This document shows positions 1 to 64,000 of a stretch of DNA of 64,000 bases, piece by piece. The notes under the pieces were generated by a model. The model searched no databases and was not told where the DNA came from. It saw only the letters and a list, made by a program, of their open reading frames with translations. How positions within the stretch are numbered: the first letter of the stretch is position 1; each line of letters begins with the position of its first letter. The position numbers were made by a program, and so were the translations under genes. The stretch spans positions 124,001-188,000 of the forward strand of contig DUNO01000001.1 of the NCBI GenBank assembly GCA_012839295.1, read 5' to 3'. Source of the stretch: Clostridiales bacterium. GTDB taxonomy: Bacteria; Bacillota; Clostridia; Lachnospirales; Lachnospiraceae.

Positions 1-308
1 ATGTGGCGCAGCAGTATCTCTCCTGTGGCTCCATTTCTATCGACCAAAACAGGCTGGCAGTGTTTGATGGGGGAGAAGAGGTCAGTTTAAGCCAGGCCGA
101 ATATCAGCTGCTCCTGCTGCTGATGATAAATAAAGGGAAAACAGTTACACGGGAAAGACTGTTGGAGCAAATATGGGATAATAACGGAAACTACGTGAAC
201 AATAATACTTTGACTGTAACAATGAAGCGCCTGCGGGAAAAGCTGCACCAGCCTTCCTGTTTAAAGACTGTTCGAAGCTTTGGATATCGCATGGAGGAAA
301 CAGTATGA
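1..308 (+). CDS. Response regulator, OmpR/PhoB-type DNA-binding domain (5' partial)
   Basis: Only the C-terminal part is present; the receiver domain lies upstream of the window. The visible ~100 residues form a winged-helix domain of the OmpR/PhoB class: strands around residues 5-30, the helix with LSQAEYQLLLLL, the recognition-helix region NNNTLTVTMKRLREKL and the C-terminal hairpin ending TVRSFGYRM. It would bind promoter DNA after phosphorylation by the kinase encoded next. Its stop codon overlaps the start of the kinase gene (ATGA), so the two are translationally coupled. Such pairs in Firmicutes usually control an adjacent ABC exporter for peptide antibiotics; here only a stub of that exporter remains. 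Confidence 0.9.
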   Translation, partial: VAQQYLSCGSISIDQNRLAVFDGGEEVSLSQAEYQLLLLLMINKGKTVTRERLLEQIWDNNGNYVNNNTLTVTMKRLREKLHQPSCLKTVRSFGYRMEETV

Positions 309-1489
309 CAAATCGGAAAAATGCAGCAATGCTGGCCGCCCTTATCCTGGCAGTCGGTCTTGTAACAGCTTCACTGACGGCGGTATTTATCACAAAATAT
401 TATAATCGTGTCCAATTTAATATATTTGCAGGCCTTTACCAGAGCATGGTAGAAGAGCAGCCCGAAGCAGGGAAGAGCATTTTGTCCGCTTTGAAAGAAT
501 ACAAAAATCAACCTGCAGGGATTGGGGATGGGAATATTCTGGTTAGTTATGGGTATACGGAGGCTGATTTTTTGGATTTTGCACAGAGGCGGAGCGTGCT
601 TTTCGCAATTCTGGGCTTTCTGGCGGGCAGCCTTTTATTTCTATTTCCCTTATGGTGCTGGTACAGAAAAAACAAGATACGGATAAAGGGATTAACGGAT
701 TACCTGGAAAACATCAACAGGGACAAGCCGGGGATGCTGATACATACGGAGGAGGATTACTTCTCCGGGCTGCAGGACGAAATTTATAAAACAGTCACGG
801 CACTTTACCAGACCAGGGATGCTGCAGTAAAGGCAAAAACAAATTTTGCAGAGAATCTTTCCAATATTGCCCATCAGCTAAAAACGCCGATTACGGCAAT
901 ATCCCTTTCTATACAGATGATGGAGGAAGAATCGAAACCAGAGACCTTGGAACAGGTCCAAAAGCAGCTTGACCGGCTGACGCGTTTAGAAGAGGCACTT
1001 TTATTGTTATTCCGGATTGATGCGGGAACACTGCCATTTGAGCAAAAGGAAATTGATGTATTTACGGTCCTGACGCTTGCGGCAGATAATCTGGCGGAAA
1101 TACTATCAAAAGCAGAGGTTTCAGTTGATATACCGGAGAAAGGCGAGATAGGGATCGTAGGTGACCTGGACTGGACAATGGAGGCAATTATGAACCTGTT
1201 GAAAAATTGTATAGAACATGCTCCGGCAGGCAGCAGCATTCATTGCGACTATGGGCGGAATCCTCTTTATGCCGAAATAGTGATCTGGGATGAGGGGCCG
1301 GGATTTGCAAAGGAGGATTTGCCGCACCTTTTTGAGCGGTTCTATCGTGGGCAGGCTGCAAAAGCGGGCGGTAGCGGAATTGGGCTGTCCATTTCAAAAG
1401 CCATCTTTGAAATGGAGAATGGAATAATCCGTGCAAAAAATCTTCCGGGTGGCGGAGCCTGCTTTGAAATCCGTATATACAGTCACTGA
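305..1489 (+). CDS. Sensor histidine kinase
   Basis: A 394-residue membrane sensor kinase, partner of the regulator just upstream. Two membrane segments (about residues 8-30 and 99-119) enclose a short extracellular loop of about 70 residues. The H-box NIAHQLKTPIT carries the phospho-accepting His190. The ATPase domain shows an N-box (NLLKNCIEHA), G1 (DEGPGF), F-box (LFERFYRG) and G2 (GGSGIGLSISK), so it should be active. The size and two-TM layout fit kinases that act with BceAB- or VexEF-like ABC transporters. The reading frame overlaps the regulator gene by four bases. The transporter it probably served is represented only by a remnant 70 bases downstream. Confidence 0.93.
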   Translation: MTNRKNAAMLAALILAVGLVTASLTAVFITKYYNRVQFNIFAGLYQSMVEEQPEAGKSILSALKEYKNQPAGIGDGNILVSYGYTEADFLDFAQRRSVLFAILGFLAGSLLFLFPLWCWYRKNKIRIKGLTDYLENINRDKPGMLIHTEEDYFSGLQDEIYKTVTALYQTRDAAVKAKTNFAENLSNIAHQLKTPITAISLSIQMMEEESKPETLEQVQKQLDRLTRLEEALLLLFRIDAGTLPFEQKEIDVFTVLTLAADNLAEILSKAEVSVDIPEKGEIGIVGDLDWTMEAIMNLLKNCIEHAPAGSSIHCDYGRNPLYAEIVIWDEGPGFAKEDLPHLFERFYRGQAAKAGGSGIGLSISKAIFEMENGIIRAKNLPGGGACFEIRIYSH

Positions 1490-1554
1490 GATGCCACTTT
1501 TCTTTGGAAATATAAAATCGAAGAAGAAAACCGGAGCCAAAAGGAAATCTCTAA

Positions 1555-1836
1555 TGCAGAGATCCGGAAGGCATTAGAAAAATTCTCTGGATAGAGGCGT
1601 TCACCATTGCAGGCCGTCCGTTATTGATGACCCTGCCGTTAACTGTGGCATTTGTTTTATTTGCGGTAAAGGCCAGCTATTTGCAGCTGTCGAAATTCAT
1701 GGATGAGCTTCCGGTAATCCCGGTTACTGCATTTACCCTGGTTATCATCCTGTCTGTTGGACTGGCCTACTATATTGGAGGAAAAAGGCTTTTATACAGC
1801 AATTTAAGTGATGCCCTGAAAAATGATGCATTATAG
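1555..1836 (+). pseudogene. C-terminal remnant of an FtsX-type ABC transporter permease
   Basis: The frame is open from just after an in-frame TAA at 1552 to the stop at 1836. It reads as the last transmembrane part of a MacB/FtsX-like permease: a cytoplasmic turn (PEGIRKILWIEAF), a hydrophobic helix after RPLLMTLPL, a short loop, and a final helix followed by the typical C-terminal tail (YIGGKRLLYSNLSDALKND). There is no ribosome site at a sensible start, and the ATPase and most of the permease are absent. This is the family normally encoded beside the upstream regulator/kinase pair, so a deletion probably removed the transporter. The similarity is from memory of family sequence patterns, not a search. 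Confidence 0.7.
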
Positions 1837-1878
1837 GAGGAACAGGAAACGGTAAAATGATTCAGAAGGAGTGGAAAG

Positions 1879-2883
1879 ATGAAGGAAACTAAGAGTATTT
1901 TAAAAACCAGCCGGATCAAGGTCTCCGGCAGCAGCATAATGCTTGCCCTGTGCCTGCTTCTGCTTTCAGTTCTGTTTACGGCCTGTGAAGCAAAGCCAGA
2001 AGATACTTCCCGGCAGCCGGAAGCTTCTGTGACAGAGGAGCCACCCAGTGTAACCCCGGAGCCGACCAGTGCGGTTCCGGGTAATTCCCAGGAAGCCGGA
2101 CCGGCTGTTACGGAGGCTGCTAAAATTGTATCGGAGCCCCTTATCAAAGCCGATGGGCGGACTGTTGCGGAACGGTTTGGGGTTCCGAAAGGATTTACCA
2201 GGCTGGAACCGGAGGAAGAATCCTTTGCATACTATCTTCAGAATCTTCCCCTAAAGCCGGAGGGCACGAAAGTAAGGTATTATGACGGCAGGAAAAAAAC
2301 AAGGGATGTTTATCTGGCGGTGGTCGACTTTAGTCTGGGCGAAAGGGATTTACAGCAATGTGCCGACGGAGTCATACGGTTAAGGGCGGAATATCTATAT
2401 TCGAAGGGACGGTATGATGAGATCCATTTTAACTTTGTCAGCGGTTTTAATGCAGAGTTTTCAAAATGGGCGGATGGAAGAGGGATATCTGTCAACGGTA
2501 ACAAGGTTTCCTGGAATTCCAATCGTAGGAATGATGGCTCTTACGAGAGCTTCCAACGCTATCTTGATATTGTCTATGCCTATGCTTCCACATTATCCTT
2601 GGAAAAGGAATTGGTTGAAAAGCCCTTTTCGGAACTGGCCATCGGTGATGTGTTGATACAGGGCGGTTCTCCGGGGCATTGTGTCATTGTCGTGGACCTG
2701 GCCGTGAATGAGGCTACGGGAGAGAAAATCTTTATGCTGGCCCAAAGCTATATGCCAGCCCAGGATATCCAGATTTTAAAGGGTGATAGTGAAGGCTCTC
2801 CCTGGGTGTTGGCAGGGGAGGAGGGCACCCTGAAAACGCCTGAGTGGACATTCCAGACCTCCGATCTGAAAACCTGGAAATAA
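1879..2883 (+). CDS. DUF4846 lipoprotein
   Basis: A 334-residue exported lipoprotein. A basic N-terminus and hydrophobic stretch lead to a lipobox ending at Cys36 (LFTAC). A Pro/Thr/Glu-rich linker (about 37-90) precedes a globular domain that I recognise as DUF4846 (start ERFGVPKGFTRL, then YYLQNLPLKPEG, GDVLIQGGSPGHCVIVVD). The GSPGHC-V segment resembles the conserved Cys/His region of NlpC/P60-like folds, but enzymatic activity is not established. AAGGAGTGG precedes the ATG. It lies between the two-component pair and a set of terminator-like hairpins and seems to be transcribed alone or with the upstream genes. Function unknown; probably a surface protein. Confidence 0.85.
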   Translation: MKETKSILKTSRIKVSGSSIMLALCLLLLSVLFTACEAKPEDTSRQPEASVTEEPPSVTPEPTSAVPGNSQEAGPAVTEAAKIVSEPLIKADGRTVAERFGVPKGFTRLEPEEESFAYYLQNLPLKPEGTKVRYYDGRKKTRDVYLAVVDFSLGERDLQQCADGVIRLRAEYLYSKGRYDEIHFNFVSGFNAEFSKWADGRGISVNGNKVSWNSNRRNDGSYESFQRYLDIVYAYASTLSLEKELVEKPFSELAIGDVLIQGGSPGHCVIVVDLAVNEATGEKIFMLAQSYMPAQDIQILKGDSEGSPWVLAGEEGTLKTPEWTFQTSDLKTWK

Positions 2884-2889
2884 TATAAG

Positions 2890-2938
2890 TTATGAGAAGT
2901 TGCACTTTACTTCTCATAAAAGGCGCTGCACTTGCGCC
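2890..2938 (+). terminator. Paired hairpins after the DUF4846 gene
   Basis: A perfect 11-bp stem (2890-2900 with 2909-2919, TTATGAGAAGT arm) lies directly after the stop codon and is followed by a second small GC stem (2922-2926 with 2934-2938, GGCGC/GCGCC). No long T-run follows, so termination strength is uncertain. Confidence 0.55.
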
Positions 2939-3014
2939 GTGCATCCCGATTATCGGAACATGTACTTAGTTTCGATAATATACGGAAAATCAGTTCAGAA
3001 TAAAAGAAATATAT

Positions 3015-3050
3015 AGCGCCCTTTGGTTTTTCACGAAACGAAAGGGCGCT
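3015..3050. terminator. Perfect 10-bp hairpin between convergent genes
   Basis: Arms AGCGCCCTTT (3015-3024) and AAAGGGCGCT (3041-3050) pair perfectly around a 16-base loop. It sits between the end of the plus-strand DUF4846 gene and the end of the minus-strand LysM-GH18 gene, where a bidirectional terminator is expected. There is no clear T-run on either side. Confidence 0.5.
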
Positions 3051-3094
3051 AAGTGGATAGATAAGTATTTGAAATAAGGCCGGCCATCATGGCA

Positions 3095-4381
3095 TTAATT
3101 TAAAAGCTTTACTATGTCATATAAATTATTTATTACAAGCCACATTTGGGTAAAAAAATACATGTTGTTCCAGATGAATAATCCTTGCAGCCCATATTTA
3201 GGAACCAGCCGGGAAATCTGGTCTATACTTCGGGCATCCTTAAACCATACGTTATGCAGCGCACCCTCAATATTGTTATAAAAGTAGTAAGGGGATGCTG
3301 TTGCCACATTAAACTGTATGTCCACCCCGCTATCGGCTGCAATTTGGATAGCTGCATCAAAGGTGATTGCATTTGCCACCGTATATCCTGGGACATATGG
3401 TAGTGCCCAATCGTAACCGATTACGGATAAACCAAGGGCAAATTTTTCCGGTGGCACTACCTCAGTAAAATTGCGGATTACTGTTTCTAAAATACTTAAG
3501 GGGATTGCAGAAGCCGAAGGTGCAAAAGAGTATCCCCAATCAAAGGACAAAAAAAGGATTGCGTCAACATACTGTGAGATGACGGAATAATCAATGGTTT
3601 CGTAAGTTATGTCAGTCCGTTCGATATTTACTTGCGGCGTTATAGTAACAGTATATCGCAGACCCTCACTCTTTAAGCGGTTACTCATCTTGATAATAAA
3701 ATTCTCAGTCTGTGTTTTCGTATCAGGACTCAGATATTGAAAATATTGGTTCAGGCCGTAATAGCCCTTTGCCCTTATGTTAGCCAGCACATTATCGATC
3801 ATAATATCCTGGATCTCGGGATGCTCCAGAATGAAAAGATCTGCCTCCCTGCTCCCTACACCATGCTGGGATAAAGTGGATATCAGCATCATGGGAAATA
3901 CACGATAGGCCTTTGCCATGTCTACAATATCCTGGTCATCAACATCACTAATTTCTCCATTTGCATTAACAAAATAATCAAACACTGTCAGAAAGGTTAG
4001 GAAAGGCAATGTTTTTCTTAAGATATCCCTACTGACAAAGGAATAAACATACCCACCCGTTGATTTCGTGGCGATTTTATCCGTTTCATAGCTTATAACG
4101 ATAGTTTCACCGGGATATATATACTCCCTGTCTGACAAATAAGGATTATTTCTTAAAAGCTGCATTAACGGAACCTGGTATTGGTTTGCAATATCTGCCA
4201 GGGTATCACCTTCCTGTACGGTATGGGTAATTAATGGATAGACAATGACAATTGTCTGGCCGACTACCAGGTTATCAGGATTTAGTATGGCGTTTTCCAA
4301 TATAATCCTGTCCTCAGGCAATTGATAAAGCTCTGCGATAGATTTAATTGTTTCTCCAGGTTGTACAACATGTATTACCAT
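3095..4381 (-). CDS. LysM-GH18 spore-type protein with lost catalytic residues
   Basis: 428 residues without a signal peptide. Two LysM modules at the N-terminus (about 2-48 and 51-97; HVVQPGETIKSIA and HTVQEGDTLADIA) bind peptidoglycan. Residues 108-428 are a GH18 domain of the SleL/YaaH spore-cortex type. In active members the strand-4 motif reads like YGLNIDFEY; here the same place (207-216) reads YYGLNQYFQY, so the catalytic Glu is Gln215 and the assisting Asp is Tyr213. The flanking features (GYYGLN before, RLKSEGLRYTVTITP after) are well kept. The protein is therefore probably a cell-wall-binding, non-hydrolytic GH18 relative, perhaps structural in the spore. The ATG is preceded by GAGG nine bases upstream. 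Confidence 0.88.
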   Translation of the reverse strand: MVIHVVQPGETIKSIAELYQLPEDRIILENAILNPDNLVVGQTIVIVYPLITHTVQEGDTLADIANQYQVPLMQLLRNNPYLSDREYIYPGETIVISYETDKIATKSTGGYVYSFVSRDILRKTLPFLTFLTVFDYFVNANGEISDVDDQDIVDMAKAYRVFPMMLISTLSQHGVGSREADLFILEHPEIQDIMIDNVLANIRAKGYYGLNQYFQYLSPDTKTQTENFIIKMSNRLKSEGLRYTVTITPQVNIERTDITYETIDYSVISQYVDAILFLSFDWGYSFAPSASAIPLSILETVIRNFTEVVPPEKFALGLSVIGYDWALPYVPGYTVANAITFDAAIQIAADSGVDIQFNVATASPYYFYNNIEGALHNVWFKDARSIDQISRLVPKYGLQGLFIWNNMYFFTQMWLVINNLYDIVKLLN

Positions 4382-4519
4382 AGGTGGGCCTCTGTTTTAG
4401 TTTATATTAAAATATATGTCGTTGCCCAGGGAAAAAGTCTTTGAAATAAAAGCGTAGCCGAGGATCCCGACCCTAAAATCAATCGTTTTATACGGTTCTT
4501 TTTATTCTGTTGTTTCTGC

Positions 4520-5440
4520 TTACCAAAGGCTTGCTGTCCTAACATTTATATCATCATAGGTTTTATAGAAGTATTCGCAGGTATCCGTATTAATAAAGGC
4601 CGTATATTTCGTATAATCATAGGTGTTCCGGCTGGTTATGACAGCTCCCTTTGGTATGGAGACGCTTTCCATGATATGAAAGCAGGCCGTAATTGCTTCG
4701 TCGCTATCTTTTGGCTCAGGTAAATGTGCTTTCAGGTAAGCGGTCCGCACAAAGCGCTCCGGAGAGGTAAAGCCTCCTGGCAGGGGGAAGGTTCCTCCGG
4801 CCTGCCCAAAGGGGGTTAAGGGGACATTGTCCCAGGAAACCTCTTCGGTCTGTGTCGGGGAAGCCCCTATATAGTTTCTCAAATTAGTCATATGCCAAGG
4901 AAAGTCAGGGCTGTTGGCCATGACACCAATCGGATTATTTATTAATTCCAGACCCTTGGCGGTGGGTTCGATTACTGCGCAGGCACCGCTTTTATCGGCA
5001 ACAATCCAGTGCAGGGGTGCTATTGTCCGGGTGACGGGATCAGGGATACCCACTACTGTAATATCCTTTAACAGGGAGGGCAGCTCTTTTACAGAAGCGC
5101 ATCTGCCCAGCATATAATGGAGGAAGTCAATGGATGCAATTTGCTCGGCGGCCCTATGGGCTGTTTTTGTATCGTACTGGGCATAGCCAGCAAAATATAA
5201 AACGGCTGCCGCAAAGCCCTTCTCATTGACACCATCAAAAAAACCAAGAAGCCCGTCAAGCTCCTGGCCAAGTCCGATAAAGCGGTAGGAATCCCTGATT
5301 TGGTTATTGCTTAAGCTGCCATACCATACATAGGAGCTGGGGATTATATAAAGCTGTGGTATAATATCATGTGAAAAGTCCATAGTCCGCCCAAAGAACA
5401 GCTCATTGGAACCGGATCGCAGAGTCATTGCTGTACACAT
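4520..5440 (-). CDS. Choloylglycine hydrolase / penicillin V acylase family Ntn-hydrolase
   Basis: 306 residues beginning MCTAMTL, so removal of Met1 exposes the nucleophile Cys2, as in bile salt hydrolases and penicillin V acylases. Other family positions are visible: Arg18 and Asp21 (FGRTMDF), the NSPDF asparagine region near residue 174, and the conserved Arg in SPERFVR. The enzyme would cleave an amide bond in the cytoplasm; substrates in the family include conjugated bile acids, penicillin V and acyl-homoserine lactones. Substrate choice cannot be settled from this sequence, and many clostridial members are not true bile salt hydrolases. It is divergent from the CIRCE promoter region, with about 160 bases between. 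Confidence 0.88.
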   Translation of the reverse strand: MCTAMTLRSGSNELFFGRTMDFSHDIIPQLYIIPSSYVWYGSLSNNQIRDSYRFIGLGQELDGLLGFFDGVNEKGFAAAVLYFAGYAQYDTKTAHRAAEQIASIDFLHYMLGRCASVKELPSLLKDITVVGIPDPVTRTIAPLHWIVADKSGACAVIEPTAKGLELINNPIGVMANSPDFPWHMTNLRNYIGASPTQTEEVSWDNVPLTPFGQAGGTFPLPGGFTSPERFVRTAYLKAHLPEPKDSDEAITACFHIMESVSIPKGAVITSRNTYDYTKYTAFINTDTCEYFYKTYDDINVRTASLW

Positions 5441-5600
5441 AGATAAGCATCCCTTGAAATATCATTGATATAATATATGAAAAGCAGCAGGTAATGTGAG
5501 CATATGGTAGCTACTGTCCGGGACTAATGTGGACAAGTAGGCAAAGGGTGATGAAAAATGGAACGATAGGAAAACTTTATGAAATTTTTTTGAAAACATC

Positions 5601-5629
5601 TTGACAAAAAAGAAATTGCATATTAAAAT
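5601..5629 (+). promoter_or_regulatory. Sigma-A type promoter
   Basis: TTGACA (5601-5606) and TAAAAT (5624-5629) are separated by exactly 17 bases. The CIRCE element begins five bases after the -10, where HrcA binding would block initiation. Confidence 0.8.
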
Positions 5630-5633
5630 ATTG

Positions 5634-5660
5634 TCAGCACTCAAGGATGACGAGTGCTAA
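5634..5660 (+). promoter_or_regulatory. CIRCE operator (HrcA binding site)
   Basis: TCAGCACTC (5634-5642), nine bases, then GAGTGCTAA (5652-5660). This matches the CIRCE consensus TTAGCACTC-N9-GAGTGCTAA with one change in the left arm. CIRCE is normally found before hrcA-grpE-dnaK or groES-groEL; here the first intact downstream gene is an HtrA protease about 390 bases away. Confidence 0.9.
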
Positions 5661-5842
5661 TAAGCGTTTTAATATTCCTTTATACTTTATTGATATTTAT
5701 TAATAGCGTCCGTTATCAATATTTTATCTTAAAACTAAAGGGGGATTAAAGCGCTTTTTTTGCTCATTTTTACTTATGGAGTATTAAACGCATTCAATGA
5801 AAATCAATTACTGGTACTATGATGTAAAGGAGTGAAAAGCTG

Positions 5843-6033
5843 ATGACAAGCAGATTTGAGACAAAGCTTGTGGGCTCTGACAGGCATTCCTACCGGGAAC
5901 TTTTTAAACGGGCTCCAGGCAATCCGATTCTCACATCAAGGATTGGCCCTATGCAGCAAATACGGTATTCAATCCTGCAGCAACCCCTTATCAAAAGATA
6001 GAGAGGTTGCTGCTGTATAAAGGAGATATAAAA
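5843..6033 (+). pseudogene. Frameshifted N-terminal fragment of a GH130 glycoside phosphorylase
   Basis: A good ribosome site (AAAGGAG, 5826-5832) precedes ATG 5843. The first frame gives a 52-residue peptide that includes FKRAPGNPILTS, then ends at TAG 5999-6001. From about 5939 the coding sense continues in another frame as DWPYAANTVFNPAATP and stops at TAA 6031-6033. GNPIL(T) followed by WPYxANxVFNP is the N-terminal signature of GH130 mannoside phosphorylases, so a one-base loss plus truncation has destroyed the gene. A perfect palindrome AAAGCGCTTT (5748-5757) upstream is the kind of site bound by LacI/CcpA proteins and may be left over from sugar control. The fragment now lies in the 5' leader of the htrA transcript. 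Confidence 0.75.
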
Positions 6034-6050
6034 TAAAAGAGGTGATTGGT

Positions 6051-7319
6051 ATGAGATTTTCCAGGAAAAGGATTAAAAATAAATATGATAATTATGATCG
6101 ATTTATGGACTTTGAAGACTTCCAGGACATGGATGGATATAAAAGCAGGAATGGAATTACCCGCAGCTTTTTTAGGACCGTTGCTTTGGTTCTGGTGAGC
6201 TGTACCTTGACGGGCCTTTTGGTTGGGGGAGGGTTTTATCTGAAGTTCTCCAATGATATAAAAGAGCTGGCCGCCTTGTCGGCAAACCAGATAAAAGAAG
6301 ATACCTTCCCCGGGAATAGAACCTTAAGCTCTGAGAATGTATGGAACCTGGCATCAAATAGCAGTTCCACCATTAGCAGCATTGCAAAGAAGGTTGGACC
6401 TACCATTGTCGGCATAAGAATGCTGACAGAAAGCCCGAGAAGCTGGTATTTCGGCGATGAAATTACCCAAGCGAAAGCCGAAGGCTCAGGTATCATCATA
6501 AGCAGTGACGGATATATCATGACCAACTACCATGTAGTACAGTATGCGGATCCTAAAAACTCTATGAGTAAAAGCACCACACTTGAGGTGTTCTTAGCAG
6601 ACAAGCGGCAGGCCAATGCTAAGTTTGTCGGCGGAGACAAGAGGAACGACCTTGCAGTTATAAAAATAAATATAAAGGATCTGCCTGTGGCTGAATTGGG
6701 AGATTCAGAGAAACTGGAAGTAGGGGAGCTTGCGGTTGCAATCGGAAACCCCTTAGGGCTGGAATTCCAGGGTTCGGTTACGGCGGGAGTTATCAGCGCC
6801 CTTAACAGGACTGTAAGCGTAGATGATAGAACCTTGAGCCTGATTCAGACGGATGCCGCCATAAATCCGGGCAACAGCGGCGGTGCCCTTGTTAATTCAA
6901 AGGGACAGGTAATAGGAATCAATACGGTGAAAATATCGGTTTCAGGTGTGGAGGGCCTTGGTTTTGCAATTCCTGTCAATGATGCAAAGCCCATTATCGA
7001 TCAGCTGATGATGTTCGGATATGTCAAGGGAAGACCCTTCATAGGGATTTCAGGGCGGGAAATCACGGATGCAATTTCACGGCAGTATAGCCTTCCTGTA
7101 GGGATTTACATCCTTGAAGTAACCCCTGCCAGTGGTGCGGAGAAAGCAGGAATTCAAAAGGGGGATATCCTTGTTTCAATTGCAGGCAAGGCTGTCCGTA
7201 CCATGCAGGAGGTGGACGATATCAAGAAGAATTATAAAGCCGGTGATAGTGTTGATGTGACAGTGGTCAGAAATGGCAATAAGGTAAAGCTCTCGCTGAC
7301 CTTTTCGGAGGAGCGGTAA
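6051..7319 (+). CDS. htrA: HtrA/DegP-like serine protease with PDZ domain
   Basis: A membrane-anchored quality-control protease of family S1C. The start chosen is ATG 6051, eight bases after an AGAGGTG ribosome site; an in-frame GTG at 6042 is inside that site. The cytoplasmic N-terminus is rich in charged and aromatic residues; one membrane segment lies near residues 43-64. The protease domain carries the triad His161 (TNYHVV), Asp200 (RNDLAV) and Ser276 (NPGNSGGA). A C-terminal PDZ domain covers about 325-415 (RPFIGISGREI to VTVVRNG). The length of 422 residues is normal. The upstream promoter with CIRCE suggests control by HrcA, which would be unusual for this gene. Confidence 0.92.
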   Translation: MRFSRKRIKNKYDNYDRFMDFEDFQDMDGYKSRNGITRSFFRTVALVLVSCTLTGLLVGGGFYLKFSNDIKELAALSANQIKEDTFPGNRTLSSENVWNLASNSSSTISSIAKKVGPTIVGIRMLTESPRSWYFGDEITQAKAEGSGIIISSDGYIMTNYHVVQYADPKNSMSKSTTLEVFLADKRQANAKFVGGDKRNDLAVIKINIKDLPVAELGDSEKLEVGELAVAIGNPLGLEFQGSVTAGVISALNRTVSVDDRTLSLIQTDAAINPGNSGGALVNSKGQVIGINTVKISVSGVEGLGFAIPVNDAKPIIDQLMMFGYVKGRPFIGISGREITDAISRQYSLPVGIYILEVTPASGAEKAGIQKGDILVSIAGKAVRTMQEVDDIKKNYKAGDSVDVTVVRNGNKVKLSLTFSEER

Positions 7320-7349
7320 GTTAAAAGTAAGCGGAGGTGTTTATCAGCG

Positions 7350-7460
7350 GTGAAGCGGAAACTGACCAGACTTTTAAGACAATCTATTGGGAGGGGCATA
7401 AGCCTTAATTTACCATATGTATGGACAAGTGTAGCATGTTTCATTATAATTAGTAAATAA
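7350..7460 (+). CDS. Possible 36-residue cationic small protein
   Basis: GTG start 11 bases after GCGGAGGTG, giving a short peptide with a strongly basic N-terminus (KRKLTRLLRQSIGRG) and a hydrophobic end (VACFIII). It lies between htrA and the glutaredoxin-like gene. The ribosome site and amphipathic make-up are suggestive only; chance occurrence is possible. Confidence 0.25.
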   Translation: MKRKLTRLLRQSIGRGISLNLPYVWTSVACFIIISK

Positions 7461-7499
7461 GAATCCGATATATCATAAGTAGATAGGAGAACGGTTTAA

Positions 7500-7808
7500 A
7501 TGAAAATTATTATGTATGGTGCAGATATTTGTCCGGACTGTGTTGAAGCAAAAGCAAAATTAGCAGCCAATAGTGCGATTGAACTGGATGTTAGGGATAT
7601 TACGGGAAGCACAAAGGTATTAAAAGAGTTTTTGTCCCACCGTGACCATGATGAAATATTCGCCCCGGTCATCAAAGCCGGGGCAATTGGTATTCCGTTC
7701 TTTATCTTGGAGGATAATACGAAAACCTTTGAGATCAAGGATTTCCTGGATAAGGAAGAAACTCTGCATTATGTAAATTCCTGCTCTATTGATGGTAAAG
7801 GTTGTTGA
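7500..7808 (+). CDS. Glutaredoxin-like thioredoxin-fold protein
   Basis: 102 residues beginning MKIIMYGADICPDCVEAK, a thioredoxin-fold strand followed by a CPDC redox motif at residues 11-14. The cis-proline position is visible in AIGIPFFIL. Three further cysteines near the C-terminus (CSIDGKGC and the preceding region) are unusual. It is likely a cytoplasmic thiol-disulfide or metal-trafficking protein of the glutaredoxin-related group found in clostridia; the partner is unknown. AGGAGAACGG provides the ribosome site. The DUF2339 gene follows after 55 bases and could be cotranscribed. Confidence 0.8.
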   Translation: MKIIMYGADICPDCVEAKAKLAANSAIELDVRDITGSTKVLKEFLSHRDHDEIFAPVIKAGAIGIPFFILEDNTKTFEIKDFLDKEETLHYVNSCSIDGKGC

Positions 7809-7863
7809 TTTAATGGAAGGCAGGGAGAAGAGGTAGACAGCATGAAAGAAAGGGCGGTGTAAA

Positions 7864-10152
7864 ATGGCATCATCAGAAGAGAGAATAGCGGAGCTTGAGA
7901 GAAGGGTAGCTTATTTGGAGAGTATTGTCAGGGGATCGGGAGTGGAAGGACAAAGGATGACGCCACCGGGAGGGGAAGGATCAAGGATGATGCCGCCACC
8001 GGGAATGGAAGGGCCAAGGATGATGCCGCCAGGAATGGAAGGGCAGAGGATGATTCCACCAGGAATGGAAGGATCAAGGACGATGCCACCGGAAAGACCC
8101 GGCTTTATTCCGAATGGGCCAGCCAATCGGGAGCCAATCAACAGGGAACCGATCAACGGAGGACCAATCAACCAAGGCCCGATCGGAGTATCGCAGGGCA
8201 GGCAGGAGCCAAGGTATCCAACAGGCAGCCGGGGGAACGGGCATAAGGATAATGAGGCTCTGGTTGGAAAATATGTCATAGGTGCGCTGGCAGCAGTGCT
8301 TATTTTTATAGCCGCAATTTCCTTTGTCAGCCTGGTATGGCACCGGATGACGCCGGAAATTAAATTATTCATCATATTATCGGCAGGCGTTGCACTGTCC
8401 GTAATAGGCTTTTTGCAGATAAAGAAAAGGAAGAATCCGATCGCGGCAATAGTCCTTGGAACAGGAGCCGGATTATTGTTTATTGGAATATTATCCGCCA
8501 ATCTGGTATTCCATATCATTGGAAACAATATGTCCATATTCCTGGCCGGGATCTGGGCAGTGTTCTTTATCATATCTTCACGGTACACGAACCTGTTCTT
8601 TACAACGGTAATCGCCTACATAGGCAGCTACATCACCTTGCTGCTTGGCTTAGTGTTTATGCAGGGGGATGGGGAGCTATGGATGCTGGTCTTATTTGTT
8701 TCCGGTGTTTCGGCGGTAATGATATATACGGCGTTGAAAAAGAGGAAAGAGGAATTACTGACAGCTATCATCCTATCCTTCGTAAGCTATATGACCATAT
8801 TAATCCGTTTTTCCATGGACGGTATATTTGGGGCGGAGCAGCTGCTTGGGGGGATGGCGGCCCAGATCGCAGTAATTGTGATCCTATATCTGCTTATGAA
8901 CGCATTTTATAAGGTGGTGGACGGTACAAATGCGGTACCCATCTACCTGATTGTCAGCGCCGCCACAACCATATTGACAACCCTGTCCATCGCCTACCTA
9001 AACCATAATTATCTGCATCTGGAGACGATAACCTGTTACATAATATTCTTTCTGATAAACCTGGGACAGCTCATATTAAATGATGTGTTTTATAGAAGAA
9101 TTGAGAGGTGGTTAACGAGATACTATATCGCCATACTGGTGTTTACTTCCCTGCTGATCAATATGAAATGGTATGACGTGCCCACAGGAATCGTCCTGAT
9201 CGGGGTCTTGCTGATTGCAGGTGAAAAGGTATTTAAACAGGAGGAACAATCCCTGGTGGCGGGAGTGATTATTTTGCTGGATTCACTCTTCCTGCTCTGC
9301 ATTCCGTCCAATCATCTCATCTGCTCCGTTTATGGGATTGCCCAGCTGGGCTTAATGGGATATCTGCTATGGAGATGCTCCAGCTCGAAAAAATATAGGC
9401 AGATTAATGTATTAAAGACAATCGGGGTTATAGTAATCCTTGCAAATAGCTTTGGGATACCTTCCAATATTATCGGTGCTATAAACCTGTCCTACATAAG
9501 TCGATATGTGGACGATGCAATTGGCTATATAATTGTTGTCATTTCTGCCATTGCCCTGCTAAAAACCGGTTATTTTAAAAATTGGAACCAGGAACAGTTC
9601 AAATTCTTTGGCAGGAACGACACTCTGGAAGAGGATAAAGCTATGAGGGTGCTGCTCTACCTGCTTTCAACCGGCTTATATTTTTATGGGCTGCAAAAAT
9701 TGGCGGTTGTAGATGGACCGCTTCTCCGGCTGGTATTTACGCTGGCTGTAATTGTTGTTGCGTTAATGCAAAGTAAGGTAATCCTTTCAGATAATGGACA
9801 AAATAAGCCATTAACAGGAATTTGGATTGTTTCAAAATATTTAATATTAACCTGGACCATACTTTGGGCATTTTCAGACCTGAATGTAATATCCGTAGCA
9901 TACAGTATAGCTGGGCTGGTCATAGCCATAGGAAGCATATTGGCAGGCTTCAAATTTAAGGCAAAGAGTATAAGACTGTATGGACTGGTATTAACTATCA
10001 TAATGGTGGTGAAATTCATACTTGTGGATTTAAACGAGAGAAATTCGATCACCAGGGTTCTGGCATTGATCGCAGGAGGCGGACTGTGCTTTGTGATCAG
10101 CCTTATATACAATAAATTAAGCGAAAAAGACCGGAATGGGGATTTGGGATAA
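7864..10152 (+). CDS. DUF2339 polytopic membrane protein with N-terminal tandem repeats
   Basis: 762 residues. Residues 1-24 form a short coiled coil (RIAELERRVAYLESIV). Residues 26-76 hold five tandem copies of a ten-residue unit of the form GMEGxRMMPP, then residues 89-108 hold four copies of a five-residue unit (REPIN/GGPIN). From about residue 130 to the end there are some twenty closely packed hydrophobic helices, the arrangement of DUF2339 predicted membrane proteins. Function in this family is unknown. The DNA behind the repeats is itself repetitive (30-base and 15-base units), so copy number may vary between strains. The gene ends before the hairpin that precedes the cotJ genes. Confidence 0.85.
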   Translation: MASSEERIAELERRVAYLESIVRGSGVEGQRMTPPGGEGSRMMPPPGMEGPRMMPPGMEGQRMIPPGMEGSRTMPPERPGFIPNGPANREPINREPINGGPINQGPIGVSQGRQEPRYPTGSRGNGHKDNEALVGKYVIGALAAVLIFIAAISFVSLVWHRMTPEIKLFIILSAGVALSVIGFLQIKKRKNPIAAIVLGTGAGLLFIGILSANLVFHIIGNNMSIFLAGIWAVFFIISSRYTNLFFTTVIAYIGSYITLLLGLVFMQGDGELWMLVLFVSGVSAVMIYTALKKRKEELLTAIILSFVSYMTILIRFSMDGIFGAEQLLGGMAAQIAVIVILYLLMNAFYKVVDGTNAVPIYLIVSAATTILTTLSIAYLNHNYLHLETITCYIIFFLINLGQLILNDVFYRRIERWLTRYYIAILVFTSLLINMKWYDVPTGIVLIGVLLIAGEKVFKQEEQSLVAGVIILLDSLFLLCIPSNHLICSVYGIAQLGLMGYLLWRCSSSKKYRQINVLKTIGVIVILANSFGIPSNIIGAINLSYISRYVDDAIGYIIVVISAIALLKTGYFKNWNQEQFKFFGRNDTLEEDKAMRVLLYLLSTGLYFYGLQKLAVVDGPLLRLVFTLAVIVVALMQSKVILSDNGQNKPLTGIWIVSKYLILTWTILWAFSDLNVISVAYSIAGLVIAIGSILAGFKFKAKSIRLYGLVLTIIMVVKFILVDLNERNSITRVLALIAGGGLCFVISLIYNKLSEKDRNGDLG
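7939..8091 (+). repeat. Five tandem 30-base coding repeats
   Basis: Five in-frame units of about 30 bases (one is 33) encode GVEG/GGEG/GMEG-xRMxPP blocks in the DUF2339 protein. Units three to five are the most alike, suggesting recent duplication. Confidence 0.85.
8128..8187 (+). repeat. Four tandem 15-base coding repeats
   Basis: In-frame units encode REPIN, REPIN, GGPIN, QGPIG within the same gene, just after the 30-base repeats. Confidence 0.75.
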
Positions 10153-10210
10153 AGACGGCAAAGCTCCGGCAGGAACTGTCTGGGGCTTATTCATACATTG
10201 ATTGCCAAAG

Positions 10211-10303
10211 TAAAAAACTCTTCTTCGGCAGATACTATCCATGTAATTTTATGTTGTAAAACATTTAATTGCAAGGTAGTATCTGCCGGAAAGGAGTTTT
10301 TTA
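10211..10303 (+). promoter_or_regulatory. Long hairpin covering the cotJ ribosome binding site
   Basis: The arm 10211-10240 pairs with 10275-10303. Ten bases (TAAAAAACTC) pair perfectly, five more pair with two G-U wobbles and one mismatch, and twelve (CGGCAGATACTA) pair perfectly; shorter pairings (ATGTT/AACAT, AATT/AATT) continue into the loop. The 3' arm contains the AAGGAG ribosome site (10291-10296) and reaches the first base of the ATG at 10303. In RNA this would hide the start region of the CotJA-CotJB gene. Confidence 0.7.
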
Positions 10304-10764
10304 TGTCTGGAAATGATTTGGCAATCTCAAATATACCGATTCAGCCATGGGGGGAATTGTACAATGAAGAAGAAGCGCTGAATATTGGTACCATTTTTCA
10401 CGATCTGAACAAGCCTTTTTTTGCAGCGGAAGCAGCGATGGGAAGTAAGAGCTCCATTGCTTCGGAAGCGGAGGACCAGGCAAAGCCGTTGGCACAGGCT
10501 GAGCGGGAGGAACTGATAACAAGGATCAACCAGATCGGCTTTTATCTGGATGATCTGACACTCTATCTGGATACCCATGATAAGGATGCACAGGCAATCC
10601 AGCTCTATCATGAGAAATCCAAGGAATTTGCAGAGCTGAGGAAGCAGTTTGCCCAGCAGTATTATCCCTTAAGCAGGCTGTGCATTCCTGATTGCATGAA
10701 TGACAATGAGGCAGCCTTCTGCTGGCAGGAAGGACCGATGCCCTGGGAAGGAGCGTGCGTTTAA
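10303..10764 (+). CDS. cotJB: Spore coat protein, CotJA-CotJB fusion
   Basis: 153 residues from ATG 10303, chosen for its AAGGAG site; the frame extends upstream but that part has no start signal. Residues 10-40 match CotJA (IPIQPWGELYNEEEALNIGT, then DLNKPFFA). Residues 65-153 match CotJB (ITRINQIGFYLDDLTLYLDTH at the start and WQEGPMPWEGACV at the end). In Bacillus these are separate proteins of the polypeptide coat layer, encoded with cotJC. Here they are one polypeptide, joined by a Ser/Ala/Glu linker. The stop codon touches the cotJC start (TAA then ATG), so the two are coupled. Expression is expected in the mother cell during sporulation; no sporulation promoter was identified. Confidence 0.88.
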   Translation: MSGNDLAISNIPIQPWGELYNEEEALNIGTIFHDLNKPFFAAEAAMGSKSSIASEAEDQAKPLAQAEREELITRINQIGFYLDDLTLYLDTHDKDAQAIQLYHEKSKEFAELRKQFAQQYYPLSRLCIPDCMNDNEAAFCWQEGPMPWEGACV

Positions 10765-11382
10765 ATGTGGATTTATGAAAAAAGACTTCAATACCCGGTA
10801 AAGATAACAAAGAACTGTCCCAAGACGGCAAAGCTCATTATCAGCCAATACGGCGGCCCGGACGGGGAATTGTCTGCCTCCATGAGATATCTGTCCCAGC
10901 GTTATACCATGCCGGTGAAGGAAGTAGGCGGGCTCCTGACGGACATCGGTACGGAAGAGCTGGCCCATATGGAACTCATCTGTGCCATGGTCTTTCAGCT
11001 GACCAATAATCTTTCTGTAGAGCAGGCAAAGGAAGCCGGTTTTGATGCCTATTATATTGACCATACCACAGCCCTATGGCCTCAGGCGGCATCATCCCTG
11101 CCATTTACTGCGACGGAATTCCAGTCCAAGGGGGATGCCATCGCCGACCTTACAGAGGACCTGGCAGCAGAGCAGAAGGCAAGGACAGTATATGATAACC
11201 TGCTCCGCATGATCCCGGATCCGGAGGTCCAGGAGCCCTTAAAATTCTTGCGCGCCAGGGAAATCGTACACTTCCAGAGGTTTGGGGAAGCCTTGGAGAA
11301 GACGAAGGATAAGCTGGACAGCAAGAATTTCTATTATTTTAACCCGGAATTTGATAAGGGGATGTTCCAGGGGAAATTATAG
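10765..11382 (+). CDS. cotJC: Spore coat protein CotJC, manganese-catalase family
   Basis: 205 residues, usual length for CotJC. It begins MWIYEKRLQYPVKI and carries the di-metal ferritin-like helices: the Glu in GGPDGELSASMRYLSQRY, EELAHMELI (Glu and His ligands), a second-half Glu in DLAAEQKART and REIVHFQRFGEAL. These residues are those of non-haem manganese catalases, so it may destroy hydrogen peroxide on the spore surface. It starts immediately after the CotJA-CotJB stop codon. A terminator follows at 11406-11460. Confidence 0.93.
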   Translation: MWIYEKRLQYPVKITKNCPKTAKLIISQYGGPDGELSASMRYLSQRYTMPVKEVGGLLTDIGTEELAHMELICAMVFQLTNNLSVEQAKEAGFDAYYIDHTTALWPQAASSLPFTATEFQSKGDAIADLTEDLAAEQKARTVYDNLLRMIPDPEVQEPLKFLRAREIVHFQRFGEALEKTKDKLDSKNFYYFNPEFDKGMFQGKL

Positions 11383-11405
11383 CACCATATGTCCAGGACT
11401 GACAC

Positions 11406-11460
11406 ACCCATGAAGCCAGGACCAAGGGGGATAACTTGGCTTCTTCATGGGTGGTTTTTT
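11406..11460 (+). terminator. Rho-independent terminator after cotJC
   Basis: The arm beginning ACCCATGAAG (11406) pairs with CTTCATGGGT (ending 11452), with CCA/TGG pairs continuing inside past a three-base bulge, and is followed by GGTTTTTTG. Confidence 0.8.
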
Positions 11461-11652
11461 GTGTGTAAGCTTAATCCGGAGGAGTTTGAAAAGGCTTTAA
11501 AGGACGTAAAGGACTTTTTGGACAGCGGTATCCCAAAATATCCTGTATGCACAATCAATGCGTGGAATGAATGGACGGAAGGGAGCTATCTGGAGCCGGA
11601 TACCGTAAACGGGATGGGGTATTTGGAGGCGGTCAGGAAAGTGTTTGGTTAA
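11461..11652 (+). pseudogene. C-terminal remnant of a GH99-like / WbsX-type protein
   Basis: The frame after the terminator encodes about 60 residues: NPEEFEKALKDVKDF, then INAWNEWTEGSYLEPD and GYLEAVRKVF. NAWNEWxEGxxLEPD is the C-terminal hallmark of GH99-like/WbsX (and GH71-type) proteins involved in polysaccharide processing. The open frame reaches back to 11389 only by running through the terminator, and there is no ribosome site, so this is a scar of a lost gene of several hundred codons. Confidence 0.65.
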
Positions 11653-11684
11653 TTTGGTAAGTACAGAATAAAAATGTAATAGGA

Positions 11685-11717
11685 TAAAAGGCGTGAAGGT
11701 GACTTTCACGCCTTTTA
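11685..11717. terminator. Strong bidirectional hairpin terminator
   Basis: A perfect 13-bp stem, TAAAAGGCGTGAA (11685-11697) with TTCACGCCTTTTA (11705-11717), seven-base loop, with A and T tracts at both ends. Confidence 0.85.
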
Positions 11718-11837
11718 TGGTGGAAAAAATTCAGAGGGCAGGGCGGTGATTAACTGATGCTTGTTTTATGCAGAATTTTCTTAGGAAGCTTTATGCCCCT
11801 TTATGCCCTCAATTATGTAGAAAAACGGAAATTATTG

Positions 11838-11865
11838 TTGATAGAATTGCGTAATTTGTTATAAT
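11838..11865 (+). promoter_or_regulatory. Promoter of the nuclease-STAND gene
   Basis: TTGATA (11838-11843), 16 bases, TATAAT (11860-11865). Transcription would begin near 11872, which excludes the in-frame ATG at 11864 and supports the start at 11900. Confidence 0.7.
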
Positions 11866-11899
11866 GAAAAGGAATCCACAAGTATATGGAGGGATTTTT

Positions 11900-14800
11900 A
11901 TGAGTAATTATGATTTCCACCGCAAATTCGATCCGATGGAATTCCAGAGATTTGTCCGGGATATGCTTCAGGTTCGGGAGCATCTGGTTTTTGAATCCTT
12001 TAAGGATGGCAAGGATGAAGGAATTGACGGAAGGCATATTTCAAAGGACGGAGAAGTAACGATTCTTCAGGCGAAACGTTGGAAGGTATTGCGTAAGGAT
12101 GAGCTGAGAAAAGAAAAAGAGAAAATGGATATTATAAAACCGGATCGGTATATCTTAGGCCTTTCTATGAATCTGGATCCATCACAAAAAGCAGAAATTA
12201 TGGAGCTTTTTGCACCGTATATAAAAAGCCCGGATGATATTGTAACGGAGAATGATTTCAATAACCTGATTGGCAAGCCTGAGTATAGATCCATAGAGGA
12301 CAATTATCGTAGCTTATGGAGTGAGAGTACCCAGACCATGAAGAGAGTCATGGCGGAGACCTTGCATGGGGTGTTGCTGGGTGACTCAAGACGGGCTCTT
12401 GAGGATGCGATGAAGGAGGCAGAGGTATTTGTCCAGACGGAGGTATATAGCAAGGCCTTAAAGCAGTTAAAGAATAATAAGGTGATTATTATCGCTGGGG
12501 AGCCCGGTGTCGGAAAGACGACCCTGGCTTGCCAGCTGGCTCTATATTATTATTGCAGGAAGGGCTTTGACACCTTCATATGGGCGAAAAAGGTGGATGA
12601 TCTTTCTGCAGCGTTAAGCATTGGAAGCAAAAGGGTTATAGTATTTGACGATTTTTGGGGAAGCACCTTCCAGGAAAGCTCCATAGCGGGAAAAGACGAG
12701 CAGCAGCTGGCACAGTTCATAGAAAAGATTTATGGGCAGCGGGAGACTGTGGTGCTTCTTACGACCAGGGAGTATATCCTGGAGCAGGGCTTAAAGAAGC
12801 ATGCCGATTTACGTGAGATCATTGGAAAATATAAGCTGGAATGCCTGCTGGAGGAATATTCCCCCGTGGATAAGGTGCGGATCTACTTCGGACATTTAAA
12901 AAGGTCAAACTTGACCTGGGAGCAGCTAAAGCAGCTGTTTGATGCCCATAAGCTGGTAATCGATTCGCCTAATTATAACCCCCGGGTTGTTGAGATGTTT
13001 TTGAAGCAGACGGATCCGGAGGAATCGCCCCAGGATTGTGAGGATCGGTTCTTTTCTTACCTGGAAAGGCCGGAAAGGTTCTGGGAAGCCATATTTGAGG
13101 GGCTATCCCGGGAAGCCCGCATCGCTTATATATTGTTAAGCACCTACCCGGTGCCTGCACGCCTGGGGGCTTTAAGGGAGAGCTTCTGCAAGGTCATCGA
13201 TTGGATGGGAAATCCGGTCGAATGGAAGGATTTTGGAAGCACAATTGCGGAGCTGGAGAAAACAGTTATTAAAACAATCCACTTGCCAAGGCTTGATACG
13301 ATATTGGTAAAGTTCCAAAACCCCTCTGCCTATGATTTTATTTATAGCTTTTTGGCTAAGAATTTCAGGCAGTATCAGCAGCTGCTGGTTCAGGGCTGCC
13401 GTTGCTTTGAGCAATACATTTATTTATTGAATTATTTTTTTAAGGAGCTGCCTGACGGTGAAGAATATGGTTATGTATTAGGGAAGTGTATTGATACCAT
13501 ATATGAGCCATCCATAATGTCTGAATACTTCAGGGAGTATATCACGGATAATGAATGGGAGTATTATGAGGAATCCGGGGAAGAGGATGCTCCTTTGGAG
13601 CGGTATTATAAGGTGCTCAAATGCTTGAATGAGGGCAGGGGTGAAGCTTATCATGGTTTTTTCACGGGCTTCCTGCAAGGATATCTAAGAAAAATGGCTG
13701 AGGGACCCTGGGACATATCTAGCAGGGACCTGGAGATTTTTCCGGAGGTGATCAAGGTATTTGCCAGGAAGGGCTTCCGGCTTGATGCAAATACTGTTAT
13801 GGGAGTATACCTGGATTGTATTTTGAAAAGCAGGACAAGGCTGGAGCTGGACGGGTTCAGGGAGATATTCCCCGGCTTTTACCCGGATTTTCTTTCAGGG
13901 CATACGCAGGAGATCAAAAATCATATAGAAAAAAATTATAAAGAGAAATTGTGTATGGCTGTTGCAGAGGGAGGGGAATACTCATTCCGCTATACGTACA
14001 ACGAGGGCTTGAAGGAGCTTGAGAAATATGGGATAGAATGCAGCCCTGACTGGAAGAAGGAAATCGATGAGTATGCCGGCTGGGTCACCGAGGACAGCAA
14101 AAAGGATACTGAAGAGGAGAAGGAGGAGATCCGGGAAGAATCAAGGATCAGCTATGAGCAGGCCGTAAGGAGCAATGAGGAGGAGCTGTTTGGGACAAAT
14201 AACCTTCTAACCTCTGATGAAATCAGGGATATGATTGAGGACTCTGACCTTAAAGACGAGTTAAAGGAAGGCCTGTATACCATAGAGGAGGAAGGAGAGC
14301 CTTGGTTTATCTATCATTTTATGGAGGAGCGGGATACTTTTCTTTTGCTTATAAGGGTTCTGGAGGATACCGGATATATGCTAGAAAATCTCATGTTATT
14401 TACCCTTCACCTGATCAGGCAGCTGTCACAGATGCATGGCATAGATACGGAAAGATTAATGCCTTTTTTAATCGAATTTGGTGCGGAGGTAGTCTGGAGG
14501 AAGGAGGTTATCCTGACAAGGGAAGAGATTATCCATTCCCAGGCGTACCAGGCCCATTTTGAGGAGGAAGATTTTGACCAGCTGGTGAACGGAGGATTAT
14601 TCACGGCTAAGAGGCAGTGGTATAAGCTGGTGGATATCCTGTTGGTCATACTGCCCTATGCATTATTTATTTCAGGGATGAAGCTGGAGGATAAAAAGGA
14701 ATATTATGCGGACCTGATATCGGAGCGGGATTGGCCTCTAAAGGGAGTGGTGACAAAAAGGCTGGAAGGAAAGATGTATTCCAGCATTTACATGGCTGAC

Positions 14801-15283
14801 ATTGGGTACTATCAGTTTCATAATCCCTATCACGAGGCTTTGCTTTATAAAGCGCTGGAAAGCTTTGACCGGAACGACTATATGGAATTTGCAGTCGGTG
14901 CCCTGGCAGAGGAATATTGCAGAGGCTTTACGGGGTTAACAGAGGCTCGGACCGCCTATGGAATTATGAAGGATGTTGAGCTGGTAATTGAGGTGGATCA
15001 GCAGGGAGAGGTGCTTGGAGGACAGAATTCCTTATCGCAGCTGTGGATGATGCTGGAGAGCCTGGAGATTACCCAGGTTCTTGACCTTGTGCCTGACTGC
15101 TTTGACAGCGCCCAGATGTCGGTTATCAGGCAGAATTTTGAGCTGGTGAATGGACGGAATGGGGAATACTACAAAGTAATCTTTGGTAAGGTGGAGGATG
15201 TGGATATCATAGAAAAAATGGGATGTGTGGAGCCGGTGTTGTCGGAATACCGGAAGATATGCGCGTTATGTGGAAGAAATTAA
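11900..15283 (+). CDS. Mrr-like nuclease fused to a STAND NTPase (Avs-like, probable anti-phage defence)
   Basis: 1127 residues from ATG 11900, which has a GGAGGGA ribosome site. Residues 1-110 look like a restriction-endonuclease-type nuclease: Glu14 in DPMEFQRFV, Asp43 in EGIDG, then Gln57-Ala-Lys59 in TILQAKRW. Residues 175-420 are a STAND-type P-loop NTPase: Walker A GEPGVGKTT (200-208), Walker B VIVFDDFWG (247-255) and a sensor region LLTTREY. The remaining ~700 residues are helical without a recognised motif, including a very acidic stretch (EDSKKDTEEEKEEIREE), and probably form the sensor. N-terminal nuclease, central STAND and C-terminal sensor is the plan of Avs proteins, in which recognition of a phage protein triggers oligomerisation and nucleic-acid cleavage. 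The specific trigger is unknown. Confidence 0.82.
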   Translation: MSNYDFHRKFDPMEFQRFVRDMLQVREHLVFESFKDGKDEGIDGRHISKDGEVTILQAKRWKVLRKDELRKEKEKMDIIKPDRYILGLSMNLDPSQKAEIMELFAPYIKSPDDIVTENDFNNLIGKPEYRSIEDNYRSLWSESTQTMKRVMAETLHGVLLGDSRRALEDAMKEAEVFVQTEVYSKALKQLKNNKVIIIAGEPGVGKTTLACQLALYYYCRKGFDTFIWAKKVDDLSAALSIGSKRVIVFDDFWGSTFQESSIAGKDEQQLAQFIEKIYGQRETVVLLTTREYILEQGLKKHADLREIIGKYKLECLLEEYSPVDKVRIYFGHLKRSNLTWEQLKQLFDAHKLVIDSPNYNPRVVEMFLKQTDPEESPQDCEDRFFSYLERPERFWEAIFEGLSREARIAYILLSTYPVPARLGALRESFCKVIDWMGNPVEWKDFGSTIAELEKTVIKTIHLPRLDTILVKFQNPSAYDFIYSFLAKNFRQYQQLLVQGCRCFEQYIYLLNYFFKELPDGEEYGYVLGKCIDTIYEPSIMSEYFREYITDNEWEYYEESGEEDAPLERYYKVLKCLNEGRGEAYHGFFTGFLQGYLRKMAEGPWDISSRDLEIFPEVIKVFARKGFRLDANTVMGVYLDCILKSRTRLELDGFREIFPGFYPDFLSGHTQEIKNHIEKNYKEKLCMAVAEGGEYSFRYTYNEGLKELEKYGIECSPDWKKEIDEYAGWVTEDSKKDTEEEKEEIREESRISYEQAVRSNEEELFGTNNLLTSDEIRDMIEDSDLKDELKEGLYTIEEEGEPWFIYHFMEERDTFLLLIRVLEDTGYMLENLMLFTLHLIRQLSQMHGIDTERLMPFLIEFGAEVVWRKEVILTREEIIHSQAYQAHFEEEDFDQLVNGGLFTAKRQWYKLVDILLVILPYALFISGMKLEDKKEYYADLISERDWPLKGVVTKRLEGKMYSSIYMADIGYYQFHNPYHEALLYKALESFDRNDYMEFAVGALAEEYCRGFTGLTEARTAYGIMKDVELVIEVDQQGEVLGGQNSLSQLWMMLESLEITQVLDLVPDCFDSAQMSVIRQNFELVNGRNGEYYKVIFGKVEDVDIIEKMGCVEPVLSEYRKICALCGRN

Positions 15284-15311
15284 GGAGGTATGGGATACGG
15301 AAAGGGAAGCT

Positions 15312-15764
15312 ATGGAGGATAAATTCGAAAAACTAAGGGATGAATTAAAAATAGCAGTTTGCCAGTACTCCGATTATAACGATTATTGGGGAATGCTGGA
15401 GGGGCTTCTAGAAAGCTATGATGAAAGCTTGGAGCATTATGATTTTGAAGCATGGTTCAGCGGTGGGGGCAAGGATTCCCGCGGCAAGCTGACGGTCAGG
15501 GCGATGAAGATGCTTCGGCTTACAACCGGCTTATTCCAGGAAATCCATGATTTGGCGGAGCTTCGGCTGAAAAGAGCAGTTGACAATATCCTAGAAGCAG
15601 GAGAAGAGGCGCAAAAAGAGATCTTGGGGCTGGAGATCAACCAGGAAGTGGTGGACAGAATTTTTGAACAATTGTATGATTTGGAATACCGCTATCATAT
15701 GGAGGAGGCTTATGAGGGCTTTTTAGAATTTGTAAAGGACATTGCCGGTAAGGAAAAGCCATAG
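15312..15764 (+). CDS. Unknown helical protein next to the STAND nuclease
   Basis: 150 residues from ATG 15312; the frame is open further upstream and overlaps the end of the STAND gene, and an AAGGAGG at 15283-15289 has no normal start at the right distance, so the true start may be earlier (an in-frame GTG near 15270 or 15225). The product is charged and almost wholly helical (FEKLRDELKIAV; EIHDLAELRLKRAVDNILEAG), with a central glycine-rich turn WFSGGGKDSRG. I recognise no family. Its position, tight to or overlapping the nuclease-STAND gene and before a shared terminator, suggests an operon partner such as a regulator, inhibitor or co-sensor. Confidence 0.65.
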   Translation: MEDKFEKLRDELKIAVCQYSDYNDYWGMLEGLLESYDESLEHYDFEAWFSGGGKDSRGKLTVRAMKMLRLTTGLFQEIHDLAELRLKRAVDNILEAGEEAQKEILGLEINQEVVDRIFEQLYDLEYRYHMEEAYEGFLEFVKDIAGKEKP

Positions 15765-15770
15765 CGGTGT

Positions 15771-15855
15771 TGTCAAGCCTGCTTCCGCAAAAAATATTAA
15801 TTTGGATAGGAAAACCTAAAGGTGTCAGGAGAGCGGGCTTGACACCTTTGTTTTT
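15771..15855 (+). terminator. Terminator of the STAND operon
   Basis: TGTCAAGCCTGC (15771-15782) pairs with GCGGGCTTGACA (15833-15844), with one G-U wobble, followed after a few bases by TTTGTTTTTTG. The 50-base loop is long. Confidence 0.65.
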
Positions 15856-15918
15856 TGTTTTCTGTTATTTGCTTTTCAATACACAGAATGAATCATAAAT
15901 TATATCCCCTGGGGTGGC

Positions 15919-15948
15919 TTGTATGACCGGCTCCTATTACAGTATACT
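15919..15948 (+). promoter_or_regulatory. Probable promoter of the metal/peptide ABC operon
   Basis: TTGTAT (15919-15924), 18 bases, TATACT (15943-15948), about 40 bases before the first gene. The -35 is weak. Confidence 0.45.
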
Positions 15949-15989
15949 TTATAGGATGTAAAATAAAGAGGAACGATAGGGGAGAAAAA

Positions 15990-17546
15990 ATGAATAAGAA
16001 GATATTTGTGTTTTTATCAATTTTAATAGTGTCTGCCATGGCTTTAGCCGGATGTAGAAATCATACGGGAGAGGGTCTACCGGTTAACGAAACAGAGGCA
16101 GCAGGGGAAGGCAGGGAGCAGGAGAAGAAAATCTTAAGGGTCTCCGAAGCCTTTGTCCTTGAGACCTTAAATCCGCACCTGGATTACCAGGGCTGGTATA
16201 CTTCTATTTACGGGCTGACGGAAGCCTTATTTGCAATGGACGACCAATCCTCGGTAAAGCCCGTACTCGCTGAAAGCGCCGAGGCGGAGGGTAATGAATG
16301 GACCGTAAAGATAAAGGAAAATGCATGCTTTTCCAATGGGAATCCGGTGACCTCCGGCATGGTGGTACGCAACCTGAAGAATGCTGGGGAGATCAACCCA
16401 CGTTTTTCCAACCTATTGGATTATAATTACAAAATAATTGATGACAAGACCTTTAGGATCACCACCGTGGAGGTGTACCCCACACTGCTAAATGACCTGG
16501 CAAGCCCGGAGCTGGCCATTGTGGATCTGGATAACAGCGGGGATATGGCTAAGGAGCTCGTGGCTACGGGACCCTTTGTAATCTCTAAGTTTGAGCCTGG
16601 CGGTACCGTGGAGGTAGCCAGGAATGATAAGTATTGGGGCGGAGAGGTAAAGCTGGACGGTGCGGTGTTTTACTATATGCCGGAAGCGGATACGTCCCTA
16701 ATGGCAATGCAGAACGGTGAGCTTGACAGCTATACCAGCGTGACCTCGGATGCCGCAGAGATATATGGGCAGGCTCCGGATACTTATAAGCTGGTGACGG
16801 TTCCGGCCACCAGGCTCCAGTTTTATATCTTGAATGAGAACCGGCTAGGCGCCCCTGTTAGAAAAGCAATTAACCTGGCCGTGGACTCTGAAGCAATAGA
16901 GACTTATTTAAACGGTACGGTTACCAGTACGTCAGGTCCCTTTAGCCCGACTGCCGCCTACGGGAAGGCAGCAAAGGCCGCAGTCGACCCGGAGGGAGCC
17001 AAGGAACTGCTTGAGGCGGACGGATATATATTAAATGTGGACGGGTATTATGAAAAGGATGGCCAGGTACTGTCCTTAAATATTGCATATTACGCGGCAA
17101 GAAGCCTGGATACGCTGGCTGCATTAATGCAGGAGCAGTTGGGGAAGATCGGGATAAAAGTGACCTTAACCTGTGAAGAGGATCCGGACGGAACCTATAT
17201 TGCTACCGGGGATTTTGACCTGGCACTGTACTGTATGATAGCGGATAAAGCCAGCGATCCCTATTATTTTATTAGCTGTACCCTTGCAGAAGGAGCGCCC
17301 TATAATTGCGGAGGCTTCTCCAATGGGAAGGCACAGGCATGGATTGATGAGCTGAAGGTGGAAACAGATCGGGAAAAACGTGCGGAGCTGGCGAACCGGA
17401 TTGTGCAGCTGGCAATTGATGAGGATGCCTTTGGTTATGTGGCCTTATTTAATAAGACGACAGTTATGCGAAAGGGTGTGACAAATGTGTCTGAAAACTG
17501 CCCCTTTGACTTTTATTTCTTAACTGCAGATACGGACATGGATTAA
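15990..17546 (+). CDS. ABC transporter substrate-binding lipoprotein, nickel/peptide family (SBP_bac_5)
   Basis: 518 residues with a signal peptide and lipobox ending at Cys22 (ALAGC). The mature part has the family 5 layout: an N-terminal lobe beginning KILRVSEAFVLETLNPH, a WTVKIKENACFSNGNPVTSG strand-turn, and a C-terminal lobe with VRKAINLAVD and INIAYYAARSLDTLAALMQEQLGKIGIKV-like segments. This is the NikA/CntA/DppA class, which carries nickel chelates, metallophore complexes or peptides. It opens an operon with two permeases, a fused ATPase and two methyltransferases. The metal (nickel) assignment rests on likeness to NikA-type proteins and the small operon; peptide transport cannot be excluded. 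Confidence 0.88.
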   Translation: MNKKIFVFLSILIVSAMALAGCRNHTGEGLPVNETEAAGEGREQEKKILRVSEAFVLETLNPHLDYQGWYTSIYGLTEALFAMDDQSSVKPVLAESAEAEGNEWTVKIKENACFSNGNPVTSGMVVRNLKNAGEINPRFSNLLDYNYKIIDDKTFRITTVEVYPTLLNDLASPELAIVDLDNSGDMAKELVATGPFVISKFEPGGTVEVARNDKYWGGEVKLDGAVFYYMPEADTSLMAMQNGELDSYTSVTSDAAEIYGQAPDTYKLVTVPATRLQFYILNENRLGAPVRKAINLAVDSEAIETYLNGTVTSTSGPFSPTAAYGKAAKAAVDPEGAKELLEADGYILNVDGYYEKDGQVLSLNIAYYAARSLDTLAALMQEQLGKIGIKVTLTCEEDPDGTYIATGDFDLALYCMIADKASDPYYFISCTLAEGAPYNCGGFSNGKAQAWIDELKVETDREKRAELANRIVQLAIDEDAFGYVALFNKTTVMRKGVTNVSENCPFDFYFLTADTDMD

Positions 17547-17670
17547 CAGGCAGAGGGTGCCAGAAGCTCAGGATCCGCGCAAAGGGTGCTATTTCCTTCT
17601 TCCTGATAAAGGCAGGGGATGGGAGGGGACAAGGCTGCATCTCCAGTCCGGGAACTGCAAAGGAGCCAAT

Positions 17671-18597
17671 GTGAAAAAATATGTTGTAAAACGACTAGTA
17701 CAATTGATACCAATGATTCTTGGAATAACCTTTTTAACCTTTTTATTGCTATATATATCCCCGGGAGACCCGGCACAAAAGAGGCTGAGTGCCCAGGGTG
17801 TGGCGGTGACGAAGGAAGTGCTGGCGCAGACAAGGGAAGAAATGGGGCTGGACCGGCCCTTTATCAAGCAGTACGGGGACTGGCTTTTTCATTTGCTGCA
17901 GGCGGATCTGGGTCTATCCTATAAGGATGGAACCCCGGTGAACCAAAAACTGGCGAGGGGAATGAAAAACACCTTTGTTTTGGCAGCAGGTGCATTTCTC
18001 CTGGCGGTTGCCGTTTCTCTTCCCCTGGGCATCTATACGGCGGTCAGAAAAAACCGGTTTTCTGATTACTGCATCCGTTTTATCTGCTTTTTGGGAAATG
18101 CGCTGCCAAATTTTCTTCTGGCCATTGTGCTGATGTATTTTCTGTGCATCCGTATCAACGCATTTCCGGTGATTGCAAAAGGAAGCCTGCAGGGGCTGTT
18201 CCTTCCGACGGTTGCCCTGGCCTTTCCTTTAGCCAGCCGTTTGGTGCGCCAGGTCAGGGTGGCGGTACTAAAGCAGCTGGAAACGGACTATGTCAGCGGT
18301 GCAAGGGCAAGGGGCGTGAAGAAAGGGTACATCCTGTTTCGGAATGTGCTGCATAATGCCCTGCCATCGATTGTTACCCTGCTTGGCCTATCCGTTGGTA
18401 CCCTCCTGGGAGGAAGCGTTGTAATCGAAAGTATTTTTATGTGGCCCGGGCTTGGGAAGCTGGCCATGGATTCCATCACCGCAAGGGATTATCCGGTGAT
18501 CCAGGGCTTTGTAATCCTAATGGCTGTGACCTATGTTGTTGTAAATCTGCTGACTGACCTTGGCTGCCGTTTGTTAGACCCGAGGATAAAGGAGTAA
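17671..18597 (+). CDS. ABC transporter permease, NikB/DppB type
   Basis: 308 residues from GTG 17671, placed there by AAAGGAG nine bases upstream; the longer open frame has no start signal and lacks membrane character. The N-terminal helix (VKRLVQLIPMILGITFLTF), the SPGDPA loop and the periplasmic region are followed by five more helices and the EAA-loop (ETDYVSGARARGVKK), which docks to the ATPase. The C-terminus (DPRIKE) is typical. It works with the next permease as the membrane channel of the importer. About 125 bases separate it from the binding-protein gene. Confidence 0.92.
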   Translation: MKKYVVKRLVQLIPMILGITFLTFLLLYISPGDPAQKRLSAQGVAVTKEVLAQTREEMGLDRPFIKQYGDWLFHLLQADLGLSYKDGTPVNQKLARGMKNTFVLAAGAFLLAVAVSLPLGIYTAVRKNRFSDYCIRFICFLGNALPNFLLAIVLMYFLCIRINAFPVIAKGSLQGLFLPTVALAFPLASRLVRQVRVAVLKQLETDYVSGARARGVKKGYILFRNVLHNALPSIVTLLGLSVGTLLGGSVVIESIFMWPGLGKLAMDSITARDYPVIQGFVILMAVTYVVVNLLTDLGCRLLDPRIKE

Positions 18598-18607
18598 ATG
18601 AATTGCC

Positions 18608-19510
18608 ATGTGCAGGATAAAAGGAAACTGTAAAGATAAAGGCAGGATAAAAGAAAACTGCAAAGAGAAAAGCAGGATGAGGGAAAATCGTGGAGATGAA
18701 AAAACTAATAAAAGCCTGGTACGAAAAAGAATCATTTTTTTCCTGTTCCTGGTGCTGCTTTTATTTATCATCAGCCTGTTGGCGCCATACCTTGTTCCAA
18801 ATGACCCTTATGGGACAAACGCTTCTTATATGAAAGCTGCACCCAGCCCGGAGTTCCCTTTTGGTACGGATAAATTAGGGCGCTGTATCTTTTCCAGGGT
18901 GTTGATGGGTGCCAGGCTATCTATTTTCTTTTCCCTGCTTCTGGTCATGGTGACCATGGTTGCCGGAACCTTTTTAGGTGTGGTTGCCGGATACTATGGC
19001 GGTATTTTTGATAATATCATCATGCGGCTGGTGGATATGCTCCTGGCATTTCCCCAGCTGGTGCTGGCAATTGCCGTAGCCGGGGTGCTGGGCGGTGGCA
19101 TGACCAATATGCTGCTAGCCCTTGGGCTTACGGGATGGACCTTGTATGCGAGGCTGGCAAGGGGACAGGTAATGTCCTTAAAGCAGGAGGAATTTATTGC
19201 TGCGGCCAGGCTTAGCGGGAACAGCAGCCTGCGGATTATGGCGGTACATATCCTGCCCAATATTGCGGGGGAGATGATTGTAAATGCGGCCATACAGGTC
19301 GGGACAACGCTGGTGGGCTTTGCCGGGCTGTCCTTTCTTGGGCTGGGGGTGCAGGTGCCGGAGGCAGAGTGGGGCTCCATGATAAATGAAGCAAAGGGGT
19401 ATATGCAGCAGGCTCCATGGGCGGTATTGGCACCCGGGGCGGCATTGTTTATAACGGTAGCTGTTTTTAACCTGCTGGGGGATGCCTTAAGTGACTACAT
19501 GGGGAGGTAA
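18608..19510 (+). CDS. ABC transporter permease, NikC/DppC type, with repetitive basic N-terminus
   Basis: 300 residues. The core from about residue 36 has six helices, the FGTDKLGRCIFSRVLMG motif of DppC-type permeases and an EAA-loop (EEFIAAARLSGNS). The first ~33 residues are unusual: three degenerate units of about ten residues (GNCKDKGRIK, ENCKEKSRMR, ENRGDEK) encoded by a near 30-base DNA repeat at 18613-18700. Starts are possible at ATG 18608 (AAGGAG 13 bases upstream, inside the previous gene) or ATG 18677. With the later start the odd tail would be lost and the repeat would be untranslated leader. Confidence 0.9.
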   Translation: MCRIKGNCKDKGRIKENCKEKSRMRENRGDEKTNKSLVRKRIIFFLFLVLLLFIISLLAPYLVPNDPYGTNASYMKAAPSPEFPFGTDKLGRCIFSRVLMGARLSIFFSLLLVMVTMVAGTFLGVVAGYYGGIFDNIIMRLVDMLLAFPQLVLAIAVAGVLGGGMTNMLLALGLTGWTLYARLARGQVMSLKQEEFIAAARLSGNSSLRIMAVHILPNIAGEMIVNAAIQVGTTLVGFAGLSFLGLGVQVPEAEWGSMINEAKGYMQQAPWAVLAPGAALFITVAVFNLLGDALSDYMGR

Positions 19511-19598
19511 TTGCGCTCAGGAAGCTGCATCAAAAGTATGAAAAATAGCGGCAGTTTATGTGTTTTGCAATTATCTGGATTCTATAGGGGGAACGGTT

Positions 19599-21164
19599 AT
19601 GAATGATATAGTCCTGTCCATAAAAAACCTGACCGCAGGCTATGGCGGTAAGGCTGTGGTATCCCAGGCCTCCTTCGGGCTGGATAGGGGGGAGATTATA
19701 GTGGTCGTCGGGGAGAGCGGCAGTGGGAAGAGCACCTTATTAAAAGCCATCCTGCCCCTGGAGGATTATGGGGTAGCTATGTCCGGGGGAGAAATTATTT
19801 TTAAAAATAAGCCTTTATCCGGTATGACGGCAGCGGAGAAAAATAGGCTGAACGGCAGACAGATCGGCATGGTATTCCAGGATCCCAAGGCTTCCTTTAA
19901 CCCGGTCCGTACCTTCCGTAAGCAGTTTATCGAAGCCTTGAAAAGCCATGGGAGGTATGAAAGGGAGCTTTTTGAAGAGCAGGTGCTTGAGCTTTTTAGG
20001 AAGCTGAAGCTTTTGGATGGGGAACGGATTCTGGACAGCTGCCCTTACGAAATGAGCGGGGGCATGAACCAGAGAATCGCCATTGCTCTGGCTATCTTGC
20101 TGGAGCCGGTCTTATTGCTGGCGGATGAGCCCACCAGTGCACTGGATGTTACGGCACAGGAGCAGGTGATGGAGGAGCTGTTGCGGATCCGGGAATATTA
20201 CCATACATCAATGATTATTGTGACCCATAATATTGGAGTGGCAGCAAGGCTTGCTGATAAAGTGGGAGTGATGCACCGGGGAAAAATCGTGGAATTTGGA
20301 GCCGCCGGGGAGGTGCTGGAGCATCCCAGGAACTCTTACACAAAGAGGCTGTTGGATGCGGTGCCGCAGGCCGGCAATATGGCAGAAAAAAGGGAGATAA
20401 AAGCAGCCTGCTATCTACTGGAATTAAAGCAGGTAGGCAAAAGCTATTTAAAGCGCAGGAATTCCTTCTCTGCGCTTTCCCAGGTGGATCTGCTGCTAAA
20501 GCCGGGCGAGATATTAGGGATTGTGGGGGAGAGCGGCAGCGGTAAGAGTACGCTGCTAAAGCAGGTTGCAGGTTTAAAGAAGCCCTCAGAGGGGAGGATT
20601 GTCCTTCATGGGAAGGATATTACACAGAAAAGGACAAATATGGATTTCCGGCGCATGCAGATGATTTTCCAGAATGCATATGATTCCTTTAACCCGAAGC
20701 TAAAAATACGGCATTCCATTGCTGAGACCCTGAAAAACCTGGGAGGCATGAAGGACAGGAAAGAGGTGGATGCCAGGATAGACAGCCTGATGGAGCGGGT
20801 CGGACTGGAACCATACCTTGCGGACCGGTATCCGGCGGAGCTAAGCGGCGGCCAATGCCAGCGCGCCGCCATTGCCAGGGCCATTTCCGTAAACCCTGAG
20901 GTACTATTATGTGATGAGATCACAAGTGCGCTGGATGTATCGGTCCAGGCAGACATTGTGAAATTGATTGTGGAGCTGGCAAATGAATCAGGGATGGCAA
21001 TTATTTTTGTTTCCCATGATATCGTGCTGGTGAGCAATATTTGCGGAAGCATTATGGTAATGCGGGAAGGAAGATGTATTGAAGCCGGGGAGGCAAAGGA
21101 GGTTATTACGAATCCGAAGGAGGACTATACAAAGAGATTGTTGGCCTCTGCGCGGGCGGAGTAG
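19599..21164 (+). CDS. Fused double ABC ATPase (NikD-NikE / DppD-DppF type)
   Basis: 521 residues from ATG 19599, chosen for its AGGGGG ribosome site. Two complete nucleotide-binding domains are joined head to tail. Each has a Walker A (GESGSGKST, near residues 36 and 305), a Q-loop (MVFQDPKASFNP; MIFQNAYDSFNP), an ABC signature (MSGGMNQR; LSGGQCQR) and a Walker B (LLLADEPTSALD; LLCDEITSALD). Oligopeptide and nickel importers usually have two separate ATPases; a single fused chain supplies both here. It would power the two permeases just upstream. Confidence 0.93.
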   Translation: MNDIVLSIKNLTAGYGGKAVVSQASFGLDRGEIIVVVGESGSGKSTLLKAILPLEDYGVAMSGGEIIFKNKPLSGMTAAEKNRLNGRQIGMVFQDPKASFNPVRTFRKQFIEALKSHGRYERELFEEQVLELFRKLKLLDGERILDSCPYEMSGGMNQRIAIALAILLEPVLLLADEPTSALDVTAQEQVMEELLRIREYYHTSMIIVTHNIGVAARLADKVGVMHRGKIVEFGAAGEVLEHPRNSYTKRLLDAVPQAGNMAEKREIKAACYLLELKQVGKSYLKRRNSFSALSQVDLLLKPGEILGIVGESGSGKSTLLKQVAGLKKPSEGRIVLHGKDITQKRTNMDFRRMQMIFQNAYDSFNPKLKIRHSIAETLKNLGGMKDRKEVDARIDSLMERVGLEPYLADRYPAELSGGQCQRAAIARAISVNPEVLLCDEITSALDVSVQADIVKLIVELANESGMAIIFVSHDIVLVSNICGSIMVMREGRCIEAGEAKEVITNPKEDYTKRLLASARAE

Positions 21165-21234
21165 ATTCAGGGATGAAACGGACTGGAGTAAATTGGAGAC
21201 AGGCTGGGATAAGGTTGGAAGTGGATTGAAACGT

Positions 21235-21304
21235 TTAAGACGGATCGATTAAGACGGATCGATTAAGACAGACCGATTAAGACAGATCGATTAAGACGGA
21301 TGAA
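21235..21304 (+). repeat. Five tandem 14-base repeats before the first methyltransferase
   Basis: Units of the form TTAAGACGGATCGA at 21235, 21249, 21263, 21277 and 21291, the last degenerate. They lie between the ATPase gene and the methyltransferase gene. 14 is not a multiple of three, so they are not a protein repeat. Confidence 0.9.
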
Positions 21305-21341
21305 GATAGATGAAAACGGATTAAATAAGGAGCTGATAGTA

Positions 21342-22073
21342 TTGGAGCAGATAGAAGAACGGGTAAAAAATTATTGGACAAGGCGGGCGCAGGATTTTGG
21401 TATGGTACGGAGGATGGAACTGCAGGATGAAATAAGTGGCCGTTGGCTGGAAGAGATTAATAAATATATTCCGAAGGAAAAGGGGTTGAGAATTCTGGAT
21501 GTTGGTACCGGGGCAGGGTATTTTGCAGTGCTTCTTGCAGAAGAGGGGCACCGGGTATATGGCATAGACCTGACACCGGCTATGATAGAGGAAGCAAAAA
21601 AGCTGGCCGGGGACAGGGGAATGTCCATAGAGTTCTCAGTGATGGATGCGCAAAGCCTGGATTTTCCCGAGGGAAGCTTTGACGTGGTGATTGCACGGAA
21701 TTTGACCTGGACCCTGCCAAAGCCGGAACAGGCCTACGGGGAATGGATGAGGGTTTTGGCAAAGGGGGGGATTCTTTTAAACTTCGATGCGGATTATGGG
21801 CAGGAGGTTCAAAGCATGGAAGAGAATGAGCCGGAGGCCAGTGCGGATGCCTCGGGCTTCCATATTGGGGTGACACAGGAGCTAAGGCAGGAATCCAATG
21901 AGATTACAAAGGCTATGGCTATCAGTCAAAATAGAAGGCCTGACTGGGATATTGCCATCATAAAGGAAATGGGATTTTTAGAATGCCAATGTGATAGGGA
22001 GGCAGGCTCCCGTGTTTTAAAGGAGCGAAACGGTGAGGCCGCGCCTACTTTTCTTATTATGGTACGCAAGTAA
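21342..22073 (+). CDS. SAM-dependent methyltransferase (class I), first of two
   Basis: 243 residues from TTG 21342, which follows AAGGAG by nine bases; an in-frame ATG at 21300 lies inside the upstream DNA repeat and has no ribosome site. The Rossmann motif I is ILDVGTGAGYFAVLLAEEG (about residues 50-68), motif II acidic end VYGIDLT, and motif IV region VIARNLTWTLPKPEQAYGEW. It belongs to the class I methyltransferases of the UbiE/Methyltransf_11 type. It is encoded in an operon with a nickel/peptide-type importer, so its substrate may be a metallophore or the imported compound; this is inference. Confidence 0.88.
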   Translation: MEQIEERVKNYWTRRAQDFGMVRRMELQDEISGRWLEEINKYIPKEKGLRILDVGTGAGYFAVLLAEEGHRVYGIDLTPAMIEEAKKLAGDRGMSIEFSVMDAQSLDFPEGSFDVVIARNLTWTLPKPEQAYGEWMRVLAKGGILLNFDADYGQEVQSMEENEPEASADASGFHIGVTQELRQESNEITKAMAISQNRRPDWDIAIIKEMGFLECQCDREAGSRVLKERNGEAAPTFLIMVRK

Positions 22074-22084
22074 GGGATCTATGA

Positions 22085-22230
22085 GCAAAGAAATACATGG
22101 GCAAAGGAGTGCGTAAACAAAGGGAGCCATGAACAAAGGAGGGCATAAACAAAGAAAACCATGAACAAAGAAAACCATGAACAAAGGAATACATGGTTGG
22201 AAGAGGCATAAACAAAAACATATAAGCAAG
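22085..22230 (+). repeat. Degenerate 16-base repeats between the two methyltransferase genes
   Basis: About eight units on the theme CATGAACAAAGRARA follow one another between the genes; two adjacent copies near 22160-22195 are identical. No open frame of note reads through on the plus strand. Confidence 0.8.
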
Positions 22231-22283
22231 GTGGCACAAGTAGAAGGGATAGAAATAGAAATAAAGGAGTACACAGATAAAAA

Positions 22284-23042
22284 ATGAACATGGAGCTTTA
22301 CGAACAGAACAAAGAATATTGGACCGGAAGGACAATGGGGTATTCCAAGGTAAACGAAGAAGAATTAAACACGGCACAGAAGGAGAAATGGCTGCGGGTC
22401 CTAAAAGAATCCCTGCCCCAAAATACAGCTGGAATAAGAGTGCTGGACATGGGCACAGGCCCCGGATTTTTCGCTATTATTCTTGCGGAGGCCGGCTACG
22501 ATGTGACGGCAGTAGATTGTACCCAATCCATGTTGGACAGGGCCAAGGTGAATGCCAAAGCTTATAAAGATTCTATCTGCTGGGTGCTTTCAGATGCACA
22601 GAGGCTGGAATTTGAAGACGAAAGCTTTGATGCCATCGTCAGCAGAAACCTGACCTGGAATCTGGAGAAACCGGAGCAGGCCTATGGCGAATGGATTCGC
22701 GTGCTAAAAAAAGGTGGCATCCTGTTAAATTTTGATGCCACCTGGTATAATTATCTCTATGATGAGGAAATGAAGCAGGGGTATGAAAGGGATAGGAGAC
22801 AGGTAGAAGAGCTGAAATTAGAGGATCATTATACCTGTACGGACATTGATGCCATGGAGGGGATTTCCAGAAAACTGCCTTTAAGCCGGTGCAGCAGACC
22901 GGGCTGGGATATTGAACTTTTGAAAAAATATGGAGTGGCCAAAATCCAAACAGACCAGGAGGTATGGAAAAGGGTATGGTCCCAGGAGGAGCAGGTGAAT
23001 TATGGGTCAACGCCCATGTTTTCCATCCGGGTTATAAAGTAG
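22284..23042 (+). CDS. SAM-dependent methyltransferase (class I), second of two
   Basis: 252 residues, a diverged copy of the gene before it: motif I VLDMGTGPGFFAIILAEAG, motif II VTAVDCT, and a motif IV region SRNLTWNLEKPEQAYGEWIRV that closely matches its neighbour. AAAGGAG lies 17 bases before the ATG with a run of A and T between. Both proteins start with a helix that contains NYWTxR or KEYWTGR and end with GSTPMFSIRV-like or APTFLIMVRK-like strands. Two paralogous methyltransferases with one importer suggest two successive methyl transfers or two related substrates. Confidence 0.88.
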   Translation: MNMELYEQNKEYWTGRTMGYSKVNEEELNTAQKEKWLRVLKESLPQNTAGIRVLDMGTGPGFFAIILAEAGYDVTAVDCTQSMLDRAKVNAKAYKDSICWVLSDAQRLEFEDESFDAIVSRNLTWNLEKPEQAYGEWIRVLKKGGILLNFDATWYNYLYDEEMKQGYERDRRQVEELKLEDHYTCTDIDAMEGISRKLPLSRCSRPGWDIELLKKYGVAKIQTDQEVWKRVWSQEEQVNYGSTPMFSIRVIK

Positions 23043-23482
23043 AAGGATATCAAAATGAATAGGCAAAGAAAAAGAGGCTGATTCAAGAGCTTGTAAAGGA
23101 AAGATGGAAATAAAGCCGGCAATTTAGACAAGAATAAATTTTATAATACATTCTTGTGGAGGTTTTCCGTAAGCAAGGGATATTATGAATGAAATCAACC
23201 GTCCCGATTATTTGGACGGAAGCTGAAAAAGCAGTTGGGCAGTCCTTAGATTATAAAGTATAAGAGTTGATTGTAAAGACCGCCTGGTTTCAGATGTTAT
23301 GGACAGTATCTGAAGCCAGGCGGTCTTATTCTGCTTTTCTATTCAGGGAGGAGGGGGAATAGCCGTTATTGTTTGCTTCTCCTATACGCATAAGAATACC
23401 TCCTAAGCATTTTTGTATTTCTTATGGTATATTTCGGCAGAAAGGAGAAAAAATTTAAGGTTTCCTGCCCTGCATTTGTTAA
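23043..23482. other. Intergenic region, no gene seen
   Basis: Apart from the terminator at 23276-23327 this 440-base stretch shows no convincing coding frame. A 13-codon frame near 23184 is too short to support. Confidence 0.5.
23276..23334 (+). terminator. Terminator of the ABC-methyltransferase operon
   Basis: AAGACCGCCTGG (23276-23287) pairs perfectly with CCAGGCGGTCTT (23316-23327); an inner TCAGAT/ATCTGA pair extends the stem. T-rich sequence follows. Confidence 0.8.
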
Positions 23483-23947
23483 TTAGTATTTCCATGAATA
23501 GTATGCATGTAGAGCAATATATAAAATCAACAGAGCGATTAAAATTACGCCGATGGTCAAGAAAATGGTTGTGTTTAAAAAAACGGTGACGATTCCGGCA
23601 ATCCCCAACAATGCGAATACAAAATTCAGGCATGACTGGCACGCTTTCAAGGCAATCATACGGTTCCTCTCATCTGTTTCTTTTATATGCAATGCTTCCA
23701 GTATTCCAGGATTTCTGAGTGCCTTGCGGTATTGGAGAATGCGGCAAAGTGCAGGGATTTCAGTACCGAAAAAAAAGCCGGAAGCTAAGCCGATGAGAAC
23801 GCCTGTCTCCCAGTCATTCCCCGGTTCGGTATTGCTATATAGGCGTATTTTTATTATAAAGGCTATGATAACAGTCAATCCGGCAAATATAGCATATAGC
23901 GCCTGCCAATAGATCCTTCTTTTAAGTTCCTTTTCAAAAGATTTCAT
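23483..23947 (-). CDS. Small membrane protein paired with an XRE regulator
   Basis: 154 residues from the ATG at 23947, chosen for GGAGG eight bases upstream inside the previous gene. Four hydrophobic segments are visible: about 14-33, 45-60, 105-125 and 128-150. A charged linker (HIKETDERNRMIALKA) sits between the two helical pairs. Proteins of this kind commonly accompany small XRE-type regulators in Firmicutes (DUF3169/DUF2178-like), but I cannot name the family with certainty. It overlaps the regulator gene by 14 bases, so they form one transcript. Confidence 0.72.
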   Translation of the reverse strand: MKSFEKELKRRIYWQALYAIFAGLTVIIAFIIKIRLYSNTEPGNDWETGVLIGLASGFFFGTEIPALCRILQYRKALRNPGILEALHIKETDERNRMIALKACQSCLNFVFALLGIAGIVTVFLNTTIFLTIGVILIALLILYIALHAYYSWKY

Positions 23948-24155
23948 AGTCGATATCCTCCACATCTGAAAAATCGAAAACATCCTCAATAGATAAGCCA
24001 AAAAACTTTGAAATTTTATATGCAAGGGGTAATGACGCAATATATTTTTCATTCTCTATTGAAGTAATTGTATGACGGGTGACATGTACCGCTCTTGCTA
24101 ATTCATCTTGGGAGATACGCCGTTGTTTTCGCAGCTCGCGTATTTTTGTTTTCAT
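23934..24155 (-). CDS. XRE-family transcriptional regulator, short form
   Basis: 73 residues from the ATG at 24155 (GAGGTGG ribosome site on the minus strand). The helix-turn-helix covers residues 3-57: IRELRKQRRISQDELARAVHVTRHTITSIENEKYIASLPLAYKI in pieces, the compact form found in YdaS/YozG-like regulators. The short acidic C-terminus (EDVFDFSDVEDIDYE) is typical. It is divergently transcribed from the ABC transporter genes and likely controls both promoters in the 190 bases between them. Confidence 0.9.
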   Translation of the reverse strand: MKTKIRELRKQRRISQDELARAVHVTRHTITSIENEKYIASLPLAYKISKFFGLSIEDVFDFSDVEDIDYEIF

Positions 24156-24197
24156 TATCCCGTCCCACCTCACTTTCTGCCATATTTCTAATAATCC

Positions 24198-24227
24198 ATT
24201 ATAACTGAAATAGAATAGGTTAGTCAA
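24198..24227 (-). promoter_or_regulatory. Promoter for the XRE regulator
   Basis: On the minus strand TTGACT (complement of 24222-24227), 18 bases, TATAAT (complement of 24198-24203). Confidence 0.75.
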
Positions 24228-24281
24228 GTTTACTGTACATTTTTAGTGCAGCAGACTACACATATTTGTGTGAATGTATAG

Positions 24282-24310
24282 TTGACTTAGCATAATATGT
24301 GATGTATACT
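24282..24310 (+). promoter_or_regulatory. Promoter for the ABC exporter genes
   Basis: TTGACT (24282-24287), 17 bases, TATACT (24305-24310), 31 bases before the ATPase start. Confidence 0.78.
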
Positions 24311-24340
24311 ATACAAAAAATAATGCAAAGGGTGGGATAT

Positions 24341-25093
24341 ATGAATAAGATCCAATTTAAGGAAGTTAAAAAAACCTTTGGGGAAGTGACCGCTGTCAAT
24401 GGCTTGGATTTAAGTATTTCAGAGGGGGAGGTTTACGGGCTTCTCGGACACAACGGAGCGGGAAAGACAACAAGCCTCCGCTTGCTTCTTGGGCTTTTGG
24501 AGCCGGATGAGGGAAGGATCATGGTCTTTGGGAAAAACCCTATGAAGAATGGGAGCGAAGTGCGCAGTATGTGCGGAGTATTATCAGAAGATGTGGGGCT
24601 TTATGAGCCCTTGACGGTTTATGATAATCTGCTATATTACGCGGATATTTACGGAATGGGACGGCTGGAAGCCAATAGGCGTATTGACGGGCTGTTAGGC
24701 CGCTTTGGCCTGCTTGACAGGAAAAGGTCGGTTGTAAAAGGATTTTCCACCGGCATGAAAAAGAAGGTTGCCTTGATCCGTGCCATGCTGCACAAGCCTC
24801 CGATCCTGCTGTTGGATGAGCCTACCAACGGACTTGACCCGGTAAGTGCGACGGATTTAAGGCATGAGTTGTCCGGGCTTGCGAAAGAGCAGGGAACAAC
24901 TATCATAATGACAACACACAACCTTGAAGAAGTACAGAAAATTTGTGACAAAATCAGTATACTCCGTCACGGGCAGAATATCTTCACGGATTCTATGGCT
25001 TCCCTCAAAGACAGCAACCACTATAGGGAGCATGGGCGATTCAGCCTTGAAAAGCTGTATATGGATATTGAAAGGGGGCTGGTGGAAAAATGA
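24341..25093 (+). CDS. ABC transporter ATP-binding protein (ABC-2 exporter)
   Basis: 250 residues from ATG 24341 (GGGTGGGAT ribosome site; the earlier in-frame ATG overlaps the promoter -10 region). Walker A GHNGAGKTT (about 36-44), signature FSTGMKKKVAL, Walker B ILLLDEPTNGLD and the switch histidine in TTHNLEE are present. The signature reads STGMKKK rather than SGGQ, as is common in the CcmA/NatA/drug-exporter branch. It overlaps the permease start by four bases (ATGA) and pairs with it in an exporter. The divergent XRE regulator probably controls it. Confidence 0.93.
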   Translation: MNKIQFKEVKKTFGEVTAVNGLDLSISEGEVYGLLGHNGAGKTTSLRLLLGLLEPDEGRIMVFGKNPMKNGSEVRSMCGVLSEDVGLYEPLTVYDNLLYYADIYGMGRLEANRRIDGLLGRFGLLDRKRSVVKGFSTGMKKKVALIRAMLHKPPILLLDEPTNGLDPVSATDLRHELSGLAKEQGTTIIMTTHNLEEVQKICDKISILRHGQNIFTDSMASLKDSNHYREHGRFSLEKLYMDIERGLVEK

Positions 25094-26508
25094 ACCATAC
25101 CTATACTGTTTTCCGTATCCAGTATGCCCTGTTCAAGCGTGAAAAAGGGATGGCGTTATTCTATCTGCTAAGCATAGCCCTTATCGGTATTATCGCACCT
25201 GTTTTTCTGCATAGTGTGGGATCAAGCCTGATAATGGCAGCCCTTGTAACGATAATATTCTTAAAGCCAATTATTTCGGACAGTCTGGCCGGTGAAAGGG
25301 AGCAAAGAACGCTGGAACCGCTTTTATCAACCTCAATAAAGGGCAAAAGCATTCTTTGGGGGAAAGCCCAATTTTGCTTATTGTTCGCGGTGGGATTCTT
25401 CACAATGGCCGTGGTATGTGCCGTATTGGTTAACAGGATTGCTGGTTACAGGTTACCTTTGCAGCTGTGGCAATGGATTGGCATTGTACTTTTAATAGTT
25501 CCCGGTTTTAGCGCAATTACCATAACGGGGATTTATGCTTCCGCAATGTCCGAGAATCTACGTATTGCCGGCAGCAGGGTCTCGCGGATATCCTATCCCT
25601 TGGGTTTGTTGCTTGTTGTGTATTTTTCGGTTGTTTTTACGGGGCAATTTATGCCCACGCTCATGACCGGCTTTGCCCTTATTACCGTCTATCTTTGCAT
25701 CATAATAAGGTATGCGGTCAAAGTGTCGAGGATGGAGCAGTCAAATTACTTTGAGGAGATTAAAAGATCTGGTAAGCCGTATGAAAGCCCTGTTTCCTAT
25801 GGCGCATCCAAATCACAGTTTGGAATTGTTTTCAGGTATGAGATGAAATATGTATTAACACTTAAAATATTAATGATAAACTTTCTGGGCCTATGCTTTG
25901 CACCGGTGGCAATGGTATGCCTGCTGGCATATTATACAGGAGAAATTAACCTTAATTACGCTGTGCTCATAACAATCCTAATGATACCGAGGGTGCCGAC
26001 AAACCTGATTGCTTATTCCATTGGCGGCGAAAAAGTATATAAGACAGGGGAATCCCTGTTAGCTACGCCTTTGCGCACCAGAGCAATTTTTGTTGCCAAA
26101 TGCATGGTACCAATTCTTATTTCCCTGCTTATGCTGATATTGTCATCATCATTGACATTGGCGGGAGCAAATATATTAAGGGGATTTATACCCATTGCAG
26201 CCAAAAGTTACATATATAATGCCGAACAGCTCGTGCTTTTGTTCCCTGTAGGAATGATGTCCTGTACGATTATGGTGTTCATGGCAGGGATTCTGTCAGT
26301 CGTTATGAAGACTCCACGCCAAGGCTTATACGCGTCGAGCTTACTTGGGGCTGTTTTTGTTGTTCCTGCATTAGCAATTGTGTATCTGGCCCAGAACAGG
26401 CTATTATGGTCGGGTATGTATTTTGCTGTCCTGTTGGCTGGAAGCGTATTATGCTTGAAATGCATTTCTGGTAAGATAAGCAGACCCCAAATAATGGGGA
26501 AGCTATAA
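25090..26508 (+). CDS. ABC-2 type permease
   Basis: 472 residues with about twelve hydrophobic segments arranged as two halves, roughly 18-210 and 255-465, separated by a cytoplasmic segment (SRMEQSNYFEEIKRSGKP). An early EREQRTLEPLLSTSIKG motif, typical of ABC-2 exporters, follows the second helix; a related segment (YKTGESLLATPLRTRAIF) appears in the second half. This looks like an internally duplicated permease acting with the ATPase upstream. The substrate is unknown; antibiotic, lipid or sodium export are all known in the family. Confidence 0.85.
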   Translation: MNHTYTVFRIQYALFKREKGMALFYLLSIALIGIIAPVFLHSVGSSLIMAALVTIIFLKPIISDSLAGEREQRTLEPLLSTSIKGKSILWGKAQFCLLFAVGFFTMAVVCAVLVNRIAGYRLPLQLWQWIGIVLLIVPGFSAITITGIYASAMSENLRIAGSRVSRISYPLGLLLVVYFSVVFTGQFMPTLMTGFALITVYLCIIIRYAVKVSRMEQSNYFEEIKRSGKPYESPVSYGASKSQFGIVFRYEMKYVLTLKILMINFLGLCFAPVAMVCLLAYYTGEINLNYAVLITILMIPRVPTNLIAYSIGGEKVYKTGESLLATPLRTRAIFVAKCMVPILISLLMLILSSSLTLAGANILRGFIPIAAKSYIYNAEQLVLLFPVGMMSCTIMVFMAGILSVVMKTPRQGLYASSLLGAVFVVPALAIVYLAQNRLLWSGMYFAVLLAGSVLCLKCISGKISRPQIMGKL

Positions 26509-26563
26509 AAGCTTCTGTGTAGTATTTTAGGAAAATGATTGGCACAGTAGGCGGGAAGAGATC

Positions 26564-28267
26564 TTATTTTCTGGGGATCCTTTGAAAAAATGCAGCAAGC
26601 TCTCCCTTGACGATCTGCCAAGCCCCTTCTTTAATCTGGCAGCGTATCAGGGCATATGCCAGCTTTGGTGAAAAGGGTTTCGGGAAATAGGCCAGATAGC
26701 GGGGCTGCCAGTGGGTGGGGGCATATTTCTCCTTTGCATGGTGAAGCTGTTGAAATCCATAACTGCTATTTAGATTTTTATAAATATAAGAGAATAGCTT
26801 TTCCGGCAGTTTGGCTTTTTCAGAATCAGCCACATTGTACAGCGGGGACATACCCAGATTGCCCCATTTAATACCTTCTTCCTTGAACGTCATAAAGGCT
26901 TCATAGATGATCTTTTCCAATACGCCCTGGGGAGCATCACTGCGCCGGCGGGTGACATCAGCCAAATAACCGTCCGTATATGGCAAAAAGACCACAAAGC
27001 CTAGTACGGTCCCCGCTTCATCCCTTGCTATAAAATACCTCCGGTCAAGAGGCTCAGGAAGGCCTGTACCGCCCAGCATAAAATGCATCTCATAACCTCC
27101 CTTGGTTTTGAGCCATTCTGATGTAATGCCATCAATCTGCTTTTCTATGCCTAGATCGCGTCCGGCAGCCGGATTATACTCGGAAACGATAATCCCGGCT
27201 TTGGTTGCATGGTTGATTGCAGCACGCACCTTGGCTATTTTACCTCCCGCCAAATTATACTCCGGCAAATAGAAAGCTGCATCTTCCCCGAATTTTACCG
27301 TTCCAAAGCCTTGCTCGTTGTATAGGTCATAAAACTGTCCCGTTACATTGATAAGCAGGAGCTGGTAGGCATTCTGCCCGCAAAAATGCAAAATCTCCTG
27401 CAGGAAAATCCGGGCATCCTCCGCTTTGACAATGGGGTCGCCGCAGACAACGAATACCTCCCCCGTCACAGTATAGGCGCAAACACCCTCCACCTGGATC
27501 CCGAAGAGGTATTTTTTATCGTGCTCCAATGCAAGATAGGCTATGGTATTCTGTCCGTATTTTTTTACAAGGCTCCGCACCCGTCCGCGGTCCCGCCGGG
27601 TCACAAGAGGGGTATAAACCAACGGCTTTAGCAGAAGCACCGCTGAGGCAAATATAAAAGTCCAATTGATAAAAACAAGCACAACAGTATAAAGCCGTGC
27701 GGCTCTGCTCGTTGACTGTATGACATTGGTATCTATAAAAATCAGAAGCTGTACGGAGCGCCACAGCGCGTCCAGGATATCGTGGATATTCCGGAAACTG
27801 CCGCGCATGAGATAGATTCCCAGCGTTGCATTGATCAAAAGCAATATGGCCGAAAACCCAATTAGTCTCAATGCCGACTTGACGGTAACGGGATCGCTTT
27901 TCCGGGAGAAATTTTCATGGGAAATGCATAGTACAATGAGAATAAACAGCTCCAGCACCACGATTGGAACCGTGAGCCGCTGATACCGCCACACCTGCAC
28001 CACAATACTGGCAGACAATGCGCTTATCTCCACCAGCCAGGCCAGCCGCACACGTTTATAAAGCCGCTGGGCAAACAGCAGCATCAGTGACCCCAGCAGA
28101 AACGATACGATATGGTGCAGTACCATTTCGCCGGGATGGATAGTGCGGGTATAGAAATATGTAAATATCTGTGTAGCTCTCAGCGGTAAAGCAAGCAATA
28201 AATTCTTGATGCCAACTAATATAAGCATCATAATCGCTATGTTTTGCAGAATTTTATTTTGGTTCAT
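26564..28267 (-). CDS. MprF-like membrane protein with phosphatidylglycerol lysyltransferase (DUF2156) domain
   Basis: 567 residues from the ATG at 28267. Six or seven membrane segments occupy about 1-240. The C-terminal half (about 250-560) is the DUF2156 double-GNAT domain of MprF proteins: NTIAYLALEHDKKYLF, GEVFVVCGDPIV, AAFYLPEYNLAGGKIAKVRAAIN in pieces and RYFIARDEAGTVLGFVVF. MprF enzymes transfer Lys or Ala from tRNA to phosphatidylglycerol and make the membrane more positive, which protects against cationic peptides. The membrane part is about half the size of the full flippase of Staphylococcus MprF, as in many clostridial forms. The product lipid cannot be told from sequence. Confidence 0.87.
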   Translation of the reverse strand: MNQNKILQNIAIMMLILVGIKNLLLALPLRATQIFTYFYTRTIHPGEMVLHHIVSFLLGSLMLLFAQRLYKRVRLAWLVEISALSASIVVQVWRYQRLTVPIVVLELFILIVLCISHENFSRKSDPVTVKSALRLIGFSAILLLINATLGIYLMRGSFRNIHDILDALWRSVQLLIFIDTNVIQSTSRAARLYTVVLVFINWTFIFASAVLLLKPLVYTPLVTRRDRGRVRSLVKKYGQNTIAYLALEHDKKYLFGIQVEGVCAYTVTGEVFVVCGDPIVKAEDARIFLQEILHFCGQNAYQLLLINVTGQFYDLYNEQGFGTVKFGEDAAFYLPEYNLAGGKIAKVRAAINHATKAGIIVSEYNPAAGRDLGIEKQIDGITSEWLKTKGGYEMHFMLGGTGLPEPLDRRYFIARDEAGTVLGFVVFLPYTDGYLADVTRRRSDAPQGVLEKIIYEAFMTFKEEGIKWGNLGMSPLYNVADSEKAKLPEKLFSYIYKNLNSSYGFQQLHHAKEKYAPTHWQPRYLAYFPKPFSPKLAYALIRCQIKEGAWQIVKGELAAFFQRIPRK

Positions 28268-28478
28268 ATGATCACCATTTCTTTTTATATATGCAGAGAA
28301 ATTGCAATAAGTCTGGTTGGAGTGCAGGCGGTGGGCTGTTGGACACAACCCGGTAGGATAACCGCTTTCCGGCAATTATACCACAAGAACTTCTGAGGAT
28401 GCAAGGACAACCACGTGGCTCTCTGTCCGTTGCAATATGTCACAAAAAGTCGAAAAACGCATATTATATTACTGCATC

Positions 28479-28515
28479 ATATAATTTTATATCTACAAGA
28501 GATATAATTTTATAT
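28479..28515. promoter_or_regulatory. Direct repeat of a 14-base AT-rich palindromic unit
   Basis: ATATAATTTTATAT occurs at 28479-28492 and 28502-28515, 23 bases apart (about two helical turns), in the region between the MprF-like gene and the Arg/Ser-rich gene. It may hold overlapping -10 elements or a regulator site. Confidence 0.4.
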
Positions 28516-28547
28516 GATTGCAAATATAATCGGAGTGAGGTGTTTGT

Positions 28548-28760
28548 ATGGGCTATGACAGAAATCAATCTTACAGAGGGCACAGCTATTATTCGGCAGG
28601 GAATAGCTCCATGAGTGATCCTAACAGATCAGACGGCAGGGTAAGCAGATCCCGCAGCAGGTCGGATAGACGTTCTCCATGGAGGTCAGACCGCAATTCC
28701 AGGCCTGGCCGCAGATCCGTTTCCCGGTCCTACAGCAGGCGCTATAGCAGATCAAACTGA
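28548..28760 (+). CDS. Arg/Ser-rich small basic protein
   Basis: 70 residues with a proper ribosome site (GGAGTGAGG before ATG). 18 arginines and 20 serines make up more than half of the chain; the second half is a run of RS/SR steps (SRSRSRSD, RRSVSRSYSRR, YSRSN). The N-terminus is Tyr/Ser/Asn-rich. It has no hydrophobic core and is likely disordered and nucleic-acid or polyanion binding. The composition is like the RS domains of eukaryotic splicing factors, and the very next gene, 12 bases on, is a protein kinase, so it may be a phosphorylation substrate. A spore or DNA-compaction role is another possibility. I recognise no named family. Confidence 0.7.
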   Translation: MGYDRNQSYRGHSYYSAGNSSMSDPNRSDGRVSRSRSRSDRRSPWRSDRNSRPGRRSVSRSYSRRYSRSN

Positions 28761-28772
28761 CCCTAAGCCGCT

Positions 28773-29519
28773 ATGGACCTTCAGATAAAAAAATGGATCG
28801 GCAATGCGGATCAATATTACAGGGAGAATGATGTTATAGACACTTATACCATCCAGCAATTATTGGGTGAGGGGCGGTATGGAATCGTATATCTGGCGGT
28901 TGATGGGGAGAACAACCAATATGTCGTAAAACAACTAAAGAAGGATATGATGAAGAAAAGCGGCAACAAATTGTTTTATGAGGAAATGGTTTTAAGGAAG
29001 CTGCAGCACCCCTGCTTCCCGAAATTCATATCCAATTTTAAGGATGGAACCAGGGAAGGCTATATACTGGAGTATATGGAAGGGGAGGTGTTTGAAGATA
29101 TCCTGCAAAAGGAGGGGCATCAATTCAGCCGGGAAGAGATTTACGAAATATGCGGCCAGTTGCTTGATATCATTGAGGTACTGCATGGCTGTGGCATCGT
29201 CCACAGGGACATCAGGCTGCCCAATGTCATCAGAAAGGATAATAAAGAACTCTCACTGATTGATTTTGGCCTTGCCAGGATCATGAGGCCGGATTATTAT
29301 ACGAAGGAATCGGACTACTGGTATATCGGTGATTTTTTAATCCATCTGTATTACTCAACCTATCAAAAGGTAAGTAGGATTGATAAACCATGGTTTAAGG
29401 AGCTTGACTTAAATCCGGAGGAAAAAGTCTTTTTAAGAAAACTTATGGGGATTGAAAAAACCTATGGAAGTATTGCGGAAATCAGGCAACAGCTGGATAA
29501 AGTAAAGAAGGGGAATTAG
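28773..29519 (+). CDS. Eukaryotic-type Ser/Thr protein kinase, catalytic domain only
   Basis: 248 residues with all key kinase motifs: glycine loop LGEGRYGIVY (31-40), VVK with Lys53, a helix-C Glu in EEMVLRKL, the catalytic loop HRDIRLPN (Asp146, Asn151) and the DFG aspartate in LIDFGLA (Asp164). There is no membrane segment or PASTA repeat, unlike PrkC. It should be an active cytoplasmic kinase. No good ribosome site precedes it; it starts 12 bases after the Arg/Ser-rich gene, so translation is probably coupled. The catalytic loop Arg in place of the usual Lys (HRDIRLPN rather than HRDIKPxN) is uncommon but occurs in small bacterial kinases. Confidence 0.9.
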   Translation: MDLQIKKWIGNADQYYRENDVIDTYTIQQLLGEGRYGIVYLAVDGENNQYVVKQLKKDMMKKSGNKLFYEEMVLRKLQHPCFPKFISNFKDGTREGYILEYMEGEVFEDILQKEGHQFSREEIYEICGQLLDIIEVLHGCGIVHRDIRLPNVIRKDNKELSLIDFGLARIMRPDYYTKESDYWYIGDFLIHLYYSTYQKVSRIDKPWFKELDLNPEEKVFLRKLMGIEKTYGSIAEIRQQLDKVKKGN

Positions 29520-29525
29520 GTAGGA

Positions 29526-29564
29526 AGCCATGTGGTTTAAGGATCGTCTAAGAATCACATGGCT
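29526..29564 (+). terminator. Hairpin after the kinase gene
   Basis: AGCCATGTG (29526-29534) pairs with CACATGGCT (29556-29564). AGGA/TCCT bases outside extend it. No T-run follows, so it may be a weak terminator or processing site. Confidence 0.5.
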
Positions 29565-29605
29565 CCTATTTATAAAAATATTGCAGTGATGGAAGAGGGG
29601 TTTGG

Positions 29606-30169
29606 ATGGAGAATTTTGCAGGGATAATAGGTACCTATGAGGATAGCTTCCGTGCCAACATTTATACAAGGGATCCCTTTCGGATGATTGGGCTCATTGA
29701 TGTGGGAATCCGCTATGCCTTTGGCATGGAAAGGGTAATCCTGGCCTATTACAGCTCCTCCGGCACTAACAGCGGCAAAATAAAAGGGTTATGGTATCCT
29801 ATTGTTGGAATCAAGGAGTATTCAGGGGACTTTCGGGAATTTACAGCTTACTTAAACCATGTGCTTACAGAAACAACAAAGGATGGGCATGCAGAGGAAG
29901 GGTGGTTGGCCAAATCCCCTTTTTTTGGAGGTGATAAGAAGGACATGGGATTAAGGGGCTTTTCCTGTGGGATCCATCAGGAAAAGCTTTTCGGAATAGG
30001 GAAGAAGCTCCGCTCCCTTTATGAAAATGGCAGGTACTCCCTTATAAAGGAGATGGATGCCGCATATATCAATTCCTCAGTGACAATAGATAAAAGACTA
30101 TACCATAATTTACGTACCCAAAGAGTAAATTACGAAGAATTTATCCGCGATATATATGAGGAAATATAA
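29606..30169 (+). CDS. Hypothetical protein, 187 residues
   Basis: A soluble protein of mixed alpha/beta make-up that I cannot assign. Visible segments include a start MENFAGIIGTYEDSFRA, a central YAFGMERVILAYYSSS strand, KIKGLWYPIVGIKEYSG and a helical C-terminus (NYEEFIRDIYEEI). Ribosome site GGAAGAGGGG. It lies downstream of the kinase with a hairpin between, and it may belong to the same group of genes, since no other promoter is obvious. No catalytic motif stands out. Confidence 0.6.
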   Translation: MENFAGIIGTYEDSFRANIYTRDPFRMIGLIDVGIRYAFGMERVILAYYSSSGTNSGKIKGLWYPIVGIKEYSGDFREFTAYLNHVLTETTKDGHAEEGWLAKSPFFGGDKKDMGLRGFSCGIHQEKLFGIGKKLRSLYENGRYSLIKEMDAAYINSSVTIDKRLYHNLRTQRVNYEEFIRDIYEEI

Positions 30170-30262
30170 TAGAGGGGTAGAAAAAAAGTTAAAAAAGTTA
30201 AAGGAGATAAAAGAATGATCTTGCTTCCAGACCCGTTTTTTGGTATAATAAGACGGTGTTAT

Positions 30263-30300
30263 AACAGCATTCCTGAAGCCGGGAATGCTGTTCTTGTATT
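30263..30300 (+). terminator. Terminator before the diguanylate cyclase gene
   Basis: A perfect 11-bp stem, AACAGCATTCC (30263-30273) with GGAATGCTGTT (30282-30292), eight-base loop, followed by CTTGTATTTTG. Confidence 0.7.
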
Positions 30301-30334
30301 TTGCAAAGGAAATTAATGTAAAAAGGATAAATCT

Positions 30335-31843
30335 ATGAAATGGATGAAGGAAGGATTTAAGCTGTTAATAAGCCGCTCCGATAAAGAGCAAAAAGAATTT
30401 AAACAGTATAACAATTTGATGGTTTTTAGCAGAATCCGGCTGATTTCCATAGCCACTATTTGCCTGGCAGCTTTTTGGGCCTATATGGATTGGATCATCA
30501 TAAAAAATGGCGCTGACCGGATTTACGGTGAAACGCTCATTGTACTGCATAGCATATGTGTGGTCATTTCAGCTGCATTCATAGTTTTCTATAACCGGAT
30601 CAAGGACAAAAATGAAAAAGTAAAATACCCCATCTTAGATATTGTTTTAAAGGTGTATGTATTTTTATATATTTTTATTGGTGCGGCTTCCTCTATCAAT
30701 AGTCAAAGATATACCGGTAATATTTATTCCTATATCATATTATCGCTAATTGCAGCGATTGCTATTTCCTTAAAACCCTTGTATATGCTTTTTGCCTTTG
30801 GGACAAATCATATAATTTTCCTTATCGGTACAGGTATTCTATGTAAGGATACGGATCTGTTTCTTGTTAAGCTGGTAAATGCCACAGTTATGGTTGTTGC
30901 CGCTTTTTTACTCAGCTTTGTCTTTTACCGCCATAGGATGGTAGAGTTTTTTTACCGAAAAGAATTAAAGGAAAATGAAGAGAACTTTAAGAAGCTTTTT
31001 TATTTAAATCCCTATCCCGCATTTATAACAAGAATGGAGGACGGAAAGATTATTGAAGCAAACCGCAGGGCATGCAGCCTGTTGGAAATTGATTCAGAAG
31101 AATTGCATAGCTTTTACGGAATCGATTGCTATATCAAGAATGACAGCATATTGGCACTGCAGGAAGAATTAATGGAGCATAGCAGTACCTATAACCGGAT
31201 TGTAGAGTATGATTTTCAAGGAAAGCATATGTGGGTTACGGCAAATTATGAATTAATTGACTACCACGGTGAGAAATGCATTTTAACAGGCATTATGGAT
31301 ATAACGGAAATCAGAAAAGCGGAGGAGGAGCTGACCCATTATGCTTCTATTGATTCCTTGACCGGAATTTTGAACAGAAGAATGGGCTTAAAAAAGCTGG
31401 AGGAGCTACTAGGGGAATCTAAAGAAGATTATCTGGAATTTGTGCTCTGCTTCCTGGATATTAATAATTTAAAGTATATTAATGATACCTATGGTCACGG
31501 AGAGGGAGACCGCTGTATTCTCACCTTCTGTAATGTTATCCGGGATAATCTGGAAGAGGAAGATATATTTTTCCGTATGGGTGGTGATGAATTTATCATT
31601 ATCTTCAAGGACCGGAACAAATCACAGTCGGAAAGGGTCTGGAACGAGATACTGAAACAGTTTCACGAAAGAAATCTGCAGGGAGAATTCCCTTATAAGA
31701 TTATGGCAAGCCATGGGTTAGCTTATTATCAATCGGGCATGGATATGGATTTAGAGTACATCATCGAAAAGGCAGATAAGCAGATGTATAGGGAAAAACA
31801 ACAGCTTAGGAAAGAATACTGCGCTAAAGTTGGACCGGAATAA
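30335..31843 (+). CDS. Membrane diguanylate cyclase with PAS domain
   Basis: 502 residues. Six hydrophobic segments fill about 28-205. A PAS domain follows (about 220-330; NPYPAFITRMEDGKIIEANR), then a GGDEF domain (about 345-500) with an intact RMGGDEF at 416-420 and SLTGILNRR at its start. It should make cyclic di-GMP from GTP in response to a membrane or PAS signal. The inhibitory RxxD site five residues before the motif is absent (EEED), so product feedback is probably lost. It stands alone between terminators. A strong c-di-GMP role in this organism's motility or biofilm is likely but not shown here. Confidence 0.93.
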   Translation: MKWMKEGFKLLISRSDKEQKEFKQYNNLMVFSRIRLISIATICLAAFWAYMDWIIIKNGADRIYGETLIVLHSICVVISAAFIVFYNRIKDKNEKVKYPILDIVLKVYVFLYIFIGAASSINSQRYTGNIYSYIILSLIAAIAISLKPLYMLFAFGTNHIIFLIGTGILCKDTDLFLVKLVNATVMVVAAFLLSFVFYRHRMVEFFYRKELKENEENFKKLFYLNPYPAFITRMEDGKIIEANRRACSLLEIDSEELHSFYGIDCYIKNDSILALQEELMEHSSTYNRIVEYDFQGKHMWVTANYELIDYHGEKCILTGIMDITEIRKAEEELTHYASIDSLTGILNRRMGLKKLEELLGESKEDYLEFVLCFLDINNLKYINDTYGHGEGDRCILTFCNVIRDNLEEEDIFFRMGGDEFIIIFKDRNKSQSERVWNEILKQFHERNLQGEFPYKIMASHGLAYYQSGMDMDLEYIIEKADKQMYREKQQLRKEYCAKVGPE

Positions 31844-31875
31844 GGAAGCAAAGCTTCTTTTTCCGGTTCTAAATT
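31835..31875 (+). terminator. Terminator of the diguanylate cyclase gene
   Basis: Outer arms CCGGAA (31835-31840) and TTCCGG (31861-31866) with inner GAAGC/GCTTC; a T-run interrupts the 3' side. The left arm includes the last codons of the gene. Confidence 0.6.
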
Positions 31876-31965
31876 CATAAATAGTATTCCGTAATTATTC
31901 AGATAACATGGTTATTTTAGGCAGATCAATAGTTTTTATTATCAAGAATTATTATCTGGTTTTTT

Positions 31966-32154
31966 TTATTTTGATGTAACAATTGATTGGATATAGATAA
32001 GCATGTCTTTTTTCGATTGTATTGTATGGGCATGATCAATAATCTGGCGCTGTGCTTCCGTTGGTAATGAGAGAAAATAATCCATTGCATTATATTGTTC
32101 AAGTGCTATACCAAGACCTACGGGTAATTCTGTACCGCTAGTATATTTTTCCAT
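31966..32154 (-). CDS. Small conserved-looking hypothetical protein
   Basis: 62 residues, ATG at 32154 preceded on the minus strand by AGAAAGGA eight bases upstream. The sequence begins MEKYTSGTELPVGLGIALEQ and contains a helix DYFLSLPTEAQRQIIDHAHTI. I recall closely similar short proteins as common hypotheticals in Lachnospiraceae, often in spore-forming species, without a known job. It is transcribed alone, toward the diguanylate cyclase. Confidence 0.7.
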   Translation of the reverse strand: MEKYTSGTELPVGLGIALEQYNAMDYFLSLPTEAQRQIIDHAHTIQSKKDMLIYIQSIVTSK

Positions 32155-32498
32155 GTTGAATCCTTTCTAATTAATATGATTTTATTAGTGCAGCATGATT
32201 TTCACCGTTGCAATCCACTGCCATAAATATGCTAAATTAATTCTGTTAAGATATCATATATTATCTTGCTTTTTTTCAAAAGTATTCAAAATGGGAAAAG
32301 GTCGGGAAAAAGATATATTTGTATAAACCCTTCAACTGGTGTAAAATAAAATCACTTAGTTTGAAGCTATGGGGGTATTCTTTGCCCCGAAGCTTGCAGC
32401 CTATTTGGGAAAAGATAATTTCAGGGTTCTTGCCGGAGGTGAGCGCAGGGAGAGGTTACTGCGGGATGGAGAATTTAACCATAAGAGGTGAGCAGGAG
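32155..32498. other. Divergent intergenic region
   Basis: Separates the 62-residue minus-strand protein from the chimeric plus-strand gene. AT-rich; the plus frame is open from 32319 but has no ribosome site there. No clear promoter could be fixed. Confidence 0.4.
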
Positions 32499-33983
32499 AT
32501 GGAACTGATTTCCAGATTGAAAAGCGATAAAAAGGAAAGAAGCGCGTATACGGTCACCGCTGCTTTTGTAGCGATGTATTGCTGGTATACGGCTTTCTGG
32601 GACAGTGTTAACCTTAAAATCCATATCGCGTCCCTGGGACTGGGCTTCAATGATGTACTTGCCGTGTTTCAGGTCGCCTGCGTTGCATCGGTTCTTTTTG
32701 GTTTTTTCTTTATCAGGGGCGAATACCTTTCCTCCCCGCGTTCCATATGGATAACGCTGCATATTCTGGCCTTTTCCCTGATGCAGCTTGTAGCGCTTTC
32801 GCCTATAAAAGAGCTGCTGGTCATCTCTGCGGCGGCCGGGGGTCTCTGTATCGGGTTCATCGGATACAGGCTTTTTTACGGCATGTTCTTTTACATATCA
32901 AAACCAAATCCCGTCAGAGCCGTGGCCATTGCTTATATTTTCATAAGAACCTATATCTGCACCTATGCCATAGCACCAGTGGGTAGATTTCCGGTGCTGT
33001 TCTTTAGTATTCAGGCTGTAACGCTGCTGGCCAGCATGATACTCAGCCTTGCATTCCGGGGAAATGATATGGAAATCCGGTATTCCCTGCGGGAAAATGA
33101 CTTTCAGCTGCGTGATACCTGGCCGACGCTGGTCTATGTAGCAATGTTTCAGATTTGTCTGTCCCTGTATCAGGGAATTATCGTTCCGAAGATGCCAGAG
33201 AGCTTCCGGCTCAATTCCTATCAGATACTTCCCAGTGCCGTCACGCTCTTTTGCATGCTGCGATTTAGCCGCTTCTTCACGATTACGAATACGGTACGCG
33301 GCAGCAACACCAGTGGCCTGGATCTCTATGGTAAAGTGGAGATGACACCGGAATCCACCGGCAACATCTTTGTGAATAACAATTTCCCCATTAAGGCTTC
33401 GCCCCACTCCATAGGCTCCCTCAGCATGACCAGCCTGATTCTTGGCAATGTCAATAACTTTATCCAGGTAGCTGACGGTAAGGAAATACAAACCATGATT
33501 ACCAAATCAGTGACCTGGAACAATCTGGGGGTCCCTTATTTGGTTAAAAACCCGATTTCCGTCAACGGTGGAATGACTGAGGCCATACTGACTTTGGCAG
33601 GCGGCGTTAACCTCCTGTTTGACAAGGACACAGGCATGGAAATCGGTAAGACTGGCCCTGGATCCTTAATAACGCTGGGAACAGTAGCTAATCCGGTCAT
33701 CTTTAGCTCTGTGCTGAAGCAGGCAGGAGCCTGGAATGGTCTGCACTTCTTTGACCAGATGGGAATGTCTTCAAAGCTGGAGGGTATGGTGCTTGAATAC
33801 GCCACCAACGGAATTACCTTTGAAGCGGTTCCGGGAGGGGATATCCTGAAGCAGTCTACCATACAGTTTTGCAAGGAGCTGGGAATTAATAAGAAGTTTA
33901 CCGATCTCCTAGAGTATATACTGGATTTTATGATGCCTGACCTGGGAAATATTTTTAAAGGTAATGGGCAGGACCAGAACTGA
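32499..33983 (+). CDS. Chimeric open frame: LuxR-type membrane sensor half joined to a secreted beta-helix-type domain
   Basis: 494 residues from ATG 32499 (GAGGTG eight bases upstream). Residues 1 to about 260 contain seven or eight hydrophobic helices and resemble the MFS-like membrane sensor half found before LuxR helix-turn-helix domains in clostridia (YCWYTAFWDSV; YQILPSAVTLFCMLRFSRFF). At about nucleotide 33280 the character changes abruptly to a Thr/Asn/Gly/Ser-rich, extracellular type of sequence (SVTWNNLGVPYLVKNP; LTLAGGVNLLFDKDTGMEIG; AGAWNGLHFFDQMG), which in other proteins forms a secreted right-handed beta-helix. The last 45 residues are helical again and unlike both parts. No LuxR domain follows. 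It is either a fusion made by deletion or, less likely, an unusual signalling protein. Confidence 0.6.
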   Translation: MELISRLKSDKKERSAYTVTAAFVAMYCWYTAFWDSVNLKIHIASLGLGFNDVLAVFQVACVASVLFGFFFIRGEYLSSPRSIWITLHILAFSLMQLVALSPIKELLVISAAAGGLCIGFIGYRLFYGMFFYISKPNPVRAVAIAYIFIRTYICTYAIAPVGRFPVLFFSIQAVTLLASMILSLAFRGNDMEIRYSLRENDFQLRDTWPTLVYVAMFQICLSLYQGIIVPKMPESFRLNSYQILPSAVTLFCMLRFSRFFTITNTVRGSNTSGLDLYGKVEMTPESTGNIFVNNNFPIKASPHSIGSLSMTSLILGNVNNFIQVADGKEIQTMITKSVTWNNLGVPYLVKNPISVNGGMTEAILTLAGGVNLLFDKDTGMEIGKTGPGSLITLGTVANPVIFSSVLKQAGAWNGLHFFDQMGMSSKLEGMVLEYATNGITFEAVPGGDILKQSTIQFCKELGINKKFTDLLEYILDFMMPDLGNIFKGNGQDQN

Positions 33984-34088
33984 TAAATGACCTATACCAT
34001 CGTGCCGCTATAAAAAACTGGGACTTGGATGCAAAATAGAAGTTGGGAAGCAGGGAGGCTGAACTTTTTGTTGAAAGGAGGCTGAACC

Positions 34089-34391
34089 ATGGAGAAGGCA
34101 TTTACCCAAAGGTATAGCGAGGACAGGTCACAGGGGCATTTGCAGTTCACATTTTACTGCGGGCTCTGCGGCGGGAAATATACTGCTCCTGCAGCAGAAA
34201 TGCCCGGTAAGCGCGGCCTGTTTCCGGGCAGAAGCTGGAAAAAGGCGTACAGAGCTGCCTTTGACGCGGCACAGGAGGACGCCAGGGAGCACTTCAACCG
34301 CTGTGTCAGCTGTAAGCAATGGGTATGCGACCAGGATTTTAACCCGGACTTCGGCTTGTGTATGGCATGTGACCCCGGCAAAGGCGGGTAA
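34089..34391 (+). CDS. Small zinc-ribbon protein
   Basis: 100 residues with an excellent ribosome site (AAAGGAGG). Two probable zinc sites are formed by Cys24-x2-Cys27, Cys72-x2-Cys75, Cys80 and Cys91-x2-Cys94. Between them a basic, aromatic segment (RSWKKAYRAAFDAAQEDAREHF) could bind nucleic acid or protein. The family is not recognised. It follows the chimeric gene by about 100 bases and precedes the laccase gene; it could be cotranscribed with either. Confidence 0.75.
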   Translation: MEKAFTQRYSEDRSQGHLQFTFYCGLCGGKYTAPAAEMPGKRGLFPGRSWKKAYRAAFDAAQEDAREHFNRCVSCKQWVCDQDFNPDFGLCMACDPGKGG

Positions 34392-34427
34392 TCATATGTT
34401 ACCTTGAACGTAAAGATAAATAGAAAA

Positions 34428-34549
34428 GGAACCTCCATAACATAATCATACAATGATCGACATGCTTAGACACAAAGTCATTCCTGCAACATAAAATGAT
34501 TAATATAGATGACTTTAGTCTGAAGCCTATAATTATAAATGGAGGTTCC
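34428..34549 (+). promoter_or_regulatory. Inverted repeat that can hide the laccase ribosome site
   Basis: GGAACCTCCAT (34428-34438) is the exact reverse complement of ATGGAGGTTCC (34539-34549), which contains the GGAGG ribosome site of the laccase gene. Partial pairing continues into ATAAT on both sides. The loop is 100 bases. Confidence 0.55.
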
Positions 34550-34552
34550 ATA

Positions 34553-36160
34553 ATGAATGAATATATGAGATATTATCCGGGAAAGCCAGAGTACTGCGAA
34601 GACGTGGATAATAAGGTGGATCCGTCCGACCCATCGACGATTCCTAAGTTCGTGGATCCGCTGCCCATACCGGATATAGCCAGGCCGTCCCGCGGATACC
34701 CTGCAGCAAATGACAAAGAATTATATTATGAAATTGCGATGATGGAAGCAAAGCACAGATTCCATAGAAATTTTCCATTAACTACAGTCTGGGGCTATAA
34801 TGGTACCTACCCCGGGCCCACCTTGGAGGTCGCCAAGGATGTGAGGATTAAAGTAAAATGGAAGAATATGCTGCCGAAGAAGCATTTATTGCCGGTGGAC
34901 CATACGCTCCACGGGGCTATGGATACCCCGGATGTAAGGACGGTTACCCACGTCCATGGTGCCAATGTGGCGGCTGACAGTGACGGGCATCCGGAAGCCT
35001 GGTTTACCAAAGGGAATGAATTTGTTGGCCATAAATATACCAGGGAGGTATACGAATACACGAACCACCAGGCCGGGGCCACCCTGTGGTATCACGACCA
35101 TGCGATGGGGATCACCAGGCTGAATGTATATTCCGGGCTGGCGGGCTTCTATATTATAAGGGACTTCCTGGAAAAGAGGCTTAATCTCCCGGAAGGTCCT
35201 TTTGAAATACCGATCCTGATCCAGGATAAAGCCTTTAAAGAGGACGGATCCTTGTTCTATCCGGATAATGCCATTCCTCCGGTTGACAATCCGGTTCCGT
35301 CAACGCCCTCATTTTTCCTGGGCAATACGATTGTCGTGAACGGGAAGCTTTGGCCCTACCTAAAGGTGGAGCCACGCAAATACAGGTTCAGGATACTGAA
35401 CGGGTCAAACCTCCGGGCCTATGAGCTAAAATTAAGCAATGGGGAAGTATTTCACCAGATCGGCACGGATTTAGGCTTCCTGCACCATTCCGTAGACATT
35501 GAATCCTTTATAATGGAGCCGGCGGAACGGATTGATGTAATCATTGATTTTTCAGCTTATAAAGGGAAGGAGATAATCCTGGAAAATACGGCGGGTGGAG
35601 CGGAAGGCACGGATATGGGGGTTATTATGAAATTCAAGGTAGGCGAGGAATTATCCTGCCCGGATAACAGCACGGTCCCGAAGGAGCTGATGCCCTTCCA
35701 TAAGCTGGAGCCCTCCCTGGCCGTAAAAGAAAGGACATTAGTACTGGATGAAATGACGGACCATTATGGAAGGGTAATGCACATGCTAAATTATAGGATG
35801 TGGAGCGATCCGGCTACGGAAAAACCCAAATTAGATACCATTGAAATATGGCATTTTGTAAACAAATTCGGCTTCCCCCATCCGGTTCACCTGCATCTTG
35901 TCCATTTTGAGGTACTTGGAAGGAAGGTATTTACAGAGAGGGATTTTGATAAAAATGGTGACTATAAGTTCGACTTAAGGTCATTAACCCCGCCACTGGA
36001 TTATGAAACAGGGCCAAAGGATGTGGTGAGGGCAGACCCGGGCCAGGTAACCTCAATCATCATGCATTTTAAGGAGCATTGCGGGGATTATGTATGGCAT
36101 TGCCATATCCTGGAGCATGAGGATTACGATATGATGAGGCCGCTGGTTGTAGAAAAGTAA
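34553..36160 (+). CDS. cotA: CotA-like multicopper oxidase (laccase/bilirubin oxidase type)
   Basis: 535 residues from ATG 34553, which has the GGAGG site. The three cupredoxin domains carry all four copper-binding His clusters: THVHGA, LWYHDHAMG, HPVHLHLVHF and VWHCHILEHEDYDMM. A Met in the last motif is the expected axial region of the type 1 copper. Length and the start region (KFVDPLPIPDIARP) fit Bacillus CotA, an outer spore-coat laccase that oxidises phenols and bilirubin with oxygen. No signal peptide is present, in line with a coat protein assembled in the mother cell. Finding an oxygen-using enzyme in an apparent anaerobe points to a spore function. Confidence 0.92.
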   Translation: MNEYMRYYPGKPEYCEDVDNKVDPSDPSTIPKFVDPLPIPDIARPSRGYPAANDKELYYEIAMMEAKHRFHRNFPLTTVWGYNGTYPGPTLEVAKDVRIKVKWKNMLPKKHLLPVDHTLHGAMDTPDVRTVTHVHGANVAADSDGHPEAWFTKGNEFVGHKYTREVYEYTNHQAGATLWYHDHAMGITRLNVYSGLAGFYIIRDFLEKRLNLPEGPFEIPILIQDKAFKEDGSLFYPDNAIPPVDNPVPSTPSFFLGNTIVVNGKLWPYLKVEPRKYRFRILNGSNLRAYELKLSNGEVFHQIGTDLGFLHHSVDIESFIMEPAERIDVIIDFSAYKGKEIILENTAGGAEGTDMGVIMKFKVGEELSCPDNSTVPKELMPFHKLEPSLAVKERTLVLDEMTDHYGRVMHMLNYRMWSDPATEKPKLDTIEIWHFVNKFGFPHPVHLHLVHFEVLGRKVFTERDFDKNGDYKFDLRSLTPPLDYETGPKDVVRADPGQVTSIIMHFKEHCGDYVWHCHILEHEDYDMMRPLVVEK

Positions 36161-36217
36161 TGTAGATTGCCGGCATTTTACAGCCCTTAGATAAGGAAAA
36201 CCATATAATTAAGAAAG

Positions 36218-36275
36218 AATTCCTTGCCATTTTTACCGGATAGAGCATAAAATGGCAAGGAATTTTAATCTTTCT
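36218..36275 (+). terminator. Strong terminator after the laccase gene
   Basis: A perfect 16-bp stem, AATTCCTTGCCATTTT (36218-36233) with AAAATGGCAAGGAATT (36249-36264), followed by TTAATCTTTCT. Confidence 0.88.
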
Positions 36276-36436
36276 ATTGCTTTCTTGGACACATCCATTT
36301 AAACTTAGACGTAGAGCTTTTTTTGAAACGAGGGAGGAAATGGGATGGACTTCCGGATTAGAAGGATGTGCCGGACCGGTTACCGGATTGACCTTGAAGG
36401 AAGAAAGCAGGAAAGATAGAACATGGAGGTAGCTGT

Positions 36437-37441
36437 ATGCATTATATACCAGAAGGGTATTCCAGCAAGACAACGTTAAGGGAAACTGAGATCGCAATTA
36501 AGCTTATTAAGGATTATTTTGAAAATAGCCTGGCTAAGAAGCTGAACCTGACCAGAGTGTCAGCTCCGTTATTCGTATTGCCGGAGACGGGGCTCAATGA
36601 TAATTTGAACGGTGTGGAGCGTCCGGTCTCATTTTCCGGGATCGGAACCCAGAACAGAAGATGTGAGGTAGTCCAGTCCCTCGCCAAGTGGAAAAGGATG
36701 GCATTGAAGCGCTATGAGTTCGGTGCAGGGGAAGGATTATACACTGACATGAATGCAATCAGATGTGATGAGACCCTGGATAATATCCATTCCATCTATG
36801 TTGACCAATGGGATTGGGAAAAGGTGATCTTAAGGGAGGAAAGAACCCTTGATACCTTAAAGGATACGGTAAATAAGATTTATGAGGTGTTCCTGGAGAC
36901 TGAGCAGTATGTGGGCAGCAAGTTTGCGCTGTTTGAAGCCAAGCTGCCAAAGGAAGTGACCTTCATTACAAGCCAGGAGCTGGCAGACCGGTATCCAGAT
37001 CTTTCCTCCAAGGAAAGGGAAGCCGCCTTTGTGAGGGAAAAGGGAGCGATCTTCATCCTGCAAATAGGCGCTAAGCTAAGGAACGGAGAACGGCATGACG
37101 GGCGTGCACCGGATTATGATGACTGGAGCTTAAACGGGGATCTGATTTTATACCATAAGCTGTTAGACATAGCCTTTGAGGTGTCCTCCATGGGCATCCG
37201 GGTGGATGCAAAGTCCATGGACACCCAGCTGGCAGAGGCAAATGCGGATGACAGGAGAGAATTACCCTATCATCAGGATGTTTTAAATGACCGGCTGCCC
37301 TTTACCATCGGGGGAGGAATCGGACAGTCCAGAATCTGTATGTACTTTATGGATAAGGTACATATCGGTGAGGTACAAGCCTCCATATGGGAGGACGATA
37401 TGCTGGAATATATGGCGGATAAGGGTGTTGTAATACTATAG
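36437..37441 (+). CDS. asnA: Aspartate-ammonia ligase
   Basis: 334 residues, the normal AsnA length. It makes asparagine from aspartate, ammonia and ATP in the cytoplasm. The enzyme is a class II tRNA-synthetase-fold ligase; visible family segments are RVSAPLFV, the PVSFSG strand, GLYTDMNAIRCDE, SIYVDQWDWEKVI and the final GGGIGQSRICMY motif 3 region. ATG 36437 follows GGAGGT. It is transcribed alone behind the laccase terminator; the DUF1538 gene starts about 90 bases downstream. Confidence 0.97.
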   Translation: MHYIPEGYSSKTTLRETEIAIKLIKDYFENSLAKKLNLTRVSAPLFVLPETGLNDNLNGVERPVSFSGIGTQNRRCEVVQSLAKWKRMALKRYEFGAGEGLYTDMNAIRCDETLDNIHSIYVDQWDWEKVILREERTLDTLKDTVNKIYEVFLETEQYVGSKFALFEAKLPKEVTFITSQELADRYPDLSSKEREAAFVREKGAIFILQIGAKLRNGERHDGRAPDYDDWSLNGDLILYHKLLDIAFEVSSMGIRVDAKSMDTQLAEANADDRRELPYHQDVLNDRLPFTIGGGIGQSRICMYFMDKVHIGEVQASIWEDDMLEYMADKGVVIL

Positions 37442-37533
37442 GAAAAAGCGTAGTAATAATAGCTATAGGCAGTTTATAGGGTGGTATAGGAAATTCATAG
37501 CTACAAAATTAAGAAAGAAAGGAAGAAAATTAC

Positions 37534-39024
37534 TTGAGTGTATTCAATGAAAAATTGAGAGAGGTTTTATTCTCAGTTCTCCCGATCACAATAATTGTGT
37601 TGATACTGAATTTTACGTTAACACCGCTTGAGACACCGTTAATCGTAAGGTTTTTAATCGGTGCAGTGCTAATCATCTTTGGGCTTACCATCTTTTTAAT
37701 CGGCGTAGACGCCGGAATCACCCCCATCGGGAACCATATGGGTTCATCAATTGCAAAAACGAATAAATTATGGATTGTAGCCGTCGCAGGCTTGGTTCTG
37801 GGCTTTTTCATATCGGTCGCGGAGCCGGATCTCCATATTCTGGCGGGGCAGGTTGATGCTGTTACATCGGGCTTGATATCAAAAGGAAGCATTGTTGTTG
37901 TGGTGTCAATCGGCATTGCATGTATGCTTGCGATTGGTCTTATCAGGATTGTTTATAATTTTCCGTTGTATAAGTTATTAACAATCCTGTATGGTGTCAT
38001 ATTGGTGCTGGCTTTTTTTACCTCGAAGGAGTTCCTGGCCGTATCCTTTGATGCTTCAGGGGCAACGACGGGTGCATTGACGGTTCCTTTTATCCTGGCA
38101 CTGGCAATCGGCGTTTCGAAATTGAAGAAGGACAGTAAGGCCTCGGAAAAGGACAGCTTTGGATTAGTTGCCATTGCGTCAACAGGGGCGATCATATCAG
38201 TCATGGTTATGAGTATTATATCAAAAACGGATAAGATAACGGGGAGCCTGGAACCGGGGTCAGTATCCGATTCTATTATGTATCCGTTTATCCATGAATT
38301 CCCTAAGATAACAGGCGAAATAGCCATAGCCCTGCTGCCCGTGTTAGTGCTGTTTATTGCATTTCAGAAGATCTCTTTTAAATTGTCAAAGAGAGAGGTG
38401 CGCAGGATATTATTTGGAATACTGTTTAGTTTTATCGGGCTGGTAATGTTTTTAGTTGGCGTAAATGCGGGATTTATGGATGTGGGAAGTGCCGTTGGAT
38501 ATAGCATTGCCCTCTTGGATAATAAGGTTTATGTGGTTCTGATCGGCTTTGTGCTGGGTGTGGTTACAATACTTGCGGAACCGGCGGTATATGTATTGAC
38601 CCATCAGATAGAGGATGTTACCAGCGGATATGTAAAGAGAAGTGTCGTCATGGTTACCTTGGCCATAGGAGTCGGCTGTTCAGTTGCATTATCCATGATC
38701 AGAATATTGATACCGGAGCTGCAGCTGTGGCAATACCTGCTTCCGGGATATATAATATCCATAGCGCTGTCTTATTTTGTGCCTAAGCTTTTCGTAGGTA
38801 TTGGATTTGATTCGGGCGGGGTTGCCTCCGGGCCAATGACGGCCACCTTTATCCTGGCTTATGCCCAGGGAGCAGCGGAAGCAATTGAGGGAGCCAATGT
38901 TTTAGTTGATGGATTTGGAATGATTGCAATGGTTGCGATGACACCATTGATTGCATTACAGATATTAGGACTCATATTTAAATTGAAGTCTAGGAAGGGA
39001 GAAATTATTAGAGATGGACAATGA
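37534..39024 (+). CDS. DUF1538 membrane protein (putative transporter)
   Basis: 496 residues with about twelve hydrophobic segments in two homologous halves; each half has a similar signature (TIFLIGVDAGITPIGNHMGSSIA and LVMFLVGVNAGFMDVGSAVGYSIA) and an ILAEPAVYVL/VAEPDLHIL motif followed by QV(I/D)xVTSG. That repeat is characteristic of DUF1538. The start is TTG 37534, with GGAAG upstream. The substrate is unknown. The gene overlaps a PII-like regulator gene by eleven bases, which suggests a nitrogen- or energy-controlled channel, as AmtB is controlled by GlnK. Confidence 0.88.
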   Translation: MSVFNEKLREVLFSVLPITIIVLILNFTLTPLETPLIVRFLIGAVLIIFGLTIFLIGVDAGITPIGNHMGSSIAKTNKLWIVAVAGLVLGFFISVAEPDLHILAGQVDAVTSGLISKGSIVVVVSIGIACMLAIGLIRIVYNFPLYKLLTILYGVILVLAFFTSKEFLAVSFDASGATTGALTVPFILALAIGVSKLKKDSKASEKDSFGLVAIASTGAIISVMVMSIISKTDKITGSLEPGSVSDSIMYPFIHEFPKITGEIAIALLPVLVLFIAFQKISFKLSKREVRRILFGILFSFIGLVMFLVGVNAGFMDVGSAVGYSIALLDNKVYVVLIGFVLGVVTILAEPAVYVLTHQIEDVTSGYVKRSVVMVTLAIGVGCSVALSMIRILIPELQLWQYLLPGYIISIALSYFVPKLFVGIGFDSGGVASGPMTATFILAYAQGAAEAIEGANVLVDGFGMIAMVAMTPLIALQILGLIFKLKSRKGEIIRDGQ

Positions 39025-39682
39025 GAAGGATATTGTAGAACTTGAGCTGATTTGTATCATTGTGAATTACGGAGTGGGAAGTAAAATGCTAAAGTCGGCG
39101 AAGCACCATGGGGTACATGGCGGAACAATATCATTGGCAAAAGGAACTGTGAGCAACAAAATATTGGATTATCTTGGACTTTCTGATATAAGAAAGGAAA
39201 TCTTATATATGGTCGCGGATAAGAAAACCGCATACCAGGCCTTGGAGAAATTGAATGAGGAGTATAAATTCAACAAACCAAACCATGGTATTGCATATAC
39301 AACCCCCATCTGCGCGATCATGGGAATGAGATGCTATAAATGCGATCAAATGAACAGTGAAAGAGGTGAAGAAGATACGATGTATAAAGTAATTACAGTC
39401 ATTGTTGAGAAAGGGAAGGCGGAGGATGTCATCGAAGCTGCTACTAAGGCAGGCTCAAAGGGCGGCACCATCATGAACGGAAGAGGCTCAGGCATCCATG
39501 AAACCAGCAAGCTGTTTTCCATGGATATTGAACCGGAAAAGGAGATTGTAATTATACTTTCTGAAACGGATATGACGGAAGCCATCGCGGCCTCCATCAG
39601 AAAGGACCTGAATATGGATGAACCTGGAAAGGGTATCATCTATATCCAGGATGTTAATATGACCTACGGCATCTATAAATAA
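39014..39682 (+). CDS. Tandem PII-like signalling protein
   Basis: 222 residues made of two PII/GlnB-like ferredoxin folds: 7-108 (ELELICIIVNYGVGSKMLKSAKHHG, GGTISLAKG) and 122-222 (YKVITVIVEKGKAEDVIEAATKAG, GGTIMNGRG). Each has the first strand, the helix and the GGTI(x)xxxG turn, and the B-loop-like end KGIIYIQDV. Normal PII proteins have about 110 residues and form trimers; this fusion would give a different geometry. A short Cys pair (CYKC) links the domains. The T-loop tyrosine of GlnB is absent. Overlap with the DUF1538 gene suggests that it gates that transporter. Confidence 0.82.
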   Translation: MDNEKDIVELELICIIVNYGVGSKMLKSAKHHGVHGGTISLAKGTVSNKILDYLGLSDIRKEILYMVADKKTAYQALEKLNEEYKFNKPNHGIAYTTPICAIMGMRCYKCDQMNSERGEEDTMYKVITVIVEKGKAEDVIEAATKAGSKGGTIMNGRGSGIHETSKLFSMDIEPEKEIVIILSETDMTEAIAASIRKDLNMDEPGKGIIYIQDVNMTYGIYK

Positions 39683-39687
39683 CGGGT

Positions 39688-41007
39688 CTATTTCTGCACA
39701 ACAGATTTTTTATGGAGCAGATACAGGGTGATCCCAATGATGCCCACGAATAATTCTGTTACCGGGAATACGAACCAAACACCTGTCATGCCGCCGATTG
39801 ATGATAGTAAAAAGGCCATGGGAAGGATAATTACAAATCCGCGCAGGATAGAAATCACATGGGCCGGGAGTGCATATTCCGTAGAGGTAAAGTAAACGGA
39901 CATGATGATATTAAATCCGGCAAAGAGGCAGGCAGTAAAATAATACTTCAGCCCGGTCACGGCGATGCTTTGCAAAAGGGCATTTTGCTCGCTGTTGAAG
40001 ATGGCGGCAATTTGTGATGCCCCGAAGAATACACAGGAATAAACGATGATTGATATCACAACCATAGCTGTCAGGGCGTAGCGCAGGATTGCCTGGACAT
40101 TTGCCGGATTCCGGGCACCGTAGTTGCTGCTGATAATCGGCTGGATTCCCTGGGCAACGCCCGTGTATATAGCAATTACTACTAAGGACAGGTTAGCTAT
40201 GACACCATAGGCAGCAACGCCCGTATTTCCCTGCAGCCTTAAGATAATCATGTTAAATACAATGATAACGATGCCTGAGGAAACCTCCGTGATGAGCGAA
40301 GGCAGCCCGCTGGAAAAAATAGTAGCGGTCAATGTGCCGGAAAGCTTACATTTGGTCAGGCGGAAGCAGTTTTTCTTTTTGAAGAAAAAAGGGGATAGGA
40401 TAAGCATGCTGATAACAGGGGCAAGGCCTGTCGCAAGGACTGCCCCGAAGATTCCCATGTGAAAGGGGAAAATAAAAATATAATCTAAAATAATATTTGA
40501 TAAGCTTCCCCCAAGCATGGCGGCCATAGAAAGCTGGGGGGCACCGTCGTTCCTCACAAAGCACAGGAGGATATTGTTCATAATAAACATAGGGGCAAAC
40601 AGCAGGATTACCTGCAGATAGGTTTTGCTCATCTTAAAAACCACTTCGTCAGCTCCGAATAATGCTACAATTTTCCCGGAGAAAAGAATCCCGGTTACAA
40701 AGAAAAGGGCTGCAAAGCCTAGCGCCAATAGAAAAGCATTTGTAAAGGTACGGTTTGCGGCTTCCCTGTCGTTCTGGCTTTTCAAGATGGAATATTTCGT
40801 GCCCCCGCCGATACCAATCATCAGCCCGGTGCCGTGAATGAAGCTATAGATCGGAATGGCCAGGTTCAGGGCGGTTAAGCCATTTGCCCCAAGTCCCTTT
40901 GAAATAAAGAAGGTATCTGCCAGAATATAACAGGACAGCCCTATCATACCAAGCACGTTCAGTGACGAGTATTTTGCGAAATCCCTAAAGCAAGTCGAAT
41001 TGTCCAT
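39688..41007 (-). CDS. MATE family exporter, MepA-like
   Basis: 439 residues with twelve membrane helices; the start (SLNVLGMIGLSCYILADTFFIS) and the repeat at the second half are typical of the DinF/MepA branch of MATE proteins, which expel drugs or cations by Na+ or H+ exchange. GGAGG precedes the ATG. The gene has its own promoter and a short leader that ends in a terminator, see the riboswitch entry, which points to control by a small molecule such as guanidine. Confidence 0.92.
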   Translation of the reverse strand: MDNSTCFRDFAKYSSLNVLGMIGLSCYILADTFFISKGLGANGLTALNLAIPIYSFIHGTGLMIGIGGGTKYSILKSQNDREAANRTFTNAFLLALGFAALFFVTGILFSGKIVALFGADEVVFKMSKTYLQVILLFAPMFIMNNILLCFVRNDGAPQLSMAAMLGGSLSNIILDYIFIFPFHMGIFGAVLATGLAPVISMLILSPFFFKKKNCFRLTKCKLSGTLTATIFSSGLPSLITEVSSGIVIIVFNMIILRLQGNTGVAAYGVIANLSLVVIAIYTGVAQGIQPIISSNYGARNPANVQAILRYALTAMVVISIIVYSCVFFGASQIAAIFNSEQNALLQSIAVTGLKYYFTACLFAGFNIIMSVYFTSTEYALPAHVISILRGFVIILPMAFLLSSIGGMTGVWFVFPVTELFVGIIGITLYLLHKKSVVQK

Positions 41008-41046
41008 AAAAATAAAACCTCCATCTAAGAATAAAAAAGAATAAAA

Positions 41047-41124
41047 AAATAAAACGCCTGTCCCCCATTCCTTCTAAGGCCTAATGGAATGGTAGCAAAG
41101 CGTTTACCCGGCGGCAAATTATCA
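41047..41124 (-). ncRNA. Structured leader of the MATE gene, candidate guanidine-IV (mepA-motif) riboswitch
   Basis: Transcription from the promoter at 41130-41158 would start near 41123. The leader begins with GATAATTTGCCGCCGGGT and then forms a terminator hairpin: GCGTTT/AAACGC outer arms (41052-41057 with 41100-41105), inner CCATTCC/GGAATGG (41065-41071 with 41086-41092), followed by a long T-run on the minus strand. A short conserved-looking segment ahead of a terminator and a mepA-type gene is the layout of guanidine-IV riboswitches. The family call comes from context and layout; I could not check it against the consensus. ZTP was considered because of CCGCC-GGG but the rest does not fit. 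Confidence 0.45.
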
Positions 41125-41129
41125 TAGAT

Positions 41130-41158
41130 ATGATAATACAGTTGAACTGAAAAGTCAA
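41130..41158 (-). promoter_or_regulatory. Promoter of the MATE gene
   Basis: On the minus strand TTGACT (complement of 41153-41158), 17 bases, TATCAT (complement of 41130-41135). Confidence 0.65.
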
Positions 41159-41488
41159 TAGATTTTCCCTTGGGTGCTATCAGAAATGATGGCACTTATT
41201 TTTATGTATTGCAGTACAGGCAGTCTCTTTTAGAGGGTCCTTTGCTTTTTTAGATTGATAAAATTGATAAAATATGAATTAATGTGAAAAAATAACGCAT
41301 TAAAACCTTGATATATCCATTATAAATTCAAAATAATGCAAATAAAATCAAATATATTCAAATTTTGCTTGCTATTACGATTTGATTGTGCTAGTATATT
41401 CTATAGAAATATGAAGCACTTCTCATTTGTTATGATAATAAAAGTGCGTTTCAACAGAAAAATACATAAAAGAAAGCATGAAAGAAAA

Positions 41489-41533
41489 ATTTCAATTGAA
41501 ATCTTATGAAGATAAATGATTTCAAAATGAAAT
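41489..41533 (+). promoter_or_regulatory. Two operator-like inverted repeats before the SIS gene
   Basis: ATTTCAATTGAAAT (41489-41502) is a perfect palindrome, and ATTTCA-AAA-TGAAAT (41519-41533) is a second site of the same type. A related site lies before the DeoR gene at 43334-43345. DeoR-family proteins often bind repeated short inverted sites. Confidence 0.55.
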
Positions 41534-41629
41534 GATACAGAAGAAGGGAACAGGACTTCTGTAATTTTAATTGCCATGGGATTGGAGGTTGGAAATTAAC
41601 TTTAGACCAAGGGAAAGAAAGGAAGTATT

Positions 41630-42205
41630 ATGATGCAGAAATTTTATGACAATTATAACGGAAGCTTAATAGAGGCTCTGCATGCAATTGATCCACAGCA
41701 GCTATCCGGTCTGACGGATGCGATTGACAGGGCGTATCAGAACGGAAACCAAATTTTTATTTTAGGGAACGGTGGAAGCGCTGCCTGTGCTTCCCACTGG
41801 GTTTGTGATTTTAATAAAGGAGTGAATACGCCAAACAGCAAACGTATGAAGATGTATTCCTTATCTGATAATACCTCCATTGTATCTGCACTGGGCAATG
41901 ATATCTCTTATAATGATATTTTTTCCTATCAGCTGAAAAATTTTGCAGCTCAGGAAGATCTGATCATATGCCTGTCCGTATCGGGAAAGTCCCCGAACTT
42001 AATCTCTGCGGTGGAGTATGGCAATAAAATCGGATGCAATACCTATTCCATCATCGGAGATTATGAAGGGGAGCTGGGAAGGATATCGAAGCATGCAATC
42101 ATAGTGAAATCCAAAAACTATGGGGTGGTAGAGGATATCCATCTGATTATTAATCATATGATTTCCCAATATATGAAAGAGAAGAATGAACAGCAGGCCG
42201 GATAA
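41630..42205 (+). CDS. SIS-domain sugar-phosphate isomerase (GmhA-like)
   Basis: 191 residues, a single SIS domain. The phosphosugar-binding segments are visible: FILGNGGSAACASHWVCDF near residues 43-61 and CLSVSGKSPNLISAVEYG near 116-133. It resembles sedoheptulose-7-phosphate isomerase GmhA and its paralogues in length and in the HW-CDF (GmhA-type) region, so it likely interconverts a ketose and aldose phosphate. AAAGGAAG precedes the ATG. It is the first gene of the carbohydrate locus and is followed by a sugar kinase after 27 bases, which suggests kinase and isomerase acting in sequence. Confidence 0.85.
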   Translation: MMQKFYDNYNGSLIEALHAIDPQQLSGLTDAIDRAYQNGNQIFILGNGGSAACASHWVCDFNKGVNTPNSKRMKMYSLSDNTSIVSALGNDISYNDIFSYQLKNFAAQEDLIICLSVSGKSPNLISAVEYGNKIGCNTYSIIGDYEGELGRISKHAIIVKSKNYGVVEDIHLIINHMISQYMKEKNEQQAG

Positions 42206-42232
42206 ATTTAAAGTCAGAGAGGCTGGGAGAAT

Positions 42233-43189
42233 ATGTTAATAGGTTCAATTGACATAGGCGGAACAAAAACTATGGTGGGTATTGTAAGCCCCGACGGACA
42301 GATTTTAAGCAAACTCCAGTTTAATACGGAACGGTCGGATCCCAAAGCATGGATTACCCATTCCTGCGGACGATTAAAAGAATGTATCCATAGTCTTGGT
42401 TATGATTTGAAGGAGCTCTCCGGAATTGGGGTCAGTCTTCCCGGCATTGTTAACAGGGAGCGTAATATCCTGGTACGTACAGTTTATCCGGAGTGGAACA
42501 ATCTCAGAGCGGTTGAATTGGTACAAAGGCTTCTCGGAATACATAAAGTAGTCATTGATAATGATGTTAATGCATGTGCAATCGGAGAAATGTATTTCGG
42601 ACACCGGGATTTATATCGCAATTACCTTTGGGTCACAGTGAGCACCGGCATCGGCGGAGCCCTGGTTTGTGAGGGGAGGCTGATCCGGGGATATAACGGA
42701 AGTGCGGGAGAGGTAGGACATATGAAGGTGGAGTTTGACCATCCGCTTCCGTGTCCATGCGGCCAGTATGGGTGTCTGGAGGCCCACGGATCCGGAACCG
42801 CTATAAAGCATTATATCGAGGAGGAAATAAGGAATAACCGGATATTTTCCGACTTGTTCGATTCCCTGGGACTTAGTAAGGATGCCGCGGGCTGTGCCCG
42901 GTTGGCAAAGGACGGTAATGGGACTGCAATAGAGATCTACAGAAAAGCTGCAGTTTATATCGGGCGGGGTCTTGGGTATGCAGTAAATCTCCTGAATCCG
43001 GAGGTGGTTATTATAGGCGGAGGAGTCGGTTCGTCTCTGGACATATTAAAGGATGGAATCCTGGGCACGATCCATAAGACGGTCAATCCTGCCCTGCTGC
43101 CCGTAGATGTTGTACGGACAAGGCTTGGCTATGATGCGGCTTTTTTAGGCGCAGCCGCACTTGTTATCGATCAAATGAAAACAGAATAG
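42233..43189 (+). CDS. ROK-family sugar kinase
   Basis: 318 residues. The phosphate-binding loop DIGGTKTMVGI (residues 6-16), the catalytic Asp in VIDNDVNACAIGE, and the ROK zinc motif CPCGQYGCLEAHGSG are intact. The conserved WVTVSTGIGGALV follows the catalytic segment. It phosphorylates a hexose or amino sugar with ATP in the cytoplasm; it has no N-terminal helix-turn-helix, so it is a kinase and not a repressor. It lies between the SIS isomerase and the DeoR regulator and is probably cotranscribed with the isomerase. Confidence 0.92.
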   Translation: MLIGSIDIGGTKTMVGIVSPDGQILSKLQFNTERSDPKAWITHSCGRLKECIHSLGYDLKELSGIGVSLPGIVNRERNILVRTVYPEWNNLRAVELVQRLLGIHKVVIDNDVNACAIGEMYFGHRDLYRNYLWVTVSTGIGGALVCEGRLIRGYNGSAGEVGHMKVEFDHPLPCPCGQYGCLEAHGSGTAIKHYIEEEIRNNRIFSDLFDSLGLSKDAAGCARLAKDGNGTAIEIYRKAAVYIGRGLGYAVNLLNPEVVIIGGGVGSSLDILKDGILGTIHKTVNPALLPVDVVRTRLGYDAAFLGAAALVIDQMKTE

Positions 43190-43281
43190 GCAAATATTCC
43201 AAAAGGATAAGAAGATAGCTGCCATCACAGATTTCATATGAATTTTTATCAAAATCCGGTCAAAAAAGACCGAATCATTTA

Positions 43282-43310
43282 TTGACAATGGATTAAATGG
43301 GTGATATGAT
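43282..43310 (+). promoter_or_regulatory. Promoter of the DeoR-type regulator gene
   Basis: TTGACA (43282-43287), 17 bases, TATGAT (43305-43310); near consensus. Confidence 0.8.
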
Positions 43311-43333
43311 TTAAAAATAAATGAAAAAATATG

Positions 43334-43348
43334 ATTCAAGTTGAAAAT
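43334..43348 (+). promoter_or_regulatory. Operator-like inverted repeat before the DeoR gene
   Basis: ATTCAA-G-TTGAAAAT, downstream of the -10, of the same type as the pair before the SIS gene. Placed to block transcription, it suggests autoregulation. Confidence 0.5.
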
Positions 43349-43366
43349 TAATGAAGGAGTGGCTGA

Positions 43367-44101
43367 ATGATACCAGTATTAAGAAGACAACAGCTATTGG
43401 AATTGCTGCCGGAATCGGAAGTAGTGCTTTTGACCGATTTAATTGAGAAGGTCAATATCTCAGAATCCACGCTTCGCCGGGATTTAAAGGAATTAGAGCT
43501 GCAGGGAGACATAGAAATGCTTCGGGGCGGCGGAGTACGTTTGAAAAAGGAAGTTGTTGAATTAGACCTAAACGAAAAGATATCTTTAAACAAGGAAGAA
43601 AAAGAGAGGATTGTCCAATATGCAGCGAACCTGATCAATCCGAATGACGTAGTATTTTTGGATCCCTCCAGCCTTAACTTATTAATGGTGGATTATATTA
43701 AAAGTGAAAATGTAACCGTGGTTACGAATTCCATTGCCACCTGCAATAAATTAGTAAGCCGGAATATCAAATGCATCCTGGTCGGCGGTGAAATCAAAGT
43801 GAAGACAAGCTCCTGTATCGGACCAATTGCAGATCAGATTCTAAGCGGATTGCGTTTCAGCAAAAGTTTTCTGGGAGCAAATGGCATAAGCGTGGAAAAC
43901 GGCATCACCAATCATGATTTACGGGAACGCTCCATTAAGAGAATTGCAATTAACAATTCTGTTAATACTTATTTCTTAATTGATTCAAGTAAATATGAAG
44001 TTGTTGCCATGTGTAAGATTGCCGAAATCGACGAATGCAATATCATCACCGGAAAAAAATATAATGAGTTCGATAAACTGGAAAATATTATTGTTGTTTA
44101 A
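43367..44101 (+). CDS. DeoR-family transcriptional regulator
   Basis: 244 residues. An N-terminal helix-turn-helix (LLTDLIEKVNISESTLRRDLKEL, in pieces at about 22-46) is followed by the linker typical of the family (LRGGGVRL) and a C-terminal sugar-phosphate-sensing domain (VFLDPSSLNLLMVDYI; TNSIATCNKL; ILVGGEIKVKTSSCIGP; ILGANGISVENGITN-type segment). DeoR proteins usually repress sugar genes and are released by a phosphorylated intermediate. Its own promoter and candidate operators suggest that it controls both itself and the locus. AAGGAG precedes the ATG. A structured terminator follows. Confidence 0.93.
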   Translation: MIPVLRRQQLLELLPESEVVLLTDLIEKVNISESTLRRDLKELELQGDIEMLRGGGVRLKKEVVELDLNEKISLNKEEKERIVQYAANLINPNDVVFLDPSSLNLLMVDYIKSENVTVVTNSIATCNKLVSRNIKCILVGGEIKVKTSSCIGPIADQILSGLRFSKSFLGANGISVENGITNHDLRERSIKRIAINNSVNTYFLIDSSKYEVVAMCKIAEIDECNIITGKKYNEFDKLENIIVV

Positions 44102-44159
44102 CGTAACAGCGCATATACTACGAGGCGAGGTAAAAGAACTTATGAATTAGAAACAAAAG

Positions 44160-44236
44160 AGCAGAAGTGAGGAAACCGATTCCTCGAATTCATAAAGCCG
44201 GCAGGACTTTATGAATTCCTTCTTCTGCTTTTTTAA
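44160..44236 (+). terminator. Three-way-junction terminator or small structured RNA
   Basis: Outer arms AGCAGAAG (44160-44167) and CTTCTGCT (44222-44229) enclose two perfect hairpins: GAGGAA/TTCCTC (44169-44174 with 44180-44185) and GAATTCATAAAG/CTTTATGAATTC (44186-44197 with 44207-44218). A run TTTTTTAA follows. It separates the regulator gene from the ThuA gene. Confidence 0.75.
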
Positions 44237-44284
44237 TGGATATTTCACAGAAAACCATAAATTAATGGAGAAGGGAGCTGGGGA

Positions 44285-45010
44285 ATGGTTCGCGTAACAG
44301 TGTGGAATGAATTTCGGAAAGAGAAAACGGATGAGAGTGTCAAGGCGGTTTATCCCTTAGGACTGCACAAGGTAATAGCAGGCTTTTTGGATGAGGATCA
44401 GGAGATAACCGTACGGACTGCTACATTGGATGAGCCGGAACACGGTTTGACAAATGAGGTCCTTGAAGCTACGGATGTATTGATATGGTGGGCCCATGTA
44501 GCACACCGTGAGGTTGAGGAAGCAGTAGCGGAAAAGGTTAAAGAACAGGTCTTAAAAGGTATGGGGTTGATTGTTTTACATTCCGGACATATCTGCAAGC
44601 CCTTTAAAAAATTAATGGGAACAAGCTGTACCTTAAAATGGAGGGATGATGACAGGGAGCGCCTGTGGTGCTGCAATCCGGCCCATCCGATTGCGAAGGG
44701 GGTACCTGAGTACATAGACATTGAGCATGAAGAAATGTACGGCGAGTTTTTTGATATTCCCCAGCCGGACGAGCTGGTTTTTATCGGATGGTTTGCCGGC
44801 GGAGAGGTATTCCGTTCCGGATGTACCTTCCATAGGGGTTACGGAAGGATTTTCTATTTCCAGCCCGGTCATGAGGAATATCCGGTCTATATGGATCCCA
44901 ATATACAAAAAATTATTTGTAATGCAGTACATTGGGCTGCTCCGCAGATGGTTGTCAAGGAGCTGGTTTGTCCAAATCCTAAGCCCCTGGAGCCCTGGAA
45001 GGCAGATTAA
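44285..45010 (+). CDS. ThuA-domain protein
   Basis: 241 residues of the ThuA family, a glutamine-amidotransferase-like fold named from trehalose use in Sinorhizobium. Visible are the start [12 protein letters not shown], the strand-turn [16 protein letters not shown], the GLIVLHSGH elbow and the C-terminal [18 protein letters not shown]. ThuA proteins are linked to oxidised (3-keto) disaccharide metabolism in some bacteria; the biochemical step remains unsettled. GGGAGCTGGGG is the ribosome site. It comes just before the sugar ABC transporter genes, which fits a sugar-modification role. Confidence 0.88.
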
Positions 45011-45102
45011 ATGAAATATGAATGGGATAGAAATAAGGAGAGAAGGAGGAAAAATGCATTTAGTAGCAGAGAAGGGTATTAAATGCATGAATAAGAAAAT
45101 AA

Positions 45103-46551
45103 ATGACTGCAGCAAAAAAGAAGAGCAATATTTTACTTATGATAATTCGGGCATTTTCAGTTATGCTGCCCTTATTACTGTTTATTCCGCAGCTGAACCC
45201 TGCAAGATATTTGTCATTAATAAATGACTGGTCATATCTGAAATTCCTAAAGGATACGATGGAGGTTGACAAGCTGTTTGTTGCTTCCTATCCAGGAATC
45301 CGGGAATTCTTTTTTAATAACGCGTTAAGCACGTTTGTATCGTATCTCATCGGTGTATTCCTGCTTATGGTATTGGTGTTTGCCGTATTGACCTTTCATA
45401 AAAAGAATGAGGTACAAAGCCGTGCCGTTAATATGATTATGGTATTTACCGGCCTAGGGACGGCGATGCTTCTTATTATAGTACTGAATTCAATCAGTGC
45501 GAACAGCAAGGTTGAAAAACTTAACTATACCGCCCTGGGAATACAGTACCTGGTGCCCGCAGGAGCTATTGTTTTAGCTGTTTTATGCATCGCACTATTT
45601 GTAATGTGCTCAGTTTACAGAAGAAAATATCTGCTGAACAATCTGAATGCCAGAATGACCCAGATAGAGCGGAGGGAGAATATGAAGGGATATCTTTTTA
45701 TTACTCCGTACTTAATCGGTTTTACTGCATTTATTGCGATCCCCCTGGCGTTCTCGTTATTTTCTTCCTTTACCTACTACAATATCACTGCGGTTCAGAA
45801 ATGGTACGGCGCCGGAAATTATACCTCTTTGTTTACCGGAGACAAGTATTTCTGGAAGAGCTTATATAATACGCTCTATTATGTGGTATTCAGCGTACCG
45901 TTAGTCATTATTGTCTCCATGGCATTAGCCCTTTTGCTTAATCTGAAGGTAAAAGGAATGAAGCTGTTCCGTACCGTTTATTATCTGCCCTCCGTATTAT
46001 CCGGTGTAGCGGTGTTTCTGCTTTGGCAGTGGATCTTTGACCCTAATGCAGGCTTATTAAATAACGGCCTTGCCTTGCTTGGAATCCATGGGCCGGCCTG
46101 GCTCTTTGACGCTGCCACAACAAAGCCGGCAATGATTATTATGAGATTATGGGGGACGGGAAGTACGACAATCATCCTGCTTGCAGCGTTGCAGGGAGTA
46201 TCCAAGGACTTATACGAGGCCGGTGATATTGATGGCGCAAAAGGCTTTAAAAAGTTCTTTTATATCACCCTGCCCATGATATCTCCAACGATATTCTTCG
46301 TGATGATTACAGGGATCAGCAGTGCCTTTCAGATCTTCGACCAGGCTTATATTATGACTGATGGAACCGGAGGACCCTCCCAATCCCTTCTGTTCTATAA
46401 CTTCTATTTATTTAATACGGCTTTTCAGGATATGCTTATGGGTAAAGCGAGTGCAATGGCTTGGATTCTGTTTATTATCATTATGCTGTTTACTATAATT
46501 CAGACCGTCGCATCACGAAAATGGGTACACTATGAAGGTGGAAAGGAGTAA
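45103..46551 (+). CDS. Sugar ABC transporter permease (MalF-like)
   Basis: 482 residues, longer than the ~300 of most such permeases. An N-terminal extra module of about 185 residues with four hydrophobic segments (PLLLFIPQL; FVSYLIGVFLLMVL; TGLGTAMLLIIVLNS; PAGAIVLAVLCIALF) precedes a normal MalF-type domain with six helices and an EAA loop (YEAGDIDGAKGFKKFF). ATG 45103 has no clear ribosome site. An AAGGAGG at 45046-45052 instead serves ATG 45054 in another frame, whose 57-codon frame overlaps the permease start to 45227; this may be a leader peptide that couples translation. Confidence 0.88.
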   Translation: MTAAKKKSNILLMIIRAFSVMLPLLLFIPQLNPARYLSLINDWSYLKFLKDTMEVDKLFVASYPGIREFFFNNALSTFVSYLIGVFLLMVLVFAVLTFHKKNEVQSRAVNMIMVFTGLGTAMLLIIVLNSISANSKVEKLNYTALGIQYLVPAGAIVLAVLCIALFVMCSVYRRKYLLNNLNARMTQIERRENMKGYLFITPYLIGFTAFIAIPLAFSLFSSFTYYNITAVQKWYGAGNYTSLFTGDKYFWKSLYNTLYYVVFSVPLVIIVSMALALLLNLKVKGMKLFRTVYYLPSVLSGVAVFLLWQWIFDPNAGLLNNGLALLGIHGPAWLFDAATTKPAMIIMRLWGTGSTTIILLAALQGVSKDLYEAGDIDGAKGFKKFFYITLPMISPTIFFVMITGISSAFQIFDQAYIMTDGTGGPSQSLLFYNFYLFNTAFQDMLMGKASAMAWILFIIIMLFTIIQTVASRKWVHYEGGKE

Positions 46552-46554
46552 GCA

Positions 46555-47424
46555 ATGGGGAATAGAGTGATACACAAAGCAAGCTTGGCGGAATCAAAAA
46601 GCTTTCATGAAGATATGGTAGGAATCATTGCAACCATAATTCTGGCGGTTGGTGCGATATTTATGATCTTTCCTTTGATCTGGATGATTTCCACGTCCTT
46701 GAAGGAGGAACAGGAGGTAATGATTAATACCTCTTTGATTCCCTGGAACTGGTATTGGAAAAACTATATCATTGCCTGGAATGCAATTCCTTTCGGAACC
46801 TACCTGCGTAACAGCGGTTTTATTACCCTTATGAGTTTAATTGGTGCAATCATCTCCAATTCTCTGGTTGCATACGGCTTTGCCAACTTTAAATTTAAGG
46901 GCAGAAATATAATATTCTTATGTGTTCTAGGTACGATGATGATACCCAATATGGTTATGATGATACCTACCTATGTACTTTTCTCTAAGATTAATTGGGT
47001 TGGAACCTATTTACCGCTAATCGTACCTGCGTTTACCGGCGGTGCCTATTATATTTTCCTGCTGAGGCAGGGCTTTATGGGCATCCCGAGATCTTATGCG
47101 GAGGCCGCCAAGATTGAAGGAGCCGGAGAGCTCATGATATTTACAAAGATCTGCATTCCGTTAGTCCGTCCGATCCTTACCACGGTTGCCGTTTTTGAAT
47201 TCAATAACAAATGGAATGAATATTTTAATCCAATGCTGTATTTGAACGATGAGAAGCTGTATACGCTTCAGCTGGGGCTTCGTTCCTTTCGGGGTACTGC
47301 CGGTGTAGAATGGCACAAATTCATGGCGGCATCATTGATCGTTCTTCTGCCGTCCCTGGTGATCTATATCTTTTTGCAGAAATATATCATTAAGAGTGTA
47401 GCGGTCGGCGGAATCAAGGGCTAA
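46555..47424 (+). CDS. Sugar ABC transporter permease (MalG-like)
   Basis: 289 residues. Six membrane helices; the first follows residue 25 (VGIIATIILAVGAIFMIFPLIW), with the usual MISTSLKEEQE region after it and an EAA loop SYAEAAKIEGAGE near 183-195. AAGGAG precedes the ATG four bases after the end of the other permease. Together they form the channel of a CUT1-type oligosaccharide importer. No ATPase gene is in the locus, so a shared MsmK/MalK-type ATPase elsewhere would be needed, as is common in Firmicutes. Confidence 0.93.
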   Translation: MGNRVIHKASLAESKSFHEDMVGIIATIILAVGAIFMIFPLIWMISTSLKEEQEVMINTSLIPWNWYWKNYIIAWNAIPFGTYLRNSGFITLMSLIGAIISNSLVAYGFANFKFKGRNIIFLCVLGTMMIPNMVMMIPTYVLFSKINWVGTYLPLIVPAFTGGAYYIFLLRQGFMGIPRSYAEAAKIEGAGELMIFTKICIPLVRPILTTVAVFEFNNKWNEYFNPMLYLNDEKLYTLQLGLRSFRGTAGVEWHKFMAASLIVLLPSLVIYIFLQKYIIKSVAVGGIKG

Positions 47425-47477
47425 GTGGATGGAATAAAATAAAATGAAATTATGTGAAATAAAATGAAAAAATAGTG

Positions 47478-47505
47478 TTGACATATGATTAATATGCTGT
47501 ATAAT
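47478..47505 (+). promoter_or_regulatory. Promoter of the sugar-binding protein gene
   Basis: TTGACA (47478-47483), 16 bases, TATAAT (47500-47505), both full consensus. It gives the binding protein its own strong transcription in the middle of the locus. Confidence 0.85.
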
Positions 47506-47624
47506 TGAAGCATACATAGAGCGTTGTTAACAGATTGTGAAAGTAATTGAAAATATATGAATTATTGACAAGCTGTATAAGCAATCTAGGTATCAGTGGC
47601 AAAATCATTTAAGGAGGTATTTTT

Positions 47625-49022
47625 ATGAAGAAAATCAAAAGTATTATCTCGCTGCTTCTGATTATGGCATTCGTTATGGGATCCGTAATTGGCTGCAGCA
47701 ACGCAGGGACAAAAGCTCCCGCGGACAGCACCGGCAACTCGGAGGCGGCAGCTACAAAAGCACCGGAGACAAAGGCACCGGAAGGGAAAGAGGATAAGGG
47801 TCCGGTTTCCTTACGTGTATGGGCTCATTGGGGCTCGGAGCAAAGACGTCCCACCATCGAGAAAATAATCCAGAGCTTCAATGAGAAATATGCCGATCAG
47901 GGCATCACGGCAGAATATGTGTATGTTCCTTTTAATGACATTGAGACAAAAATGATTGCATCCATCACGGCAGGCAATACGGCTAATGTAGTTATTACCG
48001 GCGTGGAAGATCTCAACGCAAAGGCGATGAGAAACCAGGCAACGGATATTACAGGATATATTACCGGGGGCTTTGAAGAAAACTTCTATCCCCAATTCTG
48101 GGATATGGTTAAGTGGAATGACAAGGTATATTCCCTTCCCTTTGTAATCGAAACTCACATGGTATACTACAATAAGGCCATGTTCGCAGCGGCAGGTATT
48201 AATGCGGAAGAGATCAAAACCTGGGATGACATGATTGCAGCAAGCAAGAAGCTGGATGAAACATTAAAGGGCAAAGATAACTATATGTTAGCTTTTTATC
48301 CGACCCTCGGCAATTTTGGCTACAACGGAATTGCAGCGGCAAACGGCGGCGGTATCTATGATACGGCATTAAATCCCAGCGTACCTGTTCTTACAAATCA
48401 AGCCAACCTTGAAGCAATCGAACATATGAAAGTATTTGCCGATATGTACGGCAAGGATCTGGTACAATCTGTTATCGCATCCGATGCGAGCGGTGCCCAG
48501 GATTTATTCCTCTCCGGCAAAGTGGCAATGATCGGCCAGAGCTCCGCTTACCTTGCAACTATCGAGAAATATAACGGCGGTAACGTTGATTACGGTGTAT
48601 TCCCGTATCCGGCAGGTCCTTCTGCAACAGGCGACCATCCTTACACATGGGGCGACGGATTTGTGGCAACAGTTCCTTACGGAGCTCCTAATCTGGAAGA
48701 ATCCGTATTGTTGGCAGAATTCCTCTCCACGGAAGGCGCAGCAATCTGGGGAAGCGAACAAAAGGAATTCATGGCAGCCAAGGAAGCGAACAATAATGCT
48801 AACTCCTCTATCGTTGGCTGGGATGAAGTGACCAAGATGATGGATTATACAATTGTTACCCAGGACAGCATCTATGCTCCGAATGCGGAAACGAATGTAA
48901 AGAACGCAGTTGACTCCATCGTGGTTAATTTTGAAGCTACTGATGTGAAAGCTACCTTCGAGCAGGTGCAGCAGGATATTATGAAAGCTATTGAAGATGA
49001 AAAATTCATTTTTGGCCAATAG
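47625..49022 (+). CDS. Sugar ABC transporter substrate-binding lipoprotein
   Basis: 465 residues with a signal peptide and lipobox ending at Cys24 (SVIGC), then an Ala/Thr/Lys/Pro-rich linker. The mature part is a CUT1-type binding protein: LRVWAHWGSEQRRPTIEKI at the start, NTANVVITGVEDL, VYSLPFVIETHMVYYNKAMF in pieces, and FLSGKVAMIGQSSAYLATI. AAGGAGGT is a strong ribosome site. It follows the two permeases but has its own promoter, in line with the higher amount of binding protein needed. Oligosaccharide specificity is unknown. Confidence 0.93.
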   Translation: MKKIKSIISLLLIMAFVMGSVIGCSNAGTKAPADSTGNSEAAATKAPETKAPEGKEDKGPVSLRVWAHWGSEQRRPTIEKIIQSFNEKYADQGITAEYVYVPFNDIETKMIASITAGNTANVVITGVEDLNAKAMRNQATDITGYITGGFEENFYPQFWDMVKWNDKVYSLPFVIETHMVYYNKAMFAAAGINAEEIKTWDDMIAASKKLDETLKGKDNYMLAFYPTLGNFGYNGIAAANGGGIYDTALNPSVPVLTNQANLEAIEHMKVFADMYGKDLVQSVIASDASGAQDLFLSGKVAMIGQSSAYLATIEKYNGGNVDYGVFPYPAGPSATGDHPYTWGDGFVATVPYGAPNLEESVLLAEFLSTEGAAIWGSEQKEFMAAKEANNNANSSIVGWDEVTKMMDYTIVTQDSIYAPNAETNVKNAVDSIVVNFEATDVKATFEQVQQDIMKAIEDEKFIFGQ

Positions 49023-49034
49023 TTAAAGATAAAG

Positions 49035-49085
49035 GTAGTCCATTTGCTTTCAATATCACTTTTTAAGTAAATGGACTACTTTCCT
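49035..49085 (+). terminator. Terminator after the binding-protein gene
   Basis: GTAGTCCATTT (49035-49045) pairs perfectly with AAATGGACTAC (49069-49079); TTTCCTATT follows. Partial read-through to the downstream enzyme genes is likely because no strong promoter is seen before GH32. Confidence 0.7.
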
Positions 49086-49124
49086 ATTAATATGACAAAG
49101 CTGGCGCAAGCAGAGAGGTAGGAT

Positions 49125-50828
49125 ATGGAATTCATTCTGAAAAAACGCTATTTGTGCTTTCCGGTTAAAAGCGGGGCTCCTCTGTGCAGGACCAGGCTTC
49201 TGCTTCCCGGCTACCACGTTCACGTTGATTTGGAGCTGACCGACGGGCAACCTGACTTTTGGGTTTACTTTGATGCGTATTATGATTTGGGCAAAGGTAT
49301 TCAAATTGTTTCAGAATCGGGCAGCCCGCTGCATGCAGGGGATTTAGCGGTATTAAGTGACAGACCGGTTGGAGATGAACTCCTTTATCGGGAGGAGAGA
49401 CGGCCGCTTTACCATTTCACGACGGCAAGGGGCTGGATTAATGATCCTAACGGATTGGTGTATAAAAACGGCGAATACCATATGTTTTACCAGCTCAATT
49501 CCTTTGGCTGCAGAGGCTTTGATAAGGGCTGGGGACATGCAAAAAGCAAAAATCTGTTTGATTGGGAGATACTGCCGCCGGCATTGTATGCGGATGAAAC
49601 CGGATATGCGATTTCCGGAAGTGCGTTGTTTGACACGGACAACCGGGCGGGATTTGGCAGGGATGCCTGGATTTTGGCTTATTCCTCCCGGTTTGGAGAC
49701 GCGCCGGAGAGAGGTCAGGCTCAAAACATTGCCTATAGCACGGACGGCAGGACCTTTCATAAATATGGTAAGAATCCTGTGATTGAAGATTACGCATGCC
49801 CTGACTTCAGAGATCCTAAGGTATTTTGGCATGAACCCTCCGGGCACTTTGTCATGGCAGTAACCTTTGGGGCGGTGCTCCGTTTTTATACCTCCGGGAA
49901 TCTGAAGCAGTGGACAATGGCAAGTGAATTGGAAGCGGATGATTTCCGGTCGGAAGGCAAGATTAAGGAATGCCCGGAGCTGATGGAATATCAGATTGAA
50001 GGGGAGGAAGGAACACGCTGGGTTCTTACCTTAAGCTATACCAATGACAGAAGGGTACAGCATATAATCGGTGACTTTGACGGAAGAACCTTTACCTGGG
50101 ACAGGGAAACTGAGCCCCGGTACGCAGACTACGGAAAAGATTATTATGCGGCGGTAGCCTGGAATCCCTTTGGTGAAATGGCAGGAAGGAAGCTGTACAT
50201 CGGATGGATGTGTTATTGGGAATATGCGCTGCAATGCACGAACAGGGAGGGCTGGATGGGAGCCTTTACGGTTCCGAGAGAGCATTACCTGAGGCGGCAT
50301 GGGGACGGAAAGCTATATATCCATCAGGCTCCGGCCAGAGAACTGGCCTCCCTGATGCAGGAAGGCAGGGAAATTCCCCGGATTATGATCCCGCCGGAAC
50401 AAAATTATAAAACCGGCTTCTATGAAGCTTGTGAGCTAAGCTTCACGCTGAAGCAGGAGAATACCAGAAGCGGATATACCGGCTTTCAATTGTGCTATCA
50501 AAGTGGCGAAGCAATCGATTTTAACATCGATTTTGTTAACAGTATTCTGGTTGTTGACCGGTCCCGGTGCGGAGGACAGCATTTAGGAGAAGCGTATCAG
50601 GAAAAGCTTACGGTTCCGGTCAGCAATATTGCGAAGATGGATATCAGGCTTTTAATTGATAAAGGATGCTTTGAGCTGTTTATTGAGGACGGATTGTCCT
50701 GCATGGCGGCAATTTGTTTTCCCGGGGTATATACCGGAAATATCCTGTTTTATAACAAATGCGGGGAAGAATATGAGGTCTCCAAGCTTGCCGTAAGACC
50801 CATCAGAAGAGCACAATGGAAGTATTGA
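49125..50828 (+). CDS. GH32 beta-fructosidase
   Basis: 567 residues. An N-terminal region of about 95 residues precedes the five-bladed propeller, which begins HFTTARGWINDPNGLVY with nucleophile Asp107. The transition-state aspartate is in FRDPKVF (Asp230) and the acid/base in KECPEL (Glu282). A C-terminal beta-sandwich follows from about 420 (GFYEACELSFTLK). No signal peptide, so it acts on imported sugars such as sucrose, kestose or a phosphorylated fructoside. It is 100 bases downstream of the transporter genes. Confidence 0.93.
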   Translation: MEFILKKRYLCFPVKSGAPLCRTRLLLPGYHVHVDLELTDGQPDFWVYFDAYYDLGKGIQIVSESGSPLHAGDLAVLSDRPVGDELLYREERRPLYHFTTARGWINDPNGLVYKNGEYHMFYQLNSFGCRGFDKGWGHAKSKNLFDWEILPPALYADETGYAISGSALFDTDNRAGFGRDAWILAYSSRFGDAPERGQAQNIAYSTDGRTFHKYGKNPVIEDYACPDFRDPKVFWHEPSGHFVMAVTFGAVLRFYTSGNLKQWTMASELEADDFRSEGKIKECPELMEYQIEGEEGTRWVLTLSYTNDRRVQHIIGDFDGRTFTWDRETEPRYADYGKDYYAAVAWNPFGEMAGRKLYIGWMCYWEYALQCTNREGWMGAFTVPREHYLRRHGDGKLYIHQAPARELASLMQEGREIPRIMIPPEQNYKTGFYEACELSFTLKQENTRSGYTGFQLCYQSGEAIDFNIDFVNSILVVDRSRCGGQHLGEAYQEKLTVPVSNIAKMDIRLLIDKGCFELFIEDGLSCMAAICFPGVYTGNILFYNKCGEEYEVSKLAVRPIRRAQWKY

Positions 50829-50850
50829 TAAGAGGAAGGAGGAAATCATA

Positions 50851-51510
50851 ATAAAAAAAGTAGCGGTAATTCATACGACAAAAGCAACAATTGACAGCTT
50901 GACCGGGTTAATTGAACAGGAAATCGGAGAAGTAGAGGTAATTAATCTGCTGGATGATTCCATATTAAAAGATATGATTAATGGCCATCGTGTGGATCTG
51001 GTTGAAAAACGATGGTTGAACTATGCTGAAATCGCTTCTTCTTTGGGAGTGGATGCTATTCTCAGTGCATGCTCGACCGTGGGTGAATTTGCAGAGAAGG
51101 CCAATGGGATGCTGAAGACCCCTGTCTATCGGATTGATGAAGCGATGGCAGAGCATGCCGTAACCATGGGAAACAGGATCAGTGTCTTTGCCACCCTGCC
51201 TTCTACCCTCGGACCGACGGTTGATCTTATACGAAGAAAGGCCGGGCAGCTTCATAAAGACTGCAGCATCCATACCATATTGGTGGAGGGCGCTTACGAA
51301 GAGCTGATGAAGGGCAATAAAGACAAGCATGATAATAAAATTCAGACGGCTGTCTTATTATATGCGGCCCAGTCCGATGTACTGGTGCTTGCCCAGGCTT
51401 CCATGGCGTCCGCTGTGGAAGATATGGATCAAATTATAAAAAGTAAGCTGTTAACAAGCCCGAAATTGGGAGTTGGGAAATTAAAAAGGGATTTGACGGA
51501 AAACGCTTAA
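50851..51510 (+). CDS. Asp/Glu racemase-fold protein with non-standard start codon
   Basis: About 219 residues. The first strand of the fold, KKVAVIHTT, is encoded directly after an AAGGAGG ribosome site (50836-50842), but the codon at the right distance is ATA (50851, or the ATA before it), not ATG, GTG or TTG; the next normal start, TTG 50899, would remove that strand. Either AUA starts translation or a G-to-A change has weakened the gene. Two family cysteines would lie in ILSACSTVGEF and, in many relatives, a late VLAQASM (here no Cys), so racemase activity is doubtful. The family includes Asp/Glu, hydantoin and related racemases; here it may act on a sugar-derived acid. Confidence 0.72.
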   Translation: MKKVAVIHTTKATIDSLTGLIEQEIGEVEVINLLDDSILKDMINGHRVDLVEKRWLNYAEIASSLGVDAILSACSTVGEFAEKANGMLKTPVYRIDEAMAEHAVTMGNRISVFATLPSTLGPTVDLIRRKAGQLHKDCSIHTILVEGAYEELMKGNKDKHDNKIQTAVLLYAAQSDVLVLAQASMASAVEDMDQIIKSKLLTSPKLGVGKLKRDLTENA

Positions 51511-51523
51511 AGGTGGTGTGCCA

Positions 51524-53008
51524 GTGAACACGCAGCAGAAGGAAAAATATTATATCGGTATTGATCTTGGAACAACCCATATGAAATCGGCGGTGTTTGA
51601 TGAGCATGGCACTTTAGTTGAAATAGTAAAGGATGCAACGCCGGTCACTGCGGATGAATATGGGCAAATCTATCGGCCCGAGGAGTTCTGCGGCCTAATA
51701 AAAGGCCAGTTGGCCCGGCTTCTGAAGCGGCATGGGAACATCTGCGCAATATCAATTACCGGGATGTCGGAAGCAGGCCTGATTATAAACAGAACAACCG
51801 GGAAGGAAGCAACGCCGATCATACCCTGGTTTGACCGGAGAACGGTTGGCCTATCAAATCAGGTAAGTAAGGAACAGGAGCAGGAATATTTATGCAGAAC
51901 CGGATTAAGGAATAACTATAAATATGGTATTTACAAATATCTGTGGCTGTTGGAGCATTCTGGCATCAAAAGGGAGGACTCCCTGTGGTTGTCCGCCTGT
52001 GATTATATCGCCTGGAAATTGACGGGAGAATTCGTCACAGATCCGGGCTTTGCGGCCAGAACCTATGTCTATGACATTATAAACCATTGCTGGGATGAGG
52101 AGAGATTAGCCGGATACGGCCTCTCAACATATAATTTTCCCAAGGTGCTTCCGTCAGGAGAAAGGGCAGGCTGCCTGTCTGACAGCGGGCTGTTGTCTTA
52201 TACGGGCACAAAAAATATTATCGTGTGTATTGGCGGGCATGATCATGTGTGTGCAGCCTATGCGGTTATCCGTGAAGATGCCAACCATATCTGCAATAGT
52301 ATCGGTACCGCTGAAACCTTCCTGGGTATCACTGATACTGTGGCATTAACGGAAAGTAATTATCATTCCGGGATGGTATACGGAGCCTATGTAAATGGAA
52401 AATGCAATTTCTGGATGGGGAACATATCCTCCTCAGGGCAGTCTGTTGAATGGTTTCGAAAGAAAGCACAGAGAACGCCGATTGATTATCCGGAGATGGC
52501 CGAGCTGCTGGCATCCCTGCCGAAGGAGCCTACGGGCATACTATATTTCCCCTATTTATCAGGCATCGGCACGCCCAGATTCCAGCCGGAGGCGGACGGC
52601 GGCTTCTTCGGGCTCCGGGAAAACCATACCGCAGGCGATTTACTGAAGGCAGTAATAGAAGGAATTAGTTATCAGGGAAAATGGATATTATCCCTGTTGC
52701 CGGATGAGGAAATTAAAAAGATCAGAACGATAACCTGTGTGGGAGGAGCCGCGAACAGCGCACCCTGGATGCAGATAAAGGCGGATATATTAGGAATACC
52801 CGTCACGGTTCCCGATATAACGGAAGCCACCTTGCTTGGAGCCGTAGCAGTCATGCTGGAGAATAATTACGGTTCGCAGGCGAGAGAACGTTTCCTTTCG
52901 GAAAGTAAGGATAAAAACCAATATTATGAAGTTGATTATGAATGCAATAAGAAATATCAGGAGGTTTATCAAAGATTTCAATTTCTGGCGGATAAGTTAC
53001 TGGATTAG
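51524..53008 (+). CDS. FGGY-family carbohydrate kinase
   Basis: 494 residues from GTG 51524, seven bases after AAAGGTGG; GTG 51518 is too close to that site. The ATP-binding DLGTTHMKSAVFD near the start, the hinge GGHDHVCAAYA with the likely catalytic Asp, and the second-domain GGAANSAPWMQIKADILG are typical of xylulose/gluconate/glycerol-type kinases. It would phosphorylate a free sugar or polyol in the cytoplasm. It lies between the racemase-fold gene and a bisphosphate aldolase, which suggests that it provides a ketose phosphate for cleavage. Confidence 0.92.
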   Translation: MNTQQKEKYYIGIDLGTTHMKSAVFDEHGTLVEIVKDATPVTADEYGQIYRPEEFCGLIKGQLARLLKRHGNICAISITGMSEAGLIINRTTGKEATPIIPWFDRRTVGLSNQVSKEQEQEYLCRTGLRNNYKYGIYKYLWLLEHSGIKREDSLWLSACDYIAWKLTGEFVTDPGFAARTYVYDIINHCWDEERLAGYGLSTYNFPKVLPSGERAGCLSDSGLLSYTGTKNIIVCIGGHDHVCAAYAVIREDANHICNSIGTAETFLGITDTVALTESNYHSGMVYGAYVNGKCNFWMGNISSSGQSVEWFRKKAQRTPIDYPEMAELLASLPKEPTGILYFPYLSGIGTPRFQPEADGGFFGLRENHTAGDLLKAVIEGISYQGKWILSLLPDEEIKKIRTITCVGGAANSAPWMQIKADILGIPVTVPDITEATLLGAVAVMLENNYGSQARERFLSESKDKNQYYEVDYECNKKYQEVYQRFQFLADKLLD

Positions 53009-53037
53009 GACTTAATAACGAAAGTAAGAGGTGTTAT

Positions 53038-53931
53038 ATGCAAAAAATAGAAAATTTATCACAAGTTTTGAGAAAGGCACATCAGGGGAGATATGCAGTA
53101 GGATCTTTTTCTCCAAGATACACAAAACTAATATTGCCGATTATAGAAGCGGCGATTGAAACAAATTCTCCTGTTATCGTACAGATTTCAGAAAAGGAAG
53201 TATACCGCCATGAAGTAGATTTAAAGGACTTTGCACAGGAATTCTTCCGTGTCACCCAGGAGTTAAAGCCATCAATTCCCATGGTTTTGCATCTGGACCA
53301 TACCAAGGATTTTGAGATAATCAAGCAGGCAATTGCACAAGGCTTTACCTCCGTAATGATCGATGCATCGGAATATGATTTTGACCGGAATGTGGAGCTG
53401 TCAAAGCAGATTGTCGCATATGCGCATCCTTATAATGTGACTGTGGAGGCGGAGCTTGGCAAGATCGGGACCACGGATTTTGCGGAAACGGATCATGATG
53501 AAGAGCTTTATACCGTTCCCGAAGAGGCTCAAAAATTTTTAGGGCTGACCAAGGCCGACGCACTGGCAGTATCCGTCGGAACCGCACATGGTATCTATAC
53601 TGTCAGGCAGCCGAAGATAGATTATAACAGACTGCAGAGAATTAACGAGTTAACCCAGGTGCCCTTAGTGCTTCACGGCGGTTCCGGCGTGCCCAGCGAT
53701 ATGGTTGTTAAGGCTGCGCAGATGGAAAAGGGCGGAGTAAGTAAGGTAAATATCGCTACCGATGTGGAGCAGGCAATGTTAAAGGTAGTGGGAAAGAATA
53801 GCTTTATGACTGAAAAGGAGCTAAACAGTTATCCGGAAGAAGTTCTCTCAAAAGCAAGAGAGGCGGTAAAGGAACTTGTAAAGGAAAAAATAAAGAATTA
53901 CTTATTAAGTGAAGGTAAGGCGAATCATTAA
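53038..53931 (+). CDS. Class II ketose-bisphosphate aldolase
   Basis: 297 residues of the FbaA/GatY/KbaY zinc aldolase family. Zinc and catalytic residues are in MVLHLDHTKDF (Asp and His), VEAELGKIG (Glu), VGTAHGIY (His) and LVLHGGSGVP (His). The end (ATDVEQAM) holds the phosphate-binding region. It splits fructose-1,6-bisphosphate, tagatose-1,6-bisphosphate or a similar ketose phosphate into dihydroxyacetone phosphate and an aldehyde. AAGAGGTG precedes the ATG 30 bases after the kinase gene. In this locus a tagatose or modified-ketose substrate is plausible. Confidence 0.93.
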   Translation: MQKIENLSQVLRKAHQGRYAVGSFSPRYTKLILPIIEAAIETNSPVIVQISEKEVYRHEVDLKDFAQEFFRVTQELKPSIPMVLHLDHTKDFEIIKQAIAQGFTSVMIDASEYDFDRNVELSKQIVAYAHPYNVTVEAELGKIGTTDFAETDHDEELYTVPEEAQKFLGLTKADALAVSVGTAHGIYTVRQPKIDYNRLQRINELTQVPLVLHGGSGVPSDMVVKAAQMEKGGVSKVNIATDVEQAMLKVVGKNSFMTEKELNSYPEEVLSKAREAVKELVKEKIKNYLLSEGKANH

Positions 53932-53964
53932 TCAACGCCGGCACGCCTTGTAGACGGAGGAAAT

Positions 53965-55269
53965 ATGCCACATACAGTAGTGATTGCAGACGATGTTACA
54001 GGTGCTAATGATATCGGTATCATGTATACCAAGGCAGGGCACAGCAGTGTGGTCTACAGCCTTGACCAGCTTGATGAAAGGGCTGAATTTGAAGAGGATG
54101 TGTCCATTATTGATACGAACTCAAGATTTTTAAGTGATCGGGATGCCTTTCGGCGTGTATGCCAGGCGGTAATGCTTTTTCCAAAAAATCAGGTACGGCA
54201 GTTTTTTAATAAACAATGCTCTGTCTTCCGTGGAAATATCGGAGCGGAATTTGATGCGATGCTGGATGCCCTGGAAGAGGAATTTGCAATAATCATACTT
54301 GGCTTTCCGGACAATGGAAGGACTACAATCCACGGTATACATTATGTACATGGAAAGAAGCTGGAGGATTCGCAGTTCAAAGACGACCCGGTGCATCCGA
54401 TGAAGCAGTCGGATTTATTGGAAATCCTAAAATCCCAGACCGGGCGTAAGGCAGCCGCCATCCATTATGAATACCTGGATCAGGGAGTTGAGATATTAAA
54501 GCAGCGGATCGGGGAACTGAAAGAAGAAGTAAACTATGTTATTATCGATGTGAGAAATAATGAAGATCTTTCCGTTATAGCAGAAGCAGTCCGGGACGAG
54601 AAGGTTATCTGCGGAAGCTCTGCCATAGGTTATTATCTGGGACTCTTACATAAGAGCAATGCCAAGCAGGAGGGTACAGAGGCTTTAAAGAGAGCCGGCA
54701 CCAGCATACTCTGCATCGCTGGAAGTCTGACTCCTCAGACAAAATCCCAGATTGCATATATAAAGAACAGAAATTATCCGGTTATTACACTGGATACAAC
54801 ACAGCTTTTTACCGGTGAAGCTTACAGGAATGAGAAACGGCGTATCCTGAAAGAATACGCGAAAGCCCGGGTTCACAGTCCCATGGTATTAATCCATTCC
54901 ATGAATCAAGAGGAGGAAGTACTGAGGACGAAGCACCTGGCGGCGGCAGCAGGAATTGACAATACCGCCGTATCAGAGATGGTATCTGCGGCCCTATCCG
55001 ACTTGGCAAAAGTAATAGCGGATCATTATAAAATCAGAAAATTCGTCATTTGCGGAGGAGACACCTCAGCATCCTTTTGTAATAAAATGAGTATTAAAGG
55101 TATGAAGGTAATAAAGGAAATCGAAAGCGGATTACCTACCTGCCGGAGTATTACAAAGCCCTATTATGAATTGGTATTAAAATCCGGAAGCTTTGGATCG
55201 GAAGAATTTATTGAAAAAGCAAAGGATATATTGTTGTGCAGGAATTTACATTTCAGGCATGATGAATGA
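53965..55269 (+). CDS. Four-carbon acid sugar kinase family protein (DUF1537)
   Basis: 434 residues with the classic start IADDVTGANDIGIMYTKAG of the OtnK/DtnK/LtnK family. The N-terminal domain holds the acid-sugar site (IDTNSRF) and the C-terminal domain the nucleotide site (VICGGDTSASFCNKM and LKSGSFGSEEFI). Family members phosphorylate threonate, erythronate or related acids as a step to glycolysis, usually beside an aldolase and a dehydrogenase. Here a class II aldolase/adducin gene and a bisphosphate aldolase lie near. GGAGG precedes the ATG. Confidence 0.92.
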   Translation: MPHTVVIADDVTGANDIGIMYTKAGHSSVVYSLDQLDERAEFEEDVSIIDTNSRFLSDRDAFRRVCQAVMLFPKNQVRQFFNKQCSVFRGNIGAEFDAMLDALEEEFAIIILGFPDNGRTTIHGIHYVHGKKLEDSQFKDDPVHPMKQSDLLEILKSQTGRKAAAIHYEYLDQGVEILKQRIGELKEEVNYVIIDVRNNEDLSVIAEAVRDEKVICGSSAIGYYLGLLHKSNAKQEGTEALKRAGTSILCIAGSLTPQTKSQIAYIKNRNYPVITLDTTQLFTGEAYRNEKRRILKEYAKARVHSPMVLIHSMNQEEEVLRTKHLAAAAGIDNTAVSEMVSAALSDLAKVIADHYKIRKFVICGGDTSASFCNKMSIKGMKVIKEIESGLPTCRSITKPYYELVLKSGSFGSEEFIEKAKDILLCRNLHFRHDE

Positions 55270-55297
55270 AGCGCCGGCAATTAGGAAAGACAAATAG

Positions 55298-55345
55298 GGG
55301 AGTGTATTCAAGGCAAGGAGTATATTTGCATTCGAAGACACTCCC
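55298..55345 (+). other. Hairpin between the DUF1537 and GH36 genes
   Basis: GGGAGTGT (55298-55305) pairs with ACACTCCC (55338-55345), with inner GCAA/TTGC pairing. No T-run follows, so it is more likely an mRNA processing or stability element than a terminator. Confidence 0.45.
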
Positions 55346-55381
55346 TATAGAATATTCAGGTATGGAGAGGCGGTAACAGGT

Positions 55382-57445
55382 ATGCTGCATATTAAGGAAG
55401 TTGCTTTTACCCTGGCATTGGAGGATCGGATACTGGATCTGGATTATGTCGGATGCATACAAAACGGGGATCATGAAGTCCATGCATTTATCCACAAAGA
55501 TAGAAAAATAGAAGCCCTCCTGGATTTGACATCCGAGGAGGGGATTACCATAGGAACGGTAAAGGTACAATTAGACACCCACCCTTTTCGCGAAAGCTAT
55601 AATATGAGGGGACAATCCCCCATTCGGCTGGCGGTTACTTTTGATGAAATCCCTTCCGGGTACTGTGCCCAGTATCAGCACAGGGACTGGTGGAGCCGGC
55701 CGGCATTCGTTACTTCCCCGGAGCAGCTTCCGGAACGGACACAGTCCTTATTCGTAAAAGGGAAGACAGGTTACGGCTACATCCTTCCGATGCTTGGGGA
55801 CAAAACCAAGACCTATATCAGCACCGGAACCAAGACACAGATAGTATTTGAGATGACCGCATATACGGAGGGAATCAACCAGGTAAGGGACTGCTGCTTC
55901 CTGCTGACGGAGGGAAAGGATCTGTATGACTGTTCCCGCCGGGTATTCCAAAAAGCCTGTGAATTGAAGAATATACCGATGAAATCCGAAAGAAGCTATC
56001 CGGAAATGTTTGAATACTTCGGGTGGTGCAGCTGGGATGCCTTTTATCAGGATATAACGGAGGACAAGGTACTTGAGAAGGTGGAGGAAATAAAAAGCAA
56101 GCAAATCCCTGTCCGTTGGATTATTCTCGATGATGGCTGGTTATCCGGCAAAGATCAATGCCTGGCCTCCTTCCGGCCGGATCCCGAAAAATTTCAGAAC
56201 GGGTTTAAGGAACTTACCGCTAAAATCAAGAAAGAAACGGATATCTCCCGAATAGGCGTATGGCATGCTTTAGGAGGGTATTGGGGCGGTATCGCAGAGG
56301 ATAGCCAGCTTGCAATACAGAATAAGGATAATCTGTATAAGACGAAAAACGGTAAGCTGATTCCCCATTACAATCCAGAGAAGGGTTATGGTTTTTGGAG
56401 GGATTGGTATAGCTATCTAAAGGAACAGGGAATTGATTTTGTCAAGGTGGATGGACAAAGTGCCTTGAAAAATTATTACCGGAACAATGAGGAGATTGCA
56501 AAGGTGGCAGCAGGTACCCATAAGGGAATTGAGAAGGCCCTAATGATGCTGATGAACGGTAATATCATTAACTGCATGGGCATGGCAATTGAAAATATCC
56601 TTAGCCGTCCGGTTACCTGCATCTCCCGCAACAGTGACGACTTCGTACCGGATGCGGAGCAGGGCTTCCAGGAGCATATGCTGCAGAATGCTTATAATGG
56701 GTTATACCATGATAACGTATATGTATGCGATTGGGATATGTATTGGACAAAGCATCCGGATGCCGCCAAGCACGCACTGGTCCGCGCCATCAGCGGCGGG
56801 CCGGTCTATGTCAGCGACAGAGTTGGTGAGACCGAACCGGAGGAGATCAAGCCCCTGACTTATCATGACGGAAGAATTCTGCGGATGGACCGGTGTGCAA
56901 AACCGACCACGGATTGTATCTTTGCTTCTCCGCTGGAGCGGCAGGCACTGAAGCTGTCTAACACCGTAAACGGAACCGGTGCAATTGCGGCCTTTCATAT
57001 CAGTAATTCGAAAGAAGCCATCCATACGACCCTCTCGCCGTCGGATATCTATGATCTGGCGGGGGAGGAGTTTGGTGCTTACAATTATTTTGAAGGGACC
57101 TTTACCCGAATGGGACGGGAAGATAAGCTGCCCCTATGCCTGCAGGAAAAGGAATATGCCCTGGTTCTGTTCCTGCCTCTGCAAAAGTCTGTCACTCCGA
57201 TCGGGCTTGTTGATAAATATATGAGCGCACATGCGGTTCAGGCAATTCACGAAACAGGGTGCGGCACCGAGATTGTCCTGCGCGAGGGCGGGTTATTTGC
57301 TTTTTACAAAAGGGAAGCGCCGGAGCTTATATTTCTTAAAACCGGTAATCTGACGGAAAAAGAGGAAAGGGCGGAGAAAAAGGAAGGCTATTATCTCGTT
57401 GACCTGTCCGAATATAAAGAAGAGCTTACAATTACGATAAGATAA
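55382..57445 (+). CDS. GH36-type alpha-galactosidase / raffinose-synthase-like enzyme
   Basis: 687 residues. The N-terminal beta-sandwich (1-200) leads into a TIM barrel beginning FGWCSWDAFYQDITEDKV, followed by PVRWIILDDGWL. The nucleophile is Asp357 in DFVKVDGQS, and the acid/base is in SRNSDDF (Asp419 or Asp420). This sequence style is that of the raffinose synthase/Sip1 branch of GH36. Bacterial members of this branch remove alpha-galactose from raffinose-type sugars or galactinol. No signal peptide, so it acts in the cytoplasm on imported sugar. GAGGCGG lies upstream of the ATG. Confidence 0.9.
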   Translation: MLHIKEVAFTLALEDRILDLDYVGCIQNGDHEVHAFIHKDRKIEALLDLTSEEGITIGTVKVQLDTHPFRESYNMRGQSPIRLAVTFDEIPSGYCAQYQHRDWWSRPAFVTSPEQLPERTQSLFVKGKTGYGYILPMLGDKTKTYISTGTKTQIVFEMTAYTEGINQVRDCCFLLTEGKDLYDCSRRVFQKACELKNIPMKSERSYPEMFEYFGWCSWDAFYQDITEDKVLEKVEEIKSKQIPVRWIILDDGWLSGKDQCLASFRPDPEKFQNGFKELTAKIKKETDISRIGVWHALGGYWGGIAEDSQLAIQNKDNLYKTKNGKLIPHYNPEKGYGFWRDWYSYLKEQGIDFVKVDGQSALKNYYRNNEEIAKVAAGTHKGIEKALMMLMNGNIINCMGMAIENILSRPVTCISRNSDDFVPDAEQGFQEHMLQNAYNGLYHDNVYVCDWDMYWTKHPDAAKHALVRAISGGPVYVSDRVGETEPEEIKPLTYHDGRILRMDRCAKPTTDCIFASPLERQALKLSNTVNGTGAIAAFHISNSKEAIHTTLSPSDIYDLAGEEFGAYNYFEGTFTRMGREDKLPLCLQEKEYALVLFLPLQKSVTPIGLVDKYMSAHAVQAIHETGCGTEIVLREGGLFAFYKREAPELIFLKTGNLTEKEERAEKKEGYYLVDLSEYKEELTITIR

Positions 57446-57520
57446 AATTGCAGTAAAGTAAAATAAAAACAGATGCTTCAGGGTAGGAATTGCGATAAAA
57501 ACCACAGAGAGGTCAAATAA

Positions 57521-58138
57521 ATGATGTACATCGAAGAAAGAAAACAATTGGCTGAAATCTGCAGATTATTATATGACCGTAATCTGGTAACAGCCTGTGA
57601 CGGAAATATTAGCATGAGGATTGGAGAAGACCGGATCATCATCACACCCTCCCGTATGAATAAAGGGATGTTGAAACCGGAGGATATGATTATTGTTGAT
57701 TTTGACGGCTCAACCGTAGAAGGCGGCGGCAAAGCCTCCTCTGAATTCCCGATGCACCGTGCCATCTATCAGGGAAGGCCTGAGGTGAATGCCATTGTTC
57801 ATACACACCCCGTCTATGCGACAGCCTTTGCCCTCGCAGGCAAAAATATACCGGACAATTATCTGATTGAGGCAAAGGTAATACTGGGTCCCACCGCACT
57901 TGCGGAATACGGGACTCCCGGAACAACAGAGATGGTGGAGGTTATTGCGCCGCATATTGGAAGGGTTAACAGTATCCTGCTTAAGAATCATGGGGCTGTG
58001 ACCTATGGCAGGGATATCGTGGATGCCTATAATAAAATGGATGTGCTGGAAGCCATTGCAAAGACAATTATTATGTCAAAGCTGGTCGGTGATCCGCAGA
58101 TCATCAGTGAGGAAAAGCTTGCGAAGCTGAAGGGCTGA
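57521..58138 (+). CDS. Class II aldolase/adducin family protein
   Basis: 205 residues, resembling L-fuculose-phosphate aldolase and its relatives. The zinc site is formed by HTHP near residues 92-95 and a later His in ILLKNHGAVTYG; the catalytic acid is Glu in SSEFPMHR. The phosphate loop is TPSRMNKGM preceded by GNISMR. It splits a phosphorylated aldol such as fuculose-1-phosphate, or works with the DUF1537 kinase on a phosphorylated sugar acid. Either ATG (57521 or 57524) may be used; GAGAGG lies upstream. Confidence 0.92.
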   Translation: MMYIEERKQLAEICRLLYDRNLVTACDGNISMRIGEDRIIITPSRMNKGMLKPEDMIIVDFDGSTVEGGGKASSEFPMHRAIYQGRPEVNAIVHTHPVYATAFALAGKNIPDNYLIEAKVILGPTALAEYGTPGTTEMVEVIAPHIGRVNSILLKNHGAVTYGRDIVDAYNKMDVLEAIAKTIIMSKLVGDPQIISEEKLAKLKG

Positions 58139-58154
58139 TTCTAGGAGGAAGATA

Positions 58155-59594
58155 ATGCAGAATAAAATAATGTTAATTACCTATGCGGATAGCTTTGGTA
58201 AGAATCTGAAGGAATTAAAAGAAATGCTGGATACCTATTTTAAGAGGGAGATAGGGGCAATTCATATTCTGCCCTTCTTTCCCTCTTCGGGAGACAGGGG
58301 CTTTGCTCCCTTAACCTATGAAGAGGTGGACCCGGAGTTCGGAACCTGGGAGGATATCGATGCCCTTGCCAGGGATTATGAGCTTATGTTTGATTTTATG
58401 ATCAATCATTTATCCAGACGCTCCGAATACTTTTTGGACTTTGTGGAAAAGCATGATGAGTCCCAGTATAGGGATATGTTCTTGCGGTTTAAGAACTTCT
58501 GGCCGGGCGGCGAACCAACACCGGAGGATGTGGCAATGCTGAATAAAAGAAAGCCCCATGCCCCCTGTGTAGAGATAGAGTTTGCCGACAAAAACAAGGA
58601 GAAAATCTGGTGTACCTTCGGTGAGGAGCAAATGGACCTGGATCTAAACTCAGAGACTACCTGGAGATTTGTGGAGCAGTCCCTGGAATGCCTGATGAAG
58701 CATGGGGCAAGTATCCTGCGGCTGGATGCCTTCGCCTTTGCAACGAAGAAGTATAAGACCTCCTGCTTCTTCATCGAGCCGGAGATGTGGGGGCATATGC
58801 AGCGGGTACAGGATATTCTGGACCGCAGAAATATTCCCATGCTGCCGGAAATCCATGACCATTATGAAATCCAGCAAAAAATTGCGGATCACGGCTACTA
58901 TGTCTATGATTTTGCACTGCCGGTCCTCGTTCTGCATACCATCTATACGGGAAATGGCAAGCGTCTGAAGCATTGGATGAATATTTGTCCGGAAAAGCAG
59001 TATACAACCCTGGATACTCATGACGGAATTGGAACGGTGGATGTGAAGGACCTGCTTTCCGAGGAAGAGCTTGACGCCGTATGCAATAAAACCCTGGAAT
59101 ACGGCGCCAATTTCAAAATGGATTACAGCGCAAAGGCGCTGGAAAAGCCTGTTGTATATCAAATCAACTGCACTTACTATTCTGCCGCCGGCAGCGACGA
59201 AGGCTATCTGCTTTCCAGGGCGATACAGTTCTTCTCTCCGGGAATTCCACAGGTTTATTATATGGGGCTTCTTGCGGGGGAAAATGATTATGAATTGATG
59301 GAGAGGACGGATTTCCCGAGAAATATCAGCAGACATAATTATACCGTAGAGGAGATCAGGGAAGAAGTGAAGAAGCCGGTTGTCCAGAGGCTTCTGAAAT
59401 TAATGCGGTTCCGTAATGAGTATGCTGCCTTTGATGATGCCTGTATCCTCGAGGATACAGAGGACCATATTCTGACCATCCGAAGAAAAAACGGAAAATA
59501 TGAAGCGCTTCTTCATGCTGATTTAAAGACCTTCCAATTCAGCATCCGTTATTTTGATCCGGCGGCAGGGCAGTGGGCGGAACTGGAATATTAG
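58155..59594 (+). CDS. Sucrose-phosphorylase-type GH13_18 enzyme
   Basis: 479 residues. It starts NKIMLITYADSFGKNLKEL and has the catalytic triad Asp191 (RLDAFAF), Glu232 (LPEIHDH) and Asp290 (LDTHDGIG), with numbering almost identical to Bifidobacterium sucrose phosphorylase, which is about 500 residues. The QVYYMGLLAGENDYEL segment near the end is also typical. It would convert sucrose and phosphate to glucose-1-phosphate and fructose; sucrose-6-phosphate or glucosylglycerate forms of this subfamily are alternatives. AGGAGG precedes the ATG. In the locus it may act after GH36 has removed galactose. Confidence 0.92.
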   Translation: MQNKIMLITYADSFGKNLKELKEMLDTYFKREIGAIHILPFFPSSGDRGFAPLTYEEVDPEFGTWEDIDALARDYELMFDFMINHLSRRSEYFLDFVEKHDESQYRDMFLRFKNFWPGGEPTPEDVAMLNKRKPHAPCVEIEFADKNKEKIWCTFGEEQMDLDLNSETTWRFVEQSLECLMKHGASILRLDAFAFATKKYKTSCFFIEPEMWGHMQRVQDILDRRNIPMLPEIHDHYEIQQKIADHGYYVYDFALPVLVLHTIYTGNGKRLKHWMNICPEKQYTTLDTHDGIGTVDVKDLLSEEELDAVCNKTLEYGANFKMDYSAKALEKPVVYQINCTYYSAAGSDEGYLLSRAIQFFSPGIPQVYYMGLLAGENDYELMERTDFPRNISRHNYTVEEIREEVKKPVVQRLLKLMRFRNEYAAFDDACILEDTEDHILTIRRKNGKYEALLHADLKTFQFSIRYFDPAAGQWAELEY

Positions 59595-59693
59595 GGAGAT
59601 TAACATTGGCAGAAGAATATCAAATAGCCGTCTTAAGGGCTGCCTGTCAGGCGGCCCGGTTGAAATAATGTGCTTCCAAAAGGGGAACTTATT

Positions 59694-61022
59694 GTGAGAT
59701 TATTTTCAGAAAAGGATATAAAAAGGCTGATCATACCACTCATTTTCGAACAGATTTTGGGAGTTACGGTTGGGATGGCGGCGATAGCCATGGTCGCGGG
59801 TGTGGGAGAAGCTGCAGTCGCAGGTGTCTCTCTGGTAGATTCCCTGAATTTACTGTTGATTCAAGTATTTGCCTCCATGGCTACCGGAGGGGCAGTGGTG
59901 GCATCCAGGTATCTGGGACAAAAAAATACGGAGAAGGCAGTGCGGGCTGCCAACCAGCTGCTTCTGTCCATTACCCTTCTGTCCTTATTGGTGATGGCCT
60001 TTGCCCTCATCGGGAATGAAGCTATCCTGGGCACCATTTTTGGAAAGCTGGACCGGGAGGTTATGGAGAATGCCAAGGTGTATTTTTATCTTACGGCAGC
60101 CTCCTTCCCTTTTTTGGCAATTTATAATGGAGCGGCTGCACTTTGCAGGGCGATGGGAGATTCAAAGACCTCCCTGATGACCTCCCTGCTTATGAACCTC
60201 ATCAATATCTGCGGCAATGGGATACTGGTTTTCCTGCTTCATCGCGGTGCGGACGGGGTAGGGACTGCGACGCTGTTATCCAGAGCCACCGGTGCGGTCA
60301 TTATGCTAATCATCATCCACGATCAAAAAAGACCGATTCATATCGATGCACGCTTCCGGCTGGGATTCTATCCCTCCATCATAAAGAAGATATTCCGGAT
60401 CGGGATACCGATGGGGCTGGACTACTTCATCTTCCAGATCGGAAAGCTTCTGGTGGCAAGACTGGTAGCCAGCTTCGGAACAGCAGCCACGGCGGCTAAT
60501 GCAGTCGGAAATACCGTATCTGGCTTTGCGGTAATACCGGCCTCCGCCATCGGCATGGCACTGATTACCATTGTGGGCCAGACCCTTGGTGCCCGCGCCT
60601 ATGACGATACGAGGTATTATATAAAGAGATTAATGAAAACGGCACATATTGCCATGGCAATTCTAAATATAGGGATAATACTGCTTTCCGGGCTGATTAC
60701 GGGAATATTCGGATTATCACCGGAGGCACATAGGCTGGCGAGGCAGATTATCATTTCCTACAGTGCCTGCGCGATTGTCCTGTGGCCGTCCGGTTTTGCC
60801 CTGCCCAATGTACTAAGGGCTGCGGATGATGCTAAATATGCAATGATTGTCTCGGTGACTTCCATGTGGGTGCTGAGAGTCGGTCTGAGCTATGTCTTTG
60901 CCCTTTTCTTCCATATGGGAGTAATCGGTGTCTGGGTAGCCATGTATGTTGACTGGATCCTGCGGGCAGGCTGCTATGTGACCCGGGTTGCAAAAGAAAA
61001 ATGGATAAAATCAGCGGCGTAG
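59694..61022 (+). CDS. MATE family exporter
   Basis: 442 residues from GTG 59694 (AGGGGA nine bases upstream); GTG 59670 in frame is another possible start. Twelve membrane helices with the NorM/DinF pattern: RLIIPLIFEQILGVTVGMA at the start, MATGGAVVASRYLGQKN and the second-half counterpart TIVGQTLGARAYDD. It expels an unknown compound using an ion gradient. It sits within the carbohydrate locus, which may mean export of a toxic by-product or an overflow metabolite. Only the family is certain. Confidence 0.9.
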   Translation: MRLFSEKDIKRLIIPLIFEQILGVTVGMAAIAMVAGVGEAAVAGVSLVDSLNLLLIQVFASMATGGAVVASRYLGQKNTEKAVRAANQLLLSITLLSLLVMAFALIGNEAILGTIFGKLDREVMENAKVYFYLTAASFPFLAIYNGAAALCRAMGDSKTSLMTSLLMNLINICGNGILVFLLHRGADGVGTATLLSRATGAVIMLIIIHDQKRPIHIDARFRLGFYPSIIKKIFRIGIPMGLDYFIFQIGKLLVARLVASFGTAATAANAVGNTVSGFAVIPASAIGMALITIVGQTLGARAYDDTRYYIKRLMKTAHIAMAILNIGIILLSGLITGIFGLSPEAHRLARQIIISYSACAIVLWPSGFALPNVLRAADDAKYAMIVSVTSMWVLRVGLSYVFALFFHMGVIGVWVAMYVDWILRAGCYVTRVAKEKWIKSAA

Positions 61023-61041
61023 GCATTGGGAAGGAGGAGCA

Positions 61042-64000
61042 ATGAATACCGTACAAAATACACCAGTTATATATGAAGCAGAGGATATCATTGTCGGCGG
61101 CGGATTAAAACAACTTACCGCGGCAATCAAGCTGTCAAAGCAGGACCGCAAGGTTTTGATTATAACCGGCGGGACTTATTTATTGGAGGAGCTTTGTAAT
61201 ACCAATATGGTAATTAGCCCTGATACCGGACCGGAGGAAGAGGGTATCCTTCAGGAGGTGCTTCCGGAGCAGGTCCGGGACCCTGAGCCTGACGGCAAGA
61301 GGTGGCTGCTTCATCCGGACAGGCTGAAGATAAATGCGGAACGGGTCTGTGAGCAATACGGCATCCAGCTTTTATATAACAGCAAGGTAGTGGATACAGT
61401 AAAGCAGAAGGAAAAGAGATATGTAAGAATTGCGGGCAAATTCGGCATATGCCTGATCGGATATAAGAATATGGCTTCATTTCCGGTTTCAGAGGATGTA
61501 AAAAAGAAAAACCGTTATTGCGTGCATATTATGAATGCACCTGAGAAAATAGAGGAAAATAAAATAATAATTCCGGGAGAGACGGAAAGCTATGAGGTTA
61601 CCCTGCATGCAGGCTCCTATAATAAGCACCATAAAATCCTGCAGATTTCATGTGAGGAGAGCGGTTATCCCTGCAAGGAAGCATATTTGCTCCAATGCAG
61701 GCAAAGATGCCTGGAAGCAGTCCATTACCTCAAAAAGCATAGGAAAGAATTTGGCCGGCTGCAGTTAGGCCGCTTTGCCCCCGACGGATATTATGGCCCC
61801 TATGATTACCGGCAGGAATACCGGATGGGGCTTGAAGCAGCGGAATGCATACTTCACCCTGGCAGGCAGCAGGAAGATATAAATGTGAAATTGTACCCGG
61901 AGGAGGAAGGCAGGGCAAAAGCTTCAGACCCGGAAGGGATCGAATTATTCTCCTGTAATGATATGCTGGATTGCAGGAACTATCCCCAAATCACTGTTGA
62001 AATACCCGGTATGAAAGTGAGGGGAGAGTTCGATGTCATTGTAGCAGGGGGCGGTACCGCCGGAGCTATGGCTGCGTTACATGCGGCCAGGAACGGACTG
62101 AAGACCCTGCTTCTTGAGATGAACAAGGACCTGGGAGGAACAGGAACCGTAGGGGGCGTAAGCACCTATTGGTTTGGAAAACGATACCGGGATGTGCAGG
62201 AAATTGATGAGGAAATACAAAAAATCTATGACAGGCTGTCCTTAATACGTAATCCCGGAATATGGAATGCCCATGATGATTGGAATCCGGGAATAAAAGG
62301 TATGGTATTAGCAAAGCTTTGCAGGGCTGCGGGAGTCGTTATGGAATATGACAGTCAGGTCTTCGGAGTGATGAAGGACAGGGCTTCCGGAAGAATAAAG
62401 GGTGTTGCGGCAGTCATAAAGGAAGAAGCCGTCTGCTGTTATGCAAAATATATTGTGGATGCAACCGGAGACGGAGATATTGCCAGCTTTGCCGGGGCAG
62501 CTTTTCGTTACGGCTCGGAGAGGGACCATATTACGTATTGGGCTTCCCTTGCCCAATATACATCTCCGGACGGATACCGCAATAATTTTTCATCCATGCT
62601 TATCGTATCCGACCCCTTTGATTATACCCGGTTTATTTGTACCGCCAGGCTCAGGGGAGACCAGACCTTTGATCACGGTACTTATGTAAGTCCCAGAGAA
62701 TCAAGGCACATCAGGGGAAGGTATGAAATCAGCCTGAAGGATATCCTGGAATTTCGTACCTATAAGGACGGCATTTATACCTGCTTCAGTAATTATGATC
62801 CCAAAGGAAAGCTATCTGCCGACATGGTGTATGCGGGTGTCCTTCCGCCGCAGGTATCCATACAGATACCTCTTGGGGCACTGCTTCCCGTGGATAGGAA
62901 TAACAGGCTTATCCCGGGAATTATTGTGGCGGGAAAAGCAATTTCCTGTACCCATAATGCATTTCCGAGTATCCGCATGCAGCCGGATTTGGTGCATCAG
63001 GGAACCGTCATAGGCTATATTCTGGCAAAAGCCATAGAGGCAAATACGGATATCCACTTACTGGGCAGCACGGAAATAAAAGAAATGATCAGGAATTATA
63101 CGGGTGATCCATTGAGCTTGCCCTGCAGAACCATGAAGCAGGAAGAGGCGGTGCGGACAATATCTGCGGAGGACCGGACCCATTGGGTCGACCTTGACTT
63201 TACGGAAGAGGTACTCCAGGAGGGCAGGAGCCTTCGGATTATGACAGCCCCTTCCGAAGAGATCAGACCGCTGTTGGAGCAAAGATATGCTGATTTGGTT
63301 AACAGGGTGAAGGACAAGGATAGGACCGGCATCGGATTATTGGAAAGACTGGCCGGATACCTGCTGTGGCATGGAAGTGGGCTTGGCCTGAAGCTGCATG
63401 TGAAATCAATCATGGAGGAGCTAAAGCAGGCGGAGGGACTGCCGGAGAGAACCGGACCCACCAAATGTGTTCAGCTTTTACCCGATCACGGTGTCATGCC
63501 GGAGCTTGTATACCGGATCAATCTCCTTGCCTGGTCGGATTCGGAATGTGTCCTTGAGCCCTTTCCGTTGATTTTAGAGAGGCTAAAGGGACTTGAACGG
63601 GACTATATCAATATCAATAAGGGGATTTATCACTATATCGAAGCATTTTCCTATGTCGCGGAACGAACCGGAAGACCGGAGTTTATTCCTTTGCTGCTGC
63701 AGCTTTGTGAATTCAAGGAATTTTGTGAAATAATGAAGCCGCAGTTGAAGGCAGAGCTTCTTACAGAGCGGCTGTCCATTCTTTTATTATCCCTGTACCG
63801 GGCATTGGCAAGATGCGGAGAGAGAAAAGGATATGAGGGACTGGTCCAGCTGCTGTTGGCAGAAAGTCTGCCAATTGCGGCATCTGCCGGCAGGGAATTA
63901 GAAGCATTAACAGGTGTAAGCTTCGGACTCGATGACCGGAGCTGGAGGGAATACGTGAATGCTCTTGAAGATCCGGTCAAGATACAGGCCATCAGCAAGA
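61042..64000 (+). CDS. Large FAD-dependent oxidoreductase (3' partial)
   Basis: The frame is open from ATG 61042 (AAGGAGG ribosome site) to the end of the window, at least 986 codons. There are two nucleotide-binding-like segments: an early DIIVGGGLKQLTAA at residues 15-28 and a full FAD motif VIVAGGGTAGAMAALHAARNG near 334-354 followed by GGTGTVGGVSTYWFG. Later segments IVDATGDGDIASFAG and GIIVAGKAISCTHNA are characteristic of the FAD_oxidored family (PF12831 type). From about residue 750 the sequence is helical and unlike the core. Family members oxidise unknown substrates in sugar-use clusters. The double N-terminal module is unusual. Confidence 0.85.
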   Translation, partial: MNTVQNTPVIYEAEDIIVGGGLKQLTAAIKLSKQDRKVLIITGGTYLLEELCNTNMVISPDTGPEEEGILQEVLPEQVRDPEPDGKRWLLHPDRLKINAERVCEQYGIQLLYNSKVVDTVKQKEKRYVRIAGKFGICLIGYKNMASFPVSEDVKKKNRYCVHIMNAPEKIEENKIIIPGETESYEVTLHAGSYNKHHKILQISCEESGYPCKEAYLLQCRQRCLEAVHYLKKHRKEFGRLQLGRFAPDGYYGPYDYRQEYRMGLEAAECILHPGRQQEDINVKLYPEEEGRAKASDPEGIELFSCNDMLDCRNYPQITVEIPGMKVRGEFDVIVAGGGTAGAMAALHAARNGLKTLLLEMNKDLGGTGTVGGVSTYWFGKRYRDVQEIDEEIQKIYDRLSLIRNPGIWNAHDDWNPGIKGMVLAKLCRAAGVVMEYDSQVFGVMKDRASGRIKGVAAVIKEEAVCCYAKYIVDATGDGDIASFAGAAFRYGSERDHITYWASLAQYTSPDGYRNNFSSMLIVSDPFDYTRFICTARLRGDQTFDHGTYVSPRESRHIRGRYEISLKDILEFRTYKDGIYTCFSNYDPKGKLSADMVYAGVLPPQVSIQIPLGALLPVDRNNRLIPGIIVAGKAISCTHNAFPSIRMQPDLVHQGTVIGYILAKAIEANTDIHLLGSTEIKEMIRNYTGDPLSLPCRTMKQEEAVRTISAEDRTHWVDLDFTEEVLQEGRSLRIMTAPSEEIRPLLEQRYADLVNRVKDKDRTGIGLLERLAGYLLWHGSGLGLKLHVKSIMEELKQAEGLPERTGPTKCVQLLPDHGVMPELVYRINLLAWSDSECVLEPFPLILERLKGLERDYININKGIYHYIEAFSYVAERTGRPEFIPLLLQLCEFKEFCEIMKPQLKAELLTERLSILLLSLYRALARCGERKGYEGLVQLLLAESLPIAASAGRELEALTGVSFGLDDRSWREYVNALEDPVKIQAISK

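Follow-up and report, generated by a model that had tools for sequence, protein, structure and literature searches.

The window, that is, the whole 64,000-nt stretch of Clostridiales DNA analysed here, encodes a large nuclease-NTPase protein that we read, at a probability of roughly 60%, as an Avs-like immune sensor to which one clade has recruited the product of the adjoining small gene as an accessory subunit. If this is true, Avs-like, NLR-type immunity extends to a long-form nuclease-nSTAND3 family spread over several Bacillota lineages, and the pair provides a simple example of a single-gene immune sensor gaining a subunit. The features of the locus are collected in Table 1.

Table 1. Features of the nuclease-nSTAND3 locus in the window
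Feature	Position	Strand	Remark
Sigma-70 promoter-like site, TTGATA-16-TATAAT, extended -10	11838..11865	+	Consensus match only
Large gene (1127 aa): Mrr nuclease, nSTAND3 NTPase, long C-terminal region	11900..15283	+	Long-form relative of PDC-S73
Mrr-type PD-(D/E)xK nuclease region, residues 1-165	11900..12394	+	D43, Q57, K59 invariant
nSTAND3 NTPase domain, residues 177-334, P-loop GEPGVGKTT, Walker B D250 D251	12428..12901	+	Pfam, conservation
C-terminal region past the PDC-S73 match, residues 542-1127	13523..15280	+	Presumed sensor
Partner gene, all-helical 150-aa protein	15312..15764	+	Alternative start GTG 15270
Intrinsic-terminator-like hairpin and T run, 3' of the partner gene	15817..15850	+	Consensus match only

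Domains and relatives of the large protein

The open frame of the large gene spans positions 11864-15283 and offers two candidate starts, ATG 11864 and ATG 11900, of which the latter is likely the true one because it is preceded by GGAGGG and the predicted -10 element overlaps the former. In Pfam searches, residues 8-62 matched Mrr_cat (24.0 bits against a cut-off of 21), with nSTAND3 following further downstream (130.7 bits against 27.2), and the Argonaute-associated models of PADLOC likewise match residues 3-159. In an alignment of the window protein with 13 relatives (n = 14), the nuclease residues D43, Q57 and K59, numbered from M11900, are invariant in all 14 sequences, as are G200, G203, G205, K206 and T207 of the P-loop and the D250 D251 pair, while E14 is at least 90% conserved. 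From the structure alignment, one relative (L027), part of which reads N, was omitted. These data bear out the Mrr-like nuclease and the STAND NTPase of the preliminary description; of its third element, a 700-residue sensor-like region, the long C-terminal region itself stands, mostly helical to about residue 865-870 and mixed alpha/beta thereafter in the predicted model, with a sensor role that is presumptive. Sequence searches of the PDB with the nuclease region returned a PCNA chain, with no single stretch passing, and one further entry at E 0.97, both of which were rejected as relatives. A promoter of its own and a terminator shared with the small gene had also been proposed, and both have candidates: the promoter-like site scores 11 of 12 matches with a TG before the -10 and is the best of 19 such sites (shuffled mean 9.1), whereas the hairpin, a stem of 13 pairs followed by a T run, belongs to a class of terminator-like sites that is not enriched (5 found versus a shuffled mean of 4.2).

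The N-terminal half of the large protein matches an already listed defence candidate family, PDC-S73, with residues 1-541 aligned to positions 1-542 of the 752-position PADLOC model (E 4.1e-96, 321.5 bits) and model positions 543-752 outside this best match. The same model is matched by all 13 aligned long-form sequences, the window protein included, and near end to end by five short relatives of 766-790 aa (390-534 bits, reaching positions 694-751); a 100/100 branch of the tree separates short from long forms. Because its C-terminal half falls outside the match, we class the window protein as a long-form relative of PDC-S73. In the literature searched, no paper mentions PDC-S73 by name, and we found neither an activator nor an activity in print for the long-form nuclease-nSTAND3 family.

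Foldseek comparison of an AlphaFold model of the large protein (pTM 0.44) placed Avs4 first (8dgf, E 4.5e-8), with SAMD9 (2.1e-7), Avs3 at rank 4 (8dgc, 8.2e-6), the plant NLR NRC4 (3.7e-5) and the Avs5 filament (9nc9, 1.2e-4) also among the matches. Since ORC/Cdc6, NLRP3, Ycf2-FtsHi and Drg1 are likewise found among the 16 matches at E up to 0.001, it is mainly the NTPase core that carries the fold match, and the likeness of the model to solved Avs structures is one of domain level only. The PADLOC scan of the protein at E up to 10 had no Avs model among the five families returned, and the sequence search of the PDB matched no Avs chain. The Avs-like layout suggested earlier is thus upheld by sequence domains and by fold, but not by any Avs model of PADLOC.

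The same domains could instead make a type IV, modification-dependent restriction enzyme, in which Mrr would cut modified DNA and the NTPase would serve as a McrBC-like motor or switch with no sensing of protein patterns. The Mrr_cat match fits such an enzyme, as does the weak similarity to McrB that PDB sequence searches uncovered in the P-loop region. However, the NTPase is an nSTAND3, a STAND domain held in common with Avs5, and not of the AAA+ type of McrB; the top fold matches are Avs4, SAMD9, Avs3 and an NLR; and no DNA-modification reader domain appears among the 25 listed of 33 Pfam families. We therefore regard type IV restriction as improbable.

Occurrence of the small partner gene

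As first described, the small gene abuts or overlaps the end of the large one and has an unusual start, which is ambiguous between ATG 15312, leaving a 28-nt gap, and GTG 15270, producing a 14-nt overlap; in Hungatella hathewayi WAL-18680, large gene and partner overlap by 8 nt. The partner is a real coding gene with the codon pattern of a selected protein: aligned with its Hungatella counterpart, it reaches a score of 151, where 500 shuffles average -31 (sd 14), and the identities at the three codon positions are 0.51/0.59/0.33, with dS saturated. The protein is predicted to be all-helical, and Foldseek returned no fold relative at E up to 0.001 (best E 0.2). Several look-alikes were dismissed as helical chance matches, namely chorismate mutase for the partner (NCBIfam, 21.8 bits versus a cut-off of 71.2), DnaT and Csm2 for the Hungatella copy (weak in Pfam) and Csm2 for the family (PADLOC, one of six members only). 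An origin by duplication of part of the large protein was also rejected, at a probability of 0.1% in profile-profile comparison.

Searching genome contigs with the single large protein gave no match, and an alignment-based search gave 20 loci. The partner adjoins the large gene at two of the 21 loci, those of the window and Hungatella, and no partner-profile match was found at the other 19 within the locus sequence examined. Fifteen of these 19 have 1.1 kb or more of 3' sequence that is uninterrupted or was read past the interruption, and 12 of the 15 harbor an intact long gene (L025, L027-L032, L034, L035, L037-L039). Similarly, a search at E up to 0.01 through 19 genomes with a long relative (the L030 genome excluded) left 16 in which nothing matched the partner profiles. 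The neighbourhood survey thus largely contradicts a constant pairing of the two genes, and what stands of the proposed new two-gene variant is a two-gene form in one clade.

It had also been suggested that the small protein restrains or triggers the nuclease; in the strict sense of restraint, it would be a needed antitoxin to an otherwise harmful nuclease. A small helical gene directly 3' of a nuclease effector gene is consistent with such a pair, but the obligatory linkage of toxin-antitoxin genes is not observed, neither alongside the 12 intact long genes nor in the 16 genomes just mentioned. Because partner-less loci and genomes exist, the nuclease seems to be tolerated without the partner, which makes an obligatory antitoxin very improbable. 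STAND proteins are kept off by their own NTPase.

In the tree, the window and Hungatella large genes form a clade (98/98) nested in a four-row clade (100/100), the other pair of which, L024 and L025 (100/99), is without a partner match; the sister clade of the partner-bearing pair includes a partner-less Paenibacillus homologue. Hungatella sits on a long branch that the tree tool flags as unsure; L033, L036, L041 and L042 entered the tree as partial sequences, and L040 and L043 were excluded. Between window and Hungatella, both the large protein and the partner are about 33-34% identical, and the two genes are the only common content found in the flanks. The PADLOC scan of the locus flanks covered 118 of 130 ORFs, those of at least 150 aa, with no background set, and enrichment in defence genes was not demonstrated. 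The transporter gene downstream in the window occurs in one of 34 genomes across the genus, the window's own, and offered no empty-site comparison.

Relatives of the partner occur by themselves in other Clostridia, five of them in genomes devoid of the large gene (G649, G496, G749, G623 and G798); G1184 also has a partner-profile match, and the large gene is absent from all stand-alone partner-family loci examined. The stand-alone proteins of G749, G623 and G1184 measure 185-187 aa, and the neighbours of those at L056 and L070 form what we take to be ordinary-looking settings. The N-terminal motif (G/S)(T/M)x(H/Y)RxxP, read by eye, is carried by six of seven stand-alone or fused relatives and by neither of the STAND-linked copies, an absence that hints at a changed role of the latter. 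Weak profile matches in unrelated long frames (G254, G441, G556, G520, G825, G1276) were put down to chance. Viral contigs contained no relative of either gene, and plasmids and phages none of the window partner or of the G623 copy.

Pairing in one clade, a partner-less sister clade and stand-alone relatives elsewhere argue that the pair is probably a lineage-specific acquisition, and since the partner turned up in a single branch of the large-gene family, it probably represents an optional addition rather than the required half of a new system. That the pair was kept while both proteins diverged and other neighbours changed suggests an accessory role. Alternatively, the partner could be a mere passenger, a single downstream insertion co-transcribed with a self-sufficient nuclease-STAND protein and functionally unlinked to it. 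Pairing known from two loci only, no match at the remaining 19 and relatives living alone at L056, L070 and in the five genomes all accommodate a passenger; the adjacency, order and near-overlap kept across such divergence with no other common neighbour, and the motif missing from both STAND-linked copies, do not favor one. Altogether, we deem a passenger rather unlikely.

Proposed mechanism and comparison with known systems

Because its model matches Avs4, Avs3 and Avs5, the large protein most likely works Avs-style, by sensing a phage protein, oligomerising and cutting DNA. At rest, the nSTAND3 NTPase would keep it inactive; recognition of a phage-derived protein by the C-terminal region would then lead the NTPase to drive oligomerisation, and the Mrr-type nuclease domains, now clustered, would cut DNA and stop the infection. 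In most relatives, the large gene would act alone. In the window/Hungatella clade, a stand-alone clostridial helical protein would have been gained directly downstream and then kept, probably within the transcription unit of the large gene, where it would most likely be an accessory subunit, in putative contact with the large protein, that tunes sensing or activation. More tentatively, a single recruitment may have made the helical protein a dedicated subunit for regulation or co-sensing, turning a single-gene sensor into a two-protein one. To our knowledge, a fused-nuclease STAND defence protein set by a separate helical adaptor is known nowhere else. The partner also provides a natural with/without comparison, carried by one clade and missing from a sister-clade homologue, and since such homologues exist, its influence on the range sensed, the threshold for activation or phage escape is testable.

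PDC-S73, a candidate for phage defence only, shares with the large protein the N-terminal Mrr-nSTAND3 half in the same order, yet it is a single-gene candidate that does not include the small partner, as present at two of the 21 long-form loci. Of the features of Avs proteins (types 1-5), the large protein has an intact Walker A/B STAND NTPase and an N-terminal effector domain. With Avs4 and Avs3 it has in common the tripartite effector-STAND-sensor layout and the fold match, whereas it is unlike them by sequence, both in PADLOC and among PDB chains. Avs5, according to PMC12931631, combines an nSTAND3 (PF20720) NTPase with C-terminal repeats. The nSTAND3 is common to both proteins, and 9nc9 is among the fold matches, but the effector is a Sir2 NADase in Avs5 and an Mrr-type nuclease in the window protein. 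Finally, Avs1 is a precedent for STAND-based defence in which a partner has a gene of its own, consisting of the Avs1a nuclease and the Avs1b protease according to PMC12799240. In Avs1, however, the partner is itself a nuclease, activated by proteolysis, whereas in the window the nuclease is fused to the STAND protein and the helical partner lacks any recognised catalytic domain.

Nuclease-STAND gene and its family

The nuclease-STAND gene with a small neighbour, as outlined in the preliminary description, was confirmed. Both expected domains exceeded their Pfam cut-offs in profile searches: Mrr_cat scored 24.0 bits against a cut-off of 21 (residues 8-62), and nSTAND3 scored 130.7 bits against 27.2 (residues 177-334). 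The nuclease residues proposed earlier (Glu14, Asp43, Gln57 and Lys59) were a good choice: across all 14 aligned sequences (the window protein and 13 relatives), D43, Q57 and K59 do not vary, nor do the P-loop and both Walker-B aspartates, and conservation of E14 is at least 90% in this alignment. The claimed promoter and shared terminator are likewise present, as consensus matches. Translation probably begins at ATG 11900: GGAGGG lies in front of this codon, and the alternative, ATG 11864, is overlapped by the −10 element.

Features of the large gene in the window
Feature	Position	Strand	Remarks
Promoter-like site, TTGATA-16-TATAAT, extended −10	11838-11865	+	consensus match
Large ORF	11864-15283	+	likely start ATG 11900; 1127-aa product
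Terminator-like site, 13-pair hairpin and T run	15817-15850	+	consensus match

Directly upstream lies a short 87-aa ORF (window 11389-11652), which we take to resemble a C-terminal fragment left over from a larger, glycosyl-hydrolase-like enzyme gene; it is possibly a scar near the cassette insertion point. Elsewhere, two tandem related genes that follow peptide ABC transporter genes (window 21300-23042) are presumably class I methyltransferase-like.

By sequence, the large protein is a long-form relative of the PADLOC candidate family PDC-S73, not an Avs member. The PDC-S73 model matches its residues 1-541 (E 4.1e-96, 321.5 bits) and every one of the 13 long forms aligned, among them the window's, and five short relatives (766-790 aa) are matched nearly end to end (390-534 bits). 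What the window protein has in common with PDC-S73 is thus the Mrr-nSTAND3 half, whereas its C-terminal region is longer and its own; in the tree, a 100/100 branch separates short from long forms. Two Argonaute-associated PADLOC models (E 2.6e-30 and 3.1e-17) cover residues 3-159; the N-terminal effector is thus similar to components of other defence systems. No Avs model matched the protein in the PADLOC scan at E up to 10. PDC denotes ‘phage defence candidate’ in PMC11514479; our literature search found no paper on PDC-S73 by name, nor, from 2020 on, one combining ‘Avs4’ and ‘Mrr’. A short PDC-S73 gene on a Prosthecochloris plasmid has a diversity-generating retroelement nearby (L013:947-8301), with genes for Avd, a reverse transcriptase and two members of the formylglycine-generating-enzyme family.

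The small partner gene

The small ORF represents a real gene. Aligned with its Hungatella counterpart, it scored 151, whereas shuffles averaged −31 (sd 14), and codon-position identities were 0.51/0.59/0.33 over 146 codons, with dS saturated. As first described, the product is predicted to be a long helical protein (pLDDT 82.5, pTM 0.73); no significant fold relative of this model was found, and Pfam, PHROG and PADLOC searches gave no match. The start is ambiguous between ATG 15312, 28 nt beyond the large-gene stop, and GTG 15270, which implies a 14-nt overlap with the large gene and a 164-aa product, near the 170 aa of the Hungatella protein, whose gene overlaps its large gene by 8 nt. A tiny 10-codon ORF (window 15290-15322), right after a strong AAGGAGG and overlapping ATG 15312, may be the reason why the start had looked unusual.

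Distribution and history of the pair

Within the window's family, relatives of the large protein occur in 8 of 397 genomes (E up to 1e-10) and the partner in 2 of 397 (E up to 0.001), own genome counted in both cases. At genus level, 1 of 34 genomes carries the large gene and 2 of 34 a partner match, one weak and treated as chance. Relatives of the large protein's first half were found among plasmids (31 of 72,556 records, 24 typed as conjugative) and phages (2 of 50,697 records), which points to mobility. A species-collection scan with an alignment gave 20 loci, which include long homologues from Paenibacillus, Neobacillus, Tumebacillus, Oceanobacillus, Desemzia, Pelotomaculum, Saccharibacillus and Clostridium.

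We then read 21 loci, the window included, by six-frame search of the surrounding sequence with two partner profiles. The partner adjoins the large gene at two, the window and Hungatella hathewayi WAL-18680 (L026, the same locus as G149). Four of the other 19 are hard to judge (L024, L040 and L041, where 254, 48 and 165 nt follow the gene, and the interrupted L033), and 15 are clean absences, 12 with an intact large gene and three with a split or broken one (L036, L042 and L043, the far half of L042 being read in L017). The small gene is therefore not always paired with the large one, and a role for it as an antitoxin restraining the nuclease is unlikely, because so many large-gene relatives do without it.

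Several loci are disrupted or differ in content. In Faecalicatena faecalis (L017:6556-17899, equivalent to L042), a mobile element of ~8 kb, with what we take to be a tyrosine-type integrase and a resolvase-like ORF, splits the large-gene relative; the C-terminal half lies beyond it, with no partner following. The Paenibacillus brasilensis relative (L033:7971-11462) stops early, at 766 aa, and a presumably transposase-like ORF begins 84 nt after it. In Hungatella, a presumably HNH-type ORF (L016:8126-8707) ends 22 nt upstream of the large gene; an equivalent ORF is missing from this place in the window.

In the midpoint-rooted tree of large-gene relatives, the window and L026, the latter on a long branch, group together (98/98) within a clade of four rows (100/100) completed by two Paenibacillus loci, L024 and L025 (100/99). 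Since L025 is a clean absence, one partner gain in the Lachnospiraceae branch is the simplest history; loss in the Paenibacillus branch instead is possible.

Searches for partner relatives covered class, phylum and order samples that overlap in part; counting weak matches and the own genome, 9 of 391 (E up to 0.01), 1 of 338 (E up to 0.001; the window's own) and 3 of 226 genomes (E up to 0.001) matched, respectively. Once matches in unrelated frames were dropped, stand-alone or fused relatives remained in genomes G649, G496, G749, G623, G798 and G1184. No large gene was found near the partner at any of the stand-alone-family loci examined, and the whole genomes of the first five contain no large-protein relative at E up to 1e-5. 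In G496, a partner-like domain is fused, as the N-terminal part, with a PRiA4_ORF3 domain (L055:9046-10677; PF07929, E 4.1e-23). Saccharibacillus endophyticus has a broken-frame partner relative on a contig other than that of its large gene. By eye, the N-terminal motif (G/S)(T/M)x(H/Y)RxxP is present in 6 of 7 relatives that are not STAND-linked and absent from both STAND-linked proteins.

Window and Hungatella are ~33-34% identical in both the large protein and the partner. Among filtered flank ORFs (35 in the window, 18 in Hungatella), the large gene is the only one shared; the Hungatella partner was dropped by the overlap filter and established by other searches. Given the divergence of both proteins, adjacency has outlasted other synteny, and the two genes are the shared content of otherwise differing flanks, which argues against the partner being a passenger; a passenger is nonetheless possible, with only two paired loci that probably stem from a single event. 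For that same reason we go no further than to infer selection for the pair. The best reading of the partner is as an optional subunit that was recruited, and the two-gene variant proposed earlier holds as a new system in one small clade only, not family-wide (partner at 2 of 21 loci).

Likeness to known defence systems

Of the 130 ORFs flanking 14 long loci, the 118 with at least 150 aa were scanned against PADLOC (E up to 1e-10); 62 families matched, counted without a background set. Among the 25 listed, mad2/mad3 and HTH_VI lead with 2 members each, accompanied by numerous methyltransferase models and by a single type II restriction enzyme and a single AbiD.

The large protein was modelled with AlphaFold2 from a 13-row alignment (mean pLDDT 77.3, pTM 0.44), its C-terminal region being predicted as mostly helical to about residue 865 and mixed alpha/beta beyond. 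Avs4 was the best Foldseek match (8dgf, E 4.5e-8); human SAMD9 (9zjs, 2.1e-7), Avs3 (8dgc, 8.2e-6) and the plant resistosome NRC4 (9cc8, 3.7e-5) were also among the best, with the Avs5 filament (9nc9, 1.2e-4) at rank 7. ORC/Cdc6 proteins, NLRP3, RPP1, Ycf2-FtsHi and Drg1 are likewise among the 16 matches at E up to 0.001, with TM-scores by query of 0.14-0.23; the likeness is therefore one of the STAND core and the repeats. The Avs-like layout first noted thus stands for the way of working, for which a putative Avs-like nuclease sensor is well supported by domains and fold matches, but not for membership of Avs.

According to PMC12931631, Avs5 combines nSTAND3 (PF20720) with a Sir2 effector; the window protein has the same NTPase type but an Mrr-type nuclease as effector. 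Avs1 and Hachiman, as PMC12799240 describes them, have an acquired nuclease-protease pair in common, a precedent for immune systems acquiring partner genes.
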